Source: Spirulina sp.
Lineage (GTDB): Bacteria; Cyanobacteriota; Cyanobacteriia; Cyanobacteriales; Spirulinaceae
NCBI GenBank assembly: GCA_011390265.1
Contig: JAABSU010000005.1
Location: 1 to 37,355 of the forward strand
Length of the DNA: 37,355 nt
Direction: 5' to 3'
Part shown: positions 1-37,355 of the stretch, one piece after another
Numbering within the stretch: position 1 is the stretch's first letter
Layout: every line of letters starts with the position of its first letter
Program-made: the position numbers and the translations under genes
The notes under the pieces: generated by a model
What the model saw: the letters and a program-made list of their open reading frames with translations, nothing else
Database searches by the model: none
Told to the model about the DNA's origin: nothing

Positions 1-989
1 GTCAACACATCGGCGATCTCAGCACACCCGCCGCCCTCAAGCACTTTGAGCAAACCATCGCCACGCTTCAAACCCTCTACTCAATCCAACCGCAACAGGT
101 TTGTTGCGATGCCCATCCCGACTACATCGCCAGCCAATACGCCGAAACCTTGGGGCTACCCTGCCAACGGGTACAACACCACGCCGCCCATCTGTGGGGG
201 GCGATCGCCAGCCTCGAACTTTGGGATAGACCGCTTTTGGGGGTGGTGTGGGATGGGACGGGTTATGGGGAAGGGGGGGAGATTTGGGGTGGGGAATTTT
301 TTCGAGTGACGGGTCACAAAATGGAGCGCGTCGCCCATAGTTTGCCGTTTCCCTTGCCGGGAGGCGATCGCGCCGCCCGTGAACCTTGGCGCAGTGCCCT
401 GGGTTTACTCTGGACAACCTTCGGCCCTGATTTTCCTCCTTTGGAAAAGCGCGATCGCCACGCCCAAAACCTGATCCGTACCATGCTCACCCAAGGGCTA
501 AATTGCCCCCAAACCACCAGCATCGGCCGGCTTTTCGATGGTGTAGCGGCCCTATTGGGCTTGGGGGAAACCAACAGCTTCGAGGGAGAAATGGCCATGG
601 CGTTAGAATTTGCTGCTGAAACAGGGCAAACCACAGCGGCCTATCCCTATGGGATCATCCCCGGCTCCCCGATGGTTTTTGATTGGCGGCCGATGATTAC
701 CGCCCTCTACCAAGACCGCCAAACGGGGATCGCCATTCCCACCATGGCGGCAAAATTTCACAATTGCTTAATGGACGGCATCACCCACATTGCGCAAACA
801 ATAGGGTGTCAGGATCTGATCCTAACCGGCGGCTGCTTCCAAAATTGTTATCTTACCGAAGGGGCCATGACCCATCTCACCGCCGCCGGTTTCCATGTCC
901 ACCTCCCCCAAAACATCCCCCCCAACGACGGCAGCATCGCCGTCGGCCAACTAATCGCCGCCCTGGTACTTAAAGGCAATTTTTTCTAA
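1..989 (+). CDS. hypF: HypF carbamoyltransferase, C-terminal part (5' end outside window)
   Basis: HypF transfers the carbamoyl group of carbamoyl phosphate to HypE. This is the first step in making the cyanide ligands of the [NiFe]-hydrogenase active site in the cytoplasm. The reading frame is open from the window edge (first complete codon at base 3) and gives 328 residues, about the last two fifths of a normal ~770-residue HypF. The part seen is the Kae1-like carbamoyltransferase domain: an early HPDY segment, then QHHAAHLWG (metal/nucleotide site), the DGTGYG...WGGEF block, and GGCFQN near the C-terminus. The acylphosphatase, zinc-finger and YrdC-like domains must lie upstream, outside the window. 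hypC follows after 93 bases on the same strand, as expected for a hyp cluster. Confidence 0.93.
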   Translation, partial: QHIGDLSTPAALKHFEQTIATLQTLYSIQPQQVCCDAHPDYIASQYAETLGLPCQRVQHHAAHLWGAIASLELWDRPLLGVVWDGTGYGEGGEIWGGEFFRVTGHKMERVAHSLPFPLPGGDRAAREPWRSALGLLWTTFGPDFPPLEKRDRHAQNLIRTMLTQGLNCPQTTSIGRLFDGVAALLGLGETNSFEGEMAMALEFAAETGQTTAAYPYGIIPGSPMVFDWRPMITALYQDRQTGIAIPTMAAKFHNCLMDGITHIAQTIGCQDLILTGGCFQNCYLTEGAMTHLTAAGFHVHLPQNIPPNDGSIAVGQLIAALVLKGNFF

Positions 990-997
990 TCGGCGTA

Positions 998-1045
998 AGG
1001 GCGAAAAATTTTGTGCCTCCGGCAGGCTTACGCCAACGCCCCTAC
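998..1045 (+). repeat. Long-form palindromic interspersed element, copy 1
   Basis: About 48 bases between hypF and hypC. It starts AGGGCGAAAAATTTT, continues GTGCCTCCGGCAGG, CTTACGCCAA, and ends CGCCCCTAC. Near-identical copies lie at 34735-34783 (same orientation) and 31651-31702 (opposite orientation). The ends are imperfect inverted repeats (GTAGGGGCG/CGCCCCTAC). Confidence 0.85.
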
Positions 1046-1049
1046 TATC

Positions 1050-1070
1050 TTCCCACTTCCCACTCCCTAC
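1050..1070 (+). repeat. Heptanucleotide STRR tract (TCCCACT type)
   Basis: Short run of the heptamer TTCCCAC / TCCCACT (about 2.5 units, degenerating into CCCTACC) just upstream of hypC. It belongs to the same unit class as the tracts at 4321-4362 and, on the other strand, 7000-7026. Such tracts are typical cyanobacterial STRR sequences. Confidence 0.6.
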
Positions 1071-1082
1071 CCCCCAACCCCT

Positions 1083-1331
1083 ATGTGCCTCGCCATCCCC
1101 GGTCAACTGATCAACATCACCCACGAAGATCCCCTGCTCCGTCGCGGCCAAGTTAATTTTGGCGGAGTCCTTAAAGAAGTGAGCCTCGCCTATGTGCCGG
1201 AGGTGGAGGTGGGGCAATATGTGATTGTTCATGTGGGGTTTGCCCTGAGTATTATTGATGAAGCAGAGGCGGAGGAAACCCTGAACTATTTGGCCCACCT
1301 CACGCCCACTGCGACGATACCCGCGAATTGA
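1083..1331 (+). CDS. hypC: HypC/HybG/HupF hydrogenase maturation chaperone
   Basis: HypC is a small chaperone that, with HypD, carries the Fe(CN)2CO precursor and delivers it to the hydrogenase large subunit. The 82-residue product begins with the family signature MCLAIPG, whose Cys2 (exposed after Met removal) is the essential iron/HypD ligand. It also has the conserved VGQYVIVHVGFAL block. The ATG at 1083 was chosen because the MCLAIPG motif must be N-terminal. An upstream in-frame GTG at 1011 would add 24 residues translated from repeat DNA (a palindromic element plus STRR) and is rejected. The stop codon is 14 bases before the ATG of the thioredoxin gene, so the two are probably cotranscribed. 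Confidence 0.95.
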   Translation: MCLAIPGQLINITHEDPLLRRGQVNFGGVLKEVSLAYVPEVEVGQYVIVHVGFALSIIDEAEAEETLNYLAHLTPTATIPAN

Positions 1332-1345
1332 GGAGAATTGAAACC

Positions 1346-2137
1346 ATGGGTGCGAGTTTCCCCGTTAATGAAGCCAATTTTGTCCCGGAGGTTTTAGGCG
1401 CTTCCGAGGCGATGCCGGTGATTGTTGATTTTTTTGCGACCTGGTGCGGCCCCTGCCAGGTGTTGAAGCCGATCCTAGAACGGTTGGCTCAGGAATATGG
1501 CGTAATGCTGGCCGCTGTCGATATTGACCAAAACCCCCAATTAGCTTCTCAGTATGGCGTTGAAGGGGTTCCCGATGTGCGCATTGCCCATGAGGGCCAG
1601 TTAGAATCGGGGTTTGTGGGGGTTTGGCCGGAGGCGAAAATTCGTGACCTGTTGAGCGGCTATGGATTGCGATCGCCCCTCGAATTACAGCTAGAAAAAG
1701 CTAAAGGGGCGATCGCCACTGGCAACCTCCCCGCCGCCAAGCAAATTTTCGACCAACTCTTTCAACAATTCCCCGATCATCCAGAAGTAACCATTGGCGC
1801 GGCTCAACTGCTGATCCATCTCAATCAGTTTGAAGATGCCCAGCGACTTCTCAAGACGGTCAACCCCGACCAAGCCGTATCCTTCAACCGCGCCCAAGGT
1901 TATCAAACCCTCATCACCCTCAACCAAGCCCATCCCCCGGACTCTCCCCTCGCCCAAGCCCTCAAACTCACGCTCCAAGGGCAGCAGGAAACCGCACTGG
2001 GGGCATTACTAGCCCTCGTGGAAACCCGTAAAAACCCCGAAGCTCGCCAGGGCATGGTGGCAATTTTTGCCCTCTTGGGGCCACAGCATCCCCTCACCCG
2101 GCAGTATCAACAGGAGTTAATGTTAGCCCTCTATTAG
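1346..2137 (+). CDS. Thioredoxin-TPR fusion (CnoX/YbbN-like co-chaperone)
   Basis: A 263-residue soluble protein. Residues ~1-105 are a thioredoxin domain with an intact WCGPC redox site (Cys34, Cys37) and the cis-Pro segment GVPDV. Residues ~115-263 are helical TPR-like repeats (alanine/leucine-rich, ending LALY), which is the architecture of YbbN/CnoX. In that family the thioredoxin domain can be catalytic or form mixed disulfides while the TPR part binds client proteins and chaperonin. Here both cysteines are kept, unlike the E. coli SxxC form. ATG 1346 is preferred because GAGGAGA at 1330-1336 is a well-placed ribosome binding site. A TTG at 1328 overlapping the hypC stop would add six residues. 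Its role beside hyp genes is unknown. Confidence 0.88.
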
Positions 2138-2213
2138 GGTAGTGGGTGGGTTGTGTCAAAATGGAAAAAACGGGCCGGGATCAATCCCTGCCGCCACCGG
2201 AATCCATCAACCT

Positions 2214-2570
2214 ATGCTGTTAAAATCGACAACCCGCCATATTCGCATCTTTACCGCCGAAGTTAAAGATAACGAACTGATCCCCAGTGAGACAGTTTTA
2301 GCCCTAGATATTGATCCCGATAAAGAATTTAACTGGACGGAAGAGGCCCGCCAACAGGTACACCATCGCTTTGATGAACTCGTAGAAGCCTACAATGGTG
2401 AAGATTTAACAGAATATAACCTGCGGCGCATCGGCTCGGATCTGGAGCATTTTATCCGTGACCTGCTCCAACAGGGGCAGATCAGCTACAACATCCAAGG
2501 GCGTGTGCTGAACTACAGCATGGGCCTGCCCCGGATGGATACGGAACAGGGCAGAGGCCAATACTACTAG
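2214..2570 (+). CDS. ndhM: NAD(P)H-quinone oxidoreductase subunit M
   Basis: NdhM is a hydrophilic subunit specific to the cyanobacterial/chloroplast NDH-1 complex. It sits at the membrane-peripheral arm that takes electrons from ferredoxin for respiration and cyclic electron flow. The 118-residue product starts [17 protein letters not shown] and contains the highly conserved [20 protein letters not shown] block (positions ~66-85), followed by the [11 protein letters not shown] segment; I recognise both as NdhM. The ATG at 2214 gives the conserved MLLKST start. An upstream in-frame start at 2142 would add 24 residues with no family resemblance. The gene is a stand-alone ndh gene between the thioredoxin gene and the PP2C gene. 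Confidence 0.95.
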
Positions 2571-2626
2571 GCCACTCCCCATTGAGGAAATCAAATTGCC
2601 CCACCGTTGCTAGATTGTGAAACACC

Positions 2627-4798
2627 ATGGAAGCCGCCACTGATTATCTTTACTGCGCGAATGGGGACTGTCAACAGCGGAATCCCGGCCATCATCGCTT
2701 TTGTCAGGCCTGTAATACCCCATTGGTGCGGCGGTATCTGTGGGTGATTGGGGATCCGCGTCAGGATCAGCAGCCCCCCGCCTTGACCGTGGGGACAAGG
2801 GTGGGGCGTATGGTTCCCCAGGAGGGCCAACGGTATGCTGTGATTACCCCTCGGTTGTTATTGGATCTCCACCCCTATTTTCCCCCTCAAATGCCTGGAG
2901 ATGATGGAGGAACTGGGGCGGATGGGCAAGGGGATGCGGATGGGTATGGCGGCGGTCAAATTCCTGATCATCTCCTGCCCTATCTCAAACTCATTCCCCA
3001 ACAACTCCATATTCCCCAACTCTACGGACAACTTTCCTTAGACTCCCATCCCGATCTCTGGCTATTGGAAGTGGGCAGTTTACCTGATCCGGTGGATCCC
3101 GTCGGAGACCATGTTTTACCCCGGCTGACCCAAGCTTGGAGTCAGGCCAATGCCCTGCGCCAGGCCACTTGGCTCTGGCAAGTGGCCCGGCTTTGGGAGC
3201 CATTGCTGGCCCAAGGTGTTGCCAGTAGTCTCCTGCAAGGGGAACTGTTGCAGGTGAATGGGCCGGTGCTGCGGTTGCGAGAACTGCAACGGGATGGAGA
3301 GCCGCCCACCTTGGCACAGTTGGGGCAAACCTGGGCCAGCTTTGACAAGGCTGCCGCACCTTGGCGGGAGTTTTTCCAAAGTTTGTGTCAGCAACTTCAA
3401 GGGGGGGGCATTGTCGATGGGGCGGGCTTGATTGCTTGCTTGGATGGGGCGATCGCCTCCCTGGCCAGTGCTCATCGATATAGCTATGGGGCGATCGCCC
3501 AAACCGATGCCGGCCCCACCCGGGATCACAACGAAGATGCTTGCTACCCGGATCACCCCAAACAATTTACCCAGGATGAACCCGATCCCCCCGCTGTGAT
3601 TGTCTGTGATGGCATCGGCGGCCATGCGGGGGGGGAAATTGCCTCCCAGATTGCCATTGGAACCATCCAACACCGCCTCCGGGAAGCCGTCACAACCGAG
3701 AGCAACCCCCCCACAGCCGCTATCCGTGCCGCCCTTGAGCAGGCCATTCTCGAAGCCAACGATAAAATCTGTCAACGCAACGACGCAGAAAGCCGCCAGG
3801 AGCGGGAACGGATGGGCACAACGGTGGTAACGGCTGTGGCTCAGGGTTCCTCCCTTTACCTGGGTTATGTGGGAGATTCCCGCATTTACTGGATTACCCG
3901 CAGCGGTTGCTATCAACTCAGCCTCGATGATGATGTGGCAGCGCGGGAAGTGCGTCTGGGCTATGCCTTTTATCGGGATGCGGTATCTTTTCCCGGCGGC
4001 GGCGCGTTAATTCAGGCTTTAGGGATGGGGCCAGCCAATCGCCTCTATCCCAACTTAGATCGCCTCATTCTCGATGAAGATAGTCTCATTCTGCTCTGCT
4101 CCGATGGTTTGAGCGATTACGATCGCCTCGAACAATATTGGCAGACGGAACTATTGACCGTGTTGCAAGGAGAACAGGATCTAGCAACGGCGGTGGAGCG
4201 GTTAGTGGCGATCGCCAACCAAAAAAATGGCCACGATAACGTCACCGTCGGCCTCCTCCATTGCCAAGTCCAACCCCACCCCAGCCCCACCCTCCCCCCC
4301 TTAAACCCCACTGCCCACCCCCCACTTCCCACTTCCCACTCCCCACTCCCCACTCCCCGCACCTGGCCGGTCGCCGCCCTCACCACCGGCATCGTTGCCC
4401 TGCTGCTGATTTCCCTAGGGATCGTCTCCTATTCCCTCTTTCCCGAATGGAAGCAATGGGTCGATCGCCTCACCGGCAATACCCCCGTCACCGCCGTGGG
4501 AGATCCCATCCCCTTAAGTCAATTAAACCTAGGGAACATCGCTCAAACTGTGCGGGTGGTGGAGCTGCCCCTCGAACCCGCTGACGATGCTGAACTGGTT
4601 TCCCTATCCCCCCAAACCGCCTTTATCCTCACCCAGCGACAAATGCCCACCAATAATGGTGAAGTCTGGCTCCAACTGCAACTCTGTAGCCCGACGGTGA
4701 ATCAACCGCCAATTGTCTGGGTACGGCGTAATCTCGCCCCCAACCTCGAAGTCTTACCCCTAGCCACCCCTCCCCATTGCCCCCACCAAACCCGTTAG
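2627..4798 (+). CDS. Membrane-anchored PP2C Ser/Thr phosphatase with N-terminal zinc ribbon
   Basis: 723 residues. It should remove phosphate from Ser/Thr residues using two metal ions. Order: (1) a four-cysteine ribbon, Cys10-x4-Cys15-x10-Cys26-x2-Cys29; (2) residues ~40-280 with no motif I can name, perhaps a degenerate kinase-like region; (3) a complete PP2C domain ~283-546 with TDAGPTRDHNEDA, CDGIGGHAGGE, GTTVVTA, GYVGDSR, CSDGLSD and GHDNVTV, so the metal-binding aspartates are present; (4) a Pro/Ser/His linker ~552-578, partly translated from an STRR tract; (5) one transmembrane helix ~580-604; (6) a C-terminal segment of about 115 residues. The CHAT-FHA gene starts 19 bases downstream, so the two probably form an operon. 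The ribbon spacing is identical to that of the kinase at 36330. Its substrate is unknown. Confidence 0.93.
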   Translation: MEAATDYLYCANGDCQQRNPGHHRFCQACNTPLVRRYLWVIGDPRQDQQPPALTVGTRVGRMVPQEGQRYAVITPRLLLDLHPYFPPQMPGDDGGTGADGQGDADGYGGGQIPDHLLPYLKLIPQQLHIPQLYGQLSLDSHPDLWLLEVGSLPDPVDPVGDHVLPRLTQAWSQANALRQATWLWQVARLWEPLLAQGVASSLLQGELLQVNGPVLRLRELQRDGEPPTLAQLGQTWASFDKAAAPWREFFQSLCQQLQGGGIVDGAGLIACLDGAIASLASAHRYSYGAIAQTDAGPTRDHNEDACYPDHPKQFTQDEPDPPAVIVCDGIGGHAGGEIASQIAIGTIQHRLREAVTTESNPPTAAIRAALEQAILEANDKICQRNDAESRQERERMGTTVVTAVAQGSSLYLGYVGDSRIYWITRSGCYQLSLDDDVAAREVRLGYAFYRDAVSFPGGGALIQALGMGPANRLYPNLDRLILDEDSLILLCSDGLSDYDRLEQYWQTELLTVLQGEQDLATAVERLVAIANQKNGHDNVTVGLLHCQVQPHPSPTLPPLNPTAHPPLPTSHSPLPTPRTWPVAALTTGIVALLLISLGIVSYSLFPEWKQWVDRLTGNTPVTAVGDPIPLSQLNLGNIAQTVRVVELPLEPADDAELVSLSPQTAFILTQRQMPTNNGEVWLQLQLCSPTVNQPPIVWVRRNLAPNLEVLPLATPPHCPHQTR
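4321..4362 (+). repeat. Heptanucleotide STRR tract inside the PP2C gene
   Basis: Six head-to-tail 7-base units: CCCACTT twice, CCCACTC three times, then CCCGCAC. The 42 bases equal 14 codons, so the frame is kept. The translated tract forms the Pro-rich linker before the transmembrane helix. A change of one unit would shift the frame. Confidence 0.9.
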
Positions 4799-4817
4799 AT
4801 TGAATCCCCAACGAACT

Positions 4818-6422
4818 ATGCAGCACAGTGATTCTTTGGATTTAAGCTTAGCCCTCGTTCGTCTCGACTCTGCTGGCCCTGAACATTTTGCCATTTGGGT
4901 GATTAAAGCGCCTTTTCCAGGGGGATATGTTCACCATGATGATAAATGGTCGGTGGATTTGACTCAATGCTGGGTGGCTTGGCAGGAGATGTTTACCCTG
5001 GGGCAGCGATCGCCCCATTTGCCGGTACTCCATGCCCGGTTTAATATTCAGCAACCCTTTAAGCCCAGCGTCGAAGGTGGGGGCGCAACCCAAAGCTATG
5101 GGGGGCGGTTGATGCAGGAGTTAGGGGTGCAGTTGTGGCGCTGGTTGTTGCAGGGGCCGGTACGGAGTACCTTTGCCCACAGTTGCGGCATGGCCCAGGG
5201 GCGCAAGACGTTCCTGCGCTTGCGTCTCGATATTCGCGATCCCAATTTAATTCCCCTGCCTTGGGAGGTGATGCAACCGGCGGCGGGGAAACCGGCGATC
5301 GCCCTCAACCAAGATATTCTCTTCAGCCGCACCACCAATGATGTGGATCCCCTCAGTCCAGTGCAAACGGAGGAGGAGCTACGGATTTTATTGGTTTTGG
5401 GGCAGCCCAGTCACCCCCAAGGGGATGAATTGCAATTGCAACAGGAGGCGGAGTTGTTGCAGCAGGTGATTAATCCCACGTTCCGGGGGGAGGAGGGGGT
5501 GGAGGATGGTGCGCCCGTCAAAATTGATGTGTTGGTGCAACCCACGCCAGTACAGTTAATTCGCAGTTTAGAGGGGGGCTGCTACAATATTTTTTTCTAT
5601 GCGGGCCATGGGATGCCGGCCCCCGATGGGGGATTGTTGTTTCTCCATCCCCAGGCGAGTTTGAATGGCACGGAACTAGCCCAGGTGTTGGTGCGCACCC
5701 GTGTCACCTTGGCGTTATTTAATGCCTGTTGGGGGGCCTATCCGGAACAGCAGGGACAAACCGCTGTGCCCCGCAGTAGTTTGGCCGAAGTGTTGATTCA
5801 CCATGGCGTGCCAGCGGTGGTGGGGATGCGGGATGCGATCGCTGATCAGGAGGCCTTAACTTTTATCCAACATTTCACCATGGCGTTAACCCAGCATTGC
5901 ACGCTGGATCAGGCAATGGCGATCGCCCGTCAACAACTGCTGACGTTGTACAAATTCAATCAACCGGCTTGGACGTTGCCAATTTTGTACATGCACCCGG
6001 ATTTCAACGGGCAACTGCTGCGGCTGCGGCGGGAAATTACCGAGTTGCCGACGATTTTGCCGGAGGGCGGGGGCCGGCCGGTGATGCCTTTGGGGGTGAT
6101 GCGGATGGTAAAGGCCCGTGATCAAACCTGGTCGATTCGCGGCGGCTCGATGCGGGTGGGCCGTCGTCCTGATAATGATTTGGTGATCCAAGAGCAAGCG
6201 GTGAGCCAACAGCATGGCGAAATTTTCTACCGGGATACCGCCACAGAATCCCATGGCAGCCATTATTTTCTCCGGGATGCCTCTCGATTTGGCACCTATG
6301 TGATGAACCGACGCAATAATTGGCAATTGATTCACCACCAAGAAATCCGCTTGGTGTCGGGAATGCGCCTCAAGTTTGGCAGCAGTCAGGGGGAGGAGTG
6401 GGAATTTTTGATTACGGATTAA
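4818..6422 (+). CDS. CHAT-domain protease-like protein with C-terminal FHA domain
   Basis: 534 residues. CHAT domains are caspase-like (clan CD) cysteine peptidases. Here the domain spans about 180-400, with the catalytic His264 in FFYAGHG and Cys304 in ALFNACWGA, so the dyad is intact. The preceding ~180 residues have a conserved look (LRLDIRDPNLIPLPWEVM) typical of the region ahead of CHAT in cyanobacterial proteins. Residues ~440-534 are a forkhead-associated domain with MRVGRRPDNDL, the SQQH core and RFGTYV; FHA domains bind phosphothreonine peptides. ATG 4818 is used; a TTG at 4800 could add six residues. The gene lies 19 bases after the PP2C gene, suggesting a protease recruited or controlled by Thr phosphorylation that the phosphatase reverses (inference). 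Its stop overlaps the convergent neighbour's stop in a shared TTAA. Confidence 0.9.
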   Translation: MQHSDSLDLSLALVRLDSAGPEHFAIWVIKAPFPGGYVHHDDKWSVDLTQCWVAWQEMFTLGQRSPHLPVLHARFNIQQPFKPSVEGGGATQSYGGRLMQELGVQLWRWLLQGPVRSTFAHSCGMAQGRKTFLRLRLDIRDPNLIPLPWEVMQPAAGKPAIALNQDILFSRTTNDVDPLSPVQTEEELRILLVLGQPSHPQGDELQLQQEAELLQQVINPTFRGEEGVEDGAPVKIDVLVQPTPVQLIRSLEGGCYNIFFYAGHGMPAPDGGLLFLHPQASLNGTELAQVLVRTRVTLALFNACWGAYPEQQGQTAVPRSSLAEVLIHHGVPAVVGMRDAIADQEALTFIQHFTMALTQHCTLDQAMAIARQQLLTLYKFNQPAWTLPILYMHPDFNGQLLRLRREITELPTILPEGGGRPVMPLGVMRMVKARDQTWSIRGGSMRVGRRPDNDLVIQEQAVSQQHGEIFYRDTATESHGSHYFLRDASRFGTYVMNRRNNWQLIHHQEIRLVSGMRLKFGSSQGEEWEFLITD

Positions 6423-6988
6423 CCCCTTGGGGGTTCAGGGTTGGGGGCGGGGCCGCCGCAATAGGTTTGGACGTTTCCCACGCTTTCGTTAAGAGCGGAC
6501 TGGGCTTTTTCCAACTCGACGGAAAATTGATCAATTTCGGTGGCTAGCTGATCCAACTTGATCCGGCCTTCGGCGTTGAGTTCCAATTCACTGACTTCGC
6601 GTAAAACGCCACCGGCCCATTGAGGGAGATCTCGATGGCGACTGCCTTGGGTGATGACTTCCGTTTGCAGCGTTTTTAACTCGGAATCCCGCAGGCTGAG
6701 GTCGGCGATCGCTTCCAGATCCGTGGTGAGGCTGGTGGCGATCGCCTCAAAGGCCTCGGACATTTGGGCAGCCACAAATTTAAAGTCGTCAAAGGTGGCG
6801 GCTTCCTCAAAGGCTTCGGCGGTTTGCATTTCCTGATCGAGGCGATCTTGGGTTTGCTGGAGGTTGCCGATCGCCCCCATGAGGCGATCGCACTGCGCCA
6901 CCTTACTTTCGCCGCAGGCGGTTAAGCTCCCGGCGATCAAGAGGGTAGAGAGTAGAAGTGTGAGGGGATGTTGACGGCGATCGCCCAT
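6419..6988 (-). CDS. Predicted lipoprotein of unknown function
   Basis: 189 residues. The N-terminus MGDRRQHPLTLLLSTLLI followed by AGSLTAC is a signal peptide with a lipobox (LTA|C), so the mature protein should be lipid-anchored at Cys25 outside the cytoplasm. The rest is acidic and helical, rich in Glu, Gln, Leu and Ala with heptad-like spacing (MQTAEAFEEAATFDDF, ELEKAQSALNESV), consistent with a coiled-coil or helical bundle. Start chosen so that the signal peptide is N-terminal; a longer start at 7030 adds residues translated from an STRR tract. I do not recognise the family. It is convergent with the CHAT-FHA gene and shares the bases TTAA at 6419-6422, each gene using TAA. Confidence 0.75.
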   Translation of the reverse strand: MGDRRQHPLTLLLSTLLIAGSLTACGESKVAQCDRLMGAIGNLQQTQDRLDQEMQTAEAFEEAATFDDFKFVAAQMSEAFEAIATSLTTDLEAIADLSLRDSELKTLQTEVITQGSRHRDLPQWAGGVLREVSELELNAEGRIKLDQLATEIDQFSVELEKAQSALNESVGNVQTYCGGPAPNPEPPRG

Positions 6989-6999
6989 AAGGATCAAGG

Positions 7000-7026
7000 G
7001 GGAAGTGGGAAGTGGGAAGTGGGAAG
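7000..7026 (-). repeat. Heptanucleotide STRR tract upstream of the lipoprotein gene
   Basis: Three and a half units of GGGAAGT on the + strand (ACTTCCC on the - strand), the same unit class as in the PP2C gene. It lies immediately upstream of the lipoprotein start, within its probable leader. Confidence 0.8.
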
Positions 7027-7078
7027 CCATCCTTTGGCATAAGCTATCTTAAAGTGAGAACCCTACGCCCTGCTCCCA

Positions 7079-7825
7079 ATGTTATTACAGTTAAGCACCT
7101 GGCCTGAGGTTGAGCAGTACCTCACCACCTCCCAGGGGATAATCATCCCCATTGGCTCCACCGAACAACATGGCCCGACGGGGTTGATTGGGACGGATGC
7201 CATTTGTGCCGAGGCGATCGCCAAGGGGGTTGGAGAAGCGACCCAAGCCCTCGTTGCTCCGACGATCCAGGTGGGCATGGCTTTGCACCACACCGCCTTT
7301 CCTGGCTCGATGAGTTTACGCCCCAGCACGTTAATTTTGGTGATCCGTGACCTGATCACGCCCCTGGCCCAGGCGGGATTCCGTCGTTTCTTCTTCCTCA
7401 ATGGCCACGGCGGCAACATCGCGACGCTCAAAGCCGCCTTTGCGGAAACCTACGACCACCTCGGCCACGGCGGCATTGAAGGGGGGGAAACGGTGCGGTG
7501 TGCGATCGCCAACTGGTTCATGGGCCATCATGTCTACCAACTAGCGCGAGAACTCTACGGTTCCCAAGAAGGCTCCCACGCCACCCCCAGCGAAGTCGCC
7601 CTCACCCAATACCTTTACCCCGACGCGATCAAAACCGCCCCCCTAAGCGCCAATGTAGCCTCTGGCCATACGATCTATGGTGCTGCTGATTTCCGCGCCC
7701 ATTACCCCGATGGCCGCATGGGTTCCAACCCCGCCCTCGCCACCCCCGAACATGGCGAAAAATTCTACACCGCAGCAGTGCAAGATTTAAGCGAGAGTTA
7801 TCGAAAATTTATCGACTCGCCGTAA
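7079..7825 (+). CDS. Creatininase-family amidohydrolase
   Basis: 248 residues, the usual length for the family. Metal ligands of the creatininase fold are visible: Glu29, His31 and Asp40 in GSTEQHGPTGLIGTD, His110 in FFLNGHGGN, and the later GSHATPSEVA block with its Glu. The family comprises cytoplasmic Zn/Mn amidohydrolases acting on creatinine, on formamidopyrimidine intermediates, or on peptide C-termini (MftE in mycofactocin maturation). The substrate cannot be told from sequence. The alpha-E gene begins 39 bases downstream on the same strand, which suggests an operon. Start is the first ATG, just before the conserved N-terminal helix; no strong ribosome binding site is seen. Confidence 0.9.
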   Translation: MLLQLSTWPEVEQYLTTSQGIIIPIGSTEQHGPTGLIGTDAICAEAIAKGVGEATQALVAPTIQVGMALHHTAFPGSMSLRPSTLILVIRDLITPLAQAGFRRFFFLNGHGGNIATLKAAFAETYDHLGHGGIEGGETVRCAIANWFMGHHVYQLARELYGSQEGSHATPSEVALTQYLYPDAIKTAPLSANVASGHTIYGAADFRAHYPDGRMGSNPALATPEHGEKFYTAAVQDLSESYRKFIDSP

Positions 7826-7864
7826 AATGCAAGCAGCTTTGCCCTTTTATTCCCCATTAAACCT

Positions 7865-8818
7865 ATGTTGAGTCGTGTTGCAGATTCGATTTATTGGCTC
7901 AATCGCTACATTGAGCGGGCTGAGAACCTGGCCCGGTTTGTGGATGTCAATCTCAATTTAATGCTGGATCTGCCGATTAATTTGGCGCAACAATGGCAAC
8001 CCCTTGTGACGACAACAGGGGATTCCCAATTTTTTAAGGAGCATTACGGCGAAGCCAACGCCGAGAACGTGATTCAATTCCTCACCTTTGATCCAACATA
8101 TCCCAACTCGATCCTTTCCGTGTTGCGGGTGGCGCGGGAAAATGCCCGCTCGATTCGGGAGATTATTTCCTCGGAAATGTGGGAGGAGGTGAATAATTTT
8201 TACCTAATGGTCAAGGATGCGGATTCCGTCAAGCACTTGGATATGCTGCCGGACTTTTTCGCCCAGGTGAAGCTGGCTAGCCATCGCTTTGCCGGGGTGA
8301 TGGATGCGACGATGACCCACAATGAGGGCTGGCATTTTGGGCAAATGGGCCGGCTTTTAGAGCGGGCGGATAAAACAGCACGGATTCTCGATGTCAAATA
8401 CTTCATCCTCCTCCCTTCCGCCCAATGGGTGGGTACGCCCCTCGACCAACTGCAATGGATGGCCCTGTTAAAATCCGCCAGTGCTTACGAAATGTATCGC
8501 AAACAGGAGCATCGGATTCACCCGGCATCGGTGGCGGCTTTTTTAATCCTCAACCGTCATTTTCCCCGCTCCATCTATTTTTCCCTCTCCCAGGCGGAAA
8601 AATCCCTCTACCATGTCACCCAAACCCCGATGGGAACCTGGAGCAATCCCCCAGAGCGGGCGATCGGCCGCCTTTGTGCGCAATTGGGCTATTTGATGAT
8701 TGAGGATGTGATTGAAAATGGCATGCACGAATTTTTAGACCAAATGCAGGGGTCAATTAATCAGGTGAGCAATGAAATTGCCGCAACGTTTTTCAATGCC
8801 GATCCCATTCCTGCGTAG
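7865..8818 (+). CDS. Alpha-E domain protein
   Basis: 317 residues, all predicted helical. It begins MLSRVADSIYWLNRYIERAE, the signature of the alpha-E (DUF403) family, followed by the DREN-like NARSIREIISSEMWEEVN segment and the LGRLLERADKTARILDVKY-type helix. Alpha-E proteins normally occur with a circularly permuted ATP-grasp enzyme and a transglutaminase-like protease in predicted peptide-synthesis operons; neither partner is in this window. The only close neighbour is the creatininase-family gene upstream. The TAG stop is part of the palindromic repeat at 8815-8839. Molecular function is not established. Confidence 0.9.
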   Translation: MLSRVADSIYWLNRYIERAENLARFVDVNLNLMLDLPINLAQQWQPLVTTTGDSQFFKEHYGEANAENVIQFLTFDPTYPNSILSVLRVARENARSIREIISSEMWEEVNNFYLMVKDADSVKHLDMLPDFFAQVKLASHRFAGVMDATMTHNEGWHFGQMGRLLERADKTARILDVKYFILLPSAQWVGTPLDQLQWMALLKSASAYEMYRKQEHRIHPASVAAFLILNRHFPRSIYFSLSQAEKSLYHVTQTPMGTWSNPPERAIGRLCAQLGYLMIEDVIENGMHEFLDQMQGSINQVSNEIAATFFNADPIPA

Positions 8819-8885
8819 GGGCGAAACATTTTTCGCCCCAAACTTTTCGCCCCAAACTTCTCGCCCCAAATTTCTCGCCCCGACA
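8815..8885 (+). repeat. Palindromic element with tandem TCGCCCCAAA derivatives
   Basis: A 22-base near-palindrome at 8818-8839 (GGGGCGAAAC / ATTTTTCGCCCC) preceded by GTA. It is followed by three degenerate tandem copies of its right half (CTTTTCGCCCCAAA, CTTCTCGCCCCAAA, TTTCTCGCCCC) up to about 8881. The first GTAG supplies the stop codon of the alpha-E gene. Confidence 0.8.
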
Positions 8886-8904
8886 TTAAATTGTTAACCC
8901 CTCC

Positions 8905-8932
8905 ATTCCCTGTTCCCTATTCCCTATTCCCT
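8905..8932 (+). repeat. Heptanucleotide STRR tract (ATTCCCT type)
   Basis: Four 7-base units, ATTCCCT, GTTCCCT, ATTCCCT and ATTCCCT, lying 18 bases before the SPFH start codon. This is a second STRR unit class, distinct from the CCCACTT tracts. Confidence 0.85.
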
Positions 8933-8950
8933 TCTGGAGACTCAACGGCC

Positions 8951-9820
8951 ATGAATTCTTTACTCTATTTACTCGTGCCGGCGATTTTGGGGGGCGTGTT
9001 TACCCTAATGAATTCGATCAAGATTATTAATGAGGGGAATGAGGCTTTAGTGGAGCGGTTTGGGCAGTATAGCCGCAAGCTGACGGCGGGGCCAAATATT
9101 GTGCTGCCGGTGCTTGAAACAATTGTGGTGGAGGAGACAACCCGGGAGAAAGTGCTAGATATTGAACCACAATATGCAATTACGAAGGATAATGTTTCCC
9201 TCAAGGTGGATGCGGTGGTGTATTGGCGCATTTTGGAGTTAGAGCGGACGTTTTATGTGGTGGAAGATATTAAGAAGGCCATTAAAAATTTGGTGTTAAC
9301 CAATATGCGATCTGCCATTGGTCGCCTCAAGTTGGAGGAAACCTATTCCTCCCGCGAACGGATTAATCAATCCCTATTAGAGCAGTTGGATGAAGCAACG
9401 GGGGATTGGGGGGTGAAGGTGACGCGCATTGAGGTGCGGGAAATTGCCCCTGCCGCGACGGTGATGGAATCTTTAGAATTGGAGCGGGCAGCGGAAAGTA
9501 AAAAGCGGGCGGAAATTGCCGAAACGGAAGGGATTGTCCAATCGATTCAAATGCTCTCCGATGTGTTGGATCAAAAACCCGATGCCAAGCAAGTTTTAGA
9601 GTTTCTCGTTGCCCAACGCTATGTGGAGGCCAATGAGAAATTGGGCAATAGCCCCAATTCTAAAGTGTTATTTATGGATCCCAATGCCCTTAATGAGGCA
9701 ATGCAGGGCTTAATGAGTAATCGTCACCAGCGCACAGGGCGAGATGTGCCACCGACCCCGGAATTACCTCCAACTCCTCCGGCGGCTCCCCCTTCCCCTC
9801 CCATCGGCCATGGCCTTTAA
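8951..9820 (+). CDS. SPFH/Band 7 (stomatin/prohibitin-like) membrane protein
   Basis: 289 residues. A single N-terminal transmembrane helix (about 4-21, LLYLLVPAILGGVFTLM) is followed by an SPFH domain: VERFGQYSRKLTAGPN near residues 35-50, AITKDNVSLKVDAVVYWRI, and the AIGRLKLEETYSSRERIN segment. Then comes the alanine/glutamate coiled coil (RAAESKKRAEIAETEG) typical of paraslipins/QmcA. The C-terminal ~25 residues are Pro-rich (ELPPTPPAAPPSPP), an unusual tail. Proteins of this family form ring-like scaffolds in membranes. ATG 8951 is preferred over an upstream start at 8891, whose extra 20 residues would be translated from STRR DNA. Convergent with the ATPase gene. Confidence 0.92.
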   Translation: MNSLLYLLVPAILGGVFTLMNSIKIINEGNEALVERFGQYSRKLTAGPNIVLPVLETIVVEETTREKVLDIEPQYAITKDNVSLKVDAVVYWRILELERTFYVVEDIKKAIKNLVLTNMRSAIGRLKLEETYSSRERINQSLLEQLDEATGDWGVKVTRIEVREIAPAATVMESLELERAAESKKRAEIAETEGIVQSIQMLSDVLDQKPDAKQVLEFLVAQRYVEANEKLGNSPNSKVLFMDPNALNEAMQGLMSNRHQRTGRDVPPTPELPPTPPAAPPSPPIGHGL

Positions 9821-9826
9821 GGACTC

Positions 9827-9881
9827 CAAATGAGCAAACAGGATCAGCGGGCGATCGATGTGGTTGGGAAACTCTCATTTG
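9827..9881. terminator. Inverted repeat between convergent genes, possible bidirectional terminator
   Basis: CAAATGAG at 9827-9834 is exactly matched by CTCATTTG at 9874-9881, with a 39-base interval, in the spacer between the convergent SPFH and ATPase genes. The loop is long and there is no clear T-run, so termination is only a possibility. Confidence 0.25.
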
Positions 9882-12007
9882 ATCGCCCTCGTTGCATTGA
9901 GAATGGCCAATAATGCCACACCAACATCAGCGAATACGGCTTCCCACAGCGTTGCGATCCCCATAATTCCCAGGAGAATAAAGAGTGCCTTCACACCCAT
10001 GGCTAAGGCAATATTTTGCAGGACGATTTTGCGAGTTTTTTGGGCCACTTGGATGGCTTCAGCAACCTTAGAAGGGGCATCGGTCATGATCACAACATCA
10101 GCGGTTTCAATGGCCGCATCGGAACCTAATCCGCCCATGGCCATGCCAATATCGGCTCTGGCAATCACTGGTGCGTCGTTAATCCCATCCCCCACAAACA
10201 CCACTTTACCCTGACCTGAACGGTGCAATATCCGCTCAATGGCCTCAACTTTCCCCTCCGGTAACAGTTCAGCAACATAGGCATCTAAACCTAATTGTTG
10301 GGCCACATCCTGAGCAACCCCCTCGTTATCCCCGGTGAGCATCACTATTTGTTCAATTCCAAGCCGTTTTAGATCTCGAATGGCTTGGGGGGCATCTTGT
10401 TTGATTTCATCGGCAATGAGAATGTAGCCAGCATAGCGTTGATCAACAGCTAGATGCACAATGGTTCCTGAGGCAGCGCAAGGATCAGGGGCAATCTGTT
10501 CTCGGTGCAGGAGGCGATCGCTTCCCACCAACAGGATTTGCTGATTGACCTTGGCCCGAATTCCATGGCCGGCAATTTCTTCGTAATCTGTTACCTCTCG
10601 ATCATTAATCCGCTGACCATAGGCCTCTCGAATGGATTGAGCAATGGGATGGTTAGAATGAAATTCAGCTTTTGCCGCTAGGGTGATCAGTTCTGATTCG
10701 GAAAACCCATTTTTAGGGACAATTTGCGTAACCTTGAAAACGCCTTGGGTGAGGGTTCCGGTTTTATCAAAAACAACGGTTTTAACGGTCGTTAGGGCAT
10801 CGAGAAAGGTTGAGCCTTTGACGAGAATGCCCCGTTTAGCCGCCCCGCCCACACCGCCAAAATAACCCAAGGGAATGCTAATCACTAACCCACAGGGACA
10901 GGAAATGACGAGCAAGATTAAGGCTCGATAAACCCATACTTGATGAGTGGCACCGGGAATCAGGAGGGGAGGTAAGAGGGCAATGAGCAAAGAGAGAGCG
11001 ACAACAATGGGCGTGTAGTAGCGGGCAAAGCGGGTAATAAACTTTTCGGTTGCTGCTTTTTTACTGGTGGCGTTTTCCACCAGATCGAGGATTTTGGCGA
11101 TCGCGGATTCACCGAACAATTTTGTGACCCGCAGGGTTAGTATGCCGGTTTGGTTGATCATGCCGGCTAAAACAGTGCCGCCCACGTTAACTAGGCGTGG
11201 CACTGATTCTCCGGTTAAAGCTGAGGTATCCAGTTGAGAATTTCCCACTAACACCTCACCATCAAGGGGAATTTTTTCCCCTGGCTTAACCAGAATAATG
11301 TCTCCTACGGCAACGGTTTCCGGTGCCACATCTTGGCTTGAACCCTCTACTTGGAGATGAGCCGTGTCAGGGCGCACTGCTAATAATGCTTTGATGGAGC
11401 GGCGCGATCGCCCCACCGAATATTCCTGAAAAAGTTCTCCAATCCGATAGAAGAGCATCACCGCCACCGCTTCGGGGAGTTCGTGAATGGCGATCGCCCC
11501 TAATGTGGCGATCGTCATTAAAAAGTTTTCGTCAAAGAATTGCCCCCGTAAAATATTGCGGCCCGCCGCCTTCAATACAGTCGAGCCGCTTACGAGATAG
11601 GCGGGGATCAAAATTGCGTACTCGCCCCAGCCATAGGGCGTATTTCGCAAAAATTCCCCAAAGATCATGCCGCCAGCTAACAGCGCCACCACAAAAAGCA
11701 CAGGGATGATTTCGGCTTGGAGATCAAACTCCCCTGAGCCGTGATCATGGTTATGGGGTTCGCCCTGGAGTTTGGGGGTGGGGGCGATCGCCCGATAGCC
11801 CAAACTGACTAACTGATTCTGAATCTCTGCCGCTGTGAGATATTCGGGGTTGTAGGAGATGGTCAGGCGTTCCGTTGCCACACTAACCGACACCTCCGCA
11901 ACACCGCTTAAGCGTTTTAGGGCTGTCTCAATCTTGACAGCGCAGCTTGCACAATCCATGCCGCCGACCTGGATTTGCTGAGTTTTGAGCAATGGAGTTT
12001 GAGCCAT
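9875..12007 (-). CDS. Zn/Cd-type heavy-metal P1B ATPase
   Basis: 710 residues, an inner-membrane metal exporter driven by ATP. An N-terminal HMA domain has GMDCASC (16-22) and is followed by a short His-rich linker (EPHNHDHG ~83-90). Then come transmembrane helices, the actuator TGES (265-268), the membrane CPC (370-372), the phosphorylation motif DKTGT (Asp414), an HP-loop SNHPIA and GDGIND. The last helix carries DVGVALLAILNATR. The Asp in the HMA motif (MDCxxC) and the DxG in the last helix are features of Zn/Cd/Pb (P1B-2) pumps rather than copper pumps, and the His linker fits zinc. It is last of four co-directional genes, 54 bases after the cyclase gene; no ArsR/SmtB regulator lies next to it. 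Confidence 0.9.
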   Translation of the reverse strand: MAQTPLLKTQQIQVGGMDCASCAVKIETALKRLSGVAEVSVSVATERLTISYNPEYLTAAEIQNQLVSLGYRAIAPTPKLQGEPHNHDHGSGEFDLQAEIIPVLFVVALLAGGMIFGEFLRNTPYGWGEYAILIPAYLVSGSTVLKAAGRNILRGQFFDENFLMTIATLGAIAIHELPEAVAVMLFYRIGELFQEYSVGRSRRSIKALLAVRPDTAHLQVEGSSQDVAPETVAVGDIILVKPGEKIPLDGEVLVGNSQLDTSALTGESVPRLVNVGGTVLAGMINQTGILTLRVTKLFGESAIAKILDLVENATSKKAATEKFITRFARYYTPIVVALSLLIALLPPLLIPGATHQVWVYRALILLVISCPCGLVISIPLGYFGGVGGAAKRGILVKGSTFLDALTTVKTVVFDKTGTLTQGVFKVTQIVPKNGFSESELITLAAKAEFHSNHPIAQSIREAYGQRINDREVTDYEEIAGHGIRAKVNQQILLVGSDRLLHREQIAPDPCAASGTIVHLAVDQRYAGYILIADEIKQDAPQAIRDLKRLGIEQIVMLTGDNEGVAQDVAQQLGLDAYVAELLPEGKVEAIERILHRSGQGKVVFVGDGINDAPVIARADIGMAMGGLGSDAAIETADVVIMTDAPSKVAEAIQVAQKTRKIVLQNIALAMGVKALFILLGIMGIATLWEAVFADVGVALLAILNATRAIK

Positions 12008-12061
12008 GGGGTTTGATTGCGGGTGGGGTTTGACGATGGAGGCGCAATCCTCAATGCGATC

Positions 12062-14104
12062 CTAACGATAACCATCGAGCCAATAGGTGGGCATTTCTCC
12101 CTTGCCTTTAATGGGAATTACGCCCCTGGGCGTGAGGCAGTAGGCCCCCTTGAGGCGGTGGTAGGTGTCGGGGGTGACTTGAATGCGGCCCGGTAGGCCT
12201 TGGGATTCCATGCGGCTGGCCATGTTCACCGTATCGCCCCACAGATCATAGCTAAATTTACTCGTACCAATGACACCGGCAACGACAGAGCCGGTATTGA
12301 TGCCAATGCGCAGGGCAAAGGGTTCGGCGCGGTCGTAGTTAAGGTGGTGGATCACCTGCTGCATTTCGAGGGCTAAGTTGGCGATCGCCTCCGCATGATC
12401 TTTTCGAGGCGTGGGCAATCCCCCCACCACCATATAGGCATCGCCAATGGTTTTAATTTTTTCCAAACCATACTGGGCGGTGAGGGCATCAAACTGGGAA
12501 AAAATCACATTTAATTGCTCCACGATAGCAATGGGGGGAAGGTTGGCCGCCAGTTGGGTAAACCCGACCAAATCCGCAAACAACACCGTTACTTCTTCAA
12601 AACTATCGGCGATCGTCGTCGTATCCACCTTGAGCCGTTCGGCGATCGGCTGGGGCAAAATATTCAGTAATAATTCTTCAGTTTTAACCTGTTCCTCCTG
12701 AAGAGCCACCTCTGCTTCCTTGCGCTTCATAAATTGCCCCAACTGGTTGCCCGTCGCCGCCAACATTTGCAACAAATTCTGATCCGGTGGCAACTGCTCC
12801 CGACGGAAAAACGTCATCACCCCCAACATTTCCCGCCCACTTTGGAGGGGAAAGCCTAAAGCCGTGCAGAGGTTAGCCTGACGGGCGAAGCAGTGGGGGC
12901 CAAAGTCGGGATCATGGTGAATCGTCGTGATCCATTCCGGCAGACCCGCCCCCCAGACCCGCCCCGCAAACCCCACCCCTTCGGGAAAAGTAATCTGCTC
13001 CGTGGCTTGTAAAAAATCATAAAAAGCCGTTGAAGGGCTGGACTGCACCCAAAAATCCACCCGTTGCAACTGAGGCACGGGCAGCGGGCAGGGTTCCCCT
13101 GAGCGTTGCCAGATCATGTCATCGGGTTGGGGGAGGGCAGGTTTCCGCTCGGCGGTGGTGGAGGGCAGCCACAGTTCCCCCAAATCCCAATCGAGGTTTT
13201 CGCCAATGGCCTTGAGGATTTGGTGGGTGGCGGTTTCGAGGGCGGTGGCTTCGGAGAGGATGCGGGCGATCGCATACTGGGCCGCTAACCGTTGCTGCGT
13301 GCGCTGCCGTTCCGTCACATCCCGGCCAATATAAACAATATCGGGAATCAGGTGGTGATCATTCTCCCCTTGGGCTTCGGTATGAATTAACGAACAGGAA
13401 AAAGCCACCGTTAACTTCACGCCGCTTTGATGCTGACAGACCACCTCTAAATTGCGCGACAGTTCCCCGTGATTTTGAATGCTATCGTATAACTCCTTAA
13501 ATAGGGGTTCAGCATCGAGAATTAACAGCGATAGGGATTGGCCAATTAACTCCTCCTGACGATAGCCAAACAGTTTTTCGGTGGCTTCATTGACGGTTTT
13601 AATAATTTGGTGGGGGGTGGTGACAATTAGGGCATCGGCAATGGCGGTGACGATGCGGTCAATGTATTGTTTTGAGGCCGTCAGGGCATTAAGTAACAGG
13701 TTGGCTTCATTGGTACTTTGCACCAATACCTGTTCAAGACGCATTTTTTCCGTGACATCTTCAATAAACAAAATCAAGGTGGTGGGCTGTATTGCCTCTT
13801 CCGTCGGTGGAGCTGCTTGCAGATGGAGATCAAGATAAAAATTTGCCCCGTTGGCGGTGGTGCGGGTCATGCCATTGAGGGTAAACAGGGGTAACGTCCC
13901 GGCTAGAATATCGCTAAAAATTTCCTCACAGCCGAAAAGTTCGGGAAAATGCTCACGGATATCACTATCCCGGAGGGGCATATCGGGATCTAGCCAAGTG
14001 CCAAAGGCAACGGGGGGGGAATGGTCGAGAATTTGCCATTGGCCATCCAGCACCACATAAGAGATATGGGGTGGCACAATTAAGGTTTGAGCAAAGGCAT
14101 TCAT
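12062..14104 (-). CDS. PAS-GAF class III adenylate cyclase
   Basis: 680 residues, no obvious transmembrane segment. Residues ~1-130 are a PAS-like or unassigned sensor region; ~145-265 is a PAS domain (AIADALIVTTPHQIIKTVNE, EKLFGYRQEELIG); ~280-440 is a GAF-like domain; ~460-485 is a short signalling helix (EEQVKTEELLLNILPQPIA). Residues ~502-680 are a class III nucleotidyl cyclase. The metal aspartates are Asp511 (LFADLVGF) and Asp555 (TIGDAYM). Lys549 and Asp620 (SYDLWGD) match the adenine-specifying residues of adenylate cyclases, and Asn627/Arg631 match the transition-state pair. It should therefore make cAMP and be catalytically intact. It starts 21 bases after the GTPase gene, same strand. 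Confidence 0.92.
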   Translation of the reverse strand: MNAFAQTLIVPPHISYVVLDGQWQILDHSPPVAFGTWLDPDMPLRDSDIREHFPELFGCEEIFSDILAGTLPLFTLNGMTRTTANGANFYLDLHLQAAPPTEEAIQPTTLILFIEDVTEKMRLEQVLVQSTNEANLLLNALTASKQYIDRIVTAIADALIVTTPHQIIKTVNEATEKLFGYRQEELIGQSLSLLILDAEPLFKELYDSIQNHGELSRNLEVVCQHQSGVKLTVAFSCSLIHTEAQGENDHHLIPDIVYIGRDVTERQRTQQRLAAQYAIARILSEATALETATHQILKAIGENLDWDLGELWLPSTTAERKPALPQPDDMIWQRSGEPCPLPVPQLQRVDFWVQSSPSTAFYDFLQATEQITFPEGVGFAGRVWGAGLPEWITTIHHDPDFGPHCFARQANLCTALGFPLQSGREMLGVMTFFRREQLPPDQNLLQMLAATGNQLGQFMKRKEAEVALQEEQVKTEELLLNILPQPIAERLKVDTTTIADSFEEVTVLFADLVGFTQLAANLPPIAIVEQLNVIFSQFDALTAQYGLEKIKTIGDAYMVVGGLPTPRKDHAEAIANLALEMQQVIHHLNYDRAEPFALRIGINTGSVVAGVIGTSKFSYDLWGDTVNMASRMESQGLPGRIQVTPDTYHRLKGAYCLTPRGVIPIKGKGEMPTYWLDGYR

Positions 14105-14125
14105 GGCAAAAAAGACCGTGATAAT

Positions 14126-14659
14126 TTAGGGGTCTGTGAGCATGACCGTGGCTAAGGATTCAAAAATGGTTTGCACCGCCTCGCCGGTTTTAGCCGAAGT
14201 GCTGTAGGTGGCAATCACTTGGCGGTGTTGCTGCTCGAAGGTGCAACGGGCGATTAAGTCGGCCTGTTGATCGGGAGGCAGTAGATCAATTTTATTGAGG
14301 GCGACAATCACCCAACCCTTAGCATTAATCTTAAAAAACAAATCGAGATGATCCTGAACATGGGTGATGGTCTCTTTGCGCTTGACATCCGCGACAATGA
14401 TGGCACCCTTGGCTCCCTGAAGATAGCTGGGGGCGATCGCCTTAAATTGGGTTTGCCCCTCAATGTCCCAGATCAACAATTCAACTTCTTTGCTGATCTG
14501 GGCATCGGTGGCTAATGTCGTCACCCGTTTGCGCGACAGTTTAACGCCAACGGTGGAGAGGTATTCATCACTAAACTGACCATCCACAAAACGACGAATT
14601 AAGCTGGTTTTGCCAACACTAAAATCACCGACAAGACAAATTTTTTTCGCGATCGCCAT
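14126..14659 (-). CDS. Ras-like small GTPase
   Basis: 177 residues with all G-box motifs of a Ras/Rab-superfamily GTPase: G1 GDFSVGKTS (11-19), switch I threonine near Thr36 (STVGV), G3 WDIEGQ with Gln69 in the place of the Ras catalytic glutamine, G4 NKID (122-125) and G5 SAK (155-157). There is no C-terminal lipidation motif, so membrane location would need a partner. It lies 5 bases after the large OmpA-like gene and 21 bases before the adenylate cyclase gene, all on the same strand. The OmpA-like protein carries a predicted longin/roadblock-like domain, the type of fold that commonly binds or regulates such GTPases (inference). Target process unknown. Confidence 0.93.
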   Translation of the reverse strand: MAIAKKICLVGDFSVGKTSLIRRFVDGQFSDEYLSTVGVKLSRKRVTTLATDAQISKEVELLIWDIEGQTQFKAIAPSYLQGAKGAIIVADVKRKETITHVQDHLDLFFKINAKGWVIVALNKIDLLPPDQQADLIARCTFEQQHRQVIATYSTSAKTGEAVQTIFESLATVMLTDP

Positions 14660-14664
14660 GTTTT

Positions 14665-17600
14665 TTAAGATTCTTCCGGTGAAACCAATTCAAACCGCAC
14701 ACAACGACTCAACCAGGCCGCTTCATTATCCGTGACACCCGGGGGACGTTCAACTGTGCCCACCACTTCCATGCGATTAACATCGATGCCTTGAGCGGCG
14801 ATCGCCTCTTTAACCACGTCAGCCCGCCGTAAAGAGAGATCCTGATTCTGCTCCATGGGGCCACTGGCATCTACATAGCCAGTAATCCGAACCTCAATAT
14901 CGGGATTATCCCGCAAAAACTGACTAATGGGAATAATTTTATCCATTTGCTCCGTCGCATTGAGTTCAGCGGAATCTCGCTCAAAGTAAATTCGCCGCGC
15001 TAAAGCTTGGGGGAGTAAATCCTGCTCAATCAGATTTTCAATCCCCGGCAGGGTTTTGAAGGCTTGGATAATCTCCTCATAATCCTCCGTCGTGCGATAG
15101 CTACCGGTCAAGATCACCCGCTCCGGACTGTAGGAGGCCCGAATATCCACCCCCGGATTCCGGTTCAGCAACCCCGTCACCAATTGAATCATCCCCGCCA
15201 CCGCCGCCGGATCTGGGGGAGTTGTCACCACATGAATTTGATTATCCAGGGTTTTGCCCGGCGCTAAACCCTGGGCAATGGTGCTGGCTTCATCTTTAAA
15301 CCGTTCAGCGGGAACCCGGCCTTCTAAACGCACGCGCCCCCCCTCCACTGCTGAGGTCAGGGGACTATAGGCGATGTCATCCAACTCTGTGGTTAACGCC
15401 GCCGCAATACGGGTGGAGAGTCGCTGATCAAAAAAGCCCCGCACCTGGAAATAGAGCCAAGGCATAAAGATCAACAGTGCCACAACCCCCACTAAAAACA
15501 GCAGGGTTTTGGGGGATTTTTCGGGTCGGGTGGTGACGGCAGATTCCCCCAGCCGCTCCAGTAACACGGTGATCGCCGTCGGAACCGTCTCTGAATCCCC
15601 CTCGAAGCCTTCAATTAACGCGCCATAGTTTTGAATGATCTGGCCAAGGGTGCGGCGGATATTTTTCAACAAACCCGCGTTAGCACTACCCTTCACCACC
15701 ACGGCCAGATAGCAATAGCCCGCCACCTCCAGAATAATCCGGGCATCCCCGTATTCAACTTCACTCAACTCCGAAATCGTCCCACTTTGGGCAATGCAGT
15801 CATTGACAAAACTGCGGATCGCCGTTAGCATCCCCGCCACCATATTCGACTCTAGGGGGTTTTGCTCGCGGTTGGGCTGAATTTCGGCAATCACCAAGCC
15901 AGAGGTTTTCTGAATCAGGAAAATTGCCTGCACCGTTACGGGCATCGACTCTTGCAAAATTAGCTCTGCTTCTGTGACTCCCTGCATCCGAGCACGGACT
16001 TTCCGGGTTAAACCATCGACACTAAAGGCGGTTTCCACCTTGGTGTTAATCGTATTAATGGCTTCCCCGATGTAGCGGTTGACCGTGCCGCCAATCACCG
16101 GATAAAGGGCATCAACCATCGAATCCCGTTCCAGTTCAATTTGGTTTTTAATCGCCCGGCCAATGGTGGGGCCAAGGGATTTGGCGATCGCATCCCGCTC
16201 CACCAACATCTGCTCCTGCATCGCCGCCGCCACCTCTGGGCCGATGGCTTTGGCAATCCGTTGGGGATGCTTTTGAATTTCCTGCTCAATGGCCAGGGGG
16301 ACGAGATCAGCAATGGCCATGGCCATCCCTGGCCGATTATCCCTGGCCCGCTCTGTAATCATCTCCTCAAGAATCGGCGTAGCCATAGCCCGCACCATAT
16401 CCTGAGATGTGCCCACCTTCATCTTCAGCAACTGCACCATCAACGGCACTAAAGGATTAATCACCTCCGTCGGCTCATAAATCTGTTGCTCTAAGGTCTG
16501 TACTTTAGTGATTAATTGCTGCAAAATCTCCGGCTCAGTGCCATTGAGATCTAGCTCTGTTGGGGGTTTTGAAGGGGAAGGCAGGGTGGTGAGCAATTGG
16601 GCCAGTAAGGCCCGCTCCGCATCGGAGGCCGTCTGATCCACCGCCGGAACTAATTCCGGTGCAGCGGCTTCTAGCTCTGAGAAAGCAGTGGTTTGGGGTG
16701 GGGGGGATTCTGCCACAGTTATCGGCTCTACTACATCAACAGGGGGTGGTTCGGGGGATAGGGTCGGGGGGTGATCTTCGAGTGTAGTAGCTTCTTGTTC
16801 CGGTATAGGTTCCGGTGTAACTTCCTGCGTGGGTTCCGGTGCAGGTTCCGGCGTAGGTTCCGGTGTAACTTCCGGTGTGGGTTCCGGCGTAGGTTCTAGG
16901 GTGGATTCTGGCGTGGATTCTGGCGTAAGTTCCGGCGTAGGCTCTGGGGTGGGTTCTGGCCCCAGACCCAAGGACTTAAATAAATCCTCAGGCTCAAACG
17001 GCATCACATCAGCCTCTGGGGATGGCGCTGTGCTCGGAGTAGTGGCTTTGGGTTTGGGTCGATCTAACAAAAAATCCCGTAGCTCCCGCAGAGGGTCATC
17101 CCGTTCGAGGACAGGACGACGGAATAAATCCGCCAAGGCTGGATCATTCTTCGATGTAGCCTTGGCCTCCTCTGGGCTGGTGGGTTTGGGGCGACGGGGG
17201 GGGGGTGGCGGCGGTGTTTTGCGAATGACGGCCCGCTTTCGGGTGGGGGCAGGGGGGGAAATTTCGGGCTGAATCATCGCGGCAAACTCATTGAGAGCCG
17301 CTTCCACATCAGACTCAAATTGATTGCGGCTGGGGCTTGTCTCCGTCGGTTCTGGCGTTGCCACCGGCTCCGGCGAGGCTAGTTCTAAATCATCAAGGGC
17401 GATCGTTGCCTCTGGTGCTTCCACCGGGGGCAATTCAGAGAAATCTATGGTGTTGAAATCCTGAGTATTCACATTTTCCGTACTGAAATCTTGGGTACTG
17501 AAATCCTGAGCACCCAAATCCTCAGGATCGAGATCTTGGGCCGTGAAATCTTGGGCCATGAAATCTTGAGCCGTGAGATATTGAGAATTGGCGATCGCCT

Positions 17601-18510
17601 CCCGCTCCGGAGGAGTCACAACTTTCGGCTCCGGCAGAGACGGCTCAGGCTCCGGTGCTGGCATAGGTGTCGAATCTGCCAACTCAGCCACTAGATCAGA
17701 GGCAGGGTTAGATCGCGTCATCATTCCCTCTGGCAGTTCAAGGGACTCTAAATCTAGGTCTAGATCTACATCTGGCAGCGGTTCAGCGGTGGAGGTCTGG
17801 GTTAGATCTAACTGGAGTGGGGCGTTGAAATCCTCCAAGCCCAACATGGCCCGCAAATCGATAGATAGTTCTGGGGCGGGGGCCGATGGCGCAGCAGGGG
17901 GAACGGGAGAAGCCGCCGCGCTAGGCTCAGGACGACGTTCAGGTTGCGGCAGTTCTGGTTCAAATCCCTCCAATTCTGGAGTGGGTTCCTGGGGTTGGTC
18001 AAGACTATCAACAAAGAAATCCATAATATCCCTAGACTCCCCTCGCTCCTCAAGTTCAGGCGGGTTCAAGGTTGGGGAGGGGGTGGATTCCGGTGATTTG
18101 CCGTTGGTTCCGTGGCGATTGTTGCCGTTGCTGTTGCCGTTGCCCTCAAAACCCGGACTGGGGGCGGAGTGGGGCGTAATCGGTTCAAACTTGCTGATTC
18201 GCTGGGTGAGGGTGGCGGCGGCATTGTCGTCAATGGTTTCGAGATCATCGGGATCACGGCCGAGCGATCGCGAATCGTGATGGGTCAACAGTTCATCCAG
18301 ATCAATCAGTAACCCTTTAAAGAGATCTTGAGTTTCTTGATCAGACTCCGGTTCTGGTGGTGGGGGAGTCGGAAAATCGAGGGATTCATCGGAGGGTAAG
18401 GATTCATCGGCTGTATGGTTGCTGAGGGCATTTTCCCCATCCCAGGGATCGGGAAGGGGAGAAAAGGGTTCAGTTGAGCGATCAGAATCGGGATGTTTTG
18501 AGGAACTCAT
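14665..18510 (-). CDS. Large OmpA/BON membrane protein with longin/roadblock-like domain and long disordered N-terminus
   Basis: 1281 residues. About 1-640 is acidic, Pro/Glu-rich and probably disordered. It includes nine tandem five-residue units (AQDFM AQDFT AQDLD ...) at ~308-355 and a TPEPTPE tract near 515-570. About 650-858 is helical, with ALYPVIGGTVNRYIGEAINT near its end. About 859-970 (TVQAIFLIQKTSGLVIAEIQ, ESNMVAGMLTAIRSFVNDC) looks like a longin/roadblock-type alpha-beta domain. One transmembrane helix lies at ~1002-1022, BON-like segments at ~1035-1160, and an OmpA C-terminal peptidoglycan-binding domain at 1165-1281 with GYVDASG and QDLSLRRADVV, keeping the Asp and Arg that bind diaminopimelate. 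The topology fits a cytoplasmic N-terminus and a periplasmic OmpA domain. ATG 18510 (MSSSKHPD) is preferred; a start at 18534 adds eight residues. First gene of the run with the GTPase and cyclase. Confidence 0.85.
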   Translation of the reverse strand: MSSSKHPDSDRSTEPFSPLPDPWDGENALSNHTADESLPSDESLDFPTPPPPEPESDQETQDLFKGLLIDLDELLTHHDSRSLGRDPDDLETIDDNAAATLTQRISKFEPITPHSAPSPGFEGNGNSNGNNRHGTNGKSPESTPSPTLNPPELEERGESRDIMDFFVDSLDQPQEPTPELEGFEPELPQPERRPEPSAAASPVPPAAPSAPAPELSIDLRAMLGLEDFNAPLQLDLTQTSTAEPLPDVDLDLDLESLELPEGMMTRSNPASDLVAELADSTPMPAPEPEPSLPEPKVVTPPEREAIANSQYLTAQDFMAQDFTAQDLDPEDLGAQDFSTQDFSTENVNTQDFNTIDFSELPPVEAPEATIALDDLELASPEPVATPEPTETSPSRNQFESDVEAALNEFAAMIQPEISPPAPTRKRAVIRKTPPPPPPRRPKPTSPEEAKATSKNDPALADLFRRPVLERDDPLRELRDFLLDRPKPKATTPSTAPSPEADVMPFEPEDLFKSLGLGPEPTPEPTPELTPESTPESTLEPTPEPTPEVTPEPTPEPAPEPTQEVTPEPIPEQEATTLEDHPPTLSPEPPPVDVVEPITVAESPPPQTTAFSELEAAAPELVPAVDQTASDAERALLAQLLTTLPSPSKPPTELDLNGTEPEILQQLITKVQTLEQQIYEPTEVINPLVPLMVQLLKMKVGTSQDMVRAMATPILEEMITERARDNRPGMAMAIADLVPLAIEQEIQKHPQRIAKAIGPEVAAAMQEQMLVERDAIAKSLGPTIGRAIKNQIELERDSMVDALYPVIGGTVNRYIGEAINTINTKVETAFSVDGLTRKVRARMQGVTEAELILQESMPVTVQAIFLIQKTSGLVIAEIQPNREQNPLESNMVAGMLTAIRSFVNDCIAQSGTISELSEVEYGDARIILEVAGYCYLAVVVKGSANAGLLKNIRRTLGQIIQNYGALIEGFEGDSETVPTAITVLLERLGESAVTTRPEKSPKTLLFLVGVVALLIFMPWLYFQVRGFFDQRLSTRIAAALTTELDDIAYSPLTSAVEGGRVRLEGRVPAERFKDEASTIAQGLAPGKTLDNQIHVVTTPPDPAAVAGMIQLVTGLLNRNPGVDIRASYSPERVILTGSYRTTEDYEEIIQAFKTLPGIENLIEQDLLPQALARRIYFERDSAELNATEQMDKIIPISQFLRDNPDIEVRITGYVDASGPMEQNQDLSLRRADVVKEAIAAQGIDVNRMEVVGTVERPPGVTDNEAAWLSRCVRFELVSPEES

Positions 18511-18543
18511 ACACCACCATGGGTACAGCAACAATAATCACGG

Positions 18544-18581
18544 GCTTTACTCCAGTTAACAATCTTAACATCCAGTAAAGC
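18544..18581. promoter_or_regulatory. Nested inverted repeat upstream of the OmpA-GTPase operon
   Basis: GCTTTACT (18544-18551) is perfectly complemented by AGTAAAGC (18574-18581). Inside it GTTAA (18555-18559) pairs with TTAAC (18565-18569) around CAATC. It lies 34 bases upstream of the OmpA-like start and about 70 bases after the GH13 stop, with no T-run. It could be an operator for the operon or a weak hairpin; which one cannot be told from sequence. Confidence 0.35.
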
Positions 18582-18651
18582 TATGCCCATCGTAGTGGAG
18601 AATTTTCACGACAGACAAAGAAAATTAAGAACTCAGGGTTTAGCGGCAGGA

Positions 18652-20664
18652 TTAAGGGCGGGTGAGGGTGTAAACCTTCGCTTCCCAGGGAAAAATCGGT
18701 TCTCGGCCCACCCATTCCGGCAAAATCGCCCGGTTTTGGCTGACTTCGTGCCAGTGATACCCGTCGGGGGTGGGGGGCCAATTGTGTACCCGGTATTCTG
18801 TCTCGAGGCCAAAGGGGTCGGGGGTGCCATAGTCGGAAAAATTTGCCACAACTACGACGGCATTTTCCCCTAAGCCCCGCTGCCAAACGATCACCTGTTT
18901 GCCTTCGTTGTAGTCCACCTGTAAAAACTGAGTATCATTCACCCCTAGGCCGGGGGCTTGGGTGCGAAACTTCACCAACCGGGCGACATAGTGAAATAAT
19001 CGCTGCCGCCAGGGATCTTGGAGGCGATCGAAGGCAACGGGGTCTACTTGTTTATGGTGGCTATGCTCATCGGAGAGGTCAAAATCATGCTGATCGCCAA
19101 ATTCATCGCCAGCGAGGATCATCGGAATCCCCACAGCGGTGAGGAGGCAGACAAAGGCCAGCTTGATCCGCCGCTCTAGATCCGTTACCCCTTGGTAAAC
19201 GAGGTAATCATGGAGCCGTTCATTGCTGTGGCCGCCGACATCATGGGAGGTGAGGTAATTAATCACTTGGGTGCCATCGCTAAAACCGAGGTAGCGACAG
19301 TCGATCACTTTGCGCACTGTCCATTCAAAGCTGCGATCGCCTCCCCCCGGTTTCCCTAAAATCACCTGGCGCACCATGTGCTTAAATGTCTCATTCCACA
19401 AACCATCGAGACGATTTTGATGGATCAGGGCAATGGGGACGCTGAGTTCTTCCCCGACGACGAGGAAACGATCATCCAAACCACCGCGATCGCCCCAATG
19501 GCCGCGAGCAAAATCCCGCAACTCCTGCAAAAAGTCATAATTCCCCACATTATTCACACTATCGAGGCGCACCCCATCAATGCGGTAATGCTCCATCCAA
19601 TGGGCAAGATAGAGCTTCATATATTCCCGCGCTGGCACAAACCAGTCCTTTTTCCCCGTGAGGGGATGGTAGCCCTCCACCCAATAGTTGTATTTGAATA
19701 AATCCCCCCCAAAGCCATCGCGATCGCCCTGCTCCGGATCCCCCACCCCCCAATGCACCAAAAAATCTAAAAAATTAACATTGGTATAGGGGGTATTGCG
19801 CCCAAAGGCCATCACCGCATCAATAAAAAAGCGCATCCCCAACCGATGACAGGCCGCCACCACCGCCCGCAGATCCGCCATCCCCGTGGCCACCTTTTGC
19901 CCCAAGGCCTGGCCTAAATCATGATCGGGGGCGAAAAAGTTCGCCGTCCCATAGCCCCATTCCAGCACATCATCACTATCCGCAGGAGGCAATAATTCTA
20001 AGCAATTCACCCCCAAAGCCTGAAGATGGGCTTGGCCAGGCCCTAAAACCGGCACACCGGGAAAATCCGGAGCCACCACCGCCGCATCTAACAGCGCCAA
20101 AACATCCCGAAAACACCCCACCCCCATGCCATGCTCCCCCGCCAACGTCCACCGCGTCGGCAACTCATAGATCACCAATTGGCTATTGGCGGGCAAGTTT
20201 AGATCGGGATGGTCTTGGGGCCAGGGTGTTGGCTCCCCGGTGGGATCGCAGGGGATTAATTGCCCATCCCGATAGCTGATCACACTGGCGGGATCTTCGC
20301 TATTCACGCCCCCCGCTTCTGGCGGCATCGGTGCAATACACACCGCCCGACGGTCTACTGTCGTCGCTAAGGGGTCGGTGCAGTAGAGAATTTCGTCGTC
20401 CCCGCTGAAGGGATAGGGGTTAGTATTTTTGACCTTAAACCAGTAGTAATAAATCTCACCGTTAATCAGCCCACAATCCGCCGCTGCCACCTGCCAAAGG
20501 TCGGGAAAGTCGGGGTCGGGGCTGAGGGGGATTTCCCGCAGGCCCGCTGGGGTCGGGTAAAGGCTGAAAAATAGCCCTAAAACCAACGTGGGAGCAGGGT
20601 CAACACAGCCCGGCCGCCAGAGGACAAAATGGGTTTGGCGGCGACGGAGCAGATCAGGAATCAT
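18652..20664 (-). CDS. Glycoside hydrolase family 13 (alpha-amylase superfamily) protein
   Basis: 670 residues. N-terminal ~1-160 is a beta-rich CBM48-like region (YYYWFKVKN). The TIM barrel follows, with region II GVRLDSV (nucleophile Asp368), region III VVGEE (acid/base Glu405 or 406) and region IV TSHDVGG (Asp475), then a C-terminal beta domain. Family enzymes cut or rearrange alpha-1,4/1,6-glucans such as glycogen. Region I is odd: where GH13 enzymes have DxxxNH, this protein has IDAVMAF (Asp282 kept, Asn-His lost), so substrate binding in subsite -1 must differ or activity may be altered. No signal peptide is seen, so it is probably cytoplasmic. The exact enzyme (debranching type, trehalose-related or other) is not assignable from sequence. 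Confidence 0.85.
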   Translation of the reverse strand: MIPDLLRRRQTHFVLWRPGCVDPAPTLVLGLFFSLYPTPAGLREIPLSPDPDFPDLWQVAAADCGLINGEIYYYWFKVKNTNPYPFSGDDEILYCTDPLATTVDRRAVCIAPMPPEAGGVNSEDPASVISYRDGQLIPCDPTGEPTPWPQDHPDLNLPANSQLVIYELPTRWTLAGEHGMGVGCFRDVLALLDAAVVAPDFPGVPVLGPGQAHLQALGVNCLELLPPADSDDVLEWGYGTANFFAPDHDLGQALGQKVATGMADLRAVVAACHRLGMRFFIDAVMAFGRNTPYTNVNFLDFLVHWGVGDPEQGDRDGFGGDLFKYNYWVEGYHPLTGKKDWFVPAREYMKLYLAHWMEHYRIDGVRLDSVNNVGNYDFLQELRDFARGHWGDRGGLDDRFLVVGEELSVPIALIHQNRLDGLWNETFKHMVRQVILGKPGGGDRSFEWTVRKVIDCRYLGFSDGTQVINYLTSHDVGGHSNERLHDYLVYQGVTDLERRIKLAFVCLLTAVGIPMILAGDEFGDQHDFDLSDEHSHHKQVDPVAFDRLQDPWRQRLFHYVARLVKFRTQAPGLGVNDTQFLQVDYNEGKQVIVWQRGLGENAVVVVANFSDYGTPDPFGLETEYRVHNWPPTPDGYHWHEVSQNRAILPEWVGREPIFPWEAKVYTLTRP

Positions 20665-20798
20665 AATCGGGAGGGCCTAACGGGGGGGATGAGAAAATTT
20701 TACGGGAGGGAGGGGCAGGAATCGGCATTTTTTTGCAGCAAGTTAGCAACAGGATTCCTTCCGTATTCGGTTGCTGGCTAAAATCTTCGCCAGTGCCC

Positions 20799-20828
20799 TT
20801 GGCCTAACGGGTTGATTTGATCTATACT
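20799..20828 (+). promoter_or_regulatory. Predicted ssrA promoter
   Basis: TTGGCC (20799-20804), an 18-base spacer, and TATACT (20823-20828) sit just upstream of the tmRNA 5' end at 20841. Transcription from here would give a leader of a few bases, to be removed by RNase P. Confidence 0.45.
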
Positions 20829-20840
20829 GAGGGGATACAT

Positions 20841-21253
20841 GGGGCCGTAACGGTTTCGACGGGTTGGTGAAAGCCGCCCTGTGATGCAGGTCGAGAGCGA
20901 ACTCCCTCTCGTAAATCAAGAGTTCAAAACAAAAAGTAACTGCGAACAACATCGTTCCTTTCGCTCGTAAAGCTGCACCTGTTGCTGCTTAATCTTTAAA
21001 ACCGGCCTCTGCGCCAATTTAGGATTGAAACGAGCATTCATCTGCTGACTCCGTTAACGCTGATGGATAACCCCTAACGGATATGCCCGTGGCGTGCATC
21101 TGGTCACAAAACGGCGCGAGAACTCTACTAGAGAATCCGTGCTCACCCGGAATAATTGGTAGCTCCCGCCTTGAGGATTAGAGAGGATAAACCTGTGAAT
21201 GAACAGAAGGTCAATAGCCAGTTCGGACAGCAGTTCGACTCTGCTCGGCTCCA
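20841..21253 (+). ncRNA. ssrA: Transfer-messenger RNA (tmRNA)
   Basis: tmRNA rescues ribosomes stalled on broken mRNA and tags the product for proteolysis, with SmpB. The 5' end GGGGCCGTAACGGTTTCGAC pairs with the 3' end CGGCTCC (21246-21252) to form the acceptor stem. The T-arm is the CAGTTCGACTCTG segment. The tag reading frame is 20942-20992 and encodes ANNIVPFARKAAPVAA followed by TAA, a typical cyanobacterial tag ending in Val-Ala-Ala. After the discriminator A at 21253 the genome reads CTC, so the CCA end is not encoded and must be added. One-piece gene, about 413 bases, followed by a strong terminator. Confidence 0.97.
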
Positions 21254-21272
21254 CTCAAGAAGATCCCCCCTG

Positions 21273-21302
21273 CCCCCCTTAAAAAGGGGGGTTCTTTTTT
21301 TT
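21273..21302 (+). terminator. Rho-independent terminator of ssrA
   Basis: CCCCCCTT (21273-21280), loop AAA, AAGGGGGG (21284-21291), then TTCTTTTTTTT. A GC-rich stem with a T-run, 20 bases after the tmRNA 3' end. Confidence 0.85.
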
Positions 21303-21314
21303 GGCGTGATCGGA

Positions 21315-21346
21315 GTAGGGGCGAAAGTTTTAACTTTTTCGCCCCT
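21315..21346. repeat. Short-form palindromic element
   Basis: GTAGGGGCGAAAGTT, TT, AACTTTTTCGCCCC forms an imperfect hairpin between the ssrA terminator and the stop of the convergent cupin gene. It has the same ends as the elements at 8815 and 32370 and as the three long copies. Confidence 0.75.
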
Positions 21347-21353
21347 CCCCCGC

Positions 21354-22367
21354 TTAGAGTTTGAGCCGCCATTGGTGGAGTTTTTGGGGGCGATCGCCAC
21401 TCACCAAAGCCTCAATTAACTCCTTCAGCAGATGGGGAATCGCGAGAAGGCTACCCAAATGGACGCGCCATTTACTCCAGGAGGTGAGGCCGCGGCCTAG
21501 GGGGACGTGCCAGAACCGATTCACCGAACAGGTAACATCATCCCCCAAGGCAATCACCTCATGCCACCAACCCGCCGGGATATAGAGGGCATCCCCCCGT
21601 TCCAGGAGAACATCGTAGCGGTGGTTGAGGGCTTCCTGAAGGCGGGGGAATTGGGCAAAATCCGGCTGATCGGGGTAAACGCGACTATGACCAGCCCGGA
21701 GTTTGGGGCCATGGATCAGTTGTTTTAGCAGCGAGAAAGGGTAAAGGTTATAAAGTTGGGAGGGGGGAAAGAGAATGACATGCTTTGCGCCGTGGAATTG
21801 CATTAATACCCCATCCATACAGTCGTAATGAAGATGGGTGACATGGCCACTCGGCCCCATCCAAAAACTCCAGGGGGTGACGGGTGCGCTCATCCCTAAC
21901 CGCTGTTCAATTTCACCAAATTCCGGAGCCTGCCCCAAGGGAGTCTGATCGAGGGCGCATTTGCCCATATACCAATCCTGCGCGTGGGCGGTGCGATCGC
22001 CCAAAGCTGCCGCATAATCCCGAAAAGGCATCACCAGACTATCCACACCGCTCCCCGTTCCCTGCCATTGCTGTTTATCTTCTCCCTGGTGGCTCTTCCC
22101 ATGATCCTGAATCGGCAGGGGGGTATCCCCCAATACTTCAGTGAGATAGTCCAAAGTCCAATCGGTTTCGCGAGGAATCGCCCCTTGGATTAAAAGGGGA
22201 CGGCCGGGGTTGAGATAATCCTGGGCAAACTGTTGGGGGTTGAGGTCAGCGGCGGGGAGGGTGGCAATGGGCGTTCGCGCAGCGTCTCCGCAGGAGGTTC
22301 GCGCCTCTATGGTTCTCTCATCGGGATTAGATAAGGCTGGAGATTCGGAAACAGGTAAGGGATTCAT
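21354..22367 (-). CDS. JmjC/cupin-8 family 2-oxoglutarate-dependent oxygenase
   Basis: 337 residues. The double-stranded beta-helix has the Fe(II) triad His180 and Asp182 (HLHYD) and His269 (PAGWWHEV), and Lys195 (AKHVILF) is placed to bind 2-oxoglutarate. The GPSGHVTHLHYD and FPPSQLYNLYP segments match cupin-8/FIH-like hydroxylases, which hydroxylate protein side chains; the target is unknown. The N-terminal ~35 residues are unlike the family: residues 18-33 are translated from repeat DNA at 22268-22316. ATG 22367 is used; a TTG at 22385 would add six residues. No ribosome binding site is obvious. Convergent with ssrA. Confidence 0.88.
   Translation of the reverse strand: MNPLPVSESPALSNPDERTIEARTSCGDAARTPIATLPAADLNPQQFAQDYLNPGRPLLIQGAIPRETDWTLDYLTEVLGDTPLPIQDHGKSHQGEDKQQWQGTGSGVDSLVMPFRDYAAALGDRTAHAQDWYMGKCALDQTPLGQAPEFGEIEQRLGMSAPVTPWSFWMGPSGHVTHLHYDCMDGVLMQFHGAKHVILFPPSQLYNLYPFSLLKQLIHGPKLRAGHSRVYPDQPDFAQFPRLQEALNHRYDVLLERGDALYIPAGWWHEVIALGDDVTCSVNRFWHVPLGRGLTSWSKWRVHLGSLLAIPHLLKELIEALVSGDRPQKLHQWRLKL
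22268..22316 (-). repeat. Repeat-like insertion at the 5' end of the cupin gene
   Basis: The segment reads GGGCGTTCGCGCAGCGTCTC then CGCAGGAGGTTCGCGCC on the + strand. I recall similar short repeats from several cyanobacterial genomes. It contains an inverted pair (CTCCGCAGGAG) and is translated in frame as residues 18-33 of the oxygenase. Only one copy is present in this window. Confidence 0.5.
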
Positions 22368-22476
22368 CACAATCTTGATCAGCAAAATTAGGCGAATACA
22401 ACGCTCATCCTAGCATTGTGGCTGATGAAACCATCAAAATAAGCAACGAGATTGGGTTAAAACTGCGGGTAAGTTG

Positions 22477-23517
22477 TCAATTTGCCAAATCAGAGATCAC
22501 TTCTACTAAACCAGAAACAATCCTGGTTAACTTTTCAAAATCAATTTTATCAAAAGTATCGTCGATGGTGTGATAGTAAGGATAACGGAAAGGAGCCGTG
22601 TCAGTAATCATAATCCCTGGATATCCCTGTTGCCAAAAAGACCATTGATCAGACCAGCCCACACCCGGAATCCAAGCGGGTAAACATGCACCTTCCGAAG
22701 GAAATTGAGCATGACGGCGAAAGGAGGCGATGGATTTGCGAATCAAGTTTCTAGATTGAAGATTGCCCACAAACGTAATAAAGTTACCCTGATTGGGGTA
22801 GAACCAATTCAGAATCGAAGGATATTGTTGGCTACCGGGGACATCGGAGAAATACCCCATCGTTTCCAGACTGAGCATGGCCACAATCTTTTCTTGTTGC
22901 AGATCAATTTGTTTAGCATAGACCAAGCTGCCCATATTCTCTGTCCAAAAGAAAGGCGGTTCCTCATTGGTAAATTCAATAAAGCGAACGGTACGCTTAG
23001 GGGATTTCTTTGCAAATATTTTGGCTAACTCTAATGTAGCGGCTACCCCTGTACCATTATCATTAGCACCAATACTCGCAAAAACAGAGTCGTAATGAGC
23101 ACCAACAATAATGACTTCATTGGGCAACTCAGTCCCTTTTTTTTCAACCGCTAGGTTGTAATAGGTCTTGTCATCAATTGTGTAGGCTTGCTCAGTGACT
23201 TGATAACCGGATTGCCCTAAAGCAGTTTCCAAAAATGTCTTGGTTGCATTGAGTTGATCGTATTGGTTGGCATTTCTGGGGCCAATGTCAACGGCAATTT
23301 TTTGAATATCCTGTTGTAATAAATTTTCCAGCGTTATTTCTGCTGGCTGTAACGGGGGCAACGGCCCTTGATAACTTGCTCCAGGCATCCACAAAACCAT
23401 TGACCAGAGCCAAAGCAATCCAATCATTAAGATCGCCAAAAGGATTGCTAGGCGAATCATGGCAGCTTTGCTAGCCAACCGGATGCTCACTTTTTTTCTG
23501 TTCAGAGATTCACCCAT
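22477..23517 (-). CDS. M28-family zinc metallopeptidase, membrane anchored
   Basis: 346 residues. An N-terminal transmembrane helix (~20-44) follows a basic start, so the peptidase domain should lie outside the cytoplasm. M28 di-zinc ligands and catalytic residues are visible: His141 (GAHYDS), Asp153 (ANDNGTG), Glu185-Glu186 (TNEEPPFF; general base and ligand), Glu218 (SLETMG) and His316 (YYHTIDDT). The family are aminopeptidases or related exopeptidases. A good promoter precedes it (23547-23575), so it is probably transcribed alone. Its codon use and A/T content are slightly different from the neighbouring genes (fewer GCGATCGC sites), possibly a sign of later acquisition. Confidence 0.92.
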   Translation of the reverse strand: MGESLNRKKVSIRLASKAAMIRLAILLAILMIGLLWLWSMVLWMPGASYQGPLPPLQPAEITLENLLQQDIQKIAVDIGPRNANQYDQLNATKTFLETALGQSGYQVTEQAYTIDDKTYYNLAVEKKGTELPNEVIIVGAHYDSVFASIGANDNGTGVAATLELAKIFAKKSPKRTVRFIEFTNEEPPFFWTENMGSLVYAKQIDLQQEKIVAMLSLETMGYFSDVPGSQQYPSILNWFYPNQGNFITFVGNLQSRNLIRKSIASFRRHAQFPSEGACLPAWIPGVGWSDQWSFWQQGYPGIMITDTAPFRYPYYHTIDDTFDKIDFEKLTRIVSGLVEVISDLAN

Positions 23518-23546
23518 GACTGACAGACTTTATGGATAACATCGCC

Positions 23547-23575
23547 TATCTAACACATAAATATTGCAGTGTCAA
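23547..23575 (-). promoter_or_regulatory. Predicted promoter of the M28 peptidase gene
   Basis: On the - strand: TTGACA (23575-23570), a 17-base spacer, then TAGATA (23552-23547). The ATG at 23517 is about 30 bases downstream. The -35 is a perfect consensus; the -10 is moderate. Confidence 0.45.
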
Positions 23576-23582
23576 ACTTTGA

Positions 23583-24524
23583 TCAAGGCTTGGATTCAAA
23601 CCCGTAGGCATCCCGGACGAAATAGAGGGGGCGAGCCTTGACCTCTTCATAGACCCGGCCCAAATACTCGCCAATCACCCCCAACGTAATCAATTGGATG
23701 CCGCCAAAAAATAACGTCGTCACCATCAACGACGCATACCCTGCCAAATCTACCCCAAAAATCAGCGTCCGCAGGATTAAAAAGCCCGCATAGATCAACG
23801 CCAAAACAGAAATAAATAGGCCCAAATATGTCCACACTTTCAGGGGCAACGTACTAAACGATGTGATGCCATCCAGGGCGAAATTCCATAATTTCCAATA
23901 ATTCCAGGTGGTTTGCCCCATGAGGCGAGGATCGCGATCAAAGGGGATGGCAATTTGGCGATAACCTACCCAGGCAAACATCCCTTTCATAAACCGATTC
24001 CGCTCCGGCATTTGCTTCAATGCCTCCACCACCCGCCGATCCAAGAGGCGAAAATCTCCGGTATTGGGGGGAATATAAACGGGACTCATGGAGTCAATGG
24101 TTTGATAAAAGGCGTTGGCGGTGAACTTTTTCAGCCAGGTTTCCCCTTGGCGCGATCGCCTCGTCGCATAAACCACATCGTAGCCCTCCCGCCACTTCTC
24201 CACCAACATGCCGATCAATTCTGGGGGATCTTGCAGATCGGCATCAATGGGAATGACTGCGGCCCCGGTGGCGTAGTCAATCCCGGCACTGAGGGCGATC
24301 TCTTTACCAAAATTGCGGGAAAGATTTACCACTTTAATGATCGGGTTCCGCTCGTGATGGGCCACCAGGCCGGCAAGAGATTGATCCTTACTGCCATCGT
24401 TAACACACACCAATTCATAGGTTAATGCCAAAGGTTCCAGCGCTATTTCTAAGCGTTGGAACAGTGTGTTCAGGTTGTCCTGTTCATTGTAGATGGGGAT
24501 GACAATCGAAAGATCAACGGCCAT
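23583..24524 (-). CDS. GtrB-like family 2 glycosyltransferase
   Basis: 313 residues. The N-terminal GT-A domain starts VDLSIVIPIYNEQDN and has VNDGSKD (nucleotide site), the metal motif region IPIDADLQDPPE and the GDFRLLDRR block. Two transmembrane helices follow (~232-255 and ~265-290), then a short cytoplasmic tail with RVYEEVKARPLYFVRD. This is the layout of polyprenyl-phosphate glycosyltransferases (DPM1/GtrB/ArnC type), which load a sugar onto undecaprenyl phosphate at the inner membrane. The sugar is unknown. ATG 24524 is preferred; TTG 24542 would add six residues. A paralogue lies at 30577. Confidence 0.92.
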   Translation of the reverse strand: MAVDLSIVIPIYNEQDNLNTLFQRLEIALEPLALTYELVCVNDGSKDQSLAGLVAHHERNPIIKVVNLSRNFGKEIALSAGIDYATGAAVIPIDADLQDPPELIGMLVEKWREGYDVVYATRRSRQGETWLKKFTANAFYQTIDSMSPVYIPPNTGDFRLLDRRVVEALKQMPERNRFMKGMFAWVGYRQIAIPFDRDPRLMGQTTWNYWKLWNFALDGITSFSTLPLKVWTYLGLFISVLALIYAGFLILRTLIFGVDLAGYASLMVTTLFFGGIQLITLGVIGEYLGRVYEEVKARPLYFVRDAYGFESKP

Positions 24525-24576
24525 GGTTTCTAAGCTGTGCAAAAAAAAGCGATCGCACCATGGCCGAAAATAGGAA

Positions 24577-25530
24577 CTAACCCGTGCAACTGAGCAGTTG
24601 ACCCAAGCTCGCCATGGCTCGGTGGGTGATGGGCAAACTATCGACCACCATCCCCGTACACAAGAGCATCATATACAGAATGGAGTATTTAAAGGTTGCC
24701 TTTGCTAAGGGTAAATCCGTGGGGTTGCGGTAGAGTTGCCAGACTTTTTTGAGAAAACTGAAACCCAAGAGGGTGGCGATCGCCCCATACACCGCCCCTA
24801 ACACCCCGAGGGGATAGATCAACAAAAACGTACAGGGAACCACTAGCAGCGTATAGATCAAAATCTGCTTCACCGTTTCGGCTTCCCCTGCCACCACCGG
24901 CAACATCGGCACATTCACCTGCGCATAATCTTCCCGGATCATCAAGGCCAACGCCCAAAAATGGGGGGGAGTCCAGAGGAAAATAATCGCAAACAACAGC
25001 CAAGCCGACCAACTCAGATCCCCGGTCACTGCTGCCCAACCGACGAGGGGGGGAATTGCCCCCGCTGCGCCGCCAATGACGATATTTTGAGAACTATTGC
25101 GCTTGAGAATATGGGTATAGATCACCATATAAAAGGCAATGCCCGCCATGGCCAGGAATGCACTGAGCAGATTCACCCACACCGCCAAAAGGATGAAAGA
25201 AGACGCTCCCAAGGCGATCGCAAAAAGCAGCGCATGGCGGGGCTGGACTCGGCCCGAAGGAATCGGCCGCTTGCGGGTGCGCACCATGTCGTAGTCAATA
25301 TCTTGGTCGTAGATGCAGTTGAGGGTTTGGGCCGAAGCTGCCGCCAATGTGCCCCCCACCAATGTCACCACCAGGAGCAGCGGATCAACGCTCCCCTCGG
25401 AGGCAATCCACATTGCCGCTGCGGTGGTGATTAATAGGAGGGGAATAATCCGAGGCTTGGTGAGTTGAAAATAACTTTTCAAGACAGCCTGCCAATTGTC
25501 GTGTTTCGGGGTGTAGCTTGTCCCAATCAT
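24577..25530 (-). CDS. ctaB: Protoheme IX farnesyltransferase (heme O synthase)
   Basis: 317 residues, about nine transmembrane helices. It attaches a farnesyl group to heme B, making heme O for cytochrome oxidase. UbiA-type prenyltransferase motifs: [20 protein letters not shown] (the N/DxxxD metal-prenyl diphosphate site plus the RT(R/K)xRP signature), [20 protein letters not shown], and [20 protein letters not shown], all diagnostic of CtaB/CyoE. The start at 25530 gives the usual N-terminal extension before YFQLTKPRI. ctaA lies 61 bases upstream on the same strand, so the two form a heme A operon. Confidence 0.96.
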
Positions 25531-25591
25531 GAAGTTCTGTCCTTAGGTTGTTGTGTTGAGTTGAGGGGGAGGAGTTGGTGCAAGCAGGGGA

Positions 25592-26512
25592 TTAAGACGC
25601 GGGAGTCAGATCCCGCCAGGCAAAAACAGTTAACAGCACGATCGCCCCCAACAGCGCCGCGCCGACGGCCTGATGGGTGACGGTGAGGAGTTCTACTTGA
25701 AGATGGAGGCGATAGGTTCCCACCCCTACGAGGGCCTGTAGTCCCACCAGCACCCCGGCAGTAGTGGCGAGTGTTCGCAGGCGCGGATGGAGGGCGGGGG
25801 TGCGCAGGGCCAGCACAACGATCATTACCGTCACCAGGGTGGCAGGAATTACCCCGAACAGGTGGCTATTCATCACGCCGCACCGTTGCGCCCCATTCAG
25901 GCATTGATGAAGCGCCCATTGGGAGGCCACTAAGCCACCGAGCAAGCTCTGGCCGTAGATTAAACCCGTGGCCACGATGCCCAAGCTGCGGAGTTTTTGG
26001 GCGGTTCCCATCGGTTGATAGGGTTGGAGGGCGGCCCCAATTACCAGCAACGTGCAAAACAGCAGTAGGGCTGTGCCTAAATGGGCGGTGACGATATCAA
26101 ACCGCAGCATTTGGGTGACGGTGAGGCCCCCTAAGACCCCTTGGAAAAGGATTAACCCCAGGGCGAAGGCACTGGCCCAGGGGAGCCAGGTGGGGAGAAC
26201 GCGCCGCCACCACAATGACATGGCGACGAGGGCGATCGCACTCAAACCCACCAGGGCCGCATCAAGGCGATGGAACCATTCTAAAAAGACTTGTAGGTTC
26301 ATCTGTTGGGTGGGAATCAGTTGCCCGTAGCAGAGGGGCCAATCGGGGCAGGCGAGGCCGGCATTCATGACCCGAGTGGCACTGCCGATGGCCATGAGCA
26401 GGAAAACGGCGATCGCCATTTTCCAAACAAAACGCCGTATCCACACCTGAGGACTCGCACGCTCTGGATCAGGCGTTAACGCGGGTGCGGTTTGAAAAAC
26501 AGAATCGGTCAT
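25592..26512 (-). CDS. ctaA: Heme A synthase (CtaA/COX15)
   Basis: 306 residues, about eight transmembrane helices in two four-helix halves. It oxidises the C8 methyl of heme O to a formyl group, giving heme A for the aa3-type cytochrome c oxidase. Features: GSATRVMNAGLACPDWPLCYG (N-terminal half, with a Cys pair), heme-ligand histidines in FLEWFHRLDAALVG, and DIVTAHLGTALLLF, with the second-half partners LHQCLNG and TVTHQAVGAALLG. The conserved glutamate occurs in EWFHR. Upstream of ctaB, 61 bases apart. No oxidase subunit genes are inside the window. Confidence 0.95.
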   Translation of the reverse strand: MTDSVFQTAPALTPDPERASPQVWIRRFVWKMAIAVFLLMAIGSATRVMNAGLACPDWPLCYGQLIPTQQMNLQVFLEWFHRLDAALVGLSAIALVAMSLWWRRVLPTWLPWASAFALGLILFQGVLGGLTVTQMLRFDIVTAHLGTALLLFCTLLVIGAALQPYQPMGTAQKLRSLGIVATGLIYGQSLLGGLVASQWALHQCLNGAQRCGVMNSHLFGVIPATLVTVMIVVLALRTPALHPRLRTLATTAGVLVGLQALVGVGTYRLHLQVELLTVTHQAVGAALLGAIVLLTVFAWRDLTPAS

Positions 26513-26713
26513 GGCAGCAGGATGTAACAGTGTGTTTACAAATATAGAGCCTAGACTTAGCCATTACCGATACATTGACTACCCTCAAGGGGTGACTGAT
26601 CGGGGCAGAGGGAGCCTCAACCCTTAGCTGAGTCTGTTTCCCTAACACTGTAACGAGCTTCTTGGATTTGGGCGCAGATTTTAACAAAATTGGCGCGAAG
26701 TTCCTCCCATCCT

Positions 26714-27592
26714 CTAGGGCTTGGCTTTGATGGTTTTGATCCCTTGCATTGGGCCAGAGACGAGGCGCATGCCAATAAAATCGGTGTATTGGTCATAGGG
26801 ATGGAGATGATAGCGGGCGGCGGAACGGCACAGCGTCGGGCTGCTATACCAGGAGCCACCCCGTAAAACGCGGTCATGGGTGGGCTGACTGTGGAGCCAT
26901 TTCAAGCGGAGGGTGGAATAGTCCTGTTTTAGGAATTCATCCCAGATCTCGCCGTCGCTAGGGGCGTTTTCGTAGGTGTCGTGCCAGCGATCGCCACACC
27001 ATTCCCAAACATTGCCATGGCAATCATAAAGGCCAAAACCATTGGCGGGAAACTGCCCCACAGGGGTTGTTTGCTCTCGCCATTGACTTTGATGGTCGGG
27101 GTCAAGGGGGCGGTAGTTAGCCAGATTGGGGGAGAGGCGATCGCCCCCCACAAAATCCGTCGTCGTCTCGGCCCGACAGGCATATTCCCATTCTGCCTCC
27201 GTCGGCAAGCGGTACAGTTTCCCCGTTTGCATCGACAGCCGCACGCAAAATTCCACCCCATCGAGCCAAGTAATATTCTCAACGGGACGGTTAGGATCTA
27301 AAAAATTAGCCGGTTGGGGATTGAGTTCCCGCACCACCTTGGGCCAGCGAGCGACAACTTCCCATTGGGCCTGGGTGATGGGGTATTTACCGATGCTAAA
27401 ACTGGCCAAACTGACGGGATGGGCAGGGCTTTCTTCCTGATGGCCGGCTTGGGCATCGTTGCCCATCACAAACTCGCCTTCAGGAAGACGCACCATCGTA
27501 ATCGCAAACTCCGGGCTAAGAGCCTGATCCCATTCGGAACATTCTCCACCAGTCAGAATCGAATCGGGCAATTCAGAGGAAATCACTGACAT
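26714..27592 (-). CDS. FGE/SUMF1-fold protein (function unassigned)
   Basis: 292 residues, a single sulfatase-modifying-factor (C-type-lectin-like) domain: VRLPEGEFVMGND, FSIGKYPITQAQWEVV, RLPTEAEWEYACRAETTT, NGFGLYDCHGNVWEWC, RVLRGGSWYSSPTLCRSAAR. True formylglycine-generating enzymes have two active-site cysteines spaced CxxxxC in the RGGSW region. Here only one Cys (TLCRSAAR) is present there, so sulfatase activation is unlikely. The family also includes proteins in signalling and stress roles and EgtB-like iron enzymes. No sulfatase gene is near. ATG 27592 is used; a GTG at 27598 adds two residues. Upstream of ctaA on the same strand with a ~200-base gap. Confidence 0.88.
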   Translation of the reverse strand: MSVISSELPDSILTGGECSEWDQALSPEFAITMVRLPEGEFVMGNDAQAGHQEESPAHPVSLASFSIGKYPITQAQWEVVARWPKVVRELNPQPANFLDPNRPVENITWLDGVEFCVRLSMQTGKLYRLPTEAEWEYACRAETTTDFVGGDRLSPNLANYRPLDPDHQSQWREQTTPVGQFPANGFGLYDCHGNVWEWCGDRWHDTYENAPSDGEIWDEFLKQDYSTLRLKWLHSQPTHDRVLRGGSWYSSPTLCRSAARYHLHPYDQYTDFIGMRLVSGPMQGIKTIKAKP

Positions 27593-27660
27593 ACTCACCT
27601 ACAAAAACCATGATATGCCGATTCTATCAAGGGATTTTCGGAGTTGGTTTTGGTGAGGTG

Positions 27661-28467
27661 TTAGCGATGAAAGTGATCCCGCTGAAAATTCTGAAGTGCT
27701 TTTGTATCACTGAGATCGTACTGAAGGGGGGTGATCGTGATGTAGCGATCGCGAATCGCCTCCACATCGGTCAAAATATCAGGATTAACACCATTATGGG
27801 GGGGCTGTTCAACATCCTCCACCGCTTCCCCCGCTAACCAGTAATAGCCCTTACCACGGGGATCATAGCGTTGTTCAAACTGCTCAATATAGCGGCGCAA
27901 CCCTTGGCGCGTCACCTGTACCCCGGCAATTTCCGCCCCTGGCACGGGGGGAACATTGACATTTAATAACATCGGATGGGGTAGGGGGTTAGCCTGAAGT
28001 TGCCCTAAGAGTTTGACGGCAAATTGAGCCGCCACGGAAAAATCCTGATGGGCAAAGCTGCATAAACTGAAGGCAACACTGGGAATCCCTTCAATCGCCC
28101 CCTCCATGGCCGCCGAAACGGTTCCGGAATAGAGCACATCGGTTCCCAAATTCGCCCCCTGATTAATCCCTGACAGCACAAAATCCGGTGGTTGGGGCAG
28201 CAGGGCGCTCAGTCCCAACTTGACACAATCGGAAGGCGTACCGGAGCAGGCCCAAGCCTGGATCGCATCATGGTAAACATCCGCCACGGGGTCAATACGG
28301 ATCGGCTGATGGATGGTTAGGCCGTGGCCGGTGGCGGAGCGTTCGCGATCGGGGCAAACCACCGTCACGGCATAGCCCGCAGCCGCCAGGGTATTGGCGA
28401 GGGTGCGTACCCCCAGGGCCAAAATCCCATCATCATTGCTGATCAGAATGCGACAATTTTCCTGCAT
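27661..28467 (-). CDS. surE: 5'/3'-nucleotidase SurE
   Basis: 268 residues. SurE is a metal-dependent nucleoside monophosphatase linked to stationary-phase survival. Signature residues are present: ILISNDDG near the N-terminus (metal Asp-Asp), [13 protein letters not shown], the [11 protein letters not shown] segment, and [27 protein letters not shown] (metal Asn/Ser). The length is normal. The start ATG at 28467 is preceded by GGGAAAAAAATC with no strong ribosome binding site. Confidence 0.96.
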
Positions 28468-28530
28468 GATTTTTTTCCCGTTCGGGCTTCATCAACTCAT
28501 CCTTAAGGATAACGGGCGATCGCCCTTCAA

Positions 28531-28953
28531 TCATTCCAGTATTTCCGGGTAAAGTCCTTGAGAAGCGAAAGCTTGACGCAACTGGAGGCGGCGTGGCTCA
28601 TTGATTTTTAACAAAAAGACCGTTGTGCGCCCGATGGCTGTTAATCCCACAATCAATCCCTCGATCGCCTGAAAATGGTCTGACCAACGGTGTAAGCGTG
28701 GGTTAAACAGGGGGGTGATTTTGCCTGTGAGGGGATCAAGGCTGGTGAGGTCAGAACCTTTGTAGCGATTACAGGGTAGGCAGGCCAGGACAAGGTTTTG
28801 GGCGTGGGTTTCCCCGCCATGCTTCATGGCGATCGCATGATCAATTTCATGGCGGTAAATTGAAAAGGTTTGATGGATTAAGCAGTATTCGCAACGACTG
28901 GCTGCTCGCTCAATAACCTGTTGGCGAAGGGATGCCGGGATGTAGTGGGCCAT
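28531..28953 (-). CDS. HNH endonuclease
   Basis: 140 residues. The HNH core is RHEIDHAIAMKHGGETHAQNLVLACLPCNRYKG, given here in pieces: HEIDH (metal/general base His), HAQNLVLAC, and CNRYKG. It is preceded by CEYC and followed by CLPC, the two CxxC pairs that hold the structural zinc. The C-terminal part (TAIGRTTVFLLKINEP) occurs in cyanobacterial HNH proteins I recall next to a small upstream partner like the gene at 28961. Seven bases separate the two genes, so they are cotranscribed. DNA cleavage is likely; whether this is a toxin, a homing remnant or a defence nuclease is not established. Confidence 0.88.
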   Translation of the reverse strand: MAHYIPASLRQQVIERAASRCEYCLIHQTFSIYRHEIDHAIAMKHGGETHAQNLVLACLPCNRYKGSDLTSLDPLTGKITPLFNPRLHRWSDHFQAIEGLIVGLTAIGRTTVFLLKINEPRRLQLRQAFASQGLYPEILE

Positions 28954-28960
28954 GGATAGA

Positions 28961-29356
28961 CTAATTTTGGGGAGCAGTCTTCAGGGCGGTGTAGGCCCGA
29001 ATTTTGAGAAAACCGATGAGGGTATCTAGTTGCTGATAAAGGTCTAACTCTGCGATTTCACCCGGGGTAAGGGTTGCGGTGCGGTTTTTTTCCAGGAGCA
29101 TTTGGAGACGGTTTTGCGACGATTCAGACACATTGAAGGCCATGATCTGCGCTGAGGTGGGTTGGCTGATCAGGAAATCGAGAATTTCTTGATAGGTATC
29201 GCAGTGATCGAGAACACCAACCACTGAAGGGTCTGTAATGGGTTGTCTGATTAAGGTGGTCGTGATCAGTCGGGTGAAAAGCTCGGCAAATTGACTTTGA
29301 TAGGGGCCGAGCTTTTGTGCCAGATCGTCGGGGATATCGATGGTAATTTGAGCCAT
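28961..29356 (-). CDS. Small protein partnered with the HNH endonuclease, antitoxin-like
   Basis: 131 residues. The N-terminus MAQITIDIPDDLAQKLGPYQ resembles a ribbon-helix-helix-type or other antitoxin opening (short beta strand, then helix). The middle contains TYQEILDFLISQPTSAQIMAF, then LQMLLEKNRTATLTPGEIAELDLY, a helical tail that I have seen repeatedly in cyanobacterial proteins encoded upstream of HNH or PIN-like nucleases. There is no catalytic motif. Stop codon seven bases from the HNH start. The role as a neutralising or partner protein is inferred from context only. A further in-frame open segment lies just upstream (29375-29536). Confidence 0.7.
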   Translation of the reverse strand: MAQITIDIPDDLAQKLGPYQSQFAELFTRLITTTLIRQPITDPSVVGVLDHCDTYQEILDFLISQPTSAQIMAFNVSESSQNRLQMLLEKNRTATLTPGEIAELDLYQQLDTLIGFLKIRAYTALKTAPQN

Positions 29357-29374
29357 GGCTGTTAGTCCGTGAGG

Positions 29375-29536
29375 TTAAACGAGGGAATCGAGAAAAGCAT
29401 CGAAGCGAACCAGTTCGAGGGGATAGAGGGGGCGCAGTCGTTGGGCGTGGTTGAAAGCGATCGCCATCCGTTCTGGATCTAACTGGATCGTATAGGCATT
29501 CCTTCCCCCGTTGTTTCGGCCCCACCAATCGCTACA
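29375..29536 (-). pseudogene. Possible gene remnant or small ORF upstream of the antitoxin-like gene
   Basis: A 53-codon open segment on the - strand, in frame with the antitoxin-like gene and ending in TAA 18 bases before its ATG. It reads ...[20 protein letters not shown] and QRLRPLYPLELVRFDAFLDS-LV. The composition is protein-like, but there is no start codon except an internal ATG that would leave 30 residues. It overlaps the predicted pheS promoter. It could be the tail of a decayed gene or chance. Confidence 0.3.
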
Positions 29537-29538
29537 CT
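29511..29538 (+). promoter_or_regulatory. Predicted pheS promoter
   Basis: TTGTTT (29511-29516), a 16-base spacer and TACACT (29533-29538). The ATG of pheS at 29579 would have a leader of about 34 bases. Confidence 0.4.
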
Positions 29539-29578
29539 AAAGGGCGGGCCACTTGAATTCATTTATCCATCCTCCATA

Positions 29579-30571
29579 ATGTCTGGTTTAGAAACGCAAT
29601 TACAAGCCTTAGCCACCGAAGCCGCCGCCGCGATCGCCGCCGTCAGCGAGTTAGACGAACTCGAACAGCAACGGGTGGCCTATTTGGGCAAAAAAGGGAA
29701 ACTCTCGGAAATCTTGCGGGGTATGGGGAAGCTCTCTGCTGAGGAGCGGCCCAAAATTGGGGCGATCGCCAATGATGTCAAAACCGCCATTCAAACGGAT
29801 TTAGAGGAGAAGCGCGATCGCCTCGCCCAGGCCCAAATTGCCGCCCAACTGGCCGCCGAAACCCTCGACGTGACTATGCCCGGTGTGGCCGCTCCCCTTG
29901 GCAGAATCCACCCCCTCAACAGCATCATCGATCGCGTCATTGAAATCTTCGTCGGCATGGGCTACACCGTCGCCGAAGGCTACGAAATGGAAAGCGACTA
30001 CTACAACTTTGAAGCCCTCAACACCCCCCCCGACCACCCAGCGCGGGATATGCAGGACACGTTCTATCTTCCCGACGGCAACCTCCTGCGCACTCACACC
30101 TCCTCAGTCCAGATCCGCCACATGGAAAACCATGAACCCCCCCTGCGGATCATCGCCCCCGGCCGGGTCTACCGTCGCGATACCGTCGATGCCACCCATT
30201 CCGCCGTTTTCCATCAGGTGGAAATTCTCGCCGTTGATAAAGGGTTAACGTTTACGGATTTAAAAGGGACGCTCAAGGAATTTGTCCGCCAAATGTTTGG
30301 GGAGGAATTGGCGATGCTATTCCGAGCCAGTTATTTCCCCTTTACGGAGCCTTCCGCTGAGGTGGATGTGCAATGGGAGGGGAAATGGTTGGAGGTGTTG
30401 GGCTGTGGGATGGTTGACCCCAATGTGTTAAAAGCGGTGGGCTATGATCCGGAAATTTATAGTGGGTTTGCCGCTGGTTTAGGCGTGGAGCGATTCGCCA
30501 TGGTGTTGCACCACATCGACGATATCCGCCGCCTCTACAGCAGCGATCTCCGCTTTTTGCGCCAATTCTAA
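29579..30571 (+). CDS. pheS: Phenylalanine-tRNA ligase alpha subunit
   Basis: 330 residues, normal length. The N-terminal coiled coil (~1-90) binds tRNA; it contains [16 protein letters not shown]. The class II catalytic core has [36 protein letters not shown], the motif 2 area [12 protein letters not shown], and [20 protein letters not shown]. Motif 3 is [12 protein letters not shown] near the C-terminus. The alpha2-beta2 enzyme charges tRNA-Phe; pheT is not in the window, as usual for cyanobacteria where the two genes are apart. Convergent with the glycosyltransferase gene, five bases between stops. Confidence 0.97.
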
Positions 30572-30576
30572 CGGGA

Positions 30577-31548
30577 TTAACGCAAATCCCCGCCCCAAAT
30601 ATCCCGAACGCGGTAGATGGGGCGACCTTGGGATTCGTGGTAGGTGCGCATCAGGAGTTCTCCTAAGAGGCCGATGCTGAAGAATTGCACGCCGATGGAA
30701 ATGAGGATGACAACGAGAATGAGGAGGGGGCGATCGCCTATCTGCTGGCCCAAACCAAATTTTAAAATCGTTAAATAGAGGCCCAAGGCGATTCCTAAAA
30801 ACATCGTAATAATCCCTGCCAAGCCAAAAACATGCATCGGCCGGGTTAAAAACCGCTTCATAAAAAAGATCGTCATCAAATCCAACACGACCCGAAACGT
30901 TCGCCCCAACCCGTATTTACTTTTGCCATAGCGCCGTGCTTCATGACGCACCGGCAACTCGGCAATTCTCGCCCCTTCAATAAACGCCAACGCGGGCAAA
31001 AAGCGGTGTAATTCCCCATACAAATTCAAATCCGCCACCAATTCCGCCCGGTAGGCTTTGAGGGAACAGCCATAATCATGCACTCGCACGCCGGTAATGC
31101 GGCCAATCAGCCAATTGGCAATTTTTGAGGGCAGTAAGCGGGTGAGAGCGGCATCTTGGCGGTTTTTGCGCCAACCGCTCACCAGGTCGTAGCCTTCTTC
31201 TAATTTGGCTAAGAGCAAGGGAATATCCTGGGGATCGTTTTGTAAATCGCCGTCGAGGGTGACGATGGTGAGGCCTTGGGCGTAGTTAAACCCGGCGGCC
31301 ATGGCGGCGGTTTGGCCATAGTTGCGGCGCAGGACGATCGCCCGTAGGTGGGGATGGGTTTGGGTGAGTTCCCGCAGTTGGTCGGTGGAGCCGTCGGTGG
31401 AGCCGTCATCAACACAGAGGATTTCGTAGCGAAGGCTGGTGGCTTCGAGGCTGGAGGCGATCGCCCCAATCAACGTCGGCAAGCTCTCGACTTCGTTATA
31501 AATCGGCACAACGACGGAAACATCAGGGGCTAAGGGGGAAATGTCCAT
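30577..31548 (-). CDS. GT2 polyprenyl-phosphate glycosyltransferase (DPM1/GtrB type)
   Basis: 323 residues. The GT-A domain has DVSVVVPIYNEVESL, CVDDGSTDGS, the metal motif TLDGDLQNDPQD and the YGCSLKAYRAEL block. The RRYGKSKYGLGRTFRV segment precedes two C-terminal transmembrane helices (~235-260 and ~270-298). The tail MRTYHESQGRPIYRVRD matches the family. It should transfer a sugar to undecaprenyl phosphate. ATG 31548 gives MDISPLAPD; a GTG at 31560 adds four residues. Paralogue of the gene at 23583, but the two are not closely similar outside motifs, so probably not a recent duplication. Confidence 0.92.
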   Translation of the reverse strand: MDISPLAPDVSVVVPIYNEVESLPTLIGAIASSLEATSLRYEILCVDDGSTDGSTDQLRELTQTHPHLRAIVLRRNYGQTAAMAAGFNYAQGLTIVTLDGDLQNDPQDIPLLLAKLEEGYDLVSGWRKNRQDAALTRLLPSKIANWLIGRITGVRVHDYGCSLKAYRAELVADLNLYGELHRFLPALAFIEGARIAELPVRHEARRYGKSKYGLGRTFRVVLDLMTIFFMKRFLTRPMHVFGLAGIITMFLGIALGLYLTILKFGLGQQIGDRPLLILVVILISIGVQFFSIGLLGELLMRTYHESQGRPIYRVRDIWGGDLR

Positions 31549-31650
31549 GGCAATGGTCACAAAGGCCGTTTTCTACTGTACTCCATCGTTAGTCTAGGGA
31601 TACCATGGGGGGGAACTGGATCTGAATCTAGGTCTAAATTTAGGATGGGC

Positions 31651-31702
31651 GTGGGGGCGTTGGCGCAAGCCTGCCGGAGGCACAAAAATTTTTCGCCCCT
31701 AC
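31651..31702 (-). repeat. Long-form palindromic interspersed element, copy 2 (inverted)
   Basis: On the + strand it begins GTGGGGGCGTTGGCGCAAGC, continues CTGCCGGAGGCACAAAAAT and ends TTTTCGCCCCTAC; this is the reverse complement of the copies at 998 and 34735. It sits in the ~200-base spacer between the divergent glycosyltransferase and Uma2 genes, 45 bases before the Uma2 start. No other feature was found in that spacer. Confidence 0.85.
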
Positions 31703-31746
31703 ATTAAGGGTTTCAAGATTGTAGGTTTTGTCGATGAGGAAAAATT

Positions 31747-32355
31747 ATGATTGCTGCTAAGGAAAATTTGCCCACGTTCACCCCGGAAGAATATTTTGCT
31801 TGGGAAGAAAAGCAGTTAGAAAAGCATGAATTGATTGATGGTCGTGTTTATGCTGTTGGTCAATTTTATGCGAGGCAGGATAACAGCGTTAACCATAGCC
31901 GGATTGCCGTTCGATTAACAACAATATTTGATAGCCATGTCGATCCGAGTGGTTGCATAACAGGTAATTCAGATCTACGGATTAACCTTTTAGGTACGAA
32001 TGATTATACCTATCCTGATGTTAGCGTCACCTGTGATGATCGGGATCACACCACGACCCAATACATTAGCTACCCCTGCTTAATTGTTGAAGTGCTTTCA
32101 CCCAGCACTGAAGCCTACGACCGAGGCGGCAAATTTCGCAGATATCGCGAAAACCCAGCCTTGATCGATTACCTATTAGTGAGTTCCACAAGCGTTACTA
32201 TTGACCTCTATCACAAAAACGATGCAGGCAACTGGTTGATTCTCAATTACAAAGCGGGAGATATGATCGAACTCAAAAGCATTAACCTCAGTTTTCCCAT
32301 TGAGCAACTTTATCGTGGCCTTAATTTAACTGAAATTTCACCGATTGACGAATAA
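31747..32355 (+). CDS. Uma2-family (DUF820) restriction-like endonuclease
   Basis: 202 residues. Opens with TFTPEEYFAWEEKQLEKHEL-IDG, the usual Uma2 start. The PD-(D/E)xK core is YPDVSVTCDD (Asp), then CLIVEVLSPSTEAYDRGGKF (Glu and Lys), then YRENPALIDYLLVSS. These nuclease-fold proteins are present in many copies in cyanobacteria and are of unknown role; some act as mobile or transcription-linked accessories. GAGGAAA just before ATG 31747 is a good ribosome binding site. The gene is somewhat richer in A/T than its neighbours. Confidence 0.92.
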   Translation: MIAAKENLPTFTPEEYFAWEEKQLEKHELIDGRVYAVGQFYARQDNSVNHSRIAVRLTTIFDSHVDPSGCITGNSDLRINLLGTNDYTYPDVSVTCDDRDHTTTQYISYPCLIVEVLSPSTEAYDRGGKFRRYRENPALIDYLLVSSTSVTIDLYHKNDAGNWLILNYKAGDMIELKSINLSFPIEQLYRGLNLTEISPIDE

Positions 32356-32369
32356 TCATGCTTACCGGA

Positions 32370-32394
32370 GGGGCGAAAAATTTTTCGCCCCTAC
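32370..32394. repeat. Short-form perfect palindromic element between convergent genes
   Basis: A 22-base perfect palindrome (GGGGCGAAAAA and its complement, 32370-32391) followed by TAC. It lies between the convergent Uma2 and flippase genes and overlaps the flippase stop region. It equals the long element minus a 24-base block between the T-run and CGCCCC. It could fold as a hairpin in either transcript. Confidence 0.85.
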
Positions 32395-33245
32395 CGATGG
32401 AACCATTGGATGAGCCAGGCTAAACCCGCTCCCACGGCTTCCGCTAGGGTATTGCTGAGGCGAAATAGACCAATGGGGAGCAAAAATTGGGGCGATAATA
32501 ACCCCACCGCCACCGATTCAAACACCCCCAACCCCCCCGGCGCACCGGGCAACACCAACCCCAACACCCAAGCCACGGCAAACCCACTGATCACCTGGGG
32601 AATTTCCGCCCCCCGCAAAGGCATCAGCGCCAAAATTGTACAGAGGAAACCAAGCGATCGCCCCCCCACAAATAGCAATTCTCCCCCCAACGGCCCCCAA
32701 GGATAGGCTTGGATTTTCAAGGGTTGCGGGCTGAGGCGGGCTAAGGCCCAATTGAGGGGGCGGGGGTGGAGGGTGCAGAGGAGAGTGATGAGGAGAGGGA
32801 TTTGCCAGAGGCGTAGACCCCCCGGCCAGGTGAGCAGGGCGAGGATCAACGCCGCCGCCGCCATTAATAGCGGTTCGCTCAACGTCGCCACCGTTGCCCC
32901 AGCCAACGGTACGCCTTGGCCTTGGGCGGCTTGGATGCGGCCGTAGAACTGCCAGACATTGCCGGGGATGTATTTGGCGATCGTTGTGGTCAGATAGGTG
33001 CGAATCGCCCAAGGGGGGGAGAGGGGCTCGGGGGCAAAGGGGGCTAAAAGCCAGGCCCAGACCCAACCGGCCCAGGCATGGCTCAATAGGGTCAAGGTAA
33101 AACCGAGGGCTAACCACGACCAGCGTAAATCTGCGAAGGAGAGGGAGGCGATCGCCCCTCCATGGCGGCGCACTGTGGCCACCAGGAAAAAGACCGCTAC
33201 CCCCAAAATTAACCCTCGAATCAGCCCCTTAGCCCAACCCTTCAC
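32391..33245 (-). CDS. UPF0104 / LPG-synthase-TM-type flippase-like membrane protein
   Basis: 284 residues, about seven to eight transmembrane helices. Recognisable family segments: TIAKYIPGNVWQFYGRI (the KYIPG motif) and VLGLVLPGAPGGLGVFESV (the PGxPGGLGxxE motif), as in the membrane domain of lysylphosphatidylglycerol synthase and AglD-like proteins. It likely moves or modifies a lipid or lipid-linked sugar in the inner membrane; with two polyprenyl glycosyltransferases in the window a glycolipid role is plausible (inference). The start is GTG at 33245, directly after the TAG stop of the GGCT-like gene and in the same frame; there is no usable ATG near. Confidence 0.85.
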   Translation of the reverse strand: MKGWAKGLIRGLILGVAVFFLVATVRRHGGAIASLSFADLRWSWLALGFTLTLLSHAWAGWVWAWLLAPFAPEPLSPPWAIRTYLTTTIAKYIPGNVWQFYGRIQAAQGQGVPLAGATVATLSEPLLMAAAALILALLTWPGGLRLWQIPLLITLLCTLHPRPLNWALARLSPQPLKIQAYPWGPLGGELLFVGGRSLGFLCTILALMPLRGAEIPQVISGFAVAWVLGLVLPGAPGGLGVFESVAVGLLSPQFLLPIGLFRLSNTLAEAVGAGLAWLIQWFHR

Positions 33246-33638
33246 CTAGGCTAAAGAAGCCTTATAAGCGGCCCAACTGCCAAACTCGGAAACATCGGGG
33301 AATTGCTGCTCCTCAATCAGGGCTTGGGGATAGAGCATGGCGATCGCCTCCGTGCCATCCTCCAACGTCACCGGCCCCGGATACAGGTTAGGCGGTTCAT
33401 TGGCCAGCAGATGGTCATACTGGGGCGGGGTCATGGCGTAGAGTTCCCCCGCCAAAGCAATGCCCCCGGCTTCCACGGCATAGACCCCCGGATGTTGGTC
33501 ATTGACGGAATGGAGACGGTAACGGGGTTGAGTTTTGATGGCTTGGAGAAATTCGGTGTCGGCGATCGTGCCGTGATCCGGCTGACCCCGGAGGGCAGAG
33601 CCGCAAATAAATACCCGGATGATCTCAGAATCGGTCAT
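33246..33638 (-). CDS. Gamma-glutamylcyclotransferase-fold protein
   Basis: 130 residues. GGCT/AIG2-like fold: VFICGSALRGQPDHG (nucleotide-free substrate loop where GGCT has YGxLxxG), QPRYRLHSVNDQHPGVYAV, and GIALAGELYAMTPPQYDHLLANEPPNLY, given as separate blocks. The acidic residue in NEPPNLY sits where GGCT has its catalytic Glu. The sequence is closer to the allophanate-hydrolase-like C-terminal branch than to glutathione-degrading ChaC. Substrate unknown. Its TAG stop is immediately followed in frame by the GTG of the flippase gene. Confidence 0.82.
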   Translation of the reverse strand: MTDSEIIRVFICGSALRGQPDHGTIADTEFLQAIKTQPRYRLHSVNDQHPGVYAVEAGGIALAGELYAMTPPQYDHLLANEPPNLYPGPVTLEDGTEAIAMLYPQALIEEQQFPDVSEFGSWAAYKASLA

Positions 33639-33695
33639 GGTGCATTGTTGAAAAGGTTTCTCCAGATTAGCGAAAAAGCGTCATCAAGCAGGCAT

Positions 33696-34700
33696 CTAAA
33701 CCACCTGGAGCGCAATTTTCCCCGTTGAAGATCCCCCCTCAATCACCCGATGGGCCGCAACGGCTTCGCTGAGGGGAAAGGTTTGGGCTAAATGGATTTT
33801 TAAATCCCCCTGATCGAACCACAGCGCACATTGCCGGAGGATTTCCCCCTGATGGCGTTGGGCTTCCAGATCCCCGGACATCATCGGTGTGAGCATCAAT
33901 TCTAGGCTAATCCGTAGATTGCGCTGGCGAGCCGCCTTCAACGTCCCTGCCTCTAAATTCGGCTCCAAAATCGTCACCAAATCCCCATAGGGCCGCACCG
34001 CCGCCACCGTCTCAAAAAACGTTTTGCCCCCCACCGTATCAAAGGCCACATCCACGCCGCGCCCCTCTGTCCAGGCCATCACCGCCGCCGTCACATCGGT
34101 TTGCGGATAGAGGATCGTTTCATCGGCCCCCAATTGGCGGGCAAGGCGGGCTTTATCCGGTGTGCTGACGGTGGTGCAAACCTTGGCCCCTTTCAGTTTG
34201 GCCAATTGGATCGCTACATGGCCCACACCACCAGCCCCCGCCAATACCAGCACCGTTTGGCCCGGTTGGAGAGCGGCGCGATCATAAAGCGCTTCCCAAG
34301 CAGTAATTAAGACGAGGGGGGCCGCCGCTGCTTCAGCAAAGGTTAAAGATTGGGGTTTGGGGGCGGCAAAATGGGCGGGAACGATCGCATATTCGGCATA
34401 GTTGCCACTTCCCGCCATACCAACGCCGCCGTAACAATAATAAACCGCATCACCAGGCTGAAAATCTGTCACCCCTTCCCCCACAGCTTCAACAGTCCCC
34501 GCCCCATCACAGCCTAAAATCGCGGGCATTTGATCGGGGTAAAATGTGCCCCGTTGCCGCAATTTGGTATCAATGGGATTAACTCCGGCGGCGTGAATTT
34601 TTACCAGTAATTGATCGGGGGCAGTGATGGCAGGTTTAGGGAGAGTTTGGGTGTAAAAAACATCGGGGCTACCAGGTTGGTTAAAAAGAATGGCTTGCAT
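33696..34700 (-). CDS. Zinc-independent quinone oxidoreductase (MDR family)
   Basis: 334 residues of the medium-chain dehydrogenase/reductase superfamily. The Rossmann fold has VLVLAGAGGVGHVAIQLAKL (NADPH site, Gly-rich loop). The catalytic domain has HAAGVNPIDTKLRQRG and ILGCDGAGTVEAVG, as in quinone oxidoreductase/zeta-crystallin. The zinc-ligand Cys/His set of true alcohol dehydrogenases is missing (GCDGAG instead of GHE). It probably reduces quinones or enones with NADPH. Stand-alone gene; a long-form repeat lies 34 bases upstream of the start. Confidence 0.92.
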   Translation of the reverse strand: MQAILFNQPGSPDVFYTQTLPKPAITAPDQLLVKIHAAGVNPIDTKLRQRGTFYPDQMPAILGCDGAGTVEAVGEGVTDFQPGDAVYYCYGGVGMAGSGNYAEYAIVPAHFAAPKPQSLTFAEAAAAPLVLITAWEALYDRAALQPGQTVLVLAGAGGVGHVAIQLAKLKGAKVCTTVSTPDKARLARQLGADETILYPQTDVTAAVMAWTEGRGVDVAFDTVGGKTFFETVAAVRPYGDLVTILEPNLEAGTLKAARQRNLRISLELMLTPMMSGDLEAQRHQGEILRQCALWFDQGDLKIHLAQTFPLSEAVAAHRVIEGGSSTGKIALQVV

Positions 34701-34734
34701 TTTGGTAAGGAATAGGGAACAGGATTAGATCGGA

Positions 34735-34783
34735 AGGGCGAAAAATTTTTGTGCCTCCGGCAGGCTTGCGCCAACGCCCCTAC
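34735..34783 (+). repeat. Long-form palindromic interspersed element, copy 3
   Basis: AGGGCGAAAAATTTTTGTGC, CTCCGGCAGGCTTGCGCCAA, CGCCCCTAC. Forty-nine bases in the spacer between the quinone oxidoreductase and Wzx-like genes, upstream of the former. It differs from copy 1 by an extra T and one G/A change. Confidence 0.85.
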
Positions 34784-34813
34784 GCAAATTTAGGATCTCA
34801 TCGAACTCCTATT

Positions 34814-36118
34814 TTAGCGGGTTGAGAGTCGCCACCCTACGAGGAAAAGGGCTTGGGTTTGTCGCCAGAAAATCATCCGGGTTTGGGGTAGGAATGCTCC
34901 GGCAAGGTAGGCGGCGATAATTTGGGCGATGACGGTGGCGATCGCCGCCCCCACTCCCCCATAATTGGGAATCAACAGCAAATTTAACCCCACATTCACC
35001 GCCGCCCCCAACGCCGTCATCACCGCCGAAAGGGTCATCAATCCCTCCGTCGTCAGCCAAGTTTCCCGCGCTACCCCCGACGAGACAAACACCCCCGCCC
35101 AAATATGGATCGTCAACACCGTAGCCGCTGCGCCATAGTTGGGGCCATAGAGGAGGTTAACCACCCAGGGGGAGAGTAATGTAATCGGAATGGCGACGGC
35201 ATAGCTGATCACCGCCATCAGGTTAAACATTTTTTGAATGCGCCGCAAATATACCGTTTGTCCCTCGGTTTTGCCCTGCACTACAGCGGGGAAAATTGAG
35301 TTAATGATGGAAATTGGGATGAAATACCACAATTCAGAAATTTTCACCGCAGCGGAATAAATCCCCACGGATTCCGCCCCCTGCATTTGCGCCAACATGA
35401 CCTGATCAATACGCATATAAATAATGATCACAATTCCCGATAAAATCAGCGGCCAGCTATCTTTTAACAACTGTTTAGCCCGTTGCCCCCGTAATCGCCA
35501 TTGTTGTAACCGTTCGCCACTGCGTTGATAGGCGATCGCCAACCCTATCCCCGTAAATACCTGTTCTAAAGAGAGAATGATAATAAACGCCATGAGGGGG
35601 GCTTGGGCTTGAATCATCACCACTTTAAACAGGGTAATTGTGAGATACACAGCATTACGAGTCCAGACGACATATTTCGAGGCAATTTGGGATTGAAACC
35701 AATATTCCACCACATCCATAGCCCGGAAACTGGAGGCGAGGGCAAAGATGCCGATCAGCATTTGGGTTTCTGGTTCTTGGGGTTTGAGAAAGATGACCAC
35801 GACGACGAGGAGAATGGTTGTGATCAGAGAGGCGATCGCCTTCAACACAAAACCCGTCCCCAATATTTCCCCTTTTTGCTCACTATCCTGAGCCAAATCC
35901 CGAACAATAATATTATCGAGTCCCAATTTTGCAATTGGTGCAAATAAACTCACCATCGCCAAAATATAGTTATACCGCCCAAAATTCGCCGGCTCCAAAT
36001 ACCGCGCCACCCACACCCCCACCAATAGCCCCAACGCCATTTGCAGAATTTTTTCACTAAAGAGCCAGGCAGTATTACCAAGAATTTTTTGAACGTAGGG
36101 GCTGAGGGATTTAAACAT
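34814..36118 (-). CDS. Wzx-like polysaccharide/lipid-linked oligosaccharide flippase (MOP superfamily)
   Basis: 434 residues, about 12 transmembrane helices. It starts MFKSLSPYVQKILGNTAWLF, with the EKILQMALGLLVGVWVARYL helix and NFGRYNYILAMVSLFAPIAK, typical of RfbX/Wzx flippases that turn undecaprenyl-linked sugars across the inner membrane. Start at ATG 36118; a TTG at 36136 adds six residues. No polysaccharide gene cluster surrounds it in this window. The 211-base gap to the kinase gene is divergent and should hold both promoters; I saw no convincing boxes. Confidence 0.9.
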   Translation of the reverse strand: MFKSLSPYVQKILGNTAWLFSEKILQMALGLLVGVWVARYLEPANFGRYNYILAMVSLFAPIAKLGLDNIIVRDLAQDSEQKGEILGTGFVLKAIASLITTILLVVVVIFLKPQEPETQMLIGIFALASSFRAMDVVEYWFQSQIASKYVVWTRNAVYLTITLFKVVMIQAQAPLMAFIIILSLEQVFTGIGLAIAYQRSGERLQQWRLRGQRAKQLLKDSWPLILSGIVIIIYMRIDQVMLAQMQGAESVGIYSAAVKISELWYFIPISIINSIFPAVVQGKTEGQTVYLRRIQKMFNLMAVISYAVAIPITLLSPWVVNLLYGPNYGAAATVLTIHIWAGVFVSSGVARETWLTTEGLMTLSAVMTALGAAVNVGLNLLLIPNYGGVGAAIATVIAQIIAAYLAGAFLPQTRMIFWRQTQALFLVGWRLSTR

Positions 36119-36329
36119 AAAAATTCCGGGGTTCAAGTTGATGAGGATGGATGAATCTCAATATAATCAGTTGCTGGCCTTTTTTAAAGCGATTTCTGGG
36201 TTTGGGGTGATCAAACGGGAGGCGGTGGCGGGGAGGGTCTGAAGGTGTAGAACGCGGGCTATGGGGGCAAGGGGTAAGCTTGAGGTTCTCTCTTGGGATA
36301 AAATCAGATCATCGCGTTCTCTGTGTCCT

Positions 36330-37355
36330 ATGAGCCAATGTCTTAATCCTGTCTGTCGTCAGCCGAACCCCGACGGCTACCAGTTTTGTCAGCAGTGCGG
36401 GAATCCGTTGTTACTGCGGGGCCGGTATTGGGCGAAGGAGATTATTGGTCAGGGGGGGTTTGGGCGTACTTTTTTGGCGGTGGATGAGGATAAGCCCTCG
36501 AAGCCTTTGTGTGTAATTAAGCAGTTTTTTCCTGAAAATATTGACCCGGATACGTTGCAAAAAGCGATAGAACTGGTTAAGCAGGAGGCGCAACAGTTGG
36601 AACTGTTGGGAAAGCATCCGCAAATTCCGGAGTTATTGGCTTTTTTCGAGGAAAATAATCAGCAGTATTTGATTCAAGAGTTTATCAATGGGGTGACGCT
36701 GAAGCAAGAGTTAGCGGATCAAGGCGTTTTTTCGGAGCTACAAATTCGCTCGTTATTGGTGGAGTTGTTGGTAATTTTGGAGTTTATCCATGGGCAGAAT
36801 GTAATTCATCGGGATATTAAGCCGGAAAATATTATCCGTCGGCAAGGGGATCAAAAGTTGGTCTTGGTGGATTTTGGGGCGGTGAAGGTGTTGAAGCGGG
36901 AGCAAGGCACGACGACGGGAACGAAGATCGGGTCGGCGGAATATTGTGCGCCGGAGCAGGCGATGGGTAAGCCGCGATTGAATAGTGATCTCTACAGTTT
37001 AGGGCTAACCTGTTTGTATCTTTTAACTCAGCAGAATCCTTCTGATTTATACGATGTGCTGGAGGGGGAGTTGTGTTGGCGGGATCATTTGGTGGGGAAT
37101 TTGGTGAGTGATGATTTGGGGAAGGTGTTGGATAAGTTGGTGGAAACGAGTGCGAAAAGGCGTTATCAATCAGCTTCGGAGGTTTTAAGGGATTTGAATG
37201 CTTTGGATGCTTTGGTTGATTCACCGATTGATCAAGTGTTGTCGATGTTATTAAATCGCAAGGTTGTTGATGTTCAACTGCAAGCTGTGTCTACACCGCA
37301 AGTTTCTGCACCTCCTTCTACTGTGTCTAAGTCTAAAGTTGTTGCAAAAATTGAC
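36330..37355 (+). CDS. Ser/Thr protein kinase with N-terminal four-cysteine ribbon (3' end outside window)
   Basis: 342 codons to the window edge without a stop, so the C-terminus is missing. A zinc-ribbon-like start has Cys4-x4-Cys9-x10-Cys20-x2-Cys23. The kinase domain follows directly: GQGGFG loop (40-45), Lys64 (VIKQF), the catalytic loop HRDIKPEN with Asp162, DFG 181-183 and APEQ. It is a complete Hanks-type catalytic domain of the cyanobacterial '4-Cys' kinase group. After ~300 the sequence becomes low in complexity and Ser/Val/Lys-rich, probably a linker to a C-terminal domain or membrane segment outside the window. Same ribbon spacing as the PP2C at 2627. Confidence 0.94.
   Translation, partial: MSQCLNPVCRQPNPDGYQFCQQCGNPLLLRGRYWAKEIIGQGGFGRTFLAVDEDKPSKPLCVIKQFFPENIDPDTLQKAIELVKQEAQQLELLGKHPQIPELLAFFEENNQQYLIQEFINGVTLKQELADQGVFSELQIRSLLVELLVILEFIHGQNVIHRDIKPENIIRRQGDQKLVLVDFGAVKVLKREQGTTTGTKIGSAEYCAPEQAMGKPRLNSDLYSLGLTCLYLLTQQNPSDLYDVLEGELCWRDHLVGNLVSDDLGKVLDKLVETSAKRRYQSASEVLRDLNALDALVDSPIDQVLSMLLNRKVVDVQLQAVSTPQVSAPPSTVSKSKVVAKID

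Follow-up and report, generated by a model that had tools for sequence, protein, structure and literature searches.

Among bacterial caspase-like proteases, those with a known developmental target are rare, and HetF-PatU3 is one such case. HetF is a cell-division and differentiation factor (classified as a cell division protein in NCBIfam NF045509) and has been reported to cleave PatU3 (reviewed in PMC12288457). The present analysis concerns a sister of HetF, encoded within a 37,355-nucleotide stretch of DNA from Spirulina sp. (contig JAABSU010000005.1, positions 1 to 37,355; hereafter the window), in which a CHAT protease domain is fused to an FHA domain (CHAT-FHA; Table 1). Together with a partner family, c1, this protein has roughly even chances of constituting another protease-substrate pair of the HetF/PatU type, where the FHA domain would replace the membrane/TPR part of HetF and Thr phosphorylation would serve for recruitment or switching. 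The new point is this HetF/PatU-like pair. A search of the open literature turned up no account of CHAT-FHA proteins in cyanobacteria.

Table 1. Features of the CHAT-FHA locus in the window (nucleotide positions; CHAT-FHA residues numbered from TTG 4800)
Feature	Positions	Strand	Evidence or remark
ndhM, conserved upstream anchor of the locus	2142-2570	+	Pfam NdhM, 176.5 bits
PP2C-type Ser/Thr phosphatase, 723 aa	2627-4798	+	Pfam PP2C_2, 2.2e-15
PP2C catalytic domain, residues 291-551	3497-4279	+	phmmer match to cyanobacterial phosphatase 2j82, E 1.5e-21
CHAT-FHA protein	4800-6422	+	start TTG 4800 or ATG 4818
CHAT protease domain, HetF-like	5115-5954	+	Pfam CHAT, 3e-20
CHAT dyad codon, His270	5607-5609	+	
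CHAT dyad codon, Cys310	5727-5729	+	
Thr414, linker motif [I/V]-T-[E/R]-L-P	6039-6041	+	candidate phospho-site in a low-confidence (disordered) stretch
FHA domain	6153-6380	+	Pfam FHA, 4.8e-13
FHA codon, Arg455	6162-6164	+	
FHA codon, Ser469	6204-6206	+	
FHA codon, His472	6213-6215	+	

An initial annotation had described a PP2C phosphatase with intact metal motifs, followed after 19 bases by a CHAT protein carrying an FHA domain. This arrangement was borne out, with both genes intact and ATG 4818 of CHAT-FHA lying 19 bases past the TAG stop codon of the PP2C. The CHAT-FHA protein comprises 540 aa and lacks a hydrophobic helix. Membership in the CHAT family follows from a Pfam match (PF12770) of 73.3 bits against a cut-off of 24, together with the His/Cys dyad. 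The catalytic residues, previously numbered His264/Cys304 from ATG 4818 and here His270/Cys310 from the in-frame TTG 4800, are each at least 97% conserved, with no exceptions found among 111 orthologues. In the predicted structure (mean pLDDT 84), the protease part folds like Craspase TPR-CHAT and separase (Z about 20-21), and the FHA part like EmbR, OdhI and GarA (Z 14-15).

The FHA domain scores 49.8 bits against a Pfam cut-off of 20.7 (PF00498) and contains the main phosphothreonine-binding Arg and Ser. The Gly-Arg and Ser-x-x-His core proposed in the annotation is mostly kept across the 111 orthologues: Gly454 and His472 occur in all of them and Ser469 in 110, but Arg455 is found in 105 and is replaced by Ser in the other six. 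Asp493, Ser495 and Gly498 are each present in 111/111 and Thr499 in 108/111, while the usual Asn of the 'NGT' motif is mostly Tyr or Phe. These residues make it plausible that the domain is a phosphothreonine reader, as predicted. Between the CHAT and FHA domains lies a variable, poorly predicted linker in which Thr414 is nevertheless invariant (111/111) and Pro417 nearly so (109/111), marking Thr414 as a candidate self-ligand of the FHA domain that would have to be phosphorylated. OdhI and GarA, to which the FHA fold is close, are self-binding FHA proteins. By analogy, an intramolecular switch may be considered as a special, non-exclusive form of the pair reading, in which phosphorylated Thr414 would bind its own FHA domain and lock or unlock the protease, with PP2C opposing this effect. 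Such a switch is possible, if somewhat unlikely, as the invariance of Thr414 may instead be structural or reflect a CHAT-binding motif.

A scan of species genomes recovered 246 loci homologous to CHAT-FHA, far beyond chance, and among the best 80 of these 246 loci the family is restricted to cyanobacteria. It occurs in 69 of 291 well-completed cyanobacterial genomes, with one copy per genome. The nearest paralogue is HetF, which is a separate gene in the source genome (82.9% complete). Among named relatives, the closest is a Spirulina MAG, at 93% identity. In a CHAT-domain tree, HetF and CHAT-FHA group together against 12 other CHAT proteins of that genome with an SH-aLRT support of 100, the tree having been built by a quick method and containing long branches and one short CHAT fragment whose placement is uncertain. 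The NCBIfam HetF model (NF045509) covers only the CHAT part of CHAT-FHA, at 179.7 bits against a cut-off of 1200, and the C terminus is an FHA domain in place of the membrane helix and TPR C-terminal half characteristic of HetF. CHAT-FHA forms a separate cyanobacterial family, sister to HetF. The source genome holds 21 CHAT-domain matches altogether, several of them inside very long proteins (1000-1700 aa frames).

CHAT proteases also act in the Craspase and SAVED-CHAT defence systems, and the similar fold is in keeping with the suggestion, made in the annotation, of a possible regulated-death or defence module with a protease reset by PP2C. In a module of this kind, whether for death or against phage, the phosphorylated protease would cut cellular proteins. 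This suggestion did not hold up and is now highly improbable. PADLOC gave no match for CHAT-FHA and chance-level matches only for PP2C, the gene context in the window is one of housekeeping rather than defence, and CHAT-FHA is a single-copy gene whose chromosomal position next to ndhM is conserved across many families; moreover, it tracks a PatU-like protein and its closest relative is HetF. A search for a neighbouring kinase, which the annotation had recommended, found none among the window proteins scanned. A possible cluster for signalling or polarity occupies positions 12065-18534 of the window, where the minus strand encodes, side by side, a PAS-adenylate/guanylate cyclase, a Ras/Roc-like small GTPase (14129-14659) and a 1289-aa OmpA/BON protein.

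The partner c1 is a helical protein of about 205 aa with the motifs YPWNP and W...DL.V.ARP.A.AMR. It accompanies CHAT-FHA at 54 of the 72 testable loci, lying immediately downstream at 50 of them, and a frequent gene order is ndhM, PP2C, CHAT-FHA, c1. In the source genome, c1 is unlinked to CHAT-FHA (G000:C293:10084-10605). The place that c1 takes in other genomes is occupied in the window by a 203-aa ORF with a predicted lipoprotein-like product (6419-7030, minus strand), directly after CHAT-FHA on the opposite strand and with no family match above cut-off. No Pfam or NCBIfam family matches c1; a search of PDB sequences returned nothing beyond a designed helical bundle and some lesser hits, all attributed to chance, and comparison of its modelled fold gave no convincing match, which does not make the fold new. 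In 23 loci, a fusion of FHA with a PrsW intramembrane protease is convergent to c1 (e.g., L007:11883-13277). This fusion was dropped as a module member because its distribution does not follow CHAT-FHA/c1: G040 and G119 contain it but have neither CHAT-FHA nor c1, and it is missing from G000, G004, G018, G021 and G131, all of which have both.

When searched with a deep c1 profile, four genomes each gave one weak second match, to the same stretch, and every time the matching gene directly followed a HetZ-like gene. In one genome the family model confirmed that neighbour as HetZ (648 bits against a cut-off of 550), and in a second the match was strong and the gene truncated; because of its position, the downstream gene was taken to be PatU. 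Direct comparison of the c1 and PatU profiles gave an hhalign E-value of 5e-7 (probability 92%), with a score of 51.5, a value that 200 column shuffles did not approach (maximum 22.8), and the motif [F/Y]PW[E/N] is common to both. These comparisons show that c1 is a remote homologue of PatU (PatU3). Two points count against the pair reading: the homology spans about 105 columns, with 13% identity, and the C-terminal region of PatU has no counterpart in c1 (about 205 aa against 320-415 aa). PatU follows hetZ, whereas c1 sits by CHAT-FHA or alone. In Nostoc-type genomes (G046, G158, G271 and others, all of one family), patU often carries one to three stop codons, as expected from the patU5/patU3 split known from Anabaena.

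The presence of CHAT-FHA and c1 is concordant in 287 of 291 cyanobacterial genomes (phi 0.963, 4 discordant). HetF and PatU, which serve as a positive control because they form a known protease-substrate pair, are concordant in 289 (phi 0.98, 2 discordant), compared with 277 for the crossed protease-partner pairs (phi 0.864-0.867, 14 discordant each); these phi values are based on raw genome counts, kinship being addressed by within-genus contrasts alone. Some genomes contain only the CHAT-FHA/c1 pair (e.g., G131, G140 and G173) and others only HetF/PatU (e.g., G084, G091 and G165). Within genus g37, CHAT-FHA and c1 are both present in G239 and both missing from G040 and G119, and within genus g65 both are present in G173 and missing from G177 and G212. 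In G055, CHAT-FHA has lost residues 305-489, including the catalytic Cys, and c1 is reduced to a scrap, while in G029 PP2C and c1 are both retained and nothing more than an FHA-like scrap separates them. Orphan c1 proteins retain a mean of 11.0 of the 14 invariant residues, compared with 13.1 (p 0.019; one deeply truncated copy left out), and because this comparison covers five genomes, the tendency of c1 to lose invariant residues where the protease is gone is suggestive only. The orphan c1 of G009 keeps every key residue, which counts against the pair reading.

Gene adjacency and co-occurrence of this kind fit any obligate partner, and instead of being a substrate, c1 might serve as activator, inhibitor or adaptor. 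Separase, a fold relative of CHAT-FHA, has securin, and c1 might likewise be dedicated to inhibiting or activating the CHAT protease, in the manner of a securin or a pro-peptide, with the true substrate elsewhere. This role is unlikely, as the sole detectable relative of c1 is PatU, the reported cleaved substrate of the sister protease.

The PP2C matches Pfam PP2C_2 at 57.2 bits (cut-off 24) and contains the metal-binding Asp motifs NEDA302, DGIGGH328, DGLSD493 and DNVTV537; NCBIfam PRK14559 reaches 260 bits against a cut-off of 374. Its N terminus carries a degenerate 4-Cys/zinc-ribbon motif, below cut-off, and a hydrophobic helix lies at residues 582-600, near the C terminus. Linkage with CHAT-FHA is conserved to some extent, PP2C being the gene directly upstream in 35 of the 65 loci whose sequence extends far enough; however, PP2C is present in all 59 genomes examined and adjoins ndhM also in genomes without CHAT-FHA. 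Adjacency alone is therefore weak evidence of a dedicated function, and PP2C was rejected as a specific partner of CHAT-FHA; both its universality and its absence from the adjacent position in about half of the loci count against the proposed mechanism. The annotation had envisaged a phospho-controlled protease reset by the phosphatase. Given the conserved dyad, the FHA residues and the PP2C linkage in about half of the loci, phospho-control is plausible, but the phosphatase is not specific to it.

For the HetF/PatU-like pair, we infer the following sequence of events. CHAT-FHA would act as a soluble caspase/separase-like cysteine protease with the FHA domain as its regulatory part. A Hanks-type kinase would phosphorylate a Thr on c1, on a scaffold, or at linker position 414, and binding of the FHA domain to this phospho-Thr would recruit the substrate or open or close the protease. 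The partner c1, dedicated to CHAT-FHA, very probably as its substrate, and presumed to be a restraint on cell division or differentiation as PatU3 is, would then be cut and the restraint lifted. Removal of the phosphate could fall to the adjacent PP2C, a phosphatase general to cyanobacteria. Several observations count against the phosphorylation part: the Arg-to-Ser change in six FHA domains, the mostly absent NGT Asn, and c1 itself, across whose family an invariant Thr was looked for and none found. A wider scenario, which is tentative and falls a little short of an even chance, is that HetF-PatU and CHAT-FHA-c1 are two parallel pairs derived from one ancestral pair, the second being gated by Thr phosphorylation through the FHA domain and linker Thr414 and tying signalling by Hanks-type kinases to the control of cell division or differentiation by proteolysis. 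If true, protease-target pairs diversify, with the sister protease combining a PatU-like partner of its own with a domain that reads phosphothreonine; the FHA-CHAT fusion would gain a concrete target, and Ser/Thr kinases would be linked to regulated proteolysis in bacteria. The c1 family, unnamed so far, hereby receives its first functional hypothesis.

Several known systems share parts with this locus. Stp1/tPphA-type PP2C phosphatases have the catalytic domain and metal motifs in common with the PP2C of the window, which, unlike them, possesses an extra N-terminal 4-Cys region, a middle region and the C-terminal hydrophobic helix. OdhI, GarA and EmbR share the FHA fold and the main phosphothreonine residues with CHAT-FHA, but none of them has a protease domain. 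Craspase TPR-CHAT (Csx29) and separase share the protease fold, whereas CHAT-FHA is accompanied by no Cas proteins and has an FHA domain in place of TPR. HetF/PatU3 combines a sister CHAT domain, the same Cys motif (FN-A/S-C), a partner from the same remote family as c1 and an equally tight co-occurrence of protease and partner; HetF differs in having membrane and TPR segments and no FHA domain, and PatU in lying beside hetZ and being longer than c1.
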